A program made the translations under genes and the position numbers. A stretch of 53,164 nucleotides of DNA from Candidatus Sungbacteria bacterium RIFCSPLOWO2_01_FULL_47_32 (lineage in GTDB: Bacteria; Patescibacteriota; Minisyncoccia; Sungbacterales; GWA2-42-14), in assembly GCA_001820685.1 (NCBI GenBank), contig MHQP01000014.1:1-53164 (forward strand), in the 5' to 3' direction. This document shows positions 1-53,164 of this stretch, in pieces (position 1 is the first letter of the stretch; every line of letters starts with the position of its first letter). The notes under the pieces were generated by a model. It saw only the letters and a list, made by a program, of their open reading frames with translations, was not told where the DNA came from and did not search any database.

Positions 1-1371
1 GGAGGCATAGAGAGTACCGGCGATGCTTGAATATCTGCACACTGCATTTTCATCGGTAACGAGAGAAAGATTTGTTTGAGTCGTACCGGTCGTTAACGTA
101 CCCGTAGGCAAGCCCTCGGAGCGAACAGGCGGCGTAGCATCGGACGGGGCTGGGTTGACTGTGACCAGACCATCGTCCCACGTTGCGGGAATCGGACTCA
201 AATTCGGAGTAACAAGGGATTCAGGCTTAGTTTGAAAATCAAGAGTTGATGTCCCGCCCGCCAAAGAATTGAAAGTAAAACTTAATAGATCTCCACTGCC
301 GCTTACGCCAACGCTAGGGAGGCGCGCATAACCAACAATTAAATCCCCCGCCGGATTGACCGCCGTATCTGGTGGAGGTATATCACCGTCGGAATTCAAA
401 AATCCTCCTTCGCTTACTGATACAAACTCTAAAATATCAGGATCAAAAAACAGGTCAAAAGCTACTCCGAAAAGATCTACTATGTTGCTGATTTGAACCG
501 TCACGGTAACTTGAGAGCCAACGGTTACTTCGGTGGATGAGGGGGAAATACTCACGATGGCTGGCAGTGCCTCATCTAGAGTAATAACGCCCGCAGATTC
601 TGACTGTTCTGACTCATTACCCGCCTCGTCATAAGCAGAAACTGAATATGAATACGCTGTTGAGGCGGCAAGGCCGGTGTCTGAATAAAAAGTAACAGAG
701 GCGGTAGCAAGCTCAACGCCGTCACGATAGATCTTATATCCGGCTACACCGACATTATCCATGGACGGAGTCCATGTTAAATCAATTTGACCTGAAGAAA
801 TAGCTGTGGCTTGTAGATCAGCCGGCATGGAGGGTGGCGCGGTATCCTCTGAAGGGGGGTTAGGTATGACAGTGACATCAGCATTCTGCCAGGTAGCAGG
901 GATGGGTTCAAATAACGAATCGGTTAACGAAAAGTCGGTCAAATTAAAAAAAGTCAGGTCTGAAGTTCCTTCGGCCAGAGCGGTAAAAGTTAAATCCATC
1001 AAATCCCCGCTACCGGTAACACCGCTTGCAGCCATTCTGGAGTAAAAAACAGTTACATCTCCAGGCATATCCTCCACTTCCACCGCCAGAAGATCTGTTG
1101 ATTCTCCTTCATCAAGGTTTTGATTAAGAAAATCGCCTTCGACTGCCGGTGGGACGAACTGCAAGACAGTAGGGTCAAATGTCAGATCAAAAACTACGTT
1201 GGAGAGATCGGAGACATCGCTCACCTGAACCGTTACGGTAAATTGAGAGCCGACAGCGACTTCGGTGGATGAGGGAGTAAGTGAAACTTCCGCGGCAAAT
1301 GCAGGGAGATAAAAAGGCAGGATGCCGATAAAAACTAGAATAAAAATAAATAAATATTTCCTGAAATTCAT
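1..1371 (-). CDS. Secreted protein with two cohesin modules and an FnIII domain (C-terminus beyond the left edge)
   Basis: The frame is open from an ATG at 1371 to the window edge (457 codons). Residues 1-27 form a signal peptide ending at AFA-AE. Two cohesin-like modules follow at about 28-168 and 270-410; each begins with 'PSSTEV.VGSQ.TVTVQ', has 'FDL.FDP..L.FV' and ends with 'PATW...VTV'. An FnIII domain (about 175-265) lies between them. The last visible 40 residues, with 'GTLTTGTTQTNLSLVTDENA' and a Cys, resemble a repeat common in bacterial surface proteins. Cohesins bind dockerins by a calcium-dependent beta-sandwich contact, and a dockerin protein is encoded divergently next door. Isolated cohesins also occur in proteins unrelated to cellulosomes. 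No clear Shine-Dalgarno site precedes the ATG. The anchor, if any, lies outside the window. Confidence 0.88.
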   Translation of the reverse strand, partial: MNFRKYLFIFILVFIGILPFYLPAFAAEVSLTPSSTEVAVGSQFTVTVQVSDVSDLSNVVFDLTFDPTVLQFVPPAVEGDFLNQNLDEGESTDLLAVEVEDMPGDVTVFYSRMAASGVTGSGDLMDLTFTALAEGTSDLTFFNLTDFSLTDSLFEPIPATWQNADVTVIPNPPSEDTAPPSMPADLQATAISSGQIDLTWTPSMDNVGVAGYKIYRDGVELATASVTFYSDTGLAASTAYSYSVSAYDEAGNESEQSESAGVITLDEALPAIVSISPSSTEVTVGSQVTVTVQISNIVDLFGVAFDLFFDPDILEFVSVSEGGFLNSDGDIPPPDTAVNPAGDLIVGYARLPSVGVSGSGDLLSFTFNSLAGGTSTLDFQTKPESLVTPNLSPIPATWDDGLVTVNPAPSDATPPVRSEGLPTGTLTTGTTQTNLSLVTDENAVCRYSSIAGTLYAS

Positions 1372-1586
1372 ATGATTAAAGGTTGTTATATTAAATATTT
1401 ATTCTATAAGGCCGCTTATTTTATTATTCTCAAAATGTTTAAATTTTTTTAAACTATCCTGTGTGCCAGCTCGCGAGATGAAGACAAAAAGCGATAAAAA
1501 AGAAAATAGTGATCTGCCAAATTAATGAGTAGAGGCATAAAGCACGGGAAAGCTTGAAAAAGTTCTAAGCATATTTATTAGCATGA

Positions 1587-1614
1587 ATTATACACTAATA
1601 TGAATTTTTGTCAA
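1587..1614 (-). promoter_or_regulatory. Strong sigma-70-like promoter pointing toward the cohesin gene
   Basis: On the minus strand TTGACA (1614-1609) is followed after 16 bp by TATAAT (1592-1587). The expected start near 1580 leaves about 210 nt of leader before the ATG at 1371. I see no known riboswitch consensus or other ORF in this leader. It could instead drive a short untranslated RNA. Confidence 0.6.
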
Positions 1615-1650
1615 TAGCCAGGGGTTGCACGCGCACGAGTAGTTGCTATC

Positions 1651-1679
1651 TTGACCAACAGAACCATACCGATTACAAG
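1651..1679 (+). promoter_or_regulatory. Possible promoter of the dockerin gene
   Basis: TTGACC (1651-1656), a 17-bp spacer and TACAAG (1674-1679) lie 49 bp before the ATG at 1728. The -35 is good and the -10 is weak. The 356-bp gap between the divergent cohesin and dockerin genes holds only this site, the stronger minus-strand promoter and A/T-rich sequence. Confidence 0.3.
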
Positions 1680-1727
1680 TATTAAAGTAGCCCTTTAATA
1701 ATCCGTTCAAAGAAAAGGAGCTGAAAA

Positions 1728-2339
1728 ATGCGGAAAAGAGTGCTAATGTCGGTACTTTTGGTGCTCTGTCTTGCTCTAGTAGTCCCAAGAACGACGGCGG
1801 CAGGTACCGGAATATTTACATTTACATCGCCTGTCCCTTCAATCAACCCCGCTACCGGTTCACAATACGTCTTAATTGGATATAACCTTTACTGGGGCAC
1901 CTCGAGCGAAAACTACACGCAATGGGTTTTGATCCCGCGCTGTTTGGATTGCCCTCTCCCAAGCGTGGAGGGAGTGCAGGAATATCATTGTCTGGCTGGG
2001 TTTACGCCTGGCACAACGTATTATTTTGTGGTAACAGCACTGTACGAAGGGGATATAGAATCAGACCCTTCCAACGAAGCTGTAAAGACAATGCCGGCGC
2101 CTACCAGGCCAACTGGCAATCTGACGGACTTTCTGTCCTCAAGGGACCGGGTCGATGGTTATGACTTGATTTACTTCAATAAAAATTTCGGGAAGCGTAT
2201 TGTAGGAACTTACTGCTACCCAGCTAACTTTTCGAAGTGGACACGGGACGCGGAGAGATCAGACCTGAACAACGACGGAAGCGTGGATGGTTATGACAAA
2301 AACATTCTTTACTCAAATTACGGAAAAACTTACCCGTAG
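1728..2339 (+). CDS. Secreted FnIII-dockerin protein
   Basis: 203 residues. A signal peptide (1-25) precedes an FnIII-like beta domain (about 26-125) and a C-terminal dockerin type I-like segment (about 130-203). The second dockerin repeat has a textbook calcium loop, DLNNDGSVDGYD (179-190), followed by a helix ending NYGK. The first repeat (139-156) keeps VDGYD and NFGK but lacks the first two calcium ligands, so it is degenerate. An AAGGAG site 8 nt upstream supports the ATG. Dockerins dock onto cohesins; the divergent neighbour carries two cohesins, so a cognate pair is a reasonable inference that needs a binding test. No catalytic domain is present, so this would be an adaptor or small structural subunit. 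Confidence 0.85.
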   Translation: MRKRVLMSVLLVLCLALVVPRTTAAGTGIFTFTSPVPSINPATGSQYVLIGYNLYWGTSSENYTQWVLIPRCLDCPLPSVEGVQEYHCLAGFTPGTTYYFVVTALYEGDIESDPSNEAVKTMPAPTRPTGNLTDFLSSRDRVDGYDLIYFNKNFGKRIVGTYCYPANFSKWTRDAERSDLNNDGSVDGYDKNILYSNYGKTYP

Positions 2340-2365
2340 TTACCATTGGGTGTCAGAAAAATAAG

Positions 2366-2400
2366 GCCGATAGTCTTGCGACTATCGGCAATTTTTTATT
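2366..2400 (+). terminator. Rho-independent terminator of the dockerin gene
   Basis: A perfect 10-bp stem (2366-2375 with 2380-2389), a TTGC loop and a T-rich tail 27 bp after the stop codon. The remaining sequence up to 2576 shows no other feature. Confidence 0.85.
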
Positions 2401-2576
2401 TCTATCCGGCCTTGCTATGCCAGAGAGTATAGTCCGAGGTTATTTAAACGCTCCCTTCCGATTCAACGCTTGAGTACGGTCAGCACTACTGCAATAGTTA
2501 AACTTATTTTTTTTAATTCTTCACTCTTTTGTTGCAAAGTCTATAAGTTAGTGGTGCCGATTCGTATAGAAGTAAA

Positions 2577-5500
2577 TTACTGTTTTATAAAGAAGTATTC
2601 CCCGCGCGTTCTTCCAAAGTTCTCTGGAAAATACATCTCTGACGCAACTGCAGGCAAGTGATGATATTTCCCGGGGATAAGAGACCTAACAAAATAATCA
2701 TATTCATAAACACCCGGGGCGAGCCGTTCTTTGAAAAGGAAAAGACGGTCATCGTGGGATTCTTCCGCGTCAGGATACAAAATATTCTGGCGATGCTTTA
2801 CTCTGGAATATTCTTCATCGGCAAGTTCTCCAGGCAAGCTCACAAAACCTCCGAACGAAAATGCAAACAAATTCTTAAATCCGGAAACGAGAGCCGCAAG
2901 GAAGTCGGGAGAGTTCCCGGAAACGGCGCTATTTCCCTTAGCCCTGCCTTGTCCCTCTCCGTCATAATAATCGTCTCCGCCGCCGTATGGGTACGGCCGA
3001 TTTTTTTTCAACGATTGGTCCTCGGTTGCGAGTTTCAGATTTACAAGCTCCATCCCGGCGGGAATAAAGTCTTCAACTGAAACAAAATTCCTTGACTTCG
3101 GAACGATGACCGTGAGGTGTCCCTTCAAAACTTCTCCGACTTTCGATTCGGAAACCGGGTTTTTATTTTGTTCGTCGTCAAGCCGGTAAAACTCGCGAGT
3201 TACCGCAAAGCCTTCGTCCCGTGGCGGAATACTATCAATCGGCAAGAAATATTTAAGGAGCATGTCATAGTAAAACGCATTCGGAAGATTGTTCTGGTTT
3301 TTTTTCGCAAATTCGATGCTATGTACGGAGTTTGAAGGAAAATCCGCAACAGGAAGGAATGTTTCGAATGTATTTAATATCGTATCCTTGTTGAAATAGA
3401 ACGTTCCTTTCTCTTTTCCATCCAAAGAAAGAGAGAGCGAAAACTCGGATTCGGTCTCCATTTTCCATTGAAGAAAGTCAACCAAAGCGTCGATGACGGA
3501 AACCGTGTTATTTGTCGAACCCCACGCTCCGTCTTTTGCGCGAGACCTCAATATCCACCGTAGCACTTTATCCATTATCGGGTTTTGCGACCTGTCGGCA
3601 ACCAAGGCTTTCAAAAGGAGTGCCGTATCCTTTACCGGAGTTTCATAATAATCCCAAAGCCACTGACCGCTGAATTCCCTCAAAAAGGCTCCGCGCGCAT
3701 CGATTGTAATTCTATTTTCTAGAGTTTTAAAAACATCATTCTTTACGGAAACCGGATATCCTTTGGTGAGAATGATGGCGAGGTACGCAAGCGAGATGTT
3801 CGAGATATCTTCACGAACAAACTTTTTATCAACCGTAATATCCAAAATTTTATTTCTTAAGACACTCTGTGCCGCGTTAAATCCGTCAAGCCGGGAAAGA
3901 GCATACGTCGTGAGGATGACAAGATTTTTATCCTGATTCAGCCGGTAATCTGATACTATTTGGCTATAGAGAAACTGCGCGGCCCGATTTAACACGGAAT
4001 CGTTAACGGCATACCCTGCCCGTTTTAATTCTTCAATGGCGTTTACGATATGAAGCGTCAAATGGAAGCTTGGCTCCATCCCCCGATAATATGTAAATCC
4101 GCCCGCCGCTGTCTGATTTGAATATATTCGCGCAAGCCCAATCTCAACCACGTCGTCAACCGAGTATTTTTTGCCCGCAAACTCAACATCTTTCAAAGAA
4201 AATTTATCTCCCACATTCGGAACGGAAAGACCGCGTTTCACAATAGCAATTGAACTCAACTTGCTTGCAATCTGCTCCGAACAGCCATACGGATATGACA
4301 CGAGATAGTTAAGCGCATCCGACAAAAACACGGCAAGAGTAGCGCTCGTTTTGAGCGTAACCCCTCCTTTGTCCTTTACGATATTGTCGGGAAGAAATAC
4401 ATATTCCTTAGCATGTGCGTTTGACGTAAAATAGGCAGTCGCCACCGATTCGTACGTGTCGTTCCTTTTTATCGGGAAGGAGTTTTCTACAGTATCTTCG
4501 TACGAATCATTTTTTGCGGAAATAGTGAACGTGTGCTCGCCGTCCTGAATCTTTTCGGGAGATACGACCGGAAAATAGACCATTGAAGTGTCGCGCGCTT
4601 TTACGGTAACGGACGTTTGGACGTCGCCTTTTGCCTCGAGAGTCGGACTGGTTAATGAAACAGCAAGTTTTTGCGAAGTATCGGTCTGATTGAATATTTT
4701 CGCTCCGATCATAAATTCGTCTCCGGGAATGGCAAAACGCGGGCGCAATGGCGTCACCATGAGGTCTTTTTGGGAAACAAACTCACTATATCCGACGCCG
4801 ACTTTCGTATCTTTAGTAACGCCCAAAACCTCGGTTTGCCATGTCGTAAGGTTGTCGGGAAGCGTGAATGTTACTTCGGCCTTCCCGTCTTTTCCTGTTT
4901 CAACAACTCCCTCCCAGTACGCGGTATCCTTAAAGATGCCTCTTTTTTTCTTCGCTAAATCTTCCGGCTCTCCTCCGCCGCCGCCTTTTGTGCCGAGCGG
5001 AATTTCTGCCTCATAAAGAATATTCTTGATATTGGAAGCGGTGGTAACGGTTAACGGCATTCCTCCGTAGAAAAATGCAACCGGATTTTTCTTCGGATTT
5101 CCCTTAAGGGCAAGAACGCTCAAATCCGCAACCGCGACGGAAATTTCCGCCGGAAGAGCCCTGCCAAAAGAATCTTTTGTTTCAATAGAAAGGCGGACTT
5201 GCTCTCCCGGAAGATAGTGGTTCTTGCTCGGCTTCACGTTGATAAATACCTCTTTTTCTTTCGTGTTGACGACAAAATGGATTTGTCCGAATTTCACCTC
5301 GGGACGCGGAGAAAGCACTATCACAGAGACGTAGACATCCGGGATGTGCGCTTCTTTTACCTCAAACGTATAATCAACAAGGTTGCGGTCAATATCAATG
5401 ATCGAGTAGTCAAAGATCTTGCCGCGCTCAATACTCACGAGCGCCTTTGCTTTCGTGTACGGCGACTTAATAATAATTTTAATTTTATCGCCAACATCAA

Positions 5501-8500
5501 CCTTTGATTTCTCTACAGCCAAATCGAGGGATTCGTTGTTCGTCGGCCGAATGGTCACGGCACCTGACCCATACACATAAAAGTCCTGCGTGGAAATAAC
5601 AGCATTGCCACGGCCGTCAATGGAGCGCGTCGTGATCTCAAATTCGCCTTCCTGATCAACGCTGAATTCTTTACTGAAATTTCCCTTCGAATCGGTCCCT
5701 GCGGTAAACTGCTGGACTATTTCTTTCTTTTTTTGCGATTCATAATAATAACCGCCATCAACTTCGCGCCGTTTAAAGTACTCCCACCTGATCTTTGAAA
5801 TCTCAACTGCGATATTATTTACAGGCTTTTCTTTCCCCTTGGTGTCAACCGATTTGATTCGAAGTGTATTCGGCTCGCCTTTTCCGAAATAACCCTTATC
5901 AAGATTAATCCCAACATAGAACTCGCCCCGATGAACGATGATGGACTTTTCCTGGGACACGGACTGTCCCGTCTTATTCTTGACGGTAACACGAACAATA
6001 AATATCTTGCTTTTGTTCCGCGACTCCTCTTTGAAAAATTTCTGAAAATCAAAAAGCTGTTCAATCTTCGCCTTTCCATTTCCGTCAAGCGTTGTTTTCC
6101 CCCGCATGATGAACGAGTCTCCATAAAACCCTCCGTATGAATAGTACCAATCCGAACCGAATTGGAAGTACCCGTCGTGATATCGGTCAAAGTAATAATC
6201 TTGGGAAAGAATGGAATACGCGACCTTCCCGCCCTCAACGGGCACTCCGAAATAATAATTCGCGTCAATACCGAGATTCATGGTATCTCCGGCTATGTAC
6301 TCATCCTTGCCGCTTGAAAGTTCAACTTTGAACGGAGACGGTACATACTCTTCGACGTCAAAATAAAAGTATCCGCCGAGCCCCTGTATCCGATAAGTTC
6401 CCAAAGGAGCATGGGCATCCAGCACAAAATGCGCGTTGAACGTTCCGTATCCATTGATATCGGCATCCTGCTTAAATACCGATTCATTCTTGCTGTTGAA
6501 TACTTCAAGTAGCGCCTTTTTGTCTTTAAAAATTTCGTAATTCGCGTCATATCCGATCCTATAAATTCCCTTAAGAAACACCTCTTGCCCAGGCCGATAG
6601 ATGGGGCGGTCGGTATAAATATAGGTTCGTTCAGCCGAACGGGCCTGTGACGCCCACTGGAATTTATCGAGTCCGCCAGAAACAATCGTGCTGTCTTTAT
6701 CTTTTGAAACTACTGCCGCCCCAACCAAAGAGATGACCTTTGTCCGCGCGACACCCGACGCATCCGTAAAAGACGAATCGGCAAGCGTGAAAGCAGAATC
6801 TTTTTTTTGATACAAATCGACTTTGGCACCCGAAACAGCAGCAAGCGTGCCGACTCCAGTAACCCAATAGAGGTTCCCGCCGGCCCCATTTATTATGGAC
6901 CGTGTCAGTTCCGGATCCTTTTCTGCCTCTCCGTACCATTCGTCCGAGCGTTCAATCTTTTTTTCCTGAACTGCTAACTTTGTCACGTTCAAAAAAGTCC
7001 TTTCATATACCGGCAAGCCAGATTCTGTGCGGTTCGTCCGATAATTATAGATCTCCTCCCGATAATCGGGATTGCTAAATGATAAGACGTAATAGCCGAG
7101 CAGATCAGGAACATACTCCTTGAGATCAATCTGAAAATAATTGTTCGACCAATATTTTTTGGGAAGATCAATTCGCTTCTGAATCGTCCGAATGCATGAA
7201 AGATTTTCACCCGGCGTTCCTGCTTTCGGCCGGCCATCATAATCAAGATACGCAAGCATGGTAGCGGCACTTACCTGGCAAATATGCATATTGACATATT
7301 CGAGGTTTTCAGCCGCATACGTAAGTTTTGTCCGTTCAGGGGTGGTTACGTTATATGCTTTCTGGAGATGGTGAAAACGGCGATAGATTGAAGGAATTTT
7401 TTCAGAAGTAAGTTCAATGATTTTTTCCGTTCTCTGTCCAAAATCATCTTGCGGCGTAAGGCTGATGCGATAAAAACTTTCCGGCATAAGGCCGTAATTG
7501 ACGGTATTTTCAAACTCGCCGACAGCGCACGGTGTGCCGGTAAAGCCCGCCCCGATCCGAAACGGATCCTCCCAGTCCCATTTCCCCAGACCAATATTGG
7601 ACTGAAGGCGGCTAGAAAAGTTTTCTTCTGTCGCAGGAGTTAAGGGGTTTGTTGTGCAAATTTTCAGCTCGGTAAGTTTCCCGTTCTGGTTGCCGCTTGC
7701 CGGAACGGTGCGAGTGATTTTAAGGTTAGGATATGTCGTTATTGTTTTGGTTATAATTTCCGCGTTCAGCTGAAGGCCGGAGGTATTGAAAATATTTTTA
7801 AACTGCACGGGGATCGCCTGCGCCCTTCCCCAGCCATCAGGCCGGAACTTAAGATAGATCTTTTTTTTGTCAGGAATTCTTTCGCATCCGCCTCCAATCC
7901 TGACCTCGTTTCCATCCTCGTCAAGTTTGCATGTGTCCCCATACCCGACCTCTTGAAGCCCGTCTGCTTTTATAATTGAGGCATCCTTATTAATATCTTC
8001 ATAGAAACTGACCCAGAGTCTTCCTTGGGGGTCGAATAGCCCAGGCTCCGCATATTTTGAACGGGGAGAATCTGCCGAAAGAGACGCAATAACTTCAGGA
8101 ACCCGGATAATGATGCTCCTGCTTTCCGCAAGTTCACTATCCCCTTCCAGCGGAACGGCGTGACTGATTGTTACTTTATACTGGGTATCGAAGTCCCAGA
8201 ATTTTTTTCTGCCATGGCGATCCTCTCTGCTGTATAGTTCAAGAACGGATTTATCTATAAACTCTTCGGTTGTATTTGTTTTTGAGTTATAAACGTGCCT
8301 CTTGCCGTATTCAACAACAAATGAAACATTCTCGTTGTTTTGTACTTTTACTATTTGTATGGATGATTTTGTTCTATCAATGCTGACCGGCTGGTTGAAT
8401 TGAATTCTTACCGGCTCGGAGTAGAGTGTTACCCCATCGTGATGAATCGTGCCGCTTTCATATCGCAGTGGCCGAGTGGTAAACGCGTGGGTAAATGGGG

Positions 8501-9236
8501 AAACAACCAACCCGTCCATAGATACAAAACCGGACTTTACCGAAACCGTATAATGGCTTGAGCGTTGCAATCTACTCACCGGAATAAATTGGAGATTTCG
8601 GGTCGTTATCCACTTAAATTTCCCTGGGGTCACCGGAGAAACTTCCACCGGAATATCTTTGTCAAAAAGGGTATCGAGAGTTGTCAAAGGCACCATCGGC
8701 CGGTTAAACACGATCGTTATTTCCGATTCTTCGGACGCTTCAGTGTCTGCCGCAGGAAAGACGGAAACCACCTTCGGGTCTTCGTCAATAAGAAAATCTT
8801 TTTCGAGAGTCGCTCCATTTGCAGAAACGGCGATAGCGTAGTATTTTCCGATATCCAGTTTTGCCGCCGGATGAAATATAAGTTCTCCGTCGCTTTTCCC
8901 CTGCGCCCAGACGCCGGCAACAGATGGCTCGAAAGAAATTTTATCCTTTGCGTCCTGCGAGTTTATTTTTACATTTTTTGGCAGGCTGACGGTAATTGCG
9001 GCACTTTGCGATATTTTGTCAGGCACGAGAGAAAAAACCTGGCTATAATCGCCGCGGCCCTGCAAAGCATTTTTCGACGCCCCTCCAAAGTAAAATAAAA
9101 GACCGCCAACGATACCAATGGCGGCAAGAGCAATAATTACTTCCCATTTTTTAATGGTAAAATGGTGCGTCGAGATGCTTTCCGGAGGCAAATCGGTTGG
9201 TTTTGGCGCTGGTTGTTGCGGATTTTGTTCGTCCAT
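2577..9236 (-). CDS. Giant alpha-2-macroglobulin-like protein (2219 aa)
   Basis: An envelope-anchored protein of the bacterial alpha-2-macroglobulin family, which in other bacteria traps proteases. A single N-terminal membrane helix lies near residues 32-52, after a proline-rich cytoplasmic tail. Ig-like modules follow, then an MG domain with 'TYIYTDRPIYRPGQEVFLKG' (about 870), a glycine-rich stretch, the A2M signature with 'YWEGVVETG' and 'LPDNLTTWQ' (about 1437 onward) and an alpha-toroid thioester domain. The thioester motif is CSEQ with Cys1652; Cys, Glu and Gln are kept while the second residue varies, as in other bacterial members. I chose the ATG at 9236 because GGAG stands 7 nt before it; a longer frame to 9284 lacks this. 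E. coli-type members pair with PbpC, which is not seen here. Roughly a third longer than typical relatives. Confidence 0.93.
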   Translation of the reverse strand: MDEQNPQQPAPKPTDLPPESISTHHFTIKKWEVIIALAAIGIVGGLLFYFGGASKNALQGRGDYSQVFSLVPDKISQSAAITVSLPKNVKINSQDAKDKISFEPSVAGVWAQGKSDGELIFHPAAKLDIGKYYAIAVSANGATLEKDFLIDEDPKVVSVFPAADTEASEESEITIVFNRPMVPLTTLDTLFDKDIPVEVSPVTPGKFKWITTRNLQFIPVSRLQRSSHYTVSVKSGFVSMDGLVVSPFTHAFTTRPLRYESGTIHHDGVTLYSEPVRIQFNQPVSIDRTKSSIQIVKVQNNENVSFVVEYGKRHVYNSKTNTTEEFIDKSVLELYSREDRHGRKKFWDFDTQYKVTISHAVPLEGDSELAESRSIIIRVPEVIASLSADSPRSKYAEPGLFDPQGRLWVSFYEDINKDASIIKADGLQEVGYGDTCKLDEDGNEVRIGGGCERIPDKKKIYLKFRPDGWGRAQAIPVQFKNIFNTSGLQLNAEIITKTITTYPNLKITRTVPASGNQNGKLTELKICTTNPLTPATEENFSSRLQSNIGLGKWDWEDPFRIGAGFTGTPCAVGEFENTVNYGLMPESFYRISLTPQDDFGQRTEKIIELTSEKIPSIYRRFHHLQKAYNVTTPERTKLTYAAENLEYVNMHICQVSAATMLAYLDYDGRPKAGTPGENLSCIRTIQKRIDLPKKYWSNNYFQIDLKEYVPDLLGYYVLSFSNPDYREEIYNYRTNRTESGLPVYERTFLNVTKLAVQEKKIERSDEWYGEAEKDPELTRSIINGAGGNLYWVTGVGTLAAVSGAKVDLYQKKDSAFTLADSSFTDASGVARTKVISLVGAAVVSKDKDSTIVSGGLDKFQWASQARSAERTYIYTDRPIYRPGQEVFLKGIYRIGYDANYEIFKDKKALLEVFNSKNESVFKQDADINGYGTFNAHFVLDAHAPLGTYRIQGLGGYFYFDVEEYVPSPFKVELSSGKDEYIAGDTMNLGIDANYYFGVPVEGGKVAYSILSQDYYFDRYHDGYFQFGSDWYYSYGGFYGDSFIMRGKTTLDGNGKAKIEQLFDFQKFFKEESRNKSKIFIVRVTVKNKTGQSVSQEKSIIVHRGEFYVGINLDKGYFGKGEPNTLRIKSVDTKGKEKPVNNIAVEISKIRWEYFKRREVDGGYYYESQKKKEIVQQFTAGTDSKGNFSKEFSVDQEGEFEITTRSIDGRGNAVISTQDFYVYGSGAVTIRPTNNESLDLAVEKSKVDVGDKIKIIIKSPYTKAKALVSIERGKIFDYSIIDIDRNLVDYTFEVKEAHIPDVYVSVIVLSPRPEVKFGQIHFVVNTKEKEVFINVKPSKNHYLPGEQVRLSIETKDSFGRALPAEISVAVADLSVLALKGNPKKNPVAFFYGGMPLTVTTASNIKNILYEAEIPLGTKGGGGGEPEDLAKKKRGIFKDTAYWEGVVETGKDGKAEVTFTLPDNLTTWQTEVLGVTKDTKVGVGYSEFVSQKDLMVTPLRPRFAIPGDEFMIGAKIFNQTDTSQKLAVSLTSPTLEAKGDVQTSVTVKARDTSMVYFPVVSPEKIQDGEHTFTISAKNDSYEDTVENSFPIKRNDTYESVATAYFTSNAHAKEYVFLPDNIVKDKGGVTLKTSATLAVFLSDALNYLVSYPYGCSEQIASKLSSIAIVKRGLSVPNVGDKFSLKDVEFAGKKYSVDDVVEIGLARIYSNQTAAGGFTYYRGMEPSFHLTLHIVNAIEELKRAGYAVNDSVLNRAAQFLYSQIVSDYRLNQDKNLVILTTYALSRLDGFNAAQSVLRNKILDITVDKKFVREDISNISLAYLAIILTKGYPVSVKNDVFKTLENRITIDARGAFLREFSGQWLWDYYETPVKDTALLLKALVADRSQNPIMDKVLRWILRSRAKDGAWGSTNNTVSVIDALVDFLQWKMETESEFSLSLSLDGKEKGTFYFNKDTILNTFETFLPVADFPSNSVHSIEFAKKNQNNLPNAFYYDMLLKYFLPIDSIPPRDEGFAVTREFYRLDDEQNKNPVSESKVGEVLKGHLTVIVPKSRNFVSVEDFIPAGMELVNLKLATEDQSLKKNRPYPYGGGDDYYDGEGQGRAKGNSAVSGNSPDFLAALVSGFKNLFAFSFGGFVSLPGELADEEYSRVKHRQNILYPDAEESHDDRLFLFKERLAPGVYEYDYFVRSLIPGKYHHLPAVASEMYFPENFGRTRGEYFFIKQ

Positions 9237-9299
9237 GACAATACTCCTTTCATTATACCTAACTTGAACCCAAAAGTTATGCACAATATTTACAGCAAA

Positions 9300-9321
9300 A
9301 ACACCTCGGATGTGAGGTGTT
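9300..9321 (-). terminator. Terminator-like hairpin between the VTT gene and the macroglobulin gene
   Basis: An 8-bp perfect stem (9300-9307 with 9314-9321) with a 6-nt loop. Read on the minus strand it is followed by TTT-G, so it can end transcription from the upstream VTT gene. The rest of the 305-bp gap between 9237 and 9541 shows no gene. Confidence 0.55.
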
Positions 9322-9541
9322 TCCTATTTTTCCCTAACGGCGTCGCCTAAGAGGAAACATGCACATAAGCCCTTGCTAAAACCGCAGCCGAAGAACCCCG
9401 AGGGCTACGCCAAATATATTTCCATTTTGCTGCTCTCCTTACATCTTCAGCTTCTCCAGGATCCTTTTTATTATGTTGTTGAACTTTTTTAAAATGTCCT
9501 CTAACCAAGCTGACATTTTTTATGAAAAGTAAAACAGACCC

Positions 9542-10201
9542 TTAAGATAAGTTTTTGACAAAATTTCTAATACTCCTCGCCAACAGGCGATAGGCAACAA
9601 AAAATAAAAAAAGGGCAGCCAAAATATAGGCGCTCAGAAGCCACCAATACTCGCCGTTTATAGCATCCCCCGCAAATACCACAATAAAAGCAGCCGGTAG
9701 TTCCGCGATACTAGTTAATATAAGGTAAAGCTTAAAGCGATACTGCAAAAGACCGAACACATATCCGGTCTCGGCGGGAGTTGCAAGCCGGAACAAAAGC
9801 AAAAAAGGGAATGTCATGTGCGGCTCAAGAATCAATCTCCACTTCGCGAGAGAACGCTCGCCGACAAGCCGCTCGACAAGCGGGCGCCCGGCATACCGTC
9901 CGATAGCATAAGCAAGCGCGTCCCCAAGCATCCACCCCGCAAACAAGAAAAAGAATGCCGGAAAAACACCCCAAACAGCTACCACCATCGGCGCAAGCGG
10001 AGAACTGCTGAAAGGACCGAGCAGGACCGATACGGCCGCAAGCGCAACAAAGATTACCACCCCAATAACCGTGTGCTCCGCCATAATACTCACCAACCTT
10101 CCTCCAAATCCGCCAAAATAATTTTCAAAATATGCCGTCGCCACAAATAGCAACACGATGAAGAGAACAATGAAACCGGCTATAGGAATAAGTTTATGCA
10201 T
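9542..10201 (-). CDS. VTT-domain (TVP38/TMEM64-like) membrane protein
   Basis: About 219 residues from the ATG at 10201, with 5-6 hydrophobic helices. The central region has 'GPFSSSPLAPMVVAVWG' followed by 'FAGWMLGDALAYAIGRYAG' and 'LFRLATPAET', the layout of the VTT fold shared by TVP38, DedA and VMP1. Eukaryotic VTT proteins scramble lipids; the role in this organism is unknown. It differs from the DedA protein at 50668. The frame stays open to 10258, but the extra 19 residues are polar and lack a good ribosome site. It is separated from the macroglobulin gene by a hairpin and is divergent from the HtrA-like gene. Confidence 0.8.
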   Translation of the reverse strand: MHKLIPIAGFIVLFIVLLFVATAYFENYFGGFGGRLVSIMAEHTVIGVVIFVALAAVSVLLGPFSSSPLAPMVVAVWGVFPAFFFLFAGWMLGDALAYAIGRYAGRPLVERLVGERSLAKWRLILEPHMTFPFLLLFRLATPAETGYVFGLLQYRFKLYLILTSIAELPAAFIVVFAGDAINGEYWWLLSAYILAALFLFFVAYRLLARSIRNFVKNLS

Positions 10202-10417
10202 ATATCTAGCATGAACAATATTGCTGCTTCTGTCTAGATAGGTAGAGAGAGTAAGCACCGGCTATCGGAGCGGAAACGAATCCGCACGATGGCATTTCGT
10301 TAACAAAAACCAACCCGGAGCGAGGACTTTTGACTGCTTTTTGGCCTCCTTTGAAAGAAGGACCACGAGCTGGTACAATGCCTCTCAATCCCATTTCCTT
10401 GTGCATTTGTTTTGGTG

Positions 10418-10448
10418 TTGATAAACAACATAGAAATGGTAATATAAA
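10418..10448 (+). promoter_or_regulatory. Promoter of the HtrA-like gene
   Basis: TTGATA (10418-10423), 16-bp spacer, TAATAT (10440-10445), overlapping TATAAA. The start codon at 10466 would lie only about 10-15 nt after the transcription start, leaving no room for a normal ribosome-binding site. Confidence 0.5.
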
Positions 10449-10465
10449 ATATATCTTTAACAACC

Positions 10466-11545
10466 ATGTGGCGGCTAGTGATGTCCAGGCGGCTCATCGC
10501 AGTTATATTGCTTATTATTGTGCCATTAGTGTTTGCCGGATGCATCTCATCTGCACAACTTTCTTCTCCGGACTTTTCAAAACTTTATAAAAAGACGCAG
10601 GAAAGCGTCGTACAGATCAAAACCAAGAAGTATGTAGACGAGAAAGACGGCCTCCGCATTGAAAGACATGCCGCAAGCGGAGTCGTGATGGCGTCACGGC
10701 GCATTGCCGAAAACAGATTTGAAACCCGCGTGTTGACCAATTTTCATGTTGTACGAAATCAGGATGAACTATATGTACACACAGCAGACGGAAAACAATA
10801 TCGGGCAACGATACTCGGATACGATGAACTCCGCGACCTGGCATCCCTCACCATGACGACATCGCAGCAATTGCAACCGGTCGTTCTCGGCGAATCGGAA
10901 AAACTTAACATCGGAGATTGGGCGTATCTGATCGGAAATCCACTTGGGATTCCGTGGAGCCTGTCAGTTGGGCGGATAGGCAACATCGGCAAAAATCCGT
11001 TGTATGATACAATACAGTTCGACGGCGGATTGAACAAGGGCAATTCCGGAGGAGCGCTCTTCAACACAAAGGGAGAGCTGGTCGGCATTTCGCATCGTGT
11101 TGGCGGCGACAATATCGGCTTTGCCATATCTGCAAGAATAGTAAAGCAGTTGTGGCCCGCGCTTGAACGTGGAGAAGTTGTGTCCCACGGATATATCGGG
11201 GTAACACTCACAGAAATCGGATGGCTTGACCAAGCCACTGCTCGCGCCCTTGGCCTATCGTATCCGCCGCAGATCGAGATTGGCGTGGTCATATCAGATG
11301 TTGTTCCTTATTCATCAGCTTTTTTTGCAGGACTAATGGTTGGAGATATCATCGTAGCAATTGCAAGAACTAAAATAACGACGGTCGAGGATGCGCAGGA
11401 TGCCATTGCGAGAAGTGGGCCCGGAACGCAAATTTTGCTGACGATAATACGCGGCAACTTAGTGAAAGATTTTATCATGCCGGTAGAATCCGCCCCTGTA
11501 TCAGGAAACAAGGGGCCCGCAGACGCTGCGCTAAAAAATTCTTAA
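10466..11545 (+). CDS. HtrA/DegP-like serine protease, lipoprotein with one PDZ domain
   Basis: 359 residues. A lipoprotein signal ends in VFAGC with the lipidated Cys at 26. The trypsin-like domain shows the triad His94 (TNFHVV), Asp124 (RDLASL) and Ser194 (GNSGGALF). A PDZ domain occupies about 245-345 ('GLMVGDIIVAI'). The family degrades or refolds damaged envelope proteins and is typically membrane-anchored by an uncleaved helix in Gram-positives; lipid anchoring is a less common arrangement. An alternative ATG at 10481 gives the shorter N-terminus MSRRL, more like a signal peptide; neither start has a clear Shine-Dalgarno site. It stands alone between its own promoter and terminator. Confidence 0.9.
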   Translation: MWRLVMSRRLIAVILLIIVPLVFAGCISSAQLSSPDFSKLYKKTQESVVQIKTKKYVDEKDGLRIERHAASGVVMASRRIAENRFETRVLTNFHVVRNQDELYVHTADGKQYRATILGYDELRDLASLTMTTSQQLQPVVLGESEKLNIGDWAYLIGNPLGIPWSLSVGRIGNIGKNPLYDTIQFDGGLNKGNSGGALFNTKGELVGISHRVGGDNIGFAISARIVKQLWPALERGEVVSHGYIGVTLTEIGWLDQATARALGLSYPPQIEIGVVISDVVPYSSAFFAGLMVGDIIVAIARTKITTVEDAQDAIARSGPGTQILLTIIRGNLVKDFIMPVESAPVSGNKGPADAALKNS

Positions 11546-11566
11546 ACCCAGCAATGGGTTTTTCTA
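11544..11566 (+). terminator. Terminator of the HtrA-like gene
   Basis: A 7-bp stem (11544-11550 with 11555-11561), GCAA loop and a run of T, overlapping the stop codon. Confidence 0.7.
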
Positions 11567-11650
11567 TTTCTTGTTCTTGCGCGAGTATTACTGCTTGGCC
11601 TGTTTCAAACGAGAAAACAAAATCCACCAAAATTGGGTGAATTTTTGTTC

Positions 11651-11901
11651 CTGAATACGGCACTCAGCCGGTATGACGTGGACGTAATGAGGTTTGGAAT
11701 AGTTCGAGACCTTGGAGGGTCAAAACGACCCATCAAGGACACACTGAACTTTTCTCCAACACTGGCCACATCGGTATCGAACTTCCACCAGCGAGACCGT
11801 TAGTGGCTTTTTGAGCGGTTACTCCCCTCTCCTTATTAAGGGGTCTCGGTAGGGGTCAATTTTTATATCTTATCAAAAATGAGACAAATGAGACACTACC
11901 C
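11651..11901 (+). repeat. 251-bp direct repeat, copy R1
   Basis: Nearly the same 251 bp recur at 13846-14096. The last 200 bp differ at only about six positions; the first 50 bp are more diverged. Each copy starts right after a stem-loop (here 11620-11644) and ends with a tandem TGAGACA motif and ACTACCC. No ORF of substance lies inside. The rest of the 477-bp gap between the HtrA gene and the toxin holds this repeat, the two flanking hairpins and the minus-strand terminator. The strand given is arbitrary. Confidence 0.92.
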
Positions 11902-11927
11902 CTAAAAAGGATTTTGTGTCTCTTTTT
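11890..11927 (+). terminator. Stem-loop closing repeat R1
   Basis: GAGACAC (11890-11896) pairs with GTGTCTC (11916-11922), followed by TTTTT. The same closing arms exist after R2 (14085-14116) although the loop sequences differ, which suggests the helix itself is kept. Confidence 0.5.
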
Positions 11928-11935
11928 CGGTTAAA

Positions 11936-11974
11936 TAAAAAAGAAAGCCGTCGAATCTCATCAACGGTTTCTTT
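11936..11974 (-). terminator. Terminator of the Panacea/RelE operon
   Basis: On the minus strand an 11-12-bp stem with one mismatch (11974-11964 with 11951-11940) is followed by TTTTTT, about 50 bp after the toxin stop codon. Confidence 0.6.
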
Positions 11975-12021
11975 AATCCTTTTTCTTCTGATTGACGAGG
12001 GAACTGTTTTCCACCGAAGAA

Positions 12022-12363
12022 CTAAAAATCTGACAACCTCGCTTTTATTAATTCAAGTAGTTCGTGTTCGGTTTTATAAATTCCGTGACGTGAAAAAACC
12101 AAAATACGGCAAATCTCATTCTCTAGAATTTCAAAAATAACTCGATAGCCCTGCGATTTTCCAATATTCTCCTTTAACGGCACAACCCGCGCTTTATAAA
12201 CTTCTCTGCTGCCAAAACCCGGAAACCTGTCTATTCCGGGAGTTTCCCGCACTCCTTTCACACTAAAAAAACGCTCCCATGCCTCCAGTGATTCGAGTGG
12301 AGCCGAGAAGCGTTTTAATTTCCTAATATCATTTTCAATTGCATCATGCCTGCAAATTTCCAT
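12022..12363 (-). CDS. RelE/ParE-like toxin
   Basis: 113 residues. The C-terminal half, with 'EVYKARVVPL', 'GYRVIFEI' and 'RILVFSRHGIYKTEHELLEL', matches the RelE/HigB-type fold of ribosome-dependent mRNA interferases. The N-terminal 40 residues are helical and less typical. It starts 5 bp after the stop of the Panacea-domain gene, so the two are cotranscribed with the antitoxin first. The catalytic residues cannot be assigned confidently from sequence alone. Confidence 0.75.
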   Translation of the reverse strand: MEICRHDAIENDIRKLKRFSAPLESLEAWERFFSVKGVRETPGIDRFPGFGSREVYKARVVPLKENIGKSQGYRVIFEILENEICRILVFSRHGIYKTEHELLELIKARLSDF

Positions 12364-12368
12364 ACATG

Positions 12369-12866
12369 CTAGAGTTTTGCCATTTCAGCATATTTATTCC
12401 TGTAATACGCCAAATTGTAGTCAATAACATCATTGGGCTTAGTGGCAATCCAAGGAGCTTCTCCATGACTGGCGTTTTTCATTTCTGAGCCAGAAAATTT
12501 TTCCCATTTATCGGCAATTTCCTCGAGCATTACCAGTTCTTCTTTTGAAAAAACTTGGATATCAAAACTTTTTATTGCTTCAATGTGTTGCTGGTCGTTA
12601 TAGCCAGGGCCAATCGTTCTCTTCACTATTCTGATATCTTTTCCCGTCATATTTTTGATCATCTTCTCGCCCATTCTTGGCACAGGACCATTTTCAAAAC
12701 GTAAATATTCGTCGCCAGTTACCGTGTTGCCATACTTTTCAAAAAAATCAAAATCAAGAAAATAAAGAAGCTTCATCAATTTAAGCTTCCCGAGGGTGCC
12801 GTTTTGAATCTTATTTGCGAAGAATAAAATGGCGTTTTTATACTTTTTTTCGTTTATTTTGGCCAT
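12369..12866 (-). CDS. Panacea-domain (SocA/DUF4065) antitoxin
   Basis: 165 residues from the ATG at 12866 (MAKINEKKYK). Family features: 'GKLKLMKLLYFLDFDFFEKYG' region near residue 25-45, 'FENGPVP' near 60, and a C-terminal 'SHGEAPWIATKP'. Panacea domains are known antitoxins that pair with many unrelated toxin folds, and SocA is a related adaptor. The position directly upstream of a RelE-like toxin, sharing one promoter, fits this role. A longer frame to 12944 runs through the promoter and is rejected. No Shine-Dalgarno site is visible. Confidence 0.85.
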   Translation of the reverse strand: MAKINEKKYKNAILFFANKIQNGTLGKLKLMKLLYFLDFDFFEKYGNTVTGDEYLRFENGPVPRMGEKMIKNMTGKDIRIVKRTIGPGYNDQQHIEAIKSFDIQVFSKEELVMLEEIADKWEKFSGSEMKNASHGEAPWIATKPNDVIDYNLAYYRNKYAEMAKL

Positions 12867-12894
12867 TTTTATTACATTATTATACTCTACAGAC

Positions 12895-12922
12895 ATTATA
12901 TCATAATTAACGGTAAAGGCAA
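12895..12922 (-). promoter_or_regulatory. Promoter of the Panacea/RelE operon
   Basis: TTGCCT (12922-12917), 16-bp spacer, TATAAT (12900-12895) on the minus strand, about 30 bp before the ATG. A second TATAAT (12884-12879) lies closer to the start codon and is an alternative -10. The 12923-13254 stretch upstream holds no gene I accept, only an out-of-frame low-quality ORF. Confidence 0.5.
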
Positions 12923-13254
12923 AAATTCCGGACGATTTTGGCAAACATACCCAAAACCAAAATTAACGTTATTTAATATCTTTTTCGGGCGAATCCTAAA
13001 AACATGTGTCTCCTGAACAAAATCCGAACTTTTTACCAAACCAATCCGAGCGAGGACTAATCTGCGCGCTTCGTCCGCTCCCTTCGGTCGCGGGAGCAAA
13101 AACCAAAAATTTTCCTTACCTTTCTTCTTTTCCTCGGCGGAGGGTGTGGGGGGAGCCGACAAAAAATGGAAATGAAATTTTTGGTTTTGCTTCGCCGCTT
13201 CAGACTACAAAATGAGCTAGTTCTATTTTATCACTTAGGGTGATACCTTGTCGC

Positions 13255-13440
13255 TCATTTCTCCGTCCTTGCGGCGAGACGAGGCGCTTCCTCTCGGCGT
13301 TTGGTGGTAACTCGAAAATCTGTGGCTTCGGTAGCGAACAGTGGTAATGAAAAAGGGCGCACATCTCCGAAGAGTTGTGCGCCTAATGAAAGAAAAATTT
13401 GTATAACCTCTTTTCCTGAAAGAGTCTTAAGTTTTGGCAT
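13255..13440 (-). pseudogene. Truncated hicA toxin remnant
   Basis: The frame starts MPKLKTLSGKEVIQIFLSLG, the typical HicA N-terminus, then loses all similarity after about 22 residues. The HicA core (Gly-Ser-His motif, GTL helix) is missing. A terminator hairpin follows the remnant inside the open frame, so the toxin has been deleted and replaced by intergenic sequence. The start overlaps the end of hicB by 14 bp, which is the normal coupled arrangement. The antitoxin is therefore an orphan. Confidence 0.75.
13350..13383 (-). terminator. Terminator after hicB and the hicA stub
   Basis: Minus-strand stem GGCGCACA (13383-13376) with TGTGCGCC (13363-13356), loop of 12 nt that pairs further, then CTTTTT. 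Confidence 0.8.
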
Positions 13441-13657
13441 ATGACGGTTCAATCTCAAAACTTGCGAGTACCGATGGTTTTTCGATCAAATCGAAATCAG
13501 CGGGATTTTCATCCTCAAGCTGTAATGCGATAGCTTCTTTCAAGTTTTCAGAAAGTTCGTCAAGCGTTCTACCTTGCGTCACCACCGGCAAGTCAACGCA
13601 TTCCGCTACATAATGCGTATCACCTTTAAATACGTGTACCTGTATGATTTTTTTCAT
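13427..13657 (-). CDS. hicB: HicB-family antitoxin
   Basis: 76 residues with the HicB partial RNase H-like fold: 'VHVFKGDTHYVAECVDLPVV' then 'TQGRTLDELSENLKEAI'. HicB proteins bind and block HicA mRNA interferases. There is no separate C-terminal DNA-binding domain, as in many short HicB proteins. Its toxin partner is truncated. The -10 box ends 6 bp before the ATG, so the mRNA is probably leaderless. Confidence 0.88.
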   Translation of the reverse strand: MKKIIQVHVFKGDTHYVAECVDLPVVTQGRTLDELSENLKEAIALQLEDENPADFDLIEKPSVLASFEIEPSYAKT

Positions 13658-13663
13658 GCGTTA

Positions 13664-13692
13664 AGTATAGCACATATTTGAATTAAGTACAA
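13664..13692 (-). promoter_or_regulatory. Promoter of hicB
   Basis: TTGTAC (13692-13687), 17-bp spacer, TATACT (13669-13664). Transcription should start at or within a nucleotide or two of the ATG at 13657, implying a leaderless message. Confidence 0.65.
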
Positions 13693-13731
13693 ATGACGTA
13701 AACCGCCGATTTGGCTGTTTTTTTGAAAGTT

Positions 13732-13752
13732 GACCCGCCTTGGATTCGAACT
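13732..13752 (-). other. Possible 3' fragment of a tRNA gene
   Basis: The minus strand carries a T-loop-like AGTTCGAATCC followed by AAGGCGGGTCA, resembling the T arm and acceptor end of a tRNA with no 5' part. It lies about 95 bp before repeat R2. Could be a scar of integration at a tRNA 3' end or chance similarity. Confidence 0.3.
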
Positions 13753-13809
13753 AAAAAATTAGAATTTTTTTGAGAGTACATGGTTGCAAGAATACGAAAC
13801 GAGCCCTAA

Positions 13810-13845
13810 AACAGAAAACCATCGATTTCTCGATGGTTTTCTGTT
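13810..13845 (+). repeat. 16-bp perfect inverted repeat abutting R2
   Basis: Arms 13810-13825 and 13830-13845 with a TTTC loop. The structure ends exactly where repeat R2 begins. A weaker stem-loop stands at the same place before R1 (11620-11644). T-rich ends make it a plausible terminator on either strand. Confidence 0.75.
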
Positions 13846-14096
13846 CTGAATACGGCGCTCAGCCGGTATGCCGTGACGGAATGAGATTTTGATAAGTTCG
13901 AGACCTGGGAGGGTCAAAACGACCCATCAAGGACACGCTGAACTTTTCTCCAACACTGGCCACATCGGTATCGAACTTCCACCAGTGAGACCGTTGTGGC
14001 TTTTTGAGCGGTTACTCCCCTCTCTCCCTATTAAGGGGTCTCGGTAGGGGTCAATTTTTATATCTTATCAAAAATGAGACAAATGAGACACTACCC
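13846..14096 (+). repeat. 251-bp direct repeat, copy R2
   Basis: Second copy of the repeat at 11651-11901, in the same orientation and of the same length. It ends 113 bp before the Fic start codon. A closing stem-loop of GAGACAC (14085-14091) with GTGTCTC (14110-14116), extended by ACCC/GGGT, follows. The 552-bp gap between hicB and fic holds this copy, the abutting inverted repeat, the tRNA-like fragment and the Fic operator. Confidence 0.92.
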
Positions 14097-14149
14097 ATGG
14101 AAGCCCTGGGTGTCTCATACTTTTCAATTAGAGGCCTACCACGTTGTTC

Positions 14150-14201
14150 TTGCGCGATTTTTTGCGCGATTCTTGCGCTATTTAAAAATATGCGCTATAC
14201 T
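14150..14201 (+). promoter_or_regulatory. Promoter and iterated operator of the Fic gene
   Basis: TTGCGC (14173-14178), 17-bp spacer, TATACT (14196-14201), only 8 bp before the ATG, so the message is probably leaderless. Copies of TTGCGCGATT occur at 14150, 14162 and (TTGCGCTATT) 14173, with a further TGCGCTAT at 14191. They overlap the -35 and -10 boxes and look like binding sites for a repressor, possibly the Fic protein itself through its winged helix. Confidence 0.7.
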
Positions 14202-14209
14202 GTCAATAT

Positions 14210-15268
14210 ATGTTCAATCCTGATTATAAACTCACTGACAAAATCGTCAATCTGCTTACCGCCATAGCAGAAGCAAAAGCGGTTATTAGTCGCGCTAAAC
14301 TTCTTCCAAAACAGGAGTTGCGGTTAAGACGCCAAGCATTAATCAGAATGACTCATGCCTCCACAAAAATTGAGGGCAATATTTTAAATATTCATCAGGT
14401 GGAAGCAATTGTACAGCATAAGAAAATAGATGCTCCGGCTAGAGATATATATGAGGTAGAAAATTATCTTAAAGCACTGCGCTATATCGGTAAGATCGTA
14501 GAGGGCAAACAAACTATTACGGAAAAGGAGGTCTTAAGAATTCATAAGCTTGTTACTGATAAAACTCTACCAGAAGAACAATCAGGGCATTATCGTCAAG
14601 GACCGGTTTATGTCGTTCGCCGGAGACTGGGTATGCCCGATGAGATTATCTACACGGCGGCTGATACCAAAGAAGTACAATCTCTTATGCACGCTTTAGT
14701 TGAATGGATACAAAAAACGGAAAAAGAAGATATTCATCCCATCATCGTTGCAGGCGTAGCCCATCAACAATTTGCCGCAATTCACCCATTTAGCGATGGA
14801 AATGGCCGTACTGCGCGGGCTCTGGCTACGCTTATTCTATACCAGCGCGATTATGATTTCCGCCGCCTTTTTGCACTCGAGGATTATTACAATAAAGATC
14901 GTCCTCAATATTACAAATACATCAACGTCGGAAAGAATTATAAAGAACGAAGAACCGATTTTACTCCGTGGCTTGAGTACTTCGTAAAAGGATTTAAAGA
15001 AGAAATCGATAACGTGAAATCGAAAGTAATTTCTCTCGCCGGAAGAAAGGTCGGCAAAGAAATTGATTCGCAGATTTTTCTCGACAAGGAACAGTTGAAA
15101 ATAATCGAATTTCTCGAACAAATGAGGAGGATTACGGTGCAAGACGCGTTGGATATTCTTGAATGCCCAAGAAGAACTGCGCAATTGCATCTTCAAAAGT
15201 TGAAAAAAATAAAGATGATTCGGCAGGTCGGCAAAGGACCTTCGTCGGCCTATACACTTGTGAAATAG
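14210..15268 (+). CDS. Fic family protein with C-terminal winged helix
   Basis: 352 residues. The Fic active-site motif HPFSDGNGRTAR starts at His192 and is complete. The N-terminal inhibitory helix motif STKIEGN (51-57) carries the Glu that blocks ATP binding in class II Fic proteins. A winged-helix-like segment follows from about 285 ('ITVQDALDILECPRRTAQLH'). Fic enzymes transfer AMP or other groups from nucleotides to protein hydroxyls; the target is unknown. Similar Fic-wHTH proteins are often autoregulated. It sits at the right end of the repeat-bracketed toxin island and converges with the SWIM gene, 9 bp away. Confidence 0.93.
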   Translation: MFNPDYKLTDKIVNLLTAIAEAKAVISRAKLLPKQELRLRRQALIRMTHASTKIEGNILNIHQVEAIVQHKKIDAPARDIYEVENYLKALRYIGKIVEGKQTITEKEVLRIHKLVTDKTLPEEQSGHYRQGPVYVVRRRLGMPDEIIYTAADTKEVQSLMHALVEWIQKTEKEDIHPIIVAGVAHQQFAAIHPFSDGNGRTARALATLILYQRDYDFRRLFALEDYYNKDRPQYYKYINVGKNYKERRTDFTPWLEYFVKGFKEEIDNVKSKVISLAGRKVGKEIDSQIFLDKEQLKIIEFLEQMRRITVQDALDILECPRRTAQLHLQKLKKIKMIRQVGKGPSSAYTLVK

Positions 15269-15277
15269 TTATATCGA

Positions 15278-16054
15278 TTAAAGTTTTAAGAGCGGCGCTT
15301 CCCAACCGAAACACGTCTCTTTGTCTTTTAACATTTTGAATGCTTTTGTGCAGGAGGCATTAAGTTTTGCATATTCTTTAAGCACCTGAACAGTTTCTTC
15401 AATCAGACCGCCGACGGTACCGTCGGAATCATCAACACCGCTTCGGCAAAGTTTGTCATCAAGCCTCAAGAGCAAATCAATGAGTAATTTTGCGGTTTGT
15501 TCGCTCACCGGCAATTCTGAAATGATTTTTGACAAACGATTGCATCCTTCCGAAAGAGAACTCTGGTATGAAAACCAAATTCGGGAAGGTCCATTATATG
15601 GCTTAATATATTTCATGGCGCCAGTGATTGATTTTTTTACTGCGGATAACCCGGCGTTACTTAATTCTTCCAACCGGCCACTGCAAGTGGCTTGAGAAAC
15701 GAGCTGCTTATCCTTCTCACTCAATTTTTTACCATCCATCACCGCATGAATTGCTACCGCCACCATATGTTTACAAAGCGTATCATTCTGACCAAGATAG
15801 CATTCGCAATGACCGTAGTCATAGCGGCGCGCCTCCACTGAAACTCGATACGGTTTTGTGCCCAGCACTATAGCTGAATAGTTGCCGATACCCTCTTCGA
15901 TCTGTGTTACTTTTCCATACTCGTATAAGCCAACTGCCTTTTCAAAAGTCAGCCTGTCGGTTGCAAATTTAATTTTATCCAAATCATATGAAGGCTTCAT
16001 AAAATTTACTTGGGTCGAATCCAAGAAACGAGCGGCGCTAATGTTCGAACGCAT
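15278..16054 (-). CDS. SWIM zinc-finger protein
   Basis: 258 residues from the ATG at 16054. The SWIM motif CxCx(8)CxH is intact (C83, C85, C94, H96), preceded by 'YDYGHC'. SWIM domains bind zinc and usually DNA or proteins; the C-terminal 130 residues are helical and not recognised. A GTG-started frame reaches 16129, but its first codons would overlap the 3' part of the interrupted tRNA-Gln, so I prefer an internal start; another candidate is the ATG at 16000 (MKPSYDLDKI). Confidence 0.75.
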   Translation of the reverse strand: MRSNISAARFLDSTQVNFMKPSYDLDKIKFATDRLTFEKAVGLYEYGKVTQIEEGIGNYSAIVLGTKPYRVSVEARRYDYGHCECYLGQNDTLCKHMVAVAIHAVMDGKKLSEKDKQLVSQATCSGRLEELSNAGLSAVKKSITGAMKYIKPYNGPSRIWFSYQSSLSEGCNRLSKIISELPVSEQTAKLLIDLLLRLDDKLCRSGVDDSDGTVGGLIEETVQVLKEYAKLNASCTKAFKMLKDKETCFGWEAPLLKL

Positions 16055-16125
16055 CCTAGTCGCCTTAGCGACGTAGGCGTCTCGATCTCCTGAATTAGCA
16101 TGTGCTGACTGCGGGACTTGGATTT

Positions 16126-16313
16126 TCACCCCGTTAGATACAGCAATATAATATTTAATATACTTCCAAGCAGCGCTGCGGGACCTGGATTCGAACCAAG
16201 ATACCCGCCTCCAGAGGGCGGTGTCCTACCGTTAGACGATCCCGCAGCGCTGCCAACAAGACAGAATCTCTGAAATAATTTCTCTACATTTAATTTTAAG
16301 CATCTAACGGGGC
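16126..16313 (-). mobile_element. 188-bp insert with terminal inverted repeats carrying a complete tRNA-Gln
   Basis: The ends are TCACCCCGTTAGATAC and, inverted, TCGCCCCGTTAGATGC (14 of 16 match), so an 11-bp perfect helix CCCCGTTAGAT/ATCTAACGGGG can close the insert. It lies exactly between TTC and AAAT of the outer tRNA T-loop. The only gene inside is tRNA-Gln(CTG). No transposase is encoded, so it is a MITE-like or intron-like unit; the type label is tentative. Confidence 0.6.
16176..16246 (-). tRNA. tRNA-Gln (anticodon CTG), complete
   Basis: 71 nt including discriminator G. Acceptor TGCGGGA/TCCCGCA, anticodon stem CCGCC/GGCGG with loop CTCTGGA, T arm CTTGG-TTCGAAT-CCAGG. No CCA encoded. 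The leader GCAGCGCT pairs with the trailer AGCGCTGC, extending the acceptor helix by 8 bp. Charging is probably indirect through Glu-tRNA and GatCAB, since gatB is in the window. Confidence 0.95.
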
Positions 16314-16380
16314 GAACCAAGATACCATGCTCCAGAGGCATGTGTCCTACCATTAGACGATCCCGCAATACGTAAACTAT

Positions 16381-16483
16381 GTTAGAGGTTCACCAACGTC
16401 TTTCGTATATGAAATACCGTAAGGCGAAACCGCCTTTGGCTCACAATAATTTTAATAAACAAAAAGAATCTTTAACCTCTAAC
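16381..16483. repeat. 103-bp element with 10-bp perfect inverted ends
   Basis: GTTAGAGGTT (16381-16390) and AACCTCTAAC (16474-16483) bound a non-coding segment directly upstream of the interrupted tRNA-Gln. The GTTAGA core recalls the ends of the 188-bp insert. Confidence 0.55.
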
Positions 16484-16488
16484 GTGGT

Positions 16489-16513
16489 AAAAGCGCCTGT
16501 TACGGCGCCTTTT
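16489..16513 (-). terminator. Terminator after ftsX
   Basis: AAAA-GCGCC pairs with GGCGC-TTTT around a short loop; symmetrical, so it can act on either strand. It lies 31 bp after the ftsX stop. Confidence 0.6.
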
Positions 16514-16544
16514 ATAGTAGCATGAAAAAGATTGTTTTTCAATA

Positions 16545-17438
16545 TTAAACTCTCAAGTACCGGTGCACCGCGATAAAGCTTGAAAAAACTCCGAGAACAA
16601 CTCCAACTCCGATAAGAATTCCACCGAACTGAAGCAGATGTTGCTGATAATACACATGCATATCAATAGATGGGATCACGACAAGGAGCTTGGGAGAAAC
16701 AACCCAGAGAACCGGATAGAAAAGTATAGCGGCAAGGCCCCCGGACGCAATTCCGTGCATAACACCTTCAAACAAGAACGGCCCGCGGATGAACCATGAG
16801 GAGGCCCCGACAAGGCGCATGATATTTATTTCTTCCCTGGCTGACCAGATAGCAATGCGAATTGTGTTGAACGCAACAAGCATGGCAATGGCCGCAAGAA
16901 CAAATATGACGGCAAGTCCGGAATTCCTCACGCCCGCCAAAATTCCGGAGAGGCGGTCGATGACAACCTGATTTTCGTAATAGTTGATCTTATCAACGAT
17001 AGGATATTTTTTATTCTGAAGATAATCGGCGACATCCTGGAGTTTTGTCGGGTCTTTTGCTTTGATATTCAACGTTGCTTCAAGCGGATTTTGGTCAAGC
17101 TCTCCCAACGCATTGATGATGGTTGCGTCATTTTTATGACGGTCTTTGAATTCCGCAAGTACTGCGTCCTGTGAAATATAAGAAACTTCTTTTACGTCGC
17201 TCAATGCCTCAAGACTGTTTTTGATATTCATAATGTCGGACTCGCTCGAATTCGGATAAAAATACACGGCGATGTCTATTTTCCCTTCAAGGTCTCCGAG
17301 AACAACCTGTGCCGCAACCCCCATCAAAATGAGCCCACCAATGACAAACAAGGTCAAGGTCATGACTAAAATGGTGGCGGTTGAAAGCCAGCCGTTCCTC
17401 ACGAACGATACCCAGCTGTTCTTGATAATGCGCTTCAA
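16545..17438 (-). CDS. ftsX: Cell division protein FtsX
   Basis: 297 residues, four membrane helices: one near 20-42 and three after residue 170. The extracytoplasmic loop between the first two (about 55-165) is the ECD that in other bacteria contacts peptidoglycan hydrolase activators. 'IMRLVGASSWFIRGPFLFEG' is the conserved segment after the second helix. FtsX forms the FtsEX complex with the ATPase encoded upstream, linking septal hydrolysis to division. The gap to ftsE is 139 bp of A/T-rich direct and inverted motifs, longer than the usual overlap. Confidence 0.96.
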   Translation of the reverse strand: MKRIIKNSWVSFVRNGWLSTATILVMTLTLFVIGGLILMGVAAQVVLGDLEGKIDIAVYFYPNSSESDIMNIKNSLEALSDVKEVSYISQDAVLAEFKDRHKNDATIINALGELDQNPLEATLNIKAKDPTKLQDVADYLQNKKYPIVDKINYYENQVVIDRLSGILAGVRNSGLAVIFVLAAIAMLVAFNTIRIAIWSAREEINIMRLVGASSWFIRGPFLFEGVMHGIASGGLAAILFYPVLWVVSPKLLVVIPSIDMHVYYQQHLLQFGGILIGVGVVLGVFSSFIAVHRYLRV

Positions 17439-17519
17439 AGTTTGAAAAACACTAATTACTAAGCACTAAAACCTAATCTGATAGTAGCCCCTCAAATAAG
17501 AAAAATCAAATAGGGCTAG

Positions 17520-17577
17520 GTTTTGGAAATTAGAGTTTGAAATTTGTTTAGAAATTAGAATTTCGAATTTAGAAATT
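17520..17577. repeat. A/T-rich repetitive spacer between ftsE and ftsX
   Basis: Repeated TTAGAAATT/AATTTCTAA and TTTGAAATTTG motifs in both orientations. It contains the palindrome AATTCGAAATT-like core (17557-17568 area). No gene; looks like a low-complexity intergenic repeat. Confidence 0.4.
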
Positions 17578-18258
17578 TTAAATGACATACTTGCCTTTTT
17601 CCTCGTCCCGCACAACCTCTCCCTTCTCCATCGTAATGACGCGGCGTCCGAGTTCGTCCACAACTTCTTTGTTGTGGGTTGCGAGAATAATGGTCGTGCC
17701 AAGCTCATTTATCTTCAAAAGAAGCTTAATAATGTCGATGGACGTGATGGGGTCAAGGCTTCCCGTCGGTTCATCCGCCATAATAACTTCCGGCCGATTC
17801 ACGAGCGCCCTCGCAATGGCAACGCGCTGTTTTTCCCCCCCTGAAAGCTCATGCGGAAAATTATCCGCTTTGTCCAAAAGCCCGACAAGGCCGAGTGCTT
17901 CTGGAACGTCTTCCCGGATATCCGAATCTTTCGCTCCGGCGGCTTCCATCGCAAATGCGACGTTTTCGAAAGCAGTTTTATTCGGAAGAAGCTTATAATC
18001 CTGAAAAACAGTCCCAATGCGCCTCCGGACCTTTGGAAGTTCGCCGTATCCGAGGCTCGTTACTTCAAGCCCGTCAAGAAAAATCTTTCCTTCCGTCGGT
18101 TTTTCTTCGGCAATAAGAAGTTTTAAAAGCGTTGATTTCCCCGCACCCGATGCTCCCACAACCGAAACAAATTCTTTCGGCAGAATGCGAAGATTCACAT
18201 TTTTCAATGCGAACTGGGTCGGCGTATAAATTTTTGAAATGTTGTCGAAGACTATCAC
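17578..18258 (-). CDS. ftsE: Cell division ATP-binding protein FtsE
   Basis: 226 residues, a complete ABC ATPase: Walker A GASGAGKST (35-43), Q-loop Gln86, signature LSGGE (138-142), Walker B with Asp162-Glu163, H-loop in 'ILATHNKEVV'. It powers FtsX. It follows prfB by 19 bp on the same strand, so prfB-ftsE-ftsX probably form one transcript, an arrangement known from other bacteria. Confidence 0.97.
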   Translation of the reverse strand: MIVFDNISKIYTPTQFALKNVNLRILPKEFVSVVGASGAGKSTLLKLLIAEEKPTEGKIFLDGLEVTSLGYGELPKVRRRIGTVFQDYKLLPNKTAFENVAFAMEAAGAKDSDIREDVPEALGLVGLLDKADNFPHELSGGEKQRVAIARALVNRPEVIMADEPTGSLDPITSIDIIKLLLKINELGTTIILATHNKEVVDELGRRVITMEKGEVVRDEEKGKYVI

Positions 18259-18277
18259 GGCTTACCGGTCTATTATC

Positions 18278-19376
18278 TTATATCTGTTTTAGTTCTTCTT
18301 TTATAAATTCATCAAGTTCTCCTTCCAAAACTTTTTCGGCTTGCGTTGTTTCGTGTCCCGTGCGGTGGTCTTTTACCATTTTGTAGGGGTGGAGCACATA
18401 GGAGCGTATTTGGTGGCCCCACTCAATGGAGGCGGTTTTGTCGTGGTATGTTTCCCGTTCTTTTTTCTGCTCCTTTAGTTTCTTTTGGTACAATTTTGCC
18501 CGGAGCATTTCCATCGCTATCTCCCGATTTCCCTCCTGTGTTCGCCCGGCCTGCACGGATACGTTGAGACCGGTCGGAACATGCGTGATGCGAACTGCTG
18601 TTTCGCGCTTGTTCACGTTTTGGCCTCCGGGGCCGGACGACCTGAAAAAGTCTATTCTTAATTCATCGGGCTTCAGTTCTACTTCTTCCGGAGCAACAAA
18701 CTCCGGGAGCACCTCAACAAGCGCAAACGACGTGTGGCGAAGACTCTGCGAAGAAAAAGGCGAAATGCGGACAAGCCGATGCACTCCAGATTCTCTTTTT
18801 AAGTATCCGTACGCGTATGCTCCTTTTACTAAAATGGAAACGTTTTTCAGCCCCCAACCGGACGGTCCGTTTTGCTCTCCCCAGTGCTCGTGCACCGCCG
18901 CCGTTCCATATCCGCCTATTTCGGCCCAACGTTCATACATTCTTCGAAGCATTGCCACCCAGTCTTCCGAATCCTTTCCTCCCGCTCCGGCAAAAATTGA
19001 TAAAACCGCATTCCCTTTGTCGTAAGGGTTCGTGAAGCGCTTCAGAAGCATGAATTTATCAAAGTTTTTTTTGAGCTTACGGGCGCGTTCGGCGATTTCA
19101 TTCACCATCCCTTCGTCGGCTATTTGGAGCATCTCGATAAGGCTCCCCACTTCTCCCGCGTATTGCTCATATTCGGCGATTCTTTTTTTCAGCTGGGAAA
19201 GTTCCTGCGATTTTTTCTCGGCGGATTCGCGATGATTCCAGAAATCCGGCTCCGCCATTTCTTTTTCTATTTTGAGAATAGCTTCTTTTGTTTTGAGAAC
19301 GTCAAAGCCATTCCGCGGCATCGCGGATGTTATGATTAAGCTCTGCAAGATTTTGCGTCAATGCTTCCCGTTCCAT
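18278..19376 (-). CDS. prfB: Peptide chain release factor 2, expressed by programmed +1 frameshift
   Basis: The gene starts at ATG 19376, runs 24 codons to CTT-TGA-C and continues in the +1 frame from 19303, giving 365 residues, the normal RF2 length. Domain 3 holds GGQ in 'SSGPGGQNVNKRET' and the stop-recognition motif SPF ('VRISPFSSQSL'). RF2 ends translation at UGA and UAA and controls its own level: scarce RF2 favours the shift at the internal UGA. A frame opening at 19348 in +1 phase is an artefact of ignoring the shift. The presence of RF2 with an in-frame UGA shows that UGA is a stop here, so the alternative UGA-Gly code of some CPR lineages does not apply. Confidence 0.96.
19301..19307 (-). 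promoter_or_regulatory. prfB +1 frameshift site CTTTGAC
   Basis: CTT (19307-19305), in-frame TGA (19304-19302) and C at 19301 form the classical slippery heptamer. The upstream purine-rich GGAATGG is a weak stand-in for the stimulatory Shine-Dalgarno element found in E. coli. Confidence 0.93.
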
Positions 19377-19431
19377 ACTAGGTATACTGTAGCACTTTTG
19401 CGTGAAAAAAGAAAGGGCTGCCTGATTTTTT

Positions 19432-19498
19432 CAGCGCCATCTCCGAGATTCCCCTCTAAAAGCGGGTGAAAAAACAAAAACCTTCACTGTATTCACCC
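19432..19498. repeat. Inverted repeat with a tRNA-like T-arm scrap
   Basis: GGGTGAA (19464-19470) and TTCACCC (19492-19498) form a hairpin. Just before it, CTCCGAGATTC (19441-19451) equals the T arm of the intact tRNA-Thr at 19591-19601 and is followed by CCCCTCTAA, reminiscent of the CCCCGTTAG end of the insert in the tRNA-Gln gene. Possibly a decayed third tRNA/insert junction. Confidence 0.35.
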
Positions 19499-19562
19499 CT
19501 CGCCTTATTCCGGAGCCGAAGGTAGGATTTGAACCCACGACCTACGCGTTACGAAAGTGCTG

Positions 19563-19727
19563 TCCCGATTGATTAAAAAATAAGAGCCGCCTCCGAGATT
19601 CGAACTCGGGACCTTTGCTTTACGAAAGCACTGCTCTACCAGCTGAGCTAAGGCGGCTCTTATTTTTAAAATATCAATCGAGGATCCTCGAAAAATCTAT
19701 CCGGCTTTGCCGAATGATTTTTCGGGA
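19563..19727 (-). mobile_element. 165-bp insert with inverted ends carrying a complete tRNA-Thr
   Basis: Ends TCCCGA (19727-19722) and TCGGGA (19568-19563). Further complementary arms flank the inner tRNA (ATTGAT/ATCAAT and AATAAGA/TCTTATT), so the whole insert folds into one long helix topped by the tRNA. A 36-nt hairpin (19689-19724) and the palindrome TCGAGGATCCTCGA lie on the 5' side. No protein gene. The label is tentative, by analogy with the tRNA-Gln locus. Confidence 0.5.
19585..19657 (-). tRNA. tRNA-Thr (anticodon CGT), complete
   Basis: 72 nt plus discriminator. Acceptor GCCGCCT/AGGCGGC, D arm GCTC..GAGC, anticodon loop TTCGTAA, T arm CCGAG-TTCGAAT-CTCGG. Leader and trailer extend the acceptor helix by at least 7 bp, followed by a T-run, which may also terminate transcription. 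No CCA encoded. Confidence 0.95.
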
Positions 19728-19917
19728 CTCTACCACTGAGCTACTTCGGCATGCTTTTAATTTATTTTTCCGCTACCGGAAACAAAAACCGCCGCCAAAG
19801 AAGACTATTGGAAAGAAGCTCATCCCGCGCCAGACCATGAATAGTTATATAAAACGGAATACATGGCGCAAAGCGAAAGAGGAAACTGGAACGGCACTTT
19901 CTCCAACCTATAACAAA

Positions 19918-19942
19918 AAACAGGCACTGTCCATGCCTGTTT
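19918..19942 (-). terminator. Terminator of the FE-repeat peptide gene
   Basis: Perfect 9-bp stem (19918-19926 with 19934-19942), 7-nt loop, flanked by T-runs on the minus strand side, 69 bp after the stop codon. 19751-19917 holds no gene. Confidence 0.75.
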
Positions 19943-20010
19943 CCATTTTTCAATTGTACATGCCTAAATTATTTTATTAAGCCCTTCCTTGGGAAAAACA
20001 CGCTTTTTTG

Positions 20011-20202
20011 TTATTCAAACGGCGTTCTTGTCTCAAACGGAGGATATCCCTCAAAAATAGGTTGACCTTCAAATATCGGCATATTTCCAAACGGCGGCTC
20101 AGACTCAAAGAGCTGTGCTGAAGCGCCGAACGGATTTAACATAAGGCCAACAAGAAACAACAGAAAAAGCCCGATAAATAGATTTTTTTGAGAAAGAATC
20201 AT
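20011..20202 (-). CDS. Small secreted peptide with Phe-Glu repeats
   Basis: 63 residues. A strong signal peptide (1-29, ending ASA-Q) leaves a 34-residue mature chain made of short units with FE or PF: LFESEPPFG, MPIFEGQ, PIFEGY, PPFETRT, PFE. The mature part is acidic and aromatic with no Cys. Not a family I recognise. Downstream of the PKD-domain gene on the same strand (90 bp gap) and followed by its own terminator, which supports expression. Could be a surface-displayed or self-assembling peptide; that is speculation. Confidence 0.6.
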   Translation of the reverse strand: MILSQKNLFIGLFLLFLVGLMLNPFGASAQLFESEPPFGNMPIFEGQPIFEGYPPFETRTPFE

Positions 20203-20292
20203 ATTGGTTGTACTTCACAGTTACGGATTAATACTTTCACTATACACCGTATACACCTTTCCATTAACCCAAGGAGGCGTTTTGTAAATAGG

Positions 20293-21816
20293 TTATTGAG
20301 GAAGAACTTCTATAAAATCCGGGATACTGTCGTCTTCGGAGTTGTCTCCGGGTATTGAGCACCCGGGATCGCCGGGGTAATCTACCCTGCCGTCCCCGTC
20401 GTTATCGCTTGCGTCGTTACATTCAGTAATCGCGCGCGTGTTTTCGTCAAGAATAGCTGATCTTGAAAGATTTGTCAAGTCTTTAACAGTAAGCCGAAGC
20501 CTGTAGAATCCCGGGTCAAGCGGAGTGTATCCCGGACCGGGAATCGCTGCAGAACTCCCGTTAATGAGTCCTGAAGATCCGGTAAGAAGCGGACACGCTG
20601 CGGGACATAAAACCCATGTCCAAGAATAACTTGCGAGGTTTCCGTCCGAGTCAGTCGCGGAAGCGCCTGCATGGGTATGGGCCGTGCTTACGGTAAGGGT
20701 GTGAGAGGGACCTGGGTAAACGGCTGGCGCCGCCACGGCAGTTTCCGTAAGATTTTGCGATGTCGTCATTCCGGCTGAATCGCTAACAGAAAGCTGTATC
20801 GTGTAATCTCCGGATAACGATACTGGGTACGTCGGCCCGGGTATTGAGACGCTCCCCCCGCTTATTAGAACACCCGCAGGAAGGGCCGGCGGAACATACC
20901 CTGCGGGGAATGAAACCCACGACCAGGTATAGCTTGAGAGATTGCCATCCGAGTCCGTGGTAGAAGCTCCTGCATGAACATGGATTGAACCGGTTAAGAG
21001 AGGAGTATGCGAAGTTCCAGGATATACGACCGGAGGAGAGAATGCCCCGCCGATAGACACGTTATTTGAACAAGCTATAGGTCCGACGGTGTCTACTGTA
21101 TCAGTGACAGTTACCGCGCCCGTCTTCAGTCCACTCGAGAGGTATTGTACTGTGACTACTGTTCCCGTACTGCCTCCAAGCGGCGCATCCCCCGACCACG
21201 CATAGGAGTAAGGCGGCGTACCTCCAGATGCAGTCGCTGTCCAAGTTACATTATCACCGATTGCGGCCGAGGTTGGAGAAACTGAACAGGATGCATCAAG
21301 CGACGGCAGCGGCACACAATTCGGGGTGGGGAATGAGCCATTCTCGGTTTGGATAGTCGTGTAGCCCGCCGCCCCGTCCTGAAGAACCATTGTATACGTA
21401 TAATCGGTGTTACTAACTCCTCCGTTCCAGATCCACGTAGCCCAACATCCGTATCCCGAATTGCTATCAACCGGTGAGCCAAGCAAGTCATATATAGTCA
21501 TGGTTAAGTAACGATTTTCGCATATAAATGATGAATCAGCATGTGAGATAAATCTTAAAGTAACAGATGGAGTTGGTCCCACGCAGGTCGGCCCGGTAAC
21601 GGAACTGCAGGCGGGAACTGAAATTCCAAGGCCTGTCGCCTCTGACCACTTAATATTATTCATCGCGATACTACTTGGTACTCTACCTAACGAAGGAAAT
21701 GAAAAAATGGCGATAGAAATAAGAATACCAACGCAAATAACCACGCCGGCAATATAATTCCGGTTTTTCTTGAAATTCGCTCTTTTTAGGCGTCTAAGCG
21801 CTCGAGTGAAAAGCAT
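20293..21816 (-). CDS. Membrane-anchored PKD-domain surface protein
   Basis: 507 residues. One N-terminal helix (about 22-44) after a basic tail gives a signal-anchor. A PKD-like domain lies at about 175-255 ('GGTPPYSYAWSGDAPLGG'). Two tandem copies of a roughly 100-residue PKD/REJ-like unit follow, each with 'VYPG.SHT', 'HAGAS.TDSDGNL.SY.W.WV'. The C-terminus has the calcium-loop-like motif CNDASDNDGDGRVDYPGDPG. Such architectures are common in extracellular adhesins; the ligand is unknown. The gene may be cotranscribed with the FE-repeat peptide. Confidence 0.8.
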   Translation of the reverse strand: MLFTRALRRLKRANFKKNRNYIAGVVICVGILISIAIFSFPSLGRVPSSIAMNNIKWSEATGLGISVPACSSVTGPTCVGPTPSVTLRFISHADSSFICENRYLTMTIYDLLGSPVDSNSGYGCWATWIWNGGVSNTDYTYTMVLQDGAAGYTTIQTENGSFPTPNCVPLPSLDASCSVSPTSAAIGDNVTWTATASGGTPPYSYAWSGDAPLGGSTGTVVTVQYLSSGLKTGAVTVTDTVDTVGPIACSNNVSIGGAFSPPVVYPGTSHTPLLTGSIHVHAGASTTDSDGNLSSYTWSWVSFPAGYVPPALPAGVLISGGSVSIPGPTYPVSLSGDYTIQLSVSDSAGMTTSQNLTETAVAAPAVYPGPSHTLTVSTAHTHAGASATDSDGNLASYSWTWVLCPAACPLLTGSSGLINGSSAAIPGPGYTPLDPGFYRLRLTVKDLTNLSRSAILDENTRAITECNDASDNDGDGRVDYPGDPGCSIPGDNSEDDSIPDFIEVLPQ

Positions 21817-21894
21817 TTATTTAAATATACCACAATTAAGCGCATCGTCCAAAAGTTATCCACAAGAACACTCTCCTTAACTGGGCTCCCTTAA

Positions 21895-22677
21895 CTACCG
21901 CAAAAAGGAGTTGGCTTGGGCAAGGTTAGAGCTAATCGCTTCCTGGAAAGCCGTCAGACCCGATTCAGCACTACCCGGGCTGTTCCCGGGATAACTCTTC
22001 TGCCAATCACCAAGCGAAAGCCTCTCGGCTAGAGGTAGGGCCTTTTCAAAGGATTCTTTCGCGGCTTTGTATTCCCCAAGATTTAATTCGGCTAGGCCCA
22101 AGGCATTCAAAAGCCATGGATTCCGCTCCGCACCTTTTGCCTTGCTTAGCCCCGCACGCGCGGTATCTTTTGCGTCTTGATATTTAGCTTCCTTTGATAA
22201 AATCCAGGCCAGATCGTTATAGCCAGCCCATTCGCTGGGCGCCCAAAGAGTAAAACGCCTAAAGTCATTTTCTGCACGTTGTAAATCACCATACGTTCCC
22301 CGATATCCATAGATAAGCCCGCGCACATACAGAGAGCGCAGATTTTCAGGATTGGCTTCAATCTCTTTGTTGATTTCTTCAAGCGCCTTTTGAAAATCCC
22401 CTTTTACGAAATAGATCCGCGCCAATTGGAAATGCCCCCAGAGTATTTTGGGATTTATCGAAAGGGCCCGGTCGTAGGCACGTTTGGCATTACCAAGTTC
22501 ATAGGTGGTGCCGCCGAAAAAATAGTCCCCTATTTCCATCAACATGTTTCCGTCTTTTCCTAAAAAAAATGCCGGATAGGACACGCGGTAGTGCGTCCAG
22601 GAAAATTCTGCGATGGTATTGCCCCAGAGCGCAAGCGCTATCATTAAAAAAAGAATGCAAAAAGAGAATCGTTTCAT
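21895..22677 (-). CDS. TPR-repeat membrane protein
   Basis: 260 residues from ATG 22677, which overlaps the upstream stop codon as ATGA and implies translational coupling. An N-terminal hydrophobic segment (1-24) is followed by at least four TPR motifs ('AKRAYDRALSINP', 'ALEEINKEIEANPE', 'AKESFEKALPLAE'). TPRs mediate protein contacts; partner unknown. The frame extends to 22686, but the coupled start is more convincing. Confidence 0.82.
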   Translation of the reverse strand: MKRFSFCILFLMIALALWGNTIAEFSWTHYRVSYPAFFLGKDGNMLMEIGDYFFGGTTYELGNAKRAYDRALSINPKILWGHFQLARIYFVKGDFQKALEEINKEIEANPENLRSLYVRGLIYGYRGTYGDLQRAENDFRRFTLWAPSEWAGYNDLAWILSKEAKYQDAKDTARAGLSKAKGAERNPWLLNALGLAELNLGEYKAAKESFEKALPLAERLSLGDWQKSYPGNSPGSAESGLTAFQEAISSNLAQANSFLR

Positions 22678-22862
22678 TGTTCCCATGGTAGCACCGCGCG
22701 CCCTTTTTGCAAATCAAACTTTAACGCGAGAGAAAAATTTTGTTTCGCTGATTCGTAGCGGCTCTTCCAGTATGCCGCTAACCTATTTTTGTAATAATAA
22801 AAAGCGGCATAGCGCGCTCCAAAAATAGCTCCAACTAAAAACATGGCCTCTAAAACTGCCAA
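22674..22862 (-). CDS. Small membrane protein upstream of the TPR gene
   Basis: Up to 62 residues if the TTG at 22862 is used, 56 from the ATG at 22844. One N-terminal hydrophobic helix with aromatic residues ('FLVGAIFGARYAAFYYY') and a basic C-terminal part containing 'SAKQNFSLALKFDLQKG', which resembles half a TPR. Its ATGA overlap with the TPR gene supports that it is real. Function not recognised. Confidence 0.5.
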   Translation of the reverse strand: MAVLEAMFLVGAIFGARYAAFYYYKNRLAAYWKSRYESAKQNFSLALKFDLQKGRAVLPWEQ

Positions 22863-22925
22863 GATAATTATATTTTTCTTTATTTATAGTCCTTCCATAA
22901 TAACACCCGAGTCTTAGCGGTAAAT

Positions 22926-24389
22926 TTATTTATAAGAATTTAGTGAAACAAGTTTTTCTAACCGTTTTTTTGCCTCTTTAGAAATTTTTTCCTCCCAATT
23001 GCCGGCAAGTTTTTTATTTTCTGGCCTAAGAGAAGTGAAAAAACCTGATGATTGAATAAGATATGTTTCTTTATCTTCATTGGGGACTAAACTTTCCGAA
23101 ACACTAAACTCAAGGTTAATCGTATCACCCGGTATTGTATGAACATACGCTCCTTCTCGGTTCTTAAGATCGCTTGAAACATCTTTGTGCAATCTACCGT
23201 GTTCTGCCATGGTTAAAGGCACTGTTTCTTCTTGGTAATTTTTATCATTCAAAGACTCAATTTTTTGAGATATTCCGGCAAAACCAAGAGAATGTCTTTT
23301 GGATGACTTTATTTTTAGTTCAAGTTTACCTTCAGGGCTGATACCCTCTCTCGGGATTTCAATGATTTCCGTATTGTATTTCCACGCACGCGGTTCAGTA
23401 ACTCCTACCCTTTCAAAAACTCCATCTCTGTCTTTATATTCAATCACAAATGAACAGCCCGACTGCGCCCCAATAAAAAGAGGGCTGGACGCCGTGGCAA
23501 CGGCAATTCCGCCCCATTTTCCGGCTATCCAAGAAGCAACCAGCAATACGGCCATGACCCCAGCACGCGCCAAGTCAAGGCGGCTGATAAGTGAGCGAAA
23601 ACTAAACTGCGACCCGCCAACCCACTCTTCTTCAAATCCTAATTTCCAGTCACGAAGAAATGAAGAAAGTAAAAGATGAGGAGTTTCCTTAGGGTTTAGA
23701 CCGTTAAAAGAAAAATAAAAATCCTCTTTTTTTTGAAATTTAATTCCATCTTCCCCTTCTGTATCGCTTTTAAATATTCTATCCAAATTAAAATGTACCG
23801 CTACGTCTTTTTTATCGGCATTTCTTACCCGTGAAGGAAAAATAATGCTTTTTAGAAAGTCAGTTTTGGGAAGAACGTAATATTTTTTAAATTCAGAGTC
23901 TACAATAACTTCCGTATTTTTAGGGTGCAAAACTCTTTTTAACCGGAGAAATTTAAAAAAACTCTCTTCCGGCTCTATTTCCTGAATCTGGAAAAGCAAC
24001 TTTCCATTGTGCGGTTTTACAGGAGAAGTAATTTTGTAAAGATCCGAACCCACGCGGCCATCTTCGTACATAGCTTTTGCTGTTTCGTACGTGGGCCAAT
24101 AGCTTTTTGGTCTTCCAAAAAGAATGTCATTTTCCAGTTTGTATTTTTTTCCGTCAAAGTAAGCCAAAAAAGGGCAGGAAAGAGGTGGTGGTGGTTCAGG
24201 TTCAGGGGGAGTGGGAACATCCGCATTCGCACTATCTGGCCCCCACAGGGGCCAGGAACTGGCATCTTTTGAAAACTTTTTTCCTTTGACCAGGTTGTTA
24301 ATACTGATGAACGCCCAGCCAAAAAACAAAAGAAGCACCAATAGCAGAGCCTTGATTATGAATTCAAGAGAATTGAAAGTTTTTTTCAT
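22926..24389 (-). CDS. Unrecognised membrane-associated protein with a Cys-Pro-Phe surface domain
   Basis: 487 residues from ATG 24389, chosen because GGAGG stands 11 nt upstream; a TTG-started frame goes to 24407. One N-terminal helix (about 7-30), then a proline-rich linker (PPEPEPPPP) and a domain starting 'SCPFLAYFDGKKYKLENDIL'. A second hydrophobic segment lies near 280-300. The C-terminal third is beta-rich. Similar CPF.Y.DG..Y..EN starts occur in uncharacterised bacterial surface proteins, by memory only. I do not assign a function. It stands alone, with 63 bp to the small membrane protein. Confidence 0.72.
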   Translation of the reverse strand: MKKTFNSLEFIIKALLLVLLLFFGWAFISINNLVKGKKFSKDASSWPLWGPDSANADVPTPPEPEPPPPLSCPFLAYFDGKKYKLENDILFGRPKSYWPTYETAKAMYEDGRVGSDLYKITSPVKPHNGKLLFQIQEIEPEESFFKFLRLKRVLHPKNTEVIVDSEFKKYYVLPKTDFLKSIIFPSRVRNADKKDVAVHFNLDRIFKSDTEGEDGIKFQKKEDFYFSFNGLNPKETPHLLLSSFLRDWKLGFEEEWVGGSQFSFRSLISRLDLARAGVMAVLLVASWIAGKWGGIAVATASSPLFIGAQSGCSFVIEYKDRDGVFERVGVTEPRAWKYNTEIIEIPREGISPEGKLELKIKSSKRHSLGFAGISQKIESLNDKNYQEETVPLTMAEHGRLHKDVSSDLKNREGAYVHTIPGDTINLEFSVSESLVPNEDKETYLIQSSGFFTSLRPENKKLAGNWEEKISKEAKKRLEKLVSLNSYK

Positions 24390-24624
24390 AATCTCATAAT
24401 CCTCCAATTCTTAGATAGAGTAAAGGAGACTTATCCACAAGTATTTCACACTATTTATTTTGAGGTTGCCCAACCGCCAATTGACAAAATACGGTCTCTC
24501 CGGGACAAAAATTTAATTCTTCCCGCACTCTTTTGTAATCGTGAGTCCTCCAAAGCACACATCCCAAACCCCAGAGCTGCGCCTGCGAGATGAACGTTTT
24601 GCCCGACATACCCCTTTTGATAAC

Positions 24625-24854
24625 GGGACTGTTGCCGAATGCCCTTTAAGCCGAAAACAAGGATACCGAGTCGCTCACGCGACAGACCGTCTTCGGTGTT
24701 CTTGCTTTTGGTTTAAGTTTTTCTCTCTTTCCATGGAGTTTGCATAGGTGGTTTGGTTAAAAATTAAGCTGTTTATGCTCTCATTTTAACATTTTTCCCT
24801 GCAAGAATCTCTGTGGAAAAGTGGAGGGAAAGTATTGCATTCGGCAACAGTCCC
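24625..24854. repeat. 18-bp perfect inverted repeat in a gene-poor gap
   Basis: GGGACTGTTGCCGAATGC at 24625-24642 recurs inverted at 24837-24854. Between the arms lie hairpins such as GTCGC-TCAC-GCGAC (about 24671-24684). The 653-bp gap 24390-25042 otherwise contains only an out-of-frame plus-strand ORF and a possible decayed gene on the minus strand. Confidence 0.75.
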
Positions 24855-24965
24855 TACGTATAACTGTTCTCCAAATAACTTTTCCGGGACTTCATCAAGC
24901 CGTAGAGTGACGTCTTTTATAAAATTTCTAATGGTGCTGTCTTGGAAAAACGGATTCCCAACCAT
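24786..24965 (-). pseudogene. Possible gene remnant, 59 codons
   Basis: An ATG-started frame reading MVGNPFFQDSTIRNFI, then 'KDVTLRLDEVPEKLFGEQL' and ending REKC. The sequence has a protein-like composition with alternating helix and strand character. The reading frame continues upstream to about 25018 without a start. One arm of the 18-bp inverted repeat overlaps its 3' half. I recognise no family; it may be the decayed end of a lost gene. Confidence 0.3.
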
Positions 24966-25042
24966 ATCAAAAAATCCGCAAGATGTTTTCCCTGCTGTTT
25001 TATCCGAAGAAATTCCACACCAGGATTGTTAATCATAGAGAT

Positions 25043-26143
25043 TTAGTTGGCGGGGGCGAAACACTTTTTAATAATACGAATAACCTCCTTTACTTCCTCT
25101 TCAGCAAGCCGATAATTTGTGGGCAAACAGAGCACTTCGTTCGCCAGTTTCTCCGCATTGGGAAAATCGCCTTTTTTGTGGCCGAGGTATTGAAACGCTT
25201 CAAAATACGGCAGGGGAACATTATATTGTATTCTTGCGTCAAAGCCCTGTTTCTTCAGTAAGAGCCGTAACTCGTCCCGTTTCTTGCTTAAAATAGGGAA
25301 ACGATAGCCATTGATAAAGTATTCGGATGGATTTGAAGGGAGGACCAAATCCCCCACTCTTTTAAGAAGCTCTGAATATAAAAAATAGTTTTGACGGGTT
25401 TTTTCGGTCACACGTTGAACCGACCGCAGTTTGGTATCCAGAATCGCCGCCTGGAAAGGACTTAGGTGAGAGGCGGTGCCTATTATTGGATGATTTATTC
25501 CAAACTCTTGGTAGCGCGGAGAGCCGTACGTTCGAAACAGAGATATTTTTCTCGCCAGCTCGGCATTTTTGGTTATAATCGCACCGCCATCCCCGCAACC
25601 TCCAAATACCTTGGTTGGGTTGAAACTCAAACAAGCCAGGTCTCCATAGTATCCAATTGACCCTCCCTTATATTTTGAGCCAAAAGCATGGGCTGCGTCT
25701 TCAACTACCATAAGCGCTTTGCTGTCTGCCAGTTGCCGTATGGCTTCCATATCAGCCATCCTGCCATTAAGGTGAACGGCAATTATAGCCTTGGTTTTTG
25801 GCGTTACAGCCGATTCTACTTTTTGAGGGTCAATGTTGAAACTGGCCGATTCAATATCTATAAATACCGGTTTTGCCCCGATCCAAGCAACAGCCCCGGC
25901 TGTGGAGACAAAACTTATCGCCGGAACAATGACCTCATCTCCCGGCTTTACATCGCAGGCCTTTAGCGCAAGAATAAGAGCGTCGGTACCGCTCGCCACT
26001 CCCAGGACATGCGGTATTTCAAGATAATCCGATAACTTTTTTTCAAGATCTCGTACGATTTGATTCTCCCATGGAAAATCTTTACTTTTAAGAATATTCC
26101 AGAAAGAAAGAAGAATTTTAAATTGAGAGAATAAGTCTTTCAA
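25043..26143 (-). CDS. DegT/DnrJ/EryC1-type sugar aminotransferase
   Basis: 366 residues, PLP-dependent fold type I. Lys178 in 'LSFNPTKVFGG' is the expected Schiff-base lysine and Asp149 in 'VVEDAAHAFGS' contacts the pyridine nitrogen. 'GVASGTDALILAL' and 'GDEVIVPAISFVSTA' are family hallmarks. These enzymes aminate keto-sugar nucleotides in surface glycan or antibiotic pathways. The start is TTG at 26143; only three codons separate it from an upstream stop, and no ATG occurs in the first 120 residues. Its start codon abuts that of the divergent epimerase gene. Confidence 0.92.
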   Translation of the reverse strand: MKDLFSQFKILLSFWNILKSKDFPWENQIVRDLEKKLSDYLEIPHVLGVASGTDALILALKACDVKPGDEVIVPAISFVSTAGAVAWIGAKPVFIDIESASFNIDPQKVESAVTPKTKAIIAVHLNGRMADMEAIRQLADSKALMVVEDAAHAFGSKYKGGSIGYYGDLACLSFNPTKVFGGCGDGGAIITKNAELARKISLFRTYGSPRYQEFGINHPIIGTASHLSPFQAAILDTKLRSVQRVTEKTRQNYFLYSELLKRVGDLVLPSNPSEYFINGYRFPILSKKRDELRLLLKKQGFDARIQYNVPLPYFEAFQYLGHKKGDFPNAEKLANEVLCLPTNYRLAEEEVKEVIRIIKKCFAPAN

Positions 26144-26998
26144 ATGAAGATTTTATTTATAGGCGGATCGCGTTTTGTCGGGCCGCTGGTAATAGAAGAA
26201 TTGCTCGAGCGCGGCCACGAGGTTACGGTTTTTAACCGTGGCCTGTTACGCCAATCCTATCCGAAAGAAGTAACATTTGTAAAGGGCAACCGAAACCGCG
26301 GATTTCCATTCAAAGAACGTTTTGACTCGGTGATTGATACCTGCGCTTATAGGGAGAAGCAGACGGAGCGGGTTATCAGGGAGCTAAAATTTGATTTCTT
26401 GGTTCATATAAGTACCGCCGCCGTGTATAAAAAAACGGAAACTTTCCCGCTTATCGAAGAATCGCCTCTTGGAGACTGGCCGGTTTGGGGCGATTACAAT
26501 AAGGGGAAAGTGGAATGCGAAAAAACTCTTGCGGTAAGCGGTTTGCCCTATGCGACCATAAGACCGGTTTATATCTTGGGACCCAAAAATTACCTCGCGC
26601 GGGAAAGCTTTATCTATTCAAAAATAAAAAACGGCCTTCCAACCATATTACCCGGTAATGGAAGAGCGCTGATTCAATTTATTTTTGCCGATGAAGTAGC
26701 CGAGACAATAGTTTTGATTGCGGAAAATAAAAACGAAGGAGCTTTTAATATCGCCGGCAACGACACAATAACTTTAAAAGGTCTTGTGGAAGAAATGTCA
26801 AAAATTGTTGGCAAAGAACCAATAATAAAATATAATCTAAGTGCCGACAGCGAAAAGTTCAACGAAGTCGAATTCCCCTTTGCCAACGAAAATTTTGCCG
26901 TAAGCAATGAGAAAATAAAGCGGTTGGGCATTAAATTTGTACCGCTTCTCGAAGGATTAAGAAGGGATTATAAAAATTACTATCGGCATGTTATCTGA
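26144..26998 (+). CDS. NAD-dependent epimerase/dehydratase (extended SDR)
   Basis: 284 residues. N-terminal Rossmann motif GGSRFVG (7-13), 'HISTAAVY' strand, and catalytic Tyr118-x3-Lys122 (YNKGK). The C-terminal half fits a nucleotide-sugar or reductase-like substrate pocket. Probably modifies an NDP-sugar in the glycan cluster. It overlaps the next gene by 11 bp and shares no intergenic space with the divergent aminotransferase, so its promoter must lie within that gene's 5' end. Confidence 0.88.
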   Translation: MKILFIGGSRFVGPLVIEELLERGHEVTVFNRGLLRQSYPKEVTFVKGNRNRGFPFKERFDSVIDTCAYREKQTERVIRELKFDFLVHISTAAVYKKTETFPLIEESPLGDWPVWGDYNKGKVECEKTLAVSGLPYATIRPVYILGPKNYLARESFIYSKIKNGLPTILPGNGRALIQFIFADEVAETIVLIAENKNEGAFNIAGNDTITLKGLVEEMSKIVGKEPIIKYNLSADSEKFNEVEFPFANENFAVSNEKIKRLGIKFVPLLEGLRRDYKNYYRHVI

Positions 26999-28142
26999 TT
27001 TTTTTAAAACCTTACGAATGCTCCACCGTATTCAGCACGATCGCGCCTCCTACCGCGAACTCATAGAGCTTTTATATAACGAAACTTCGCCCGAAGATAG
27101 CAATTTTTTGCGCTACAATTACGCTCCGCATATAGTAAAAATCATCACATACGGACATGCTCAAAAAACGCAGCCGGCTTTTAGCGTTATCATCCCTACA
27201 TACAATCGGTGCGACCTGCTTTTAAATACCCTAAATGCCATAGCAGGCCAAAAAAGTATCTCCCAGAACAAACCCGAAGTGATAGTGGTTGATAATTACT
27301 CGGAAGACAAAACCGAAGAGGGGGTGGCGAAGTTCGCGAACTTTCAGGAGGCGTTACATGTTATCTATATCAAGCTAAAAAAAAATTACGGAGGGGATTT
27401 TGCGAGAAACATCGGCGTACTGCACTCCCGAGGAAGCCTGCTTGTTTTTACGGATGACGATTGTATTGTTCCTCCGAATTGGCTTTCGGAATTCAAGCGG
27501 GAACTTGACGCCGATCCGAAGATTGCGGGAGTTGGCGGATTTAAGATTCCGAGATCCACAAGAGAACGTCTTGATATATATCACAGGTTTGTGATGTGGA
27601 GACACTTTCTTTTACCGCACGAAAGAACCAAAAGCCCATCCATTTTTTATAACCGATGTGGCAGTCTCAACGCCAATGTGTGCTATCGGAAAAGCATTTT
27701 TGAAAAAATTGGCGGATTTAACGTATATTTCCGGCATATCGGCTCAAGAGAGTTAAAAGTTCGTTTGCATAGGTCAGGGGCAATACTTCTGTATGAACCG
27801 CGAATGGTGGAGCACTTCGCCTACTTTTCCTTTGCTGATTACGTACGCAAGTTGCTTATTCAAGGATGGGATCGTTATTTACTGCATGTACTGCATCCAG
27901 AGGTCGAACTCAGCTCTTCATTTGGGCATTTATTGAAGCGATCGGGCCGAGATATCCTTGTTGTTTTTTCCGGACGGAATACCATGCCGTTTTTCAACGG
28001 ATCGCTTCCGGACAAGATAGGTTTTTCTTTTATTTCCATAATAACTAGTTTGTTTTTGTGGTCTGGAAAATACTGGATTCCACTGAAAATACTTGTCCCA
28101 AAAAACCGTGGCGACGACAACCTTCTCCCAATCGAGGAGTAA
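26988..28142 (+). CDS. Family 2 glycosyltransferase
   Basis: 384 residues. GT-A fold starts at 'SVIIPTYNR' (66-74); metal-binding Asp cluster TDDDC (155-159); acceptor-side 'NANVCYRKSIFEKIGGF'. A 65-residue N-terminal helical extension precedes the catalytic domain, and a hydrophobic segment lies near the C-terminus (about 345-365). Transfers a sugar from an NDP donor. The 3' end is overlapped antisense by the methyltransferase gene for 213 bp. Confidence 0.92.
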   Translation: MLSDFFKTLRMLHRIQHDRASYRELIELLYNETSPEDSNFLRYNYAPHIVKIITYGHAQKTQPAFSVIIPTYNRCDLLLNTLNAIAGQKSISQNKPEVIVVDNYSEDKTEEGVAKFANFQEALHVIYIKLKKNYGGDFARNIGVLHSRGSLLVFTDDDCIVPPNWLSEFKRELDADPKIAGVGGFKIPRSTRERLDIYHRFVMWRHFLLPHERTKSPSIFYNRCGSLNANVCYRKSIFEKIGGFNVYFRHIGSRELKVRLHRSGAILLYEPRMVEHFAYFSFADYVRKLLIQGWDRYLLHVLHPEVELSSSFGHLLKRSGRDILVVFSGRNTMPFFNGSLPDKIGFSFISIITSLFLWSGKYWIPLKILVPKNRGDDNLLPIEE

Positions 28143-28607
28143 CAGACCGAAGCGATTAAGATTTTTAGTGTCGGGATATTTTATAAAGTCTCTGGCAAAA
28201 AGCACCCGTGGATGTCTGCAAACTTCATTCCACATCTCATACATGGGCTCCGTGAAATGGATACCGTCGAAAATAACAAGTGAATACGTAGTCAATTTCG
28301 GCAAAAGAAGCAAAAAGATTTTAAGGTTAAACTCTTTGTCGTGTAGGGCGTCGATAAAAACGAAGTCATAAAGTCCTCCTTCTTGGAACGGTCGCGAACG
28401 TATACCATCTAGCGCGTCTCCCTCAAGCATTGTCCACTGCGTCTTTGAGAGCGCGACAAGATTGCGGACCGTGTAATTAATATATTCTTTGCATCCTTCA
28501 GTCATCGTCAGCTTTTTATCTTCTTGGGACTGGTCCGAAAGAATACTGGCCAATGAATGCAGATCTGATGCCCTGAAACCGGATCCGAGTAAAAGAAGGT
28601 CCTTCAT
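27930..28607 (-). CDS. Methyltransferase-like protein with an antisense-overlapping tail
   Basis: 225 residues from ATG 28607. 'YDFVFIDALHDKEFNLKIFL' and 'LVIFDGIHF' match the C-terminal half of class I O-methyltransferases (Methyltransf_24-like). The usual N-terminal glycine-rich SAM motif is not evident, so the gene may be truncated at its 5' side. The last 71 codons run antisense into the glycosyltransferase gene and are unusually basic, suggesting that the original stop codon was lost. Activity is doubtful. Confidence 0.6.
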   Translation of the reverse strand: MKDLLLLGSGFRASDLHSLASILSDQSQEDKKLTMTEGCKEYINYTVRNLVALSKTQWTMLEGDALDGIRSRPFQEGGLYDFVFIDALHDKEFNLKIFLLLLPKLTTYSLVIFDGIHFTEPMYEMWNEVCRHPRVLFARDFIKYPDTKNLNRFGLLLLDWEKVVVATVFWDKYFQWNPVFSRPQKQTSYYGNKRKTYLVRKRSVEKRHGIPSGKNNKDISARSLQ

Positions 28608-28619
28608 CGTAACTAACAA

Positions 28620-29909
28620 CTACAAAAGATTTTGGAAAATGAATTTTAGCTTACGAAATAGCGTCATTTTTTTTATGCTTTCCATAGTTTCAATTCTGGT
28701 TTCTTCGACACAAGCGTCAAAAATGTAATATAATATCTGTTTGGGCGGGGGTTCTTTTAGGGCCAAGAAGTTCTCTATTGCCGCTTTGGCTCGTAGCGAG
28801 CATCTTCCGTCATTGAACGCAAAAACCTTTCTGGTTATTTCTTCGCGCTCTGCAGCAAATTTATCCGGAGAAGCAAGCGCATGTTCGAGAGCTTTCTCCA
28901 ATTCACTTGGGTTTTTTACGCAAAAAGCAACCTTATTTTTTAATTGTTGTTCAATACTGCCGGAATACGTTTGCGGCACGAGGATTTTATTTTTGTGGTG
29001 ACGAAATCGGATGCGATGGTCTTCCAGAAATTCCTTGCTAAAAAAATCCGCTATAACGAGCGGCTTTTTTGCCAAAAGCGCTTCCAAAAGAGCGCTTGAG
29101 TTGTCTCCTAACACCACATCCGCGATTTTATAAAGCGGGAGACTATCCGTAGTGTCGTCAAATACTGTAAACCCTTTTTCCCGAAGTGAAGTAATTTTTT
29201 GGGGTTCGTCGCAAATGGTGCGATGATGTAATTTTATAATAACGTTAAACCTCTTTTTTATTGAACTCAACGGGTAGACCAGTTCATCAAGGAAAGATAG
29301 CTCGCCGTGCGTGGGAACGTAAAAAATTGTTTTTTTTGAAGAATCAAGTTGGGCTCTTGTTTTATTTATGAAATTCCGGTCCAGGGTATCGTTAAACCAA
29401 TCGTCAAATCTTGTATTGCCAACAATCGTATAATGCGTATAAAATTTGTAAAGTTCGGCCGACCTTTCTCCATAAAGAAGTAGCGAATTGAGTTTTGACT
29501 GCAGAGGGTGGAATTTCCAAAGGTCCTTCCCCGCGCCGTACTCAACCCTTATCTTGCGAATACTGCTTCTCTCCGGACGCACACAACAATAGGTAAATGT
29601 TAAGCCAACTAAGGCATCATAACGAGAAAAAAAACGCTTGAGCATCTCTCCCGACGCGTGGCGTTTCCCGCCTAAAATACGGAAGTATACACCTTTCTCA
29701 CGCAAAAGACCGACCGTCGCTCTAAGCCCGCGTCCAGCAATTTCTTCTCTGGGTGAGTCATGAACGATAAATTCTGCCTCATATTTAAACTGGGCGTATA
29801 TGTTTTTCAAGGCATAGAACTGAAAGGGATAGAAAATAATAAATCCGATCTTTGCGTGCGGATTAGGATTCTGCGGATAGCATTGCGGCTTGTGCGGGGT
29901 AAAAAACAT
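28620..29909 (-). CDS. CDP-glycerol glycerophosphotransferase-like protein (TagB/TagF family)
   Basis: 429 residues. C-terminal GT-B-like half carries 'NVIIKLHHRT' and 'ADVVLGDNSSALLEALLAKK', characteristic of the family that polymerises or primes glycerol-phosphate in teichoic-type polymers, and of related sugar-phosphate transferases. The N-terminal region (about 20-130) is an additional Rossmann-like half. It lies 19 bp after a LicC-like cytidylyltransferase-type gene, which could make its CDP-activated donor. Whether the substrate is CDP-glycerol, CDP-ribitol or something else cannot be told. Confidence 0.82.
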   Translation of the reverse strand: MFFTPHKPQCYPQNPNPHAKIGFIIFYPFQFYALKNIYAQFKYEAEFIVHDSPREEIAGRGLRATVGLLREKGVYFRILGGKRHASGEMLKRFFSRYDALVGLTFTYCCVRPERSSIRKIRVEYGAGKDLWKFHPLQSKLNSLLLYGERSAELYKFYTHYTIVGNTRFDDWFNDTLDRNFINKTRAQLDSSKKTIFYVPTHGELSFLDELVYPLSSIKKRFNVIIKLHHRTICDEPQKITSLREKGFTVFDDTTDSLPLYKIADVVLGDNSSALLEALLAKKPLVIADFFSKEFLEDHRIRFRHHKNKILVPQTYSGSIEQQLKNKVAFCVKNPSELEKALEHALASPDKFAAEREEITRKVFAFNDGRCSLRAKAAIENFLALKEPPPKQILYYIFDACVEETRIETMESIKKMTLFRKLKFIFQNLL

Positions 29910-29928
29910 GGAATTTATACAAACGATT

Positions 29929-30681
29929 TTACATCAAGTGCGGAGACATTTTTTGTTCGGCACCAATCACTTCGTGCACATGGTCAATCTCCGCGAACGG
30001 CACTGACCCGACATTCACCGCGCGAAGAGACCATCCCCGTTCGCGACGTATCGCATTTACAACGTCATACCCGAACAAATTCTCCCTTCCAGATTGTATA
30101 ATCTTCCCTGCCTTTTTAAAAAATACTTCCGAATAACCAGGTGAGAAAACGTATATTCCCGTAAACGTACCTGTAGCGGCATCGCGAATAATATCCTTCC
30201 CAATCGCCGTAACTCTCCCCCCGACATCGGCTACAACCAGTGTGTCAGAACCACCGGTGATCTCTCCGACATACAGCGCCGCTCCGCTAAGATCAGTTTC
30301 ATCACGAGCCATCTCGATTATGTGTGGGTGAAAAACAATGTCGGAGTCGAGCGCGATACACTTCTCACTCGACGCAAAGTTTTTTGCCAAATACCAGGAA
30401 TGCAGTTTGTTTGTTTTTGCATAGTCGGTATTTTCTATGAATGTAACTTTCAAAGAAGGAAACTCGTTTGCCACATACTCTTTAATCATATAACCCCGAT
30501 AGCCAACAACAATCATGACATCATCCAAGCCTGCTCGCATAAGAGCCGTGAGTTGATAGTATAAGATCGGCTTACCCTTAAGCGTTACGAGGCATTTAGG
30601 ACGAGTGCTCGTTAGTGGCAAAAGCCTACTTCCAATTCCGGCGGCAAGAATCAACACTTTGCATTGAGATTTCGGTATCAT
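29929..30681 (-). CDS. LicC-like nucleotidyltransferase
   Basis: 250 residues from ATG 30681. The signature 'LAAGIGSRLLPLTSTRPKCL' includes the phosphate-binding loop and Lys29; the metal-binding pair is Asp112/Asp114 (LDSDIVF). 'NTDYAKTNKLHSWYLA' resembles the choline-phosphate cytidylyltransferase (LicC) signature, so a CDP-linked product is more likely than a sugar nucleotide. Coupled to the CDP-glycerol transferase-like gene. The frame is open to 30711 but begins MYVTLTYMYR, which is less likely. Confidence 0.85.
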   Translation of the reverse strand: MIPKSQCKVLILAAGIGSRLLPLTSTRPKCLVTLKGKPILYYQLTALMRAGLDDVMIVVGYRGYMIKEYVANEFPSLKVTFIENTDYAKTNKLHSWYLAKNFASSEKCIALDSDIVFHPHIIEMARDETDLSGAALYVGEITGGSDTLVVADVGGRVTAIGKDIIRDAATGTFTGIYVFSPGYSEVFFKKAGKIIQSGRENLFGYDVVNAIRRERGWSLRAVNVGSVPFAEIDHVHEVIGAEQKMSPHLM

Positions 30682-30721
30682 ACGATACATATACGTTAGC
30701 GTAACATACATATTATTTTAT

Positions 30722-30757
30722 ATGAAATTCGGCATTATACCAATTGAAGGGCCGAGG
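30722..30757 (+). pseudogene. Scrap of a luciferase-like oxidoreductase start
   Basis: MKFGIIPIEGP is encoded here; the intact gene 1.3 kb away begins MKFGIVPIEGV, and the DNA differs mainly at third positions. After 12 codons the similarity ends. A duplicated gene start or what is left of a tandem copy. Confidence 0.6.
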
Positions 30758-30813
30758 CTCACGCAAAAGCTACAGGGAAAAAAGAACTTCGAAGAGCGAC
30801 AAATCTTGAGTTA

Positions 30814-30945
30814 ATGGCCAGTACAAAAGTGCCGGTACGATTCGTGGAACATCCCGAACGGAGCCTGAAGGTCGCCTATCCATCAGACTTAAAACTTGCC
30901 ACGGGCACTCTTTGGACAGCGAACTTAAAAAAGAGGCAGGCATAA
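30814..30945 (+). pseudogene. Possible decayed hicA-like toxin gene
   Basis: A 43-codon frame reads 'VRFVEHPERSLKVAYPSDLK' followed by LATGTLW, matching the HP-R-x-V-x-P...GTL core of HicA. A one-base shift restores 'SELKKEAGI', the expected last helix. The N-terminal LSGKE part is absent. Two frameshifts plus a missing start make it a dead gene if the assignment holds. Confidence 0.35.
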
Positions 30946-30966
30946 GAAACCCAACAAACAATCGAA

Positions 30967-31848
30967 CTATTTTCTGATAACCCACGTAGAATACGCATAG
31001 GGGTACCCCCGCGCATCAACGCCTTTTACCTTCCCAAAACCCGGATATGAATCTACGATGGTAAGACCGTAATTCCCGGATATCATTTTCTTCAATTTTT
31101 TCCGCGCAAGGCGATTATAGTGATAGCGCTCAACCAGATGAATATCATGATCGGCAATATCATCTTCGCTGAAAAAATTTATTACCAGCATATCGCGCGC
31201 AACCCGGAGCGCGCTCTGAAAGGCATCGGTAAGCACGGCTGGCGAGAGGTGTTCAAAGACGTGGGTCACAAGCACAATATCGTTGGACGCGTCGGGTAGC
31301 GATAAAGAACATACATTGCCGGTCGAGAACACCGCTTCGGGATATAGACGGTTCGCGTTCGCTATATTTTTTTCTGAAATATCGATGCCGCTATAGCAAA
31401 TGAACCCTGAAAGTCCGCTTTTTTTAAATCCTTCGAAGTAGTTACCAGAGCCACAACCGATATCGAGTACTGATGGTTTTTTTAATGTGCGCCGTCCAAG
31501 ACGCATCGCCTTAAAAGAACTCACCAGCGCTAGTGCGCTCCCAAATGCATCCTGTAGAAAGGGGGCTTTAGTGTGAATATATTTGATGTTTTCGAGATAG
31601 AACGACGTAAGGGGCCGGCATATTTTTTCCTCTAGATCAAACTCTGCGTCCGGATTGTGCGAGGTTAGGTACTTTAAAATAAGCTCCCGCGTAAAAAAAT
31701 GTTGGCAGTGAAAAAAAGGGTGAAAATCACCTTTTCTAAGATAGGTGGCAAGAAAGGACGACGGATGTCGGTTCCACATGTATTTTAAATTTTCCGCCTC
31801 AACTTCAACCGTAGTAATTTTTTTGTTGCTATCTTTCATGGCTATCAT
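30967..31848 (-). CDS. Class I SAM-dependent methyltransferase
   Basis: 293 residues from ATG 31848 (GGA 8 nt upstream); the frame itself opens at 31920. Motif I VLDIGCGSG at about 127-135 is intact, with acidic motif II 'YSGIDISEKNI' and motif IV-like 'DIVLVTHVFEHL'. The N-terminal 100 residues form a helical cap. Likely acts on a sugar or lipid in the surrounding biosynthetic cluster. Confidence 0.87.
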   Translation of the reverse strand: MIAMKDSNKKITTVEVEAENLKYMWNRHPSSFLATYLRKGDFHPFFHCQHFFTRELILKYLTSHNPDAEFDLEEKICRPLTSFYLENIKYIHTKAPFLQDAFGSALALVSSFKAMRLGRRTLKKPSVLDIGCGSGNYFEGFKKSGLSGFICYSGIDISEKNIANANRLYPEAVFSTGNVCSLSLPDASNDIVLVTHVFEHLSPAVLTDAFQSALRVARDMLVINFFSEDDIADHDIHLVERYHYNRLARKKLKKMISGNYGLTIVDSYPGFGKVKGVDARGYPYAYSTWVIRK

Positions 31849-32036
31849 GGCTATTTTCCACTGAAACCAAATGCATATGGATACCTTAGACCAGCCAACT
31901 AAAAATTTCAATGAGTACACGTACGAATTTCAAATACCGGAAGGCCCTGGTTGAAATACCAGGGAAATTATAACACCCTTGAAAAAATATCGAATGTATG
32001 CGAAAAAGGGATATGCAAAACTCTCAAAAAGAGAAG

Positions 32037-33017
32037 ATGAAATTCGGCATTGTGCCAATCGAGGGAGTAAAGTATTATGCTCAAGCACTGGAGGAGGTGC
32101 AGTTTGCAGAAGAGCTTGGATTTGACTCGGCGTTCATTCAGGAGCGGCATCTCGTACAGGATCACTTTTGGGCTTCCCCTCTCATTGCTGCTTCTGCCAT
32201 GCTCGCGGGAACTTCACGCATAAAAGTTGGTACAGGTATTCTCATATCACCCTTCCACCACCCCGTGCACCTCGCAGAAGATATTGCTATCCTTGATATT
32301 ACCTCTTGCGGACGTTTTATTTTTGGAACCGCCATCGGGTACAAGCCGGATGAATTTGATTTGTATGGCATTGACCCCTCAAGCCGTGGTGCCAGATTTG
32401 AGGAGAGTATGCACATCGTGAAGCGGCTTTGGACAGAGGGAAAAATTGATTTTCACGGAAAGTTTTATACCATAAAAACTGATGCCTTTGAACCGCGGCC
32501 ACACACAAAACCGCACCCGCCGCTTTGGATAGGAGGCCAGGGACCGTTGATGCTAAAACGCGCGGCGCTTTTCGCTGACGCGTGGATCCCGGGTGTCAGC
32601 ATTGCTCTCGACCAGCTTCTCCCGCTAAAGGAAGCCTTTCTCAAGCATCGTAAAGAAGCCGGGATCAAGATACCGGATGAGTGGCCGCTTAATCGCGAAG
32701 TTGTTATTGCCGAAACCCGAACGGGCGCGTGGGAACTTGCTGAAAAATATTTACTGCCGTTTTACCAAAAGACGTATGTCGGCAACTGGAAGCACCGTTA
32801 CATCACCGCAGATATGGTGAAAGACTTGCAGCAGCTCGCCAAAGACCGATTCATTATCGGTTCTCCGGATGATGTTGTAAGCGAGATCCGCCGATATAAG
32901 GATGTATATGGAACAAATTATGTGATCTGTCGATTCTTTTTTGGTAACATTCCGCATGAAACTATAATGAAAGAATTAGAGCTTTTTGCCAAAACAGTTA
33001 TGCCGACTTTCGGATAA
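32037..33017 (+). CDS. Luciferase-like flavin-dependent oxidoreductase (LLM class)
   Basis: 326 residues, TIM-barrel of the bacterial luciferase-like family: 'RIKVGTGILISPFHHPVHLA', 'PLWIGGQGPLML' and 'FIIGSPDDVVSEIRRY'. These enzymes use FMN or F420 for oxidations and monooxygenations of small molecules. I chose ATG 32037 (MKFGIVPIEG) because it matches the family start and the nearby remnant copy; the frame opens 13 codons earlier. It leads a plus-strand run that continues with PIG-L and the first PaaK-like ligase. Confidence 0.92.
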   Translation: MKFGIVPIEGVKYYAQALEEVQFAEELGFDSAFIQERHLVQDHFWASPLIAASAMLAGTSRIKVGTGILISPFHHPVHLAEDIAILDITSCGRFIFGTAIGYKPDEFDLYGIDPSSRGARFEESMHIVKRLWTEGKIDFHGKFYTIKTDAFEPRPHTKPHPPLWIGGQGPLMLKRAALFADAWIPGVSIALDQLLPLKEAFLKHRKEAGIKIPDEWPLNREVVIAETRTGAWELAEKYLLPFYQKTYVGNWKHRYITADMVKDLQQLAKDRFIIGSPDDVVSEIRRYKDVYGTNYVICRFFFGNIPHETIMKELELFAKTVMPTFG

Positions 33018-33095
33018 AGAAATATTGGTACAGCATATATTTGTTAATTTTTCTAATAAGACATCAAGTCGCTACGCAAGATCTTACCACATATT

Positions 33096-33794
33096 ATGGA
33101 CATCTTTAGAAACATTAAACGAGTGATGGTATTCGGAGCCCACGGAGACGACGAGATCATCGGCTCCGGTGCTACGCTCTATGGATTTTCCAAAAAAGGG
33201 GTGGAAATTACCGCTGTTACTTTTACCAACCGAGAAACAGCGTATGCGCGCATTGAAGATAAAGACAAGGCGGTGCTGCGCGCCAAAGAAGAAATGGCCA
33301 CAGCAAACGTAATCCTGGGGATTAAAAAGCGGGTGATATTAGGATTGCCGAACCAAGGAGTGGTCAACGACCGTGAAACCTTCCAAACCTGCACGAAACT
33401 GATCCGGGAATACCGACCCGAGATGATATTTACACATGCCCACGCTGACCAGCATCGTGATCATCGCGCCGTTTCCGAACTTGTAGACGAGGCTCGTTCA
33501 AAGGCAGAGGAGAACTTATCGCCAGACTGGGGAACGCCGCATCGGACTTACGCAGTCCTCTACTTTGAAATTTTTGATCTATTCGCCAAGCCGCACATCA
33601 TCGTCCCAGTCGAAGACTCATGGCTCGAAAAAAAACTTGAGGCAATGCGCTCTCAGACAAGCCAACTTGAGGTGTTGAAAGGCATTGAGTACCACATTAG
33701 GGGACTAGCAATGGTTCGAGGAACTGCGATTGGGTCAAAGTACGGCGAGGCATTCCAAATAAGCGACTTCCACCCATCTCGAGCTCAAATGTAA
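33096..33794 (+). CDS. PIG-L/LmbE-type deacetylase
   Basis: 232 residues. Zinc ligands in AHGDDE (15-20) and HRDH (120-123). The family removes N-acetyl groups from sugars such as GlcNAc-PI or bacillithiol and mycothiol precursors. Here it probably frees an amine on a sugar that may then be re-acylated by the ligase or acyltransferase products nearby. It is 11 bp ahead of the first PaaK-like gene. Confidence 0.93.
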   Translation: MDIFRNIKRVMVFGAHGDDEIIGSGATLYGFSKKGVEITAVTFTNRETAYARIEDKDKAVLRAKEEMATANVILGIKKRVILGLPNQGVVNDRETFQTCTKLIREYRPEMIFTHAHADQHRDHRAVSELVDEARSKAEENLSPDWGTPHRTYAVLYFEIFDLFAKPHIIVPVEDSWLEKKLEAMRSQTSQLEVLKGIEYHIRGLAMVRGTAIGSKYGEAFQISDFHPSRAQM

Positions 33795-33805
33795 TCATAT
33801 AAAAA

Positions 33806-35230
33806 ATGAGTTTCCCAACCACCCAGCGTTATTCGTCCGAACTATTAAAAAATATGTGGGAACTCTCCCATATTTTTTTTCACATGCCAATAAATAAAAC
33901 CAAATGGTACGCCTGGCGCCATATACACACACTCCCCCAATCGATCGCCCGGCATTGGCAACTGCGTGAACTCCGCTTTCAATTGCGTCAAGCATATTCA
34001 AACGTTCCTTTTTACCGGCAACTACTCGACAAAAAAGGAGTTCATCCTGATGATGTCCGTTCTTTCGATGACATCCAAAAACTACCGATCATCAATAAGG
34101 GGCTCATGCGAAAAGTTCCCGTATCAGAACTCGTAAATAAAACGCTCCCGCTCTGGGCATATAATTGGACAGAAACATCCGGCTCAACGGGCGAACCCTT
34201 CCGGTTTCCGACAAGCAGGCCTTTTTATTTTTACAAACACTTTGGCTGTCCCAAGCGCATTGCCCGCTATTATCGATTGCTGTCAGTCGGTGCGATACAT
34301 ACCCGTACACGTACCGCTGATGTGTATGTTGACCGTTTTTTGTTATGGCGCGGTTTTTCGTTCGGCCATATTTCCAGAAAATTCCGCTTCGCAGATATCC
34401 GGACAGTCAATCGACCGCGCGGAAGGCATTTTCTCCATGTTCCAGTCTCGGACGTCCGGGAACATCCAACAGCCGTGATTGAGAAACTGACGAAATTTCA
34501 GCCAGATGTTGTATCGGGACGTGTAACCACGCTCATAGAACTCGCGCAAAGAATGAATGAATTTGGGACGGCACCGCTCAATATCCCATTCATTACTTCA
34601 GTCGGAGAAATGACAACTGAAGCACAAAAAAATTATCTTGCAAAAGCCTTCGGCGCGGAAGTATATGATCGGTACGGGCTTGAGGAGCTTGGAGATGTTG
34701 CCATCGAATGTCGTGAGCACAACGGCATGCATATTCATGAAGAATCTGATATTGTAGAAATTGTTGACGATAGAGATAGCCCCGTATCGCCGGGCGCGCC
34801 AGGACGTGTTGTTGTCACGAATCTCTGTAATTATTCCGTACCGTTCATTCGATACGATACTGGAGATCGCGGGAAGATACTGCCGGGAAAATGCCCTTGT
34901 GGAATCCCGGCACGACGCCTGATAATCTATGGACGGCTTGGAGCATTTCTTGAAGTCGGCGGCAAAAAATACCAGTTCCCGGAGTTTGCGGCAATTGTCG
35001 CAAGCTTCAGCGATATCATCCTCCGAAGCCAAGTGGTAAAGTTGCCTGATAACACGATTGAGCTTCGAATCATTCCAGCACGCAAGGTTTCGGAAAAAGA
35101 TATTCAGCTGATTACTGAAACTTTCAAAAAACAACTTAGCCTTACGCCTCGAATAATACTCGTTGAAAAAATTCCATTTAATGCCTCCGGCAAAACACAA
35201 TTTTTAAGGGATGAAGGCCGGCCCATATAA
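33806..35230 (+). CDS. PaaK/CapK-like adenylate-forming enzyme 1
   Basis: 474 residues. Adenylation motifs: P-loop-like SGSTGEP (125-131), 'DRYGLEELGDVAIEC' in the centre and 'PFIRYDTGDRG' about residue 350, followed by CPCGIPARR, a Cys pair typical of this family. Phenylacetate-CoA ligase relatives activate carboxylates as acyl-AMP and usually pass them to CoA; CapK-type members occur in capsule loci with unknown acyl substrates. It overlaps nothing and its stop is 1 bp from the Gfo/Idh start, so the two are coupled. Confidence 0.9.
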   Translation: MSFPTTQRYSSELLKNMWELSHIFFHMPINKTKWYAWRHIHTLPQSIARHWQLRELRFQLRQAYSNVPFYRQLLDKKGVHPDDVRSFDDIQKLPIINKGLMRKVPVSELVNKTLPLWAYNWTETSGSTGEPFRFPTSRPFYFYKHFGCPKRIARYYRLLSVGAIHTRTRTADVYVDRFLLWRGFSFGHISRKFRFADIRTVNRPRGRHFLHVPVSDVREHPTAVIEKLTKFQPDVVSGRVTTLIELAQRMNEFGTAPLNIPFITSVGEMTTEAQKNYLAKAFGAEVYDRYGLEELGDVAIECREHNGMHIHEESDIVEIVDDRDSPVSPGAPGRVVVTNLCNYSVPFIRYDTGDRGKILPGKCPCGIPARRLIIYGRLGAFLEVGGKKYQFPEFAAIVASFSDIILRSQVVKLPDNTIELRIIPARKVSEKDIQLITETFKKQLSLTPRIILVEKIPFNASGKTQFLRDEGRPI

Positions 35231-35231
35231 T

Positions 35232-36221
35232 ATGAAACTTCGCAAATCAAGGAAAAAAATTAGATACGGAATAATCGGATGCGGCAACGTTGCAAAAAGC
35301 CATGCTGTAGCGATTATAAAAAATCAATCAAGCGCTCTTGGCGCGGTTTTTGACATTGATCCGGCGCGCGCCAAAAACTTCGCTTCACGCTATCATTGCA
35401 AAGCAGAAGCTAGTTTGACGTCTCTCCTCGCCGACGCGAGCATTGATGCAGTTGTGGTCTGCACACCGCACGATACGCATAAAGAACTCGCCTTAAAGAT
35501 TCTTGCAAGCGGAAAATATTGCGTCTGCGAAAAACCACTATGTCTGACTGAAAGCGACTGCCGAGACATCATCCGGGCAGATCAAGCAAAAAAAGTCATT
35601 ACTGTATTCCAAGTACGTTTTCATAAGCCAATCCAGCTACTCCTCGAGCGCGTGAGGAGCGGAGCGCTCGGCAAAATTTATTTTTGCTCGCTCACAATAA
35701 GAAAAAACCGCGGCAAAAAATACTTTTCGGATTGGCACGGAAATAGGAAAAAAACCGGAGGCATGCTTGCAAACCATGGCGTTCATGGCCTCGACCTCAT
35801 GCTCGAGATTTGCAAAGAACCGTTATGTATAAAAAGTATTGATAGAAACATTCGGGCATTCAGCCCAATTGAGGATGCTTTTATTGCACAGGTCGTATTT
35901 GCGAACGGCGCAATCGGCAATATAGAAGTACTAACTTGCAGCGGAAACGAACGACCGGAAAATTCCATTCTCATTATTGGAAGTAAGGGAAGCATGAAAG
36001 TCGGCGGAAAAGTTTTTGACCGCATTGAATATATATATGACAAAACCGACAATTCCCTCCGGTGCCCGCAAAACAGAGATAGCGCAGGCCATATAAAAAT
36101 TATTGCCGCAACTACCGATTATATTCTCCATAAGAAGAAACACACCAACCTTCCCTTTGCGGAAGACGGGCTTCGTGCATCTCGTTTTGTTGAACAGCTA
36201 TACAAAAAAACTTGGCGGTAA
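35232..36221 (+). CDS. Gfo/Idh/MocA-family oxidoreductase
   Basis: 329 residues from ATG 35232, one base after the ligase stop. Rossmann motif 'YGIIGCGNVAKSHA', then the family motif 'CEKPLCLTESD' with the EKP lysine that polarises the sugar hydroxyl, and 'GGMLANHGVHGLDLMLE'. These enzymes oxidise or reduce sugars at ring carbons, for example to feed a DegT aminotransferase with a keto-sugar. Such a pairing with the two aminotransferases here is inference. Confidence 0.92.
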   Translation: MKLRKSRKKIRYGIIGCGNVAKSHAVAIIKNQSSALGAVFDIDPARAKNFASRYHCKAEASLTSLLADASIDAVVVCTPHDTHKELALKILASGKYCVCEKPLCLTESDCRDIIRADQAKKVITVFQVRFHKPIQLLLERVRSGALGKIYFCSLTIRKNRGKKYFSDWHGNRKKTGGMLANHGVHGLDLMLEICKEPLCIKSIDRNIRAFSPIEDAFIAQVVFANGAIGNIEVLTCSGNERPENSILIIGSKGSMKVGGKVFDRIEYIYDKTDNSLRCPQNRDSAGHIKIIAATTDYILHKKKHTNLPFAEDGLRASRFVEQLYKKTWR

Positions 36222-36274
36222 TGACGACACGTATTATCAGCACTTAAACCTTCACGAAAGTTGTTTAATAAAAA

Positions 36275-37597
36275 ATGAGCAATTCTTTTTTCTCACATAT
36301 CAAAAAAAGGGCAGCGTTTGAGCTTTGGATGCAAATTCATCAATCGCCTTCCGCATTAATGCGCGTATGGCAGTTGTGGCGTACACAGCGTATCGTTGCT
36401 ATAGCGTATACGCACGTGCCTATGTATCGAAAGCTCATGGATGACACGGGTATTGTTCCTGCGGGTATCAGAAAATTTTCTGACATTCAAAAACTGCCCG
36501 TCATCAACAAACAGTTTTTGCAAAAACAGCAATGGGAAGATAGCACGCACTCTATTTTGCGAAACTTTCAAAATTCTTACCGAATGGCACTAACATCCGG
36601 CTCTACCGGTGAACCTTTTTCTTTTCCTCAAAGCACGAATGCTTTTTTACACCCTGGGTATTCGGCAAAACCCCTGCGGGCCAATCCTTTGCTTTTCCGT
36701 TTTCTTTTTTGGCAAGGGCACTCATTTGAAGATATATATGAAAAAATGCGAGTTGCTGGAATAAGAATTTATAATCTTCCATGTGTGAAAAATTATTTGT
36801 ATATTCCGGTACGAATGCTTCACGACGATGACAACGGATTGCTTGAAAAAATAACCTATTTCCGCCCGGATATCCTTGAAGGACGTACATCTGTTCTTGT
36901 TGAATTTGCGAGACTCCTTAAAGAACATGGGGAAAAAATGAAACTTCCTTTTATCATTACCCACGGAGAAACTATCAACAATGCCCAGCTGGAGTATTTC
37001 GAGAAAATGCTCGGAAGTAAGCCTTATTCCAGGTACAGCCTTGAAGAAGTTCCTGATGTTGCAATAGACTGCGCTCTGCACACTGGTCTCCACGTCCACG
37101 AAGAAAGCCTGCTTCTTGAAATATTGGACAACGCGGACAAACCGGTTGCGCCAGGTGTTCCCGGACGGCTAGTCATCACGCATTTCGAAAACGAAATTAT
37201 GCCTTTCATTCGCTACGACACAGGTGATGTTGGCATGATAGTGCCCGGAATATGCCCCTGTGGCATCCGTGCACGCCGCATAAAAATACATACCAGAAAA
37301 CAGGGGGGCTTCGTAGCTATCGGCAATAAAAAATATCATATCTCGGAATTTGAAGCTTTTTTCGACGAGTTTGCCGATTTTGTTTTGCAGTTCCAAATAG
37401 TAAAGCGAAACGAAAAAATAATAGAAATCCGCATTCTGCCGACCCTACGCTATTCACGTATTCACGAAGAAGAACTGAAGAACAAGTTTCGTGAATATTT
37501 TAAAACTGACACAATAATTCGACTTGTGAAAAGCATCCGCTACGAAGGAGAGGAAAAAGCTAGATTTATTATTGATGAAACAGCATTCTCCCGTTAA
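36275..37597 (+). CDS. PaaK/CapK-like adenylate-forming enzyme 2
   Basis: 440 residues with SGSTGEP, 'SRYSLEEVPDVAIDC' and 'PFIRYDTGDVG', then CPCGIRARR. Clearly paralogous to enzyme 1 over the whole length but diverged (many substitutions throughout), so probably a different acyl substrate or role. All three adenylation motifs are intact. Last gene before a strong bidirectional terminator. Confidence 0.9.
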   Translation: MSNSFFSHIKKRAAFELWMQIHQSPSALMRVWQLWRTQRIVAIAYTHVPMYRKLMDDTGIVPAGIRKFSDIQKLPVINKQFLQKQQWEDSTHSILRNFQNSYRMALTSGSTGEPFSFPQSTNAFLHPGYSAKPLRANPLLFRFLFWQGHSFEDIYEKMRVAGIRIYNLPCVKNYLYIPVRMLHDDDNGLLEKITYFRPDILEGRTSVLVEFARLLKEHGEKMKLPFIITHGETINNAQLEYFEKMLGSKPYSRYSLEEVPDVAIDCALHTGLHVHEESLLLEILDNADKPVAPGVPGRLVITHFENEIMPFIRYDTGDVGMIVPGICPCGIRARRIKIHTRKQGGFVAIGNKKYHISEFEAFFDEFADFVLQFQIVKRNEKIIEIRILPTLRYSRIHEEELKNKFREYFKTDTIIRLVKSIRYEGEEKARFIIDETAFSR

Positions 37598-37640
37598 TCA
37601 AACACCTTCTATTTTAATAATATCATCGTAAGACTAACAA

Positions 37641-37665
37641 AAAACACCGCCAGTGGCGGTGTTTT
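37641..37665. terminator. Bidirectional terminator
   Basis: Perfect 11-bp stem (37641-37651 with 37655-37665), AGT loop and T/A ends, placed between the converging ligase 2 and TPR genes. Confidence 0.9.
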
Positions 37666-37680
37666 CAAGTAACTAAAAGG

Positions 37681-38841
37681 TTACTTCATAAGACGATCAA
37701 GCTCCTTTTTTGCATTATCGTACTCGCGCATAAGAAAAGCGTTTTTTATCTCCAAGGCATCCACCATTTTTATAAAACTGTTCAAATATTGCTTTGCCTC
37801 ATTCGTGTTTCCTTTCGCAAGATATGCGGTACTTAATGCCCGCAGACACCATGCATGCGCGGAGGAAATACTTGTTGCATCTATTTTTTTTGCACTGGCG
37901 ATTGCCTTATCATAATCGCGAAATACTGTGTAGTCCTCTGCCATATAACAGTCGAATTCCGCCGGTGCGTTCGTCTTCTTTCTCGTTGTCTCTGCCTCTT
38001 TTTCGAAAACAGAACGTTCCCCTTTTGAAGCAAGGGTGTAGAGAAGAATGACATCAGCTGGTGCGTTTTCGGCAGAATAATGTGTAGCAATAGCGAGCCG
38101 AGAATACTTCTCTGCGTTGACGTAATCCTTGGAATAAAGGTTTAATTCGGCCCAAAGAAAATTTATGGAGTATAATTGGGCGGCTGTGAGTCCCTCAGTG
38201 GTATTTAACACAGGCCTTAACAACGTGCGCACTTCTTCGGGTTTATTCTGACGGTTAAAGTAATCAAGTGCTACAGCATAGCGAGCCCAGCTGGCATTCG
38301 GAGCATTAGCGGTGATTATCTGTTGAAATTTCTCGTTAGATTGATCGTAGCGTTTTAAGCTTTTATAAATAAAACCAAGATTTTCAATAACATTCCAATA
38401 TCCGGAATGCTGATCGGACAGGCCAAGCAAAAGAGCTTTCTCATAATTCTCTGCGGCTTTTTTATAACTCCCCCCCGAGTAGCCGTCATTTTTACCTTGC
38501 GAATCTGGATATTCAACTGCTCCTAAATATGCATATGTTTGTGGATTCTTTGCATCAAGTTTCAGTGATTGTTCAAAGTTTTCTTTTGCTTCTTTAAAGT
38601 TGCCTACATTAAAAAATCTCTTCCCTTGCTGGAAATAATAAGTGGCAGACTTGTCAGGCTGAGGCTCCGAAGGGTTCGAATTTCGCATAACCACCCACAA
38701 TAAACTAAAAACCGCAACGCATGCTATGGCGGCGATAAACAGCCATACGCCCCTTCCTCCCAAGGAGTGCTTTGGAACAAATGAGGGAGTTATTGATGGC
38801 ATGCCCCCATTGCCCCCGCCATAATTTTCTGTACTTGCCAT
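37681..38841 (-). CDS. Membrane-anchored TPR protein
   Basis: 386 residues from ATG 38841 (MASTENYGGG). One membrane helix at about 32-53 after a Gly/Pro-rich tail, then TPR-like helices ('FFNVGNFKEAKENFEQSLKL', 'AAENYEKALLLG', 'AKQYLNSFIKMVD'). Probably a scaffold facing the outside. It interrupts the ligase cluster and may not belong to the pathway. Confidence 0.82.
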   Translation of the reverse strand: MASTENYGGGNGGMPSITPSFVPKHSLGGRGVWLFIAAIACVAVFSLLWVVMRNSNPSEPQPDKSATYYFQQGKRFFNVGNFKEAKENFEQSLKLDAKNPQTYAYLGAVEYPDSQGKNDGYSGGSYKKAAENYEKALLLGLSDQHSGYWNVIENLGFIYKSLKRYDQSNEKFQQIITANAPNASWARYAVALDYFNRQNKPEEVRTLLRPVLNTTEGLTAAQLYSINFLWAELNLYSKDYVNAEKYSRLAIATHYSAENAPADVILLYTLASKGERSVFEKEAETTRKKTNAPAEFDCYMAEDYTVFRDYDKAIASAKKIDATSISSAHAWCLRALSTAYLAKGNTNEAKQYLNSFIKMVDALEIKNAFLMREYDNAKKELDRLMK

Positions 38842-39048
38842 AAAAATTTTTATAAATGCTTTTTTGTTTTGAGAACGCAAGCTCTCAAAAAGCATCCATA
38901 TTTAAAAAATGTCAAATATATCTTATATAAAAGTATAACCTTTAACCTTATTACTGTAAAGAAGATATTATTCACACCTATCAGATCTGTAAAGACATGC
39001 CAAAACCATAGATAAATCGCGCATCATGCTTCTTTTTACCAGCTTATA

Positions 39049-40461
39049 TCACAAGACTTTGGTACTATGAAGACTTTCCCTTAGCGACGCTTCGCCTGAA
39101 TGAATAAGTATCGGTGTCTTGCCGCTTATCTGTGGCAATATAGTATCAACTACTTCCAGAGTAACAGACATATTTCCCCGAACAACCGACTCGAGATACT
39201 CTTGTATTTGTTTTTTATATGATGAGGAGCGTGATGACGCGGCACTGCAAGACACATAGCGCACCAATAAATTGTTGTGTTCCCGCATTTCCAACTGAAA
39301 CTGATCAACATAAGAAGAAAACTTTTCCCCAAAATAATGGAGGATGTTATGGATTGGAAAAGCAGTACCGTCTTTAAACTCCAGTAAATCAGCAGTCCGC
39401 CCTTCAAATTGAATAACTCCTCCCCTGCCGCACGAACACGCATATTTCAAAAATTTTCCTCTGTCTCCGATTTGATAACGGATAAAGGGCATGCATTCGT
39501 TTTCTAAAGAGGTTACAGCAAGATTCCCAATTTCACCCTCTGGTACCAATCGCCCTTTTGCGTCTATCACTTCCACGTATGTCATCCACGGGGCGACGTG
39601 ATATGCGTAGTCCTTGCACTGAAGCGCTATTAACGAACACTCCTGCGAGCCATAAATTCCATAGATCGGACACCCGAAAAAGTTTTCAAGAAGTTCCCTT
39701 TGGTACGAGGGCAAACCTTCGCCATAAAAACGAATGCTCTCGATTTCTAAACGAACATCATCGTTGGCCAGATGGTAAGCAAGTCGTCGCAGATACGATG
39801 GTGTTGAAATTATGCTTCGGGGACAAATCCGTTGAATGCCGGGATAAAATTCTTTTTTACGCCACGCGTTGTCTTCCAGATTGTGACCAACAACATGGAA
39901 ACCAAGGCCATGCAAATGCTTAAGGGAATGAAGACCAATAACAAGGGATGGCCCTTTAAATTCAGAGGCATATGAAAGCTCGTAGAAACGGGAATAGCGG
40001 CGAACAAAAAGCGTACGAGCATCCTGAAAAAAAGAAAAGGGCTCTGCGGTAGAACCTGATGTTGCCGCTTTAACAAACCGCCACGAAGGCAGAGTGTCAT
40101 CAACGAGATCACGAATATCAGCCTTTTTAAAAGCCCTGCGCGTAGTCGACGGAATCATACTGCTATCCTGAAGGACTAAGAGATCATTATGACTTGCGCT
40201 CAATTGATTACTCCAATATGGAACATGCATTCGTGCCTGACGTATTAAGCGCGTAAGCCTTTTTAATTGGAGTTTTTCCCATTGTCGTTGAGAAAAAAAG
40301 CCGTCTGCTTCGGAAAGAGCCCAGCGATAAAGCGTTTCCTCTACATTGATTGCAAGATCAGTGCCCAGTTGCCACGCGCGTGTCCGGCTTTGCAAAAACG
40401 AAGGCCTCATGAGAATGGCCACAGCAATTCTACTTTTTAAATCAGAAATCCACGAAACCAT
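39049..40461 (-). CDS. PaaK/CapK-like adenylate-forming enzyme 3 (divergent)
   Basis: 470 residues. The nucleotide loop reads SGSTAEP (Gly to Ala), the central motif 'GIYGSQECSLIALQC' and the later one 'PFIRYQIGDRG' keep the key Glu and Asp, and CSCGRGG follows. The substitutions make it the second most divergent of the five; activity is plausible. Encoded on the opposite strand from enzymes 1 and 2. Confidence 0.87.
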   Translation of the reverse strand: MVSWISDLKSRIAVAILMRPSFLQSRTRAWQLGTDLAINVEETLYRWALSEADGFFSQRQWEKLQLKRLTRLIRQARMHVPYWSNQLSASHNDLLVLQDSSMIPSTTRRAFKKADIRDLVDDTLPSWRFVKAATSGSTAEPFSFFQDARTLFVRRYSRFYELSYASEFKGPSLVIGLHSLKHLHGLGFHVVGHNLEDNAWRKKEFYPGIQRICPRSIISTPSYLRRLAYHLANDDVRLEIESIRFYGEGLPSYQRELLENFFGCPIYGIYGSQECSLIALQCKDYAYHVAPWMTYVEVIDAKGRLVPEGEIGNLAVTSLENECMPFIRYQIGDRGKFLKYACSCGRGGVIQFEGRTADLLEFKDGTAFPIHNILHYFGEKFSSYVDQFQLEMREHNNLLVRYVSCSAASSRSSSYKKQIQEYLESVVRGNMSVTLEVVDTILPQISGKTPILIHSGEASLRESLHSTKVL

Positions 40462-40581
40462 AAAAATATGCGCCCTCCTCCTGCTTATCGTGATAGGATT
40501 TGTTGCGTCATTTTTTTATCCTAATAACGAGTTGAATTCGATTAATACTCTACTTAACACGGCACACTACTAAAGAAATTC

Positions 40582-41892
40582 CTAAAAAACAATATCAGAA
40601 GGCGCTGACATCTTATTGAGAATCGGTTGTATTTTACCTCCTTCCATGTGCTTCATTTCAGAGGCATATTTCACGGTAATAAAAACCGCCGCACCAAAAA
40701 GACTCTGTAGTCTTTCAGAAAGTAGTGCCTCATCAGTCGCAGAGAATTTTGCAGACGGAACAATGAGTACTTCAACCGCCGAAGGGGTTTTTTGAACAAT
40801 CTGATACTGAAAAATTCGTTCAGTAAAATCATTAAAAACTTCCGCAATTTCAAAATGATGAATCTTTCTTTTTGGTAACTCCAAAAATGCCCCTTCACGC
40901 CCACCAAGCCGCAGACGGCGCCCGGGCAATCCGCATGGACAGCGACTATTAATAATCGTACCAACATCGCCAGTGTCGTAGCGGATGAAGGGCATAACGA
41001 AATTAAAGAGATCAGTAATAATGATTCGCCCCCTCTGCCCTGAAGGAACGCTAACTCCTTTCTCATCCACTATCTCAACAATAAACGATTCGTTGTATAT
41101 GTGGAAACCATCGTGATGGCTGCATTCGGCGGCAATGGCCCCGAGTTCTTCAAGCCCGTACCGGTCAAAAATAGCGCAATGGAACTGATTTTGGATACTT
41201 TGGCGCTCGGCGCTATTAAGTGTCTCTCCGTATGATACAGCAAGCGGAAACCGTAATGACGAAAGGCGCTCGTCGTTTTTTGCGGCCTGGCTTAATTCAA
41301 ACAGGATTGATGGATAACTTTCTACAACTTCAGGGCAAAATTTGAGAAGGCTCACCGCCACAGCCTTAGGATCTTTCATAAATTCTGCAACCGAGATAAA
41401 TAACCGCGCCGAGTGAGAGAAGGGTGACATTCTGATACGCGCTATCCTCATCGTATTTTGAACTTTTGATAAAGGTACTCCTGTCCGGACAAAAAAACGA
41501 TACCCAGCAAAATCATAAAATTCGGATGCTAGAAACTGCCTTCCAATGAAGCGAAGCGGCTCTCCGCTCGATCCGGATGTTTTCTGCAATGAAAATTTGC
41601 TGCTTTTATAAATGCTCGATAAAAACCTGTCCTCTCCCGCTTCTAAAAATAACCGTTTTTGAATGATAGGCAAAGTCGAGATATCTTTCAAAGAAACTAA
41701 CTCAGGCGACAGCCCTCGTGAAAACCAAAGCGCTTCATAAAAAGGGACAGTTCGATACGCATGACGAATTATTTTTTTTAGATAATAATTTTGCCAATGA
41801 TAAGCAATGCCGTCTGGTAACGTTTGAACATTTTTCCATACAAAAAAAAATGCTTTCTTGTACAGCGTATGTACCTGATTCCTCATATACAT
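40582..41892 (-). CDS. PaaK/CapK-like adenylate-forming enzyme 4
   Basis: 436 residues with SGSSGEP, 'DRYGLEELGAIAAEC', 'PFIRYDTGDVG' and CPCGLPGRR; close in layout to enzymes 1 and 2. A GGAGG stands 12 nt before the ATG. All catalytic motifs present. It precedes enzyme 3 on the minus strand (120-bp gap), probably one operon, and is divergent from enzyme 5. Confidence 0.9.
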   Translation of the reverse strand: MYMRNQVHTLYKKAFFFVWKNVQTLPDGIAYHWQNYYLKKIIRHAYRTVPFYEALWFSRGLSPELVSLKDISTLPIIQKRLFLEAGEDRFLSSIYKSSKFSLQKTSGSSGEPLRFIGRQFLASEFYDFAGYRFFVRTGVPLSKVQNTMRIARIRMSPFSHSARLFISVAEFMKDPKAVAVSLLKFCPEVVESYPSILFELSQAAKNDERLSSLRFPLAVSYGETLNSAERQSIQNQFHCAIFDRYGLEELGAIAAECSHHDGFHIYNESFIVEIVDEKGVSVPSGQRGRIIITDLFNFVMPFIRYDTGDVGTIINSRCPCGLPGRRLRLGGREGAFLELPKRKIHHFEIAEVFNDFTERIFQYQIVQKTPSAVEVLIVPSAKFSATDEALLSERLQSLFGAAVFITVKYASEMKHMEGGKIQPILNKMSAPSDIVF

Positions 41893-42119
41893 ATAGCAGG
41901 AGTGCCTCCTTTAATTATGTATTATAATTTATCCCACATTTTACCGTATTACACAACAATCACTTACCTTGGGGTGACCACTGATAAAATTCCGCGATGA
42001 ATTACTTTCTTTATAGCACCAGAAGTGTATTTTATGCAAAGCTTTTTAGAAGGTGTTTTGTTTTTTCAGTTTTATCGCGAACAATTGCCAAGCAAACTTT
42101 ATTCTGCTAGAGTAAAACC

Positions 42120-43391
42120 ATGCACCAACCAACACTTCGAGAGATGATATTTTATGCGTGGAAAAACTCTGATTTTTATCGTCAGTTTTGGCAAACACAC
42201 AACTTCAACCCAGAAAAGGATTTCCACGATATCAGCGATTTAAAAAAAATTCCTGTACTGACTAAGACCGACCTGCTTGCAGCAACGATGTCGGAGAGAT
42301 CGATACTGAATTCTAATGATGGCTATTATTTTACAGACATCTCAAGCGGAACCGGAGGTAAGCCTTTGGTTATTTTAAAACAGTATCACTCCATGCCGCT
42401 CTACTTTGACTATATTTTGGATCTGGTAAAAATTTCCCGAATATCTTTTCTTGCGCTCCGCCCGACAAGTTCTGCCACCGCATTCCTTGGGGCAGGCATC
42501 GCGGGACAATTTCTTCCGCGTGGATCAATTATCTCCCTGGGAGATGTAAATGATTTCATCTATTCGGCAACAATCGCGCTAAATATTGAAGCCAACTTTC
42601 TTGTCCTCCGCCCCGCAACCGCAATATCATTCGCGGCATCGCTTGAAAAGCAAGGTTATTCCCCCTCCAAAATCAAATTTTTATACCTTTCAGGTGAGCC
42701 GATTACTCTAGCAGCAATTTCATTCTTAAGAAAGGTCTATTCCAATGCCACGATTATCTATACATATGCGATGACCGAAGGACCAGCGTCAATGGGGATA
42801 AGGTCTTCTTTGTGCACGACACTCGAAGACTTGAGTCCAAATGCATATCATCTTAATATTCGCGACTTTTTTTTCGAGACCTCCGATAAGGCCTTGCTTG
42901 TAACCTCACTTCACGAACTGCCCACACCTCTTATTCGTTTCAAAAATGGAGATCAGACTATAATCAAAGATAACTTTCAGTGTTCGTGCGGATTCCCGGC
43001 AGGCAAAATTGCCATTATCGGGCCTCGGTCAGGCGAAGATTCGTATAAAATCGGTAATTTCTTTTTTCAAGCCAGTGAGATACATAAGGCACTAGCAAAA
43101 CTTAACGAATTTTTTACTGAGAACTTTGAACTTCAGGTAGAACAAATTGCGGAAAAGGACCAACTTGTGCTCACTCTCGACTTTACCCTTCAGACAATCA
43201 ACAACCCAACTCCATTTTTGACTGACGCTATTCGAGAAGTTCTTGAACGCGAGGTCCGAATATCCCGATCCCAGACGCTCGGCGACGCAATCGGAAAAGG
43301 TTATGTTATGCCAATAAACATACGCTTTAGCTCCTCTCTTTCGACCAGTCGTATTCTTCCACCACAAGAATTCATGAAGCATTTTCTGTAG
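42120..43391 (+). CDS. PaaK/CapK-like adenylate-forming enzyme 5 (most divergent)
   Basis: 423 residues. The loop is SSGTGGKP and the later motifs read 'YTYAMTEGPASMG' (Glu kept) and 'PLIRFKNGDQT' (Asp kept), then CSCGFPAG. The N-terminal region is shorter than in the other four. It recalls the aryl-acid or coenzyme F390 synthetase-like branch more than enzymes 1, 2 and 4. No Shine-Dalgarno site is visible. Function as a ligase is likely but less certain. Confidence 0.8.
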   Translation: MHQPTLREMIFYAWKNSDFYRQFWQTHNFNPEKDFHDISDLKKIPVLTKTDLLAATMSERSILNSNDGYYFTDISSGTGGKPLVILKQYHSMPLYFDYILDLVKISRISFLALRPTSSATAFLGAGIAGQFLPRGSIISLGDVNDFIYSATIALNIEANFLVLRPATAISFAASLEKQGYSPSKIKFLYLSGEPITLAAISFLRKVYSNATIIYTYAMTEGPASMGIRSSLCTTLEDLSPNAYHLNIRDFFFETSDKALLVTSLHELPTPLIRFKNGDQTIIKDNFQCSCGFPAGKIAIIGPRSGEDSYKIGNFFFQASEIHKALAKLNEFFTENFELQVEQIAEKDQLVLTLDFTLQTINNPTPFLTDAIREVLEREVRISRSQTLGDAIGKGYVMPINIRFSSSLSTSRILPPQEFMKHFL

Positions 43392-43431
43392 CGAATTAGT
43401 TAACGAAGAAAAACATTTATGGCAAAATAGT

Positions 43432-43665
43432 TTACAGATTTTTTAATCTGAATTGAAAGGTACTAAGTGAGCATCCTTGACAACTAAGCCCGGTGAAAAG
43501 AATGATGGACACGGCAAAAATTATCGGAATAACTCCCGCTTGATTCACCCGAGGCGGAAGGTGGGTAGAAACGCCCCCGTACACGCGATTTCCCCGAACG
43601 CTCTTTGTGTATGATACGGGAATGGTCTGCTGGGCTTCTGTAATATAGACGACTCCCACAAACAA
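43432..43665 (-). pseudogene. Internal fragment of secY
   Basis: The translated frame contains 'TEAQQTIPVSYTKSVRGNRV' and 'STHLPPRVNQAGVIPIIFAV', unmistakably the cytoplasmic loop and following helix in the middle of SecY. After about 56 codons the similarity stops and a short unrelated tail follows. No other part of SecY is present, so this is a displaced duplicate scrap, not the working translocon gene. Confidence 0.88.
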
Positions 43666-43668
43666 AAA

Positions 43669-43687
43669 CCAGCCGCAGAGCGACTGG
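43669..43687 (-). terminator. Terminator of the AstA-like gene
   Basis: A stem of 8 bp with one mismatch (43669-43676 with 43680-43687); on the minus strand TTTTT follows, on the plus strand TTTTTT follows after CCG. Confidence 0.6.
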
Positions 43688-43722
43688 CCGTTTTTTATTT
43701 TTTTGTGCTTCGTTAATAAATT

Positions 43723-44487
43723 TCAGTGTTCAATACACTTCCTGATAGCCTGATAAAGAAATCCTTCAGCATCCGGAATATTGTTTTCAGTGGTAACATG
43801 GAAACGATTAAGTGAGGTCGGAACATACCGATCTGAAATTTCGACCATCCCCCAGCGCAAAAACTGGTTGAGAGGCCCAATAAGCGCTTCGTGCGTTTTG
43901 CCTAGCGCTTGCTGAAGTACATCCTGCGGAATATCCCGAAACGTAAGGGGTTCTTTTGGCCAACGGTCAAAAATTTCTTGCTCCATTGTTCCAAAAGGAA
44001 ATTCGAGAAGCTCGTGGTATGAGATTCCCGTCACCCTTTCACCAACCCGATTCCAAAACAAAGGATTTCCGTCAGCATCCTTCTTGCCAACCATCCGCCC
44101 CCAAAGAGAAGTGGGGCTATTTTTCGTTATGTCTGTAAACCAAAAATAATTCACCGCCGCAGCAAGCAGTTTGAAAACTCCCGCACTCCGACAGTCAGGA
44201 CGGATGAGCCACCCACCGCTATACGCGTAGTCTCTATCGTTTTTGATGATGAGACTATCGTTCTCAATCACGAAATAAACAAAATCTTTCAGCTTTGCCA
44301 TCCACGCTACCGCGATAAGATCCTCACCTGCCCCCGCGCGAATTCCGGTCAAAAAGAAACTTCTTCCTAGATTGTCCCGCACCAACCGCTCATCGCGGGG
44401 GTAAAGAACTTCATCGTGTGAATTTTCTCTGTAGAACTCTAAAACCTCTGGAACATCTTCGGTGTTCAGAAGCAAGGCATCAATCAT
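43723..44487 (-). CDS. GNAT-superfamily acyltransferase resembling arginine N-succinyltransferase
   Basis: 254 residues. The middle, 'ADGNPLFWNRVGERVTGISY' followed by 'FDRWPKEPL', resembles the AstA signature (DENGxSPFWd.lG..FF then LMPKxPIY); 'GGWLIRPDCRSAGVFKLL' is a GNAT acetyl-CoA-binding-like segment. It therefore probably moves an acyl group from CoA to an amine. The arginine-catabolism context of AstA is absent here; the ketosynthase encoded 97 bp upstream and the nearby ligases suggest an acyl-CoA from this cluster as donor. Assignment to AstA itself is not claimed. Confidence 0.65.
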   Translation of the reverse strand: MIDALLLNTEDVPEVLEFYRENSHDEVLYPRDERLVRDNLGRSFFLTGIRAGAGEDLIAVAWMAKLKDFVYFVIENDSLIIKNDRDYAYSGGWLIRPDCRSAGVFKLLAAAVNYFWFTDITKNSPTSLWGRMVGKKDADGNPLFWNRVGERVTGISYHELLEFPFGTMEQEIFDRWPKEPLTFRDIPQDVLQQALGKTHEALIGPLNQFLRWGMVEISDRYVPTSLNRFHVTTENNIPDAEGFLYQAIRKCIEH

Positions 44488-44584
44488 AGGATCCTCCCTT
44501 TGGGTGGTGGTTATAGTGTTGGTCGTTATTGACTCTGTACCAGATTCTTAAAATATCAGGAGTCGTCCTCATAAAAAAGAAGAA

Positions 44585-45514
44585 TCACTCCAACCTGGTT
44601 ACGAGAGCCTCCCAAATAATGCCAGCACCAAATGCGACAAAACCGATCCATTGGCCACGCTGAAGCCTCTTGGAATTATTTGCCGAAGCAAGCGCCATTA
44701 AAATTGAAGCGGAGGAGGTATTCCCAAAATGATCGATTGTAATTACCACCCGGTCGGATGAGATATTCATCTCCTGCATGCACGCTTCTATAATCCTGCG
44801 ATTGGCCTGGTGTGGAATAATAATATCCAGATCTTGCGGACGAAGACCGCACTGTTGTGCTGCTCCTGTCAGGGCCTCCCTCATCATCGGAACCGCAGAT
44901 TCCAAAAGCTTCGGACCATTCATGCGACAGTGCTCGTTCATTGGAACTTGAATCCAGTCATGACCATCCGGATTCATGCCACCAACCCACCCAACGGGAG
45001 ATTTTCCAGGATCAATGATAGCGGCACCCGCACCATCACCAAAAATTACAGACGGCCAATCGCCAGCTAACCGCGACACAAACGGAGTCACTCGCTCAGT
45101 AGCTACAATGGCTGTTGGGCTTGATAAAGAAAGAGCAAGTCTCAGGATTGTCGCACTTCCCGCACATGCGGCGTTCACGTCAAAACCGGGGCCACGATAC
45201 CCAAGCCGCCGTGCAACACGCGCCACCGTCGGCGGCACCCACTGCTCGCCTGAATTTGTCGAACAAATAAGATGTTGAATTGCCTCAATAGAGATATCAG
45301 CTGACTGACATGCCTGCAAAACAGCTTCAGCTCCAAGCTCGCTCACTGATTCATCGATAGCAATTCGCCTGGAACAGATTCCTGTTTTGCGCTCAACAAC
45401 GTCCGGTGGCAATATTAAAGCAAGTTCTTCGTTTGTTACCTCAAGCCTTGGAAGCGCCAGTCCGGTAGCCAAAAGTTTCGTAGTCTGTTCCTTTCGCCAT
45501 TTTAAACAACTCAC
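44585..45514 (-). CDS. FabH-like 3-oxoacyl-ACP synthase III / ketosynthase
   Basis: 309 residues, thiolase fold. Catalytic Cys117 (NAACAGSA), His235 (IPHQANRR) and Asn265 (HFGNTSSAS) are all present, with the late glycine-rich 'GFVAFGAGIIWEALV'. KAS III enzymes condense acyl-CoA with malonyl-ACP; relatives also make esters, beta-ketones or quinolones without chain elongation. CPR bacteria usually lack fatty acid synthesis, so a pathway role in this cluster is more likely than membrane lipid synthesis. The frame starts with GTG at 45514, but the promoter -10 ends at 45518, so translation is leaderless or starts slightly downstream. Confidence 0.92.
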   Translation of the reverse strand: MSCLKWRKEQTTKLLATGLALPRLEVTNEELALILPPDVVERKTGICSRRIAIDESVSELGAEAVLQACQSADISIEAIQHLICSTNSGEQWVPPTVARVARRLGYRGPGFDVNAACAGSATILRLALSLSSPTAIVATERVTPFVSRLAGDWPSVIFGDGAGAAIIDPGKSPVGWVGGMNPDGHDWIQVPMNEHCRMNGPKLLESAVPMMREALTGAAQQCGLRPQDLDIIIPHQANRRIIEACMQEMNISSDRVVITIDHFGNTSSASILMALASANNSKRLQRGQWIGFVAFGAGIIWEALVTRLE

Positions 45515-45517
45515 ACT

Positions 45518-45546
45518 ATACTAGCAATTTAAAATTTTAAAGTCAA
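45518..45546 (-). promoter_or_regulatory. Promoter of the ketosynthase gene
   Basis: TTGACT (45546-45541), 17-bp spacer, TAGTAT (45523-45518) on the minus strand, in the short gap after the second aminotransferase gene. Suggests that the ketosynthase and acyltransferase form their own transcription unit. Confidence 0.6.
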
Positions 45547-45556
45547 ATAAAAGATA

Positions 45557-46726
45557 TCAAACAGTGTTATTCATAAAATTTTTTATAGTTTTACATACAA
45601 CATCAACATCATTCAGTGACATTGCGTCATTAAGGGGCAGGGTCAGAATCTCCGAAGACACTCTCTTGGCAATAGGAAAGTCCCTGCTCACCCAATCGGC
45701 GTTGTATGCTGATAAATCGGGGAGCAGTACCGGATAATGAATCTTCGGCAAAAGTTGCGGCTTGTGCTTGAAAGTTTTTTGTAAGTGGTCAAAAAGCTGA
45801 TTTCGTTTTTTAGTGCGAATTACATAGCGATACCAAATCCGTTTTGTATCAGCTTCTTTATTTGGCGGCAAGACAATATCTCCCACTCCCGAAAGTTTTT
45901 CATTAAAATGTTCGGCCAGTATGCGCCTGTATTCCAGCCAAAAACTTAGAAAAGGCAACTTTGCAATAAGAGCGGCCGCATGAACTTCGTCCATTTTTGC
46001 GCTAACGCCGACAGTCGGGTGGTCGTAATAAAAAACTTTTGCACCGTAAAATCGCATTCTATCAATAGAATCTTTTAACTGGTTTTCACGAACAACTATC
46101 GCCCCGCCGTTACCGGGAGCACAGAACTGTTTGGTTGGAGAAAAACTGAAGCATGAGATATCGCCAAAAGTACCCGCGTCTTGCCACTGTCCGCTCCTAT
46201 ATATTTTTGCACAAAAAACTTGAGCGGCATCTTCGATAAGTGAAAGCCCGTGCCTCCGCGCGATGTCCAATATTTTTAAAATGGTAACGGCTGGCTGGCC
46301 GTATAAATGCGCAAAAATAATAGCTTTAGTTTTTGAAGTAATTTTTTCCTCTATCTTTTCGGGATGTATCGCAAAAGTATCATCTTCTATGTCAACAAAA
46401 ACCGGTCTCGAGTTGACCCAGCTAACACTAAATGCAAGCGAAACACACCCAAAAGCAGGAATAATAACCTCATCTCCAGGACCTACATTCAGCGCCTTCA
46501 TCGCGATAATAAGCGCATCCGTGCCGCTTCCCGTGCCAAATACAGGCAATCCTCCCAGCCTTCGTGACAATGAATTTTCAAATTCACTGACCTGAGAATG
46601 ATTTACGAAGCTGTATTGAGCCAGTTCATCTATAATACGCCCGACTGCGCGCTTAACAGCAAACTCTTGTCTTACCGCTATTAAATTTCTCTTTACAAGC
46701 GGGAGATTTAAAATATTCCTAATCAT
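45557..46726 (-). CDS. DegT/DnrJ/EryC1-type sugar aminotransferase 2
   Basis: 389 residues. Lys199 (FSPTKQFC) and Asp166 (LIEDAAQVF) are the PLP residues; 'GTGSGTDALIIAMKALNVGP' and 'GDEVIIPAFGCVSLAF' are family marks. Similar in size and layout to the enzyme at 25043 but only moderately alike, so the cluster may aminate two positions or two sugars. Last recognisable member of the biosynthetic region. Confidence 0.92.
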   Translation of the reverse strand: MIRNILNLPLVKRNLIAVRQEFAVKRAVGRIIDELAQYSFVNHSQVSEFENSLSRRLGGLPVFGTGSGTDALIIAMKALNVGPGDEVIIPAFGCVSLAFSVSWVNSRPVFVDIEDDTFAIHPEKIEEKITSKTKAIIFAHLYGQPAVTILKILDIARRHGLSLIEDAAQVFCAKIYRSGQWQDAGTFGDISCFSFSPTKQFCAPGNGGAIVVRENQLKDSIDRMRFYGAKVFYYDHPTVGVSAKMDEVHAAALIAKLPFLSFWLEYRRILAEHFNEKLSGVGDIVLPPNKEADTKRIWYRYVIRTKKRNQLFDHLQKTFKHKPQLLPKIHYPVLLPDLSAYNADWVSRDFPIAKRVSSEILTLPLNDAMSLNDVDVVCKTIKNFMNNTV

Positions 46727-46939
46727 ATTTATATTGTTATTGCCAATAGTCTTCGTAACTGCAATATGTTATTTATAGCATTTTATTTTATAAATGAAAG
46801 AGCTCTTTAACTATCAGATTCATCTATCTACGAATCCGCAACACCATGAAATGCAAAAAACATACACCCAAGCAAAAGGAATAAAAAAACAGCCCCTCGT
46901 AGAACTTTGAGAGACTGCACACCCGATTCGAGTGTAAAA

Positions 46940-47320
46940 TTACTTAAGCTTGTCCACTTTAACATTCGCGTTATAAAGACCATCCCAGCTGGTGCCCTCT
47001 ATATGGCTGGAAGAAATCACATTAAGGGAAAGCCTTAGATAGTCATTGTTAAGGGACAAAACACCATCCGAAGTCAGCGTTCCGGAGATCGGCAACTCCC
47101 TATTGGCATATCGCGCTGTTGAATACACAAAGACACTGCCTTTGACCTTGCCGTCATTGATAGACTTAATCGTCAGGTAGAACTTGCCACTTAATCCGCT
47201 ATACTGCCAATCGCCCGTCCACTCGCCCACAAGAGACTGTGAATCGAAAGCGATTGCAGGAGACAAGGCAAGAACAAACACCAGCAAACAAAGAACGAAA
47301 AGAACAGTAAAAATGCGCAT
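46940..47320 (-). CDS. Small secreted beta-rich protein A
   Basis: 126 residues with a signal peptide (1-24, AIA-F) and a mature beta-rich domain starting 'SLVGEWTGDWQYSG'. The G.W.G.W start, alternating strands and 'LSLNVISSSHIEG' recall small lipocalin-like or avidin-like barrels, but I do not recognise the family. GGAGG lies 7 nt before the ATG and a consensus promoter 47 bp upstream. The divergent gene at 47504 encodes a protein of similar plan, possibly a distant paralogue. Confidence 0.72.
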   Translation of the reverse strand: MRIFTVLFVLCLLVFVLALSPAIAFDSQSLVGEWTGDWQYSGLSGKFYLTIKSINDGKVKGSVFVYSTARYANRELPISGTLTSDGVLSLNNDYLRLSLNVISSSHIEGTSWDGLYNANVKVDKLK

Positions 47321-47366
47321 TTTTATACCTCCAGTGTTGCGAAGTTTGTCTTTTACTGCTGTTTAT

Positions 47367-47395
47367 AGTATAGAATAAATAATAAGTTTTGTCAA
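47367..47395 (-). promoter_or_regulatory. Consensus promoter of secreted protein A
   Basis: TTGACA (47395-47390), 17-bp spacer, TATACT (47372-47367) on the minus strand. Its -35 is 8 bp from the -35 of the opposite promoter. Confidence 0.85.
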
Positions 47396-47403
47396 CTATA
47401 AAA

Positions 47404-47432
47404 TTGACAGCTATATTTATTTATGCTATAAT
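47404..47432 (+). promoter_or_regulatory. Perfect consensus promoter of secreted protein B
   Basis: TTGACA (47404-47409), 17-bp spacer, TATAAT (47427-47432), 72 bp before the ATG. Back-to-back with the promoter of protein A, so one bound regulator could control both. Confidence 0.88.
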
Positions 47433-47503
47433 TGATATGTCGACAAAGTTGTGTAGTTGTTTAAAAACACCCTAACCCGCCCCACAAACAAGAGGACTCC
47501 GCA

Positions 47504-47932
47504 ATGAAAAGAATCGTGCCGTTCCTTCTTTCTCTTTTGCTTGCCGTTGCGTTTCTAATACTGGAAGCTGGACAGGTTTTCAGCACCAACCTTCTTGATG
47601 GACCGTGGGGAGGCAAGTGGACCTCCACCTGCAGAACACCCGGGGACAACGCGTCTGTGAAGCTGCTGATCCAGGTTGACCCCAGTACCCGGGTAGCTAC
47701 AGTCATCATGTTTCAGGACGTAGCGCCGCCAGCACCGTCTTTCTCTTCGATGGCAGTGGGTAAGGTTGAGGGGGACAAGATCATCATCGATTCCGTTTCA
47801 AGCGGCATTCCTAACGGGGGTTCCGAGATGTCCTTCTGGCTCGAAGGCCCTATGCTACTAAAAGGTGCCTACAAGAACGCGGACGACTGCGGAACGTTCG
47901 AGCTCCGACGGGACTCAAATAAAAGAGCCTGA
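47504..47932 (+). CDS. Small secreted beta-rich protein B
   Basis: 142 residues with a signal peptide (about 1-27) and a mature domain starting 'LLDGPWGGKWTSTC'. Two Cys residues (in WTSTCR and DDCGTF) could form a disulfide. Like protein A it has a G.W.G.W start followed by beta strands of about 100 residues and ends 'GAYKNADDCGTFELRR'. GAGG lies 9 nt before the ATG. Perfect promoter and strong terminator suggest high expression. Function unknown. Confidence 0.75.
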   Translation: MKRIVPFLLSLLLAVAFLILEAGQVFSTNLLDGPWGGKWTSTCRTPGDNASVKLLIQVDPSTRVATVIMFQDVAPPAPSFSSMAVGKVEGDKIIIDSVSSGIPNGGSEMSFWLEGPMLLKGAYKNADDCGTFELRRDSNKRA

Positions 47933-47937
47933 CAAGC

Positions 47938-47995
47938 AACCATCACGCCGCCATGTCTTCTGAACGAAGATGTGGCGGCATGATGGTTTTTTTTA
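47938..47995 (+). terminator. Strong terminator of secreted protein B
   Basis: AACCATCA-GCCGCCA pairs with TGGCGGC-TGATGGTT (one internal mismatch) around a loop that itself pairs, followed by eight T. Confidence 0.9.
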
Positions 47996-48080
47996 TTTAT
48001 AAAAGGGAATGTATAAAATCTGCCACCAATAATTCGCTCCTTTGACGATACATGAGAGAAGACTGATGCATAGTTGGTCA

Positions 48081-48124
48081 ATAACTGAACTACGCGGTGG
48101 CAAGCCCCCGCGTAGTTCAGTTAT
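48081..48124. repeat. 17-bp perfect inverted repeat
   Basis: Arms 48081-48097 and 48108-48124 with a 10-nt loop, no T-run, followed at once by the small palindrome TTATCTAGATAA. Too long and symmetric for an ordinary terminator; could be an operator, an RNA hairpin or a mobile-element trace. Confidence 0.85.
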
Positions 48125-48159
48125 CTAGATAAAATTTTGAAGGCTAGATATGACTTAGC

Positions 48160-48183
48160 AAAACCCCGGGAATTGTCCCGGGG
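48160..48183 (-). terminator. Terminator of the DUF4015 gene
   Basis: Minus-strand CCCCGGG (48183-48177), ACAATT loop, CCCGGGG (48170-48164), TTTT. Confidence 0.85.
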
Positions 48184-48205
48184 ATTGCTGTGTGCTTTCC
48201 TCGTA

Positions 48206-49585
48206 TTAATTACCTTCGGCCTGATTCTCCGTCGTGCTTTCGGTGGTTGTTCCGGTCTTTTTTTTAAGAGCTTCTTCAGTATAAACATTCCGGGCGTTCC
48301 ACAGTAGCCAGCCTGAAGCACCGGCATCTTCAGCCGCTTTTATCTGGGCCTTCACTTTTGCCGCGTCATATACGATTCCACGCGATGTATCGGCCCCAAG
48401 GTCAAAGTCTTGCAGCCACGGCCTCATGCGCGCAACACTGCGCGGGGTTGACGTTGCATTGGCACCCGCCGGAGTTGTGGAAGCCGTTGTTGTTCCCAAC
48501 CTTGCCCCCGCGTGAAGATTTGCAAATGTTGTTGTCGATATTTTTCCGGCAAGAAAATCCTGGGCGAATACAAGCGAGCGATACACGACGTCATATGGCT
48601 GATTTGAGACGACCTGGGAAACATTTTTTGACCTGTAGGGATATGATATTTTTGGAAGACTGCGCGAAGGATCTGCCGGCATGGTGAACCCCGCGTAGTA
48701 ATGACTCGGATAGAGCATGAAAGAAACATAGTCGAAATTGCTTCCCACATCCTCCATCCGCTGTCCTATGCCGAGGTCGTTTGCCTGTGTTGCAACATAC
48801 CCAAACAAATCGGCTGATAAAATAATATCTGGTTTGTAATCTTTTAGGTTTTTATTCATGAATTCGAAGAAGGATTTTAGAACCGTATATTTCGGCGTCT
48901 TCGGGTCATACGCGGGATAAATGATGCTCTTTACATCTCCGTCTGACGGAAAGCGGATGTAGTCAAACTGCAGTTCGTCAAACCCAAGGTCAATGACAGA
49001 CATTGCGAATGCCGCGAGATATTCTCTTGCCGCGGGGCTTGCGGGGTCCATCCAAAGCCGCCCAGCGCTATCTTTCCAAAAGGCCCCGGTGTTGCGGTTT
49101 TTGACATAGTACTCCGGATGTTCTTTGGTTTGAGAGGAGTCCGGAAATACTGCCATGCGGGCGATGGTCCAAACACCTTGCGCTTTCAGCTCGTCAATAA
49201 GCGGTTTTAGATTTGATGTAACTTGGGAACCTTTTGCTTCTTTTACATCTATGACAACACCGTTCAATTCTGTTGTTTTTAAAAGGTCCTCGATATCCCC
49301 CCGAAGCCTCCTGGCGGCCACCCCTTGGTCATTTGCGACGTCTGCCGTCATATAGACACCCTTCACATACTGGGAGTTGAGAAGGGCGTCCGCAATAAGC
49401 TCTTCTCTTGTTTTGGGTTTCGGCTCTTCATTTTCCGCAAGCGGTGTTGTTGTGCCAAAATTCATGCCCTGCGTAAGAGAACTCCACCTGCCCATATAAA
49501 ATGTCGGAACGCTTTTTGAGCTGTACAACCAAAAAGCCCCGATGATACCGAGCGAAAGAATGCTTGCGGCAATGTATTTTTTCAT
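48206..49585 (-). CDS. DUF4015-type putative glycoside hydrolase, membrane-anchored
   Basis: 459 residues. N-terminal signal-anchor (4-21), linker, then the TIM-barrel family known as DUF4015/putative glycosyl hydrolase: 'VKGVYMTADVAN', 'ELNGVVIDVKEAKG', 'DELQFDYIRFPSDG', 'ILSADLFGY'. Acidic residues in DVKE and FDYIRFPSD are the likely active-site candidates. A Thr/Ala/Ser-rich insertion lies near 365-385 and the C-terminus is Thr/Glu-rich. The substrate is unknown; relatives sit in the envelope. Confidence 0.9.
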   Translation of the reverse strand: MKKYIAASILSLGIIGAFWLYSSKSVPTFYMGRWSSLTQGMNFGTTTPLAENEEPKPKTREELIADALLNSQYVKGVYMTADVANDQGVAARRLRGDIEDLLKTTELNGVVIDVKEAKGSQVTSNLKPLIDELKAQGVWTIARMAVFPDSSQTKEHPEYYVKNRNTGAFWKDSAGRLWMDPASPAAREYLAAFAMSVIDLGFDELQFDYIRFPSDGDVKSIIYPAYDPKTPKYTVLKSFFEFMNKNLKDYKPDIILSADLFGYVATQANDLGIGQRMEDVGSNFDYVSFMLYPSHYYAGFTMPADPSRSLPKISYPYRSKNVSQVVSNQPYDVVYRSLVFAQDFLAGKISTTTFANLHAGARLGTTTASTTPAGANATSTPRSVARMRPWLQDFDLGADTSRGIVYDAAKVKAQIKAAEDAGASGWLLWNARNVYTEEALKKKTGTTTESTTENQAEGN

Positions 49586-49629
49586 GCGTTAGTTTTTACA
49601 GATTGTTAAATTATACACCCTACTCACTA

Positions 49630-49700
49630 TGCGGTCAGGGAGAATCGAACTCCCACCTATTGCTTGGGAAGCAATCGTTCTACCATTAAACTATGACCGC
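49630..49700 (-). tRNA. tRNA-Gly (anticodon CCC)
   Basis: 70 nt plus discriminator A. Acceptor GCGGTCA/TGACCGC, D arm GTTT..GAAC, anticodon stem ATTGC/GCAAT with loop TTCCCAA, T arm GGGAG-TTCGATT-CTCCC. No CCA encoded. Uninterrupted, unlike the Gln and Thr loci. Confidence 0.96.
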
Positions 49701-49706
49701 GCTTAG

Positions 49707-49739
49707 CGCGGTCTAACCTCGCTTAGCGAGGTGACCGCG
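49707..49739 (-). repeat. Hairpin upstream of tRNA-Gly echoing its acceptor strand
   Basis: CGCGGTC (49707-49713) pairs with GACCGCG (49733-49739) and ACCTCGC with GCGAGGT inside; 14 bp with a 2-nt bulge. Read on the minus strand it starts CGCGGTCA, the same as the tRNA 5' end, and repeats CGCTAAGCG. May be a processing signal or a duplication trace. Confidence 0.6.
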
Positions 49740-49770
49740 TTGCTCTGTGCTTCGCTCATATTCCAGACGG

Positions 49771-50643
49771 CTAAAGCTTTTCCTCCGCGTGCTCCTCGGC
49801 CTGTCCAACAAACTCGTTGATGATTTCCTCGCTTTGCTTTATCTCGCGCACAGGAGAAGAAAAATACAGCCGCTGTCCCCGCTTCCCCTCATAGAGGTCC
49901 TGGAGGAACGATATGATGTCCTGAAAGGGCTTGTGAATATAAAAGTGTTCAAGAATGACGGCGATGAGCGTTACAGCAAAAAGAAAAACGAAAGCGGTAT
50001 TGAAAAAACCCTGCTGGCGGTCATTCTCTCCGCTGATGAAAAAAACTATCCGCTGGGAAAAGATATACCGAACATCGGCAAGCTCATTTAACGAGTCAAG
50101 AATAGTATTTCGTTTTTCATCAAGCTGGCTCAAAAAAACCGCTCTCGCACCGGCATCGGTGACGGGCGTTTCTCCCGCAAAATCCGGGTGCGCAAGTATA
50201 TCTGAAATATACTCGCCCGTCCTTTTCTCCACACTGGTTACCGCACCCACCTCTTTCTCGAGCAGATCTTCCTCCTGTGTATTTTTCAGAATATTTATCA
50301 GGAACGGCCTGTTTACGCCCAAATACTGGGATTTATACTTCTTCCAGAAGACATTCAACTTGTCGGCAGTATTTTGAACGTCAGCTACAACACTACTTCT
50401 GCGTGACTCTGATAAAGGATGCGTTCCCATTAAAAGAAAATTCCTAACCTCCATCTGGATAGCAACCAGTTTGTCCCGCGTTACAAGGATCTGCCGGTCA
50501 ACTTCAAGCTGGTTTTGCAGATAAAGCTGGAGAGTAATCTGCCGCTGTTGGATCCTATTGTAAACCAAAAAACCAACTGCGGCAATGGGCAGCAGATATA
50601 AGCCAGCAAATATCAGAATAATTGTGCGATAATGCATTCTCAT
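49771..50643 (-). CDS. Membrane sensor-like protein with HAMP-like end and no output domain
   Basis: 290 residues. Two membrane helices (about 8-27 and 212-232) flank a 180-residue helical extracellular region like the four-helix-bundle sensor of chemoreceptors and kinases. After the second helix 'HKPFQDIISFLQDLYEGKRG' plus 'SPVREIKQSEEIINEFVGQA' resembles a HAMP linker. The protein then ends, with no kinase, cyclase or methyl-accepting domain. The ATG at 50643 begins MRMHYRTIIL. It follows DedA by 24 bp on the same strand. Confidence 0.65.
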   Translation of the reverse strand: MRMHYRTIILIFAGLYLLPIAAVGFLVYNRIQQRQITLQLYLQNQLEVDRQILVTRDKLVAIQMEVRNFLLMGTHPLSESRRSSVVADVQNTADKLNVFWKKYKSQYLGVNRPFLINILKNTQEEDLLEKEVGAVTSVEKRTGEYISDILAHPDFAGETPVTDAGARAVFLSQLDEKRNTILDSLNELADVRYIFSQRIVFFISGENDRQQGFFNTAFVFLFAVTLIAVILEHFYIHKPFQDIISFLQDLYEGKRGQRLYFSSPVREIKQSEEIINEFVGQAEEHAEEKL

Positions 50644-50667
50644 TTGAAAATGAACAAAAACCGGATA

Positions 50668-51288
50668 TTATCGGTCCGCAGATCCGGCGGATTCTTTTTC
50701 CCGAATAAACCGGAGGGCTGCGAAAAATATAATTCCAACGGCGAGCACGAGATAAACCGTATGCTTCACTTCCCGCACTTCGGTGAACAGGTCGAGTCCG
50801 GAGCCAAGGTAAAAACTTGCCGTAACAAGAAGAAACGTCCAGGGAACAGCGGCGAAAATATCGTACAGTATGAATTTCACGAATTTCATCCTGAAGTGTC
50901 CCGCCAGAATCGGCACCATGACGCGGATACCCGTAAGGGGGCGGGAGAGAAAAATAACTTTTTCTCCGTGTCTTTTGAAATAGCGTTCCGCCTTTTCAAG
51001 AACAAACTTCACATGTTTCAAGTGCGATATCCGTTCTTCCACCCACTCCCCCGCGAACCTTCCGAGAAGATATCCGAGGATGTCAGACACAAGAATGCCC
51101 ACAATAAGCACCCAGACCGTTATCCAGTAATCGGTGAACTCAAGGTATGAAAGGTAACCGCCGATAAGAAGTACTATTTCTTCCGGCAGAGGAAGTCCTA
51201 TGCCAGCCAATACTAAAAGCAAAAAAAGGGTGGCATAAAGAAAATATATGTTCCCGAGCGGGAGTAGGAGCAGTATCATGCTTGCCAT
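50668..51288 (-). CDS. DedA-family membrane protein
   Basis: 206 residues, VTT fold. Family marks: 'GIGLPLPEEIVLLIGGYL' (acidic pair in the first re-entrant part), 'DILGYLLGRFAGEW', 'FLSRPLTGIRVMVPILAGH' with the conserved arginines. DedA proteins recycle undecaprenyl-phosphate or phospholipids across the membrane and are proton-linked in several species. 7 bp after the ABC ATPase gene, so likely in one operon. Confidence 0.92.
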   Translation of the reverse strand: MASMILLLLPLGNIYFLYATLFLLLVLAGIGLPLPEEIVLLIGGYLSYLEFTDYWITVWVLIVGILVSDILGYLLGRFAGEWVEERISHLKHVKFVLEKAERYFKRHGEKVIFLSRPLTGIRVMVPILAGHFRMKFVKFILYDIFAAVPWTFLLVTASFYLGSGLDLFTEVREVKHTVYLVLAVGIIFFAALRFIREKESAGSADR

Positions 51289-51295
51289 AGTAGTG

Positions 51296-52042
51296 TCAGA
51301 TCTTTACGAGTTCGTTAGCCCGGTCAACAAGCGCAAAAAAGTCTTTTGAGCGTTTGTCGCGCGGACGAGACAGAGATACATCAATCGTAGCCTCGACCAT
51401 TCCGGGCCGCGGCGTCATGACAAGAACCCTGTCGGACATCTCAACCGCTTCGTCAACAAGGTGTGTTACCATCACAATGGTCATACGATCTTTACTCCAA
51501 AGAGCAAGAAGGTCCTTTCTCAGCCGCTCTGCGGTGAATGCATCGAGTGAGGAGAAGGCCTCGTCCATAAGCAGGATCTTCGGGTTTAACGCAAGAGCAC
51601 GCGCGATGCCGACGCGCTGGCGCATCCCTCCGGACAGATCTTTCGGGTAGGCATGCTCGAATCCGGTAAGCCCCATTTCTTTTATGTGTTCATGAACAGT
51701 TTCTCTTCGGTCGTGTATGGAAACATTTTGCATCTTAAGTCCGAATTCAACATTCTCATATACCGTTAGCCATGGAAATATTGCGAACGACTGGAAAATC
51801 ATTGCAAGGCGCTCGCTCGTTTTGCCGTCGGAAAACAACAGCTCTCCGTGATTCGGCTTTATCATGCCCGCAAGCACCCTCAACAGCGTTGATTTGCCGC
51901 ACCCAGACGGGCCGAGGATAGTAAAAAATTCTCCCGGGCGAACCGTAAACGAAACATCTTTTAAAACTTCGACGTGCTTTCCGTCTTCGGTAACAAATGT
52001 ATGGGATAGATTTTTTACCGCAATAGCGGGTTGATTATTCAT
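51296..52042 (-). CDS. ABC transporter ATPase, NitT/TauT (SsuB/TauB) type
   Basis: 248 residues. Walker A GPSGCGKST, 'MIFQSFAIFPWLTVYENVEF', signature LSGGM in 'DLSGGMRQRVGIARALALNP', Walker B LLMDEAFSSLDA, and the H-loop in MVTHLVDEA. The family imports nitrate, taurine, sulfonates, thiamine precursors and similar. No substrate-binding protein gene is in the window, so the substrate is open. The start overlaps the permease stop by 8 bp. Confidence 0.94.
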   Translation of the reverse strand: MNNQPAIAVKNLSHTFVTEDGKHVEVLKDVSFTVRPGEFFTILGPSGCGKSTLLRVLAGMIKPNHGELLFSDGKTSERLAMIFQSFAIFPWLTVYENVEFGLKMQNVSIHDRRETVHEHIKEMGLTGFEHAYPKDLSGGMRQRVGIARALALNPKILLMDEAFSSLDAFTAERLRKDLLALWSKDRMTIVMVTHLVDEAVEMSDRVLVMTPRPGMVEATIDVSLSRPRDKRSKDFFALVDRANELVKI

Positions 52043-52763
52043 GAGAGTAGTCGTGGCTTTTCTTTAGGAGAGGAAGCCAGATAAGCTTATTCATTGAGAA
52101 CAATATCAATAGGAGCGCTATAATACCGAATGTCAGGATTGGAATATTACCGTCCATGGAGGCTTTGTTCAGAAACCCGCCGATGCCCGGAGATATTCCG
52201 ATTATCTCTGCACCCACAATTGCCTCCCACCCCTCTCCAAGGCCAACGATAGAGCCTGTAATAATGCCGGGAAACGCAACAGGGACGGTAAAATGCAAAA
52301 GTTTTTTTATTCCGCCCTGCGCCCCAAAAACAAATGATGCTTCTTTCAGGTCTTCGCGGACCATGTGGAGGGAAGAAAGCGTAGAAAAAAGAATCGGCCA
52401 AACCATCGTCATAACAAGAAACAATATCGCGGTGATATTCCCGACTCCGAACCAAATACTAAAAATCGGAAGAAGCGCAAAAGATGGGAAGCTTTGGAGA
52501 ACATCGAAAAGCGGGAGAAAAAAAGCCTCTGCCTTAGCACTTCCTAAGAGTAAGGAAAAAACTATAGCGAGCGCGACCGATATAATATACGCGAAAATTA
52601 CCCGGACAAAAGAAGCTCCAATATCAACGAACACCCCACCCGCGCTGATCCCTCCAATTTTTGAAAAGACAAAAATGAAAACGATAGGGAGAACAATCGT
52701 AAGAAACGTCACAACAAGGTGCCACCGTTTTTTGTATATCTTTATGTGATGCGGATAGCGCAT
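52035..52763 (-). CDS. ABC transporter permease, NitT/TauT type
   Basis: 242 residues, six predicted helices with the EAA-like cytoplasmic loop 'LKEASFVFGAQGGIKKLLHF' and 'GSIVGLGEGWEAIVGAEIIG', typical of SsuC/TauC permeases. Partner of the ATPase encoded immediately downstream. First gene of a permease-ATPase-DedA-sensor run on the minus strand. Confidence 0.93.
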   Translation of the reverse strand: MRYPHHIKIYKKRWHLVVTFLTIVLPIVFIFVFSKIGGISAGGVFVDIGASFVRVIFAYIISVALAIVFSLLLGSAKAEAFFLPLFDVLQSFPSFALLPIFSIWFGVGNITAILFLVMTMVWPILFSTLSSLHMVREDLKEASFVFGAQGGIKKLLHFTVPVAFPGIITGSIVGLGEGWEAIVGAEIIGISPGIGGFLNKASMDGNIPILTFGIIALLLILFSMNKLIWLPLLKKSHDYSHE

Positions 52764-52914
52764 GCGTTCGTTTGTGGTTAGTAGAATGCAGATTGTAGAA
52801 CTGCAAAATTTAGTTGGCGATTTGAAGTGAAGCTACCAGTCTATTCAGCATACGTACTTTTACCAATAGTCCTTCGGCCTTTTCATGTACGTGAGGCTCA
52901 CTTCATGCTGCACG

Positions 52915-53164
52915 CTACTCACTGCCAACTATTAACTTCTTCATGATGTCTTGAACCATTTTCGGGTTCGCCGCCCCTTTTGTTTCTTTCATTACCTGCC
53001 CCACAAGGAACTGGAGCGCGTTCTGGGCGCCATTTTTATAATCTGCAACTGGCTTAGGATGCATTTCAATGACTTTCTTGACGCTTTCTTCAAGTTTTCC
53101 CGCGTCCGAAACCTGTGCAAGGTTTTTTTCGGCGATAATATCCGAAGGGTCCCGTCCCGTTCGG
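52915..53164 (-). CDS. gatB: Aspartyl/glutamyl-tRNA amidotransferase subunit B, C-terminal end
   Basis: The last 82 codons of GatB; the 5' part is beyond the right edge. The visible 'TGRDPSDIIAEKNLAQVSD' and 'NALQFLVGQVMKETKGAANP' belong to the C-terminal YqeY-like helical domain that handles the tRNA elbow. GatCAB converts Glu-tRNA(Gln) to Gln-tRNA(Gln), so the organism probably lacks or does not rely on GlnRS. The chain ends KKLIVGSE. Confidence 0.93.
   Translation of the reverse strand, partial: RTGRDPSDIIAEKNLAQVSDAGKLEESVKKVIEMHPKPVADYKNGAQNALQFLVGQVMKETKGAANPKMVQDIMKKLIVGSE

Follow-up and report, generated by a model that had tools for sequence, protein, structure and literature searches.

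A tRNA-Gln gene nested in a split tRNA-Gln gene of a Sungbacteria genome, and hairpin-ended tRNA cassettes in Patescibacteria

A tRNA-Gln(CTG) gene of Candidatus Sungbacteria bacterium RIFCSPLOWO2_01_FULL_47_32 is split in its T-loop by a 188 bp insert that carries a second, complete tRNA-Gln(CTG) gene. The insert is one member of a large family of short elements with inverted ends, and tRNA genes nested in tRNA genes are recurrent in Patescibacteria. With a probability of roughly two in three, we read such inserts as hairpin-ended cassettes that carry a replacement tRNA, disrupt a resident gene of matching isotype and assume its role. A short DNA cassette, with a complete tRNA between inverted ends starting YCCC, would insert into the same-isotype resident gene, break it, and persist only because its own tRNA can replace the broken one. 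The resident halves would then be dead, decaying DNA, and the cassette tRNA, now essential, would be open to later invasion, giving Russian-doll nests in a host that has become dependent on the cargo tRNA. The mover of the tRNA-free elements of the family would also move the tRNA-carrying versions, with survival filtering the tRNA insertions.

The split tRNA-Gln locus and its counterparts in relatives

The window (the whole stretch of DNA analysed, 53,164 nucleotides of contig MHQP01000014.1) carries the locus on the minus strand. The 5' half of the outer (resident) tRNA-Gln(CTG) spans 16313..16367 (55 nt), from T1 at 16367 to TTCG of the T-loop. The insert, which is the whole cassette including the TGAA beside its right end, occupies 16125..16312, and the outer 3' half (16109..16124, 16 nt) resumes at 16124 as AATCCAAGTCCCGCAG and consists of T-loop AAT, the 3' strands of the T-stem and acceptor stem, and G73 at 16109. 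The initial annotation had placed the split one base off, at 54+17 nt, but its total length and exact join stand: the halves join to 71 nt with no base lost and with full acceptor- and T-stem pairing, as it had also stated, and ARAGORN calls the product tRNA-Gln(ctg). When the 3' half was swapped for random 16-mers, that call was still made in 5 of 300 trials.

The cassette ends, CCCCGTTAGAT on the left (16302..16312) and ATCTAACGGGG on the right (16129..16139, followed by TGAA), are perfectly inverted across 11 bp, in agreement with the inverted ends described earlier for a 188 bp insert. The inner tRNA-Gln(CTG) is complete (16176..16246; ARAGORN; Rfam, 57 bits), and its acceptor stem is extended by a 5' arm GCAGCGC (16247..16253) and a 3' arm GCGCTGC (16170..16176, the first base being the inner G73). 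The sequence GCAGCGCTGC is present exactly twice in the window, and similar extended stems occur in the relatives G005 and G003 (G000 denotes the genome of the window, other G numbers its relatives and L numbers loci). Through the extension the insert in its entirety forms one long hairpin holding a tRNA, and the fold of a 271-nt stretch is better than that of shuffled sequences by 6.3 SD.

The upstream neighbour, ftsX (16545..17438, minus strand), served as synteny anchor. Between it and the outer tRNA-Gln lies an inverted-repeat element of about 103 bp (16381-16483; GTTAGAGGTT ... AACCTCTAAC). This element contains a AAGGCGAAACCGCCTT palindrome and seems to be a decayed representative of the cassette's family that carries no tRNA. 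An open reading frame at 15278-16129 (minus strand) has an apparent SWIM-type zinc-finger stretch and no Pfam match; its true start is probably further downstream, because the listed GTG start adjoins the outer tRNA 3' half.

The uninterrupted allele that the initial annotation expected in siblings is present in G001, where an unbroken tRNA-Gln(CTG) sits at the same place next to ftsX and its 5' part matches the G000 outer gene over 58 bp at 98%. Judged from this gene, the outer tRNA-Gln is the ancestral copy and the insert arrived later. Intact tRNA-Gln genes occupy the ftsX-linked site in G018, G009, G010, G006 and G012 as well, and the T-loop split with the same ends is found in G000, G005 and G016. 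The T-loop of the G008 gene is split as well; there the ends are different ones (CCCCCACACTCA/TGAGTGTGGGGG) and the 3' half is gone. G003 holds a more eroded version. The G016 locus has its 3' half in two copies, and the outer genes of G005 and G016 have decayed at acceptor or T-loop positions. Inner and outer acceptor types are unlike in G016 and G008; in G005 the inner gene is identical to the outer over the compared parts. A stretch of G005 beside the inner tRNA-Gln and within the split outer one (L042, 1456-3866) carries a serine recombinase, a DNA methylase fragment and an HTH_Tnp_1_2 open reading frame, and is read as a secondary insertion.

The relatives join ARAGORN and Rfam in bearing out the originally described arrangement, a tRNA-Gln split in its T-loop around a complete tRNA-Gln(CTG). 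Misassembly of the contig at the split, a concern raised at the outset, is excluded by independent genomes and by G008, a complete single-contig genome, which also show nests; at this locus, chance and misassembly are excluded by the unbroken gene of G001 and by the split that recurs in G005 and G016.

Inverted-repeat elements and nested tRNA genes

Searches for the family looked for the ends CCCGTTARA...TYTAACGGG at most 90 bp apart, with the reversed pattern as control. Paired ends were found in 20 of 23 genomes of the order, with up to 36 per genome, against 0 for the control, and most copies are without a tRNA. In a public genome collection, a stricter end pattern had Patescibacteria plus Omnitrophota, Planctomycetota, Deltaproteobacteria, WOR-3 and others among the matches listed. 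Identical 4-bp flanks border 71 of the 193 elements in the loci analysed, versus 16.8 expected from shuffling, lengths of 3 or 5 being almost absent; the commonest duplications are TTCA, TGAA, TTTA and TAAA, and the tRNA-free elements prefer TTYA/TRAA targets. This duplication, which is the signature of a transposed element, flanks 70 of 159 tRNA-free elements versus 1 of 34 tRNA-bearing ones. The latter have junctions of the form YYYG/CCCC...GGGG/TRAA in either orientation (slashes mark the junctions), and their inverted ends vary between nested cases, starting CCCC or TCCC. Near-identical element copies occur at distant loci of G008.

The mover would most likely be a trans-acting transposase shared with tRNA-free elements of the same ends, although the search for a transposase or nuclease of the cassettes found none, and no nuclease in the short cassettes. 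A scan of the complete genome G008 for such ends paired 0.2-4.5 kb apart has so far led to no transposase gene. Mobilisation of the RAYT/REPIN kind was rejected, the elements being unassociated with Y1_Tnp genes: G016, despite its 36 elements, gave no match to Y1_Tnp, and few of 30 Y1_Tnp loci have the element ends nearby. A viral vehicle was likewise rejected, since among viral contigs a single one has a paired element of this kind, and that element contains no tRNA.

Between the commonest ends, a tRNA-like core was found in 40 cassettes from 31 of 384 genomes of the class (reversed control, 0), and reading the flanks of 30 of these class-wide cassettes revealed broken tRNA genes around them. 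The outer tRNA is split most often in the anticodon loop; the T-loop, D-loop and variable region are occasional sites. Host isotype was assessed by comparing the flanks with a tRNA panel from which the inner gene itself was removed (34 rows, two of them duplicates), and the best flank isotype agreed with that of the inner gene in 33 of 34 rows; in the sole exception, L123, the outer part still shows anticodon CAC, as does the inner gene. Double nests at L130, L338 and L339 indicate repeated rounds of insertion, and three more nested cases were found in other classes of the phylum. A nested tRNA-Val was also seen in a MAG labelled Spirochaetia (L147, 429-539), where either a Patescibacteria contig has been mis-binned or the phenomenon extends to a second phylum.

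A test independent of the ends took 260 bp on each side of the 32 tRNA genes of G000 and asked that halves of the gene's own tRNA score at least 28 on both sides. Seven of the 32 (Phe, Thr-TGT, Asp, Ser-TGA, Cys, Pro-TGG and Gln) lie within both own-isotype halves; mismatched comparisons gave 2 such cases in 992, each pairing tRNAs of one amino acid. Relaxed criteria add further genes, Lys among them. The Lys, Thr-CGT, Ala-TGC and Arg-CCG genes of G000 look like decayed nested cases. By flank reading, about ten native tRNAs of the complete genome G008 are nested (Tyr, Thr-TGT, Thr-CGT, Gln, Val-GAC, Val-TAC, Met, Asp, Ile and perhaps Asn). In this genome the automatic both-halves score discriminates less well (7% on-diagonal versus 2% off-diagonal), its background being raised by a dense tRNA array. 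That array (G008:C1:439820-442718) holds about 20 tRNAs, mostly with encoded CCA ends, unlike most other G008 tRNAs, and looks acquired.

Fate of the outer genes and origin of the inner ones

The only tRNAs found in G000 for Gln, Asp, Phe, Cys and Lys are nested inner ones, the inner copy being the single tRNA-Gln gene detected there (the Lys gene is labelled 'tta' by ARAGORN). Outer copies are often truncated, without an anticodon or interrupted by further hairpins; of 31 class cases tested, 17 have an outer gene that can be recognised over its full length and 14 do not. On the strength of these sole copies and of the outer decay, the inner tRNA is taken to be the working gene.

For tRNA-Ala(CGC), 9 of 9 outer genes are closer to another genome's inner gene than to their own. 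Lineage A (GGGCCTATGGTCTAGTGG...) lies inside an outer gene of lineage B (GGGCTCATAGTAAAA...) at L117, L134 and L150, and the roles are swapped, with B inside A, at L249 and L120. This pattern points to exchange between genomes, not local duplication, and from it we infer that the cassettes move between genomes. Relations between inner and outer genes of other isotypes are mixed. For Asp and Lys of G000, the inner gene does not differ from the outer in the parts compared, and the Asp copies share 14 nt of 3' flank as well. These pairs and the G005 Gln pair indicate that genes are also copied locally or converted at a later stage, and given their identity these inner genes could be local copies.

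On reading the flanks of the class-wide matches, essentially no tRNA cassettes were noticed outside tRNA genes. This near-absence suggests targeting or homology and counts against random transposition plus survival, which would not predict it; simple transposition of the tRNA cassettes would be a conjecture, and one weakened by the finding of the 4-bp duplication at only 1 of 34 tRNA-bearing inserts. Homing would account better for the lack of free cassettes: a nuclease would cut the resident tRNA at the anticodon or T-loop, repair would proceed from a cassette-bearing donor allele, and the inverted ends would be structural relics. The reciprocal invasion of tRNA-Ala lineages A and B and the alike loop positions of inserts in distant genomes (Ala, Thr) fit such a process. 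Inside the ftsX-linked tRNA-Gln remains of G003 (L047, 1690-2500), a broken open reading frame with a LAGLIDADG-like stretch, LRGLYEAEGSF, adjoins an inner tRNA-Gln with a 9-bp acceptor-stem extension. That frame has no Pfam match and was counted as a hint of a homing endonuclease at most, the short cassettes show no nuclease, and elements that have nothing to do with tRNAs carry identical inverted ends. We regard homing as unlikely.

Still less probable is copying in place. Here replication or repair would write a copy of the local tRNA gene into the insert, either after a hairpin element has settled in a tRNA loop or through template switching that the hairpin itself induces. The identical Asp pair of G000 with its common 3' flank and the G005 Gln pair are what such copying would leave, and the extended acceptor stems resemble fold-back synthesis. 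The identical pairs could also be explained by later gene conversion, however, and most inner genes are clearly unlike their own outer gene, as the Ala outers and the differing acceptor types in G016 and G008 illustrate. L150 and L249 are among several candidate young insertions in which a divergent inner gene would lie in an otherwise undecayed outer one; such a case would argue against a local template.

The suggestion of the initial annotation that the insert is a new kind of tRNA intron, spliced from the outer transcript so that both tRNAs are made, does not hold up and is very improbable: the halves join without a lost base in the window and also for tRNA-Asp of G000, but the same cassette ends lie in many outer tRNAs that lack anticodon bases or a half or have extra insertions, the insert position varies among the anticodon, T, D and variable regions, and the G005 and G016 homologues have decayed. 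With 17 of 31 outer genes recognisable end to end, splicing cannot be the general purpose, and outer-gene decay argues against a general splicing role, also one as archaeal-type bulge-helix-bulge introns. An Rfam scan of the window and a permissive scan of related loci returned tRNAs only, with no group I or II catalytic RNA fold, and together with the outer decay led us to reject an intron as general explanation.

Comparison with known elements and significance

Transfer RNA genes are usually regarded as vertically inherited and hard to displace. Under the replacement-cassette reading, a large share of the tRNA genes in several genomes are apparently second- or third-generation occupants of their locus. 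Such turnover would explain why Patescibacteria have odd tRNA acceptor types and why phylogenies of their tRNAs are patchy, and nested tRNAs would cause false annotation of 'missing' or 'split' tRNAs. It would also be a case of a mobile element converting a lethal insertion into dependence. A wider proposal, which we put forward tentatively and at somewhat less than even odds, is that these are selfish tRNA genes: cassettes would spread horizontally among Patescibacteria, breaking same-isotype residents and becoming indispensable, repeatedly and in both directions between lineages. If true, this would amount to a gene-drive-like turnover of the cell's most conserved genes. In the open-licence literature, no relevant paper was found on nested same-isotype or split tRNAs, or on MITEs, in Patescibacteria.

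The cassette resembles a MITE in being short and non-coding, with terminal inverted repeats and no gene of its own, and in having tRNA-free relatives with 4-bp target duplications and near-identical copies. It differs in carrying a complete tRNA gene, and the fixed-length target duplication of MITEs is seen at 1 of 34 tRNA-bearing copies. Integrative elements that target tRNA genes (tyrosine-recombinase islands and phages) insert at tRNA loops and leave the host with an intact tRNA. The cassettes would likewise target tRNA loops and let the host retain an intact tRNA, but they are only about 90-190 bp long, have no integrase, contain the whole tRNA and leave the old gene broken on both sides; the 188-bp insert of the window has no recombinase gene and no room for one. 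Intron-free homing endonuclease elements of fungal mitochondria bring a replacement piece of the gene that they break. As with those elements, insertion into an essential gene would be tolerated because the newcomer supplies what was lost, whereas the cassettes would replace a whole RNA gene, have no confirmed endonuclease, are bacterial and involve many isotypes.

Like group I introns of bacterial tRNAs, the cassette interrupts a tRNA gene in a loop, but it shows none of their RNA structure, and in many cases the outer tRNA is beyond rescue. An integron attC site was rejected, the cassette ends (GTTAGAT ... ATCTAAC) being in the reverse of the RYYYAAC ... GTTRRRY core-site order. Rickettsia palindromic elements (RPEs) and REP/REPIN sequences are also small hairpin repeats that sometimes lie within genes; the cassettes differ from them in having no RAYT link, in their tRNA cargo and in same-isotype nesting. 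In-frame protein-coding insertion of the RPE kind was rejected for the family, since the insert length is a multiple of three in 18 of 51 elements inside open reading frames (no bias), though single in-frame cases exist. One in-frame element, at about 1500-1570 of L054 (G015), lies within a trigger-factor-like gene and adds HPVRSQMPEAPADPPADRTSNGV. The loci L141-L260 contain tRNA-free elements with CCCCGTTAGA ends in many phyla, often directly after a start codon (ATGAA followed by CCCCGTTAGA), so that the proteins would start MNPVR.
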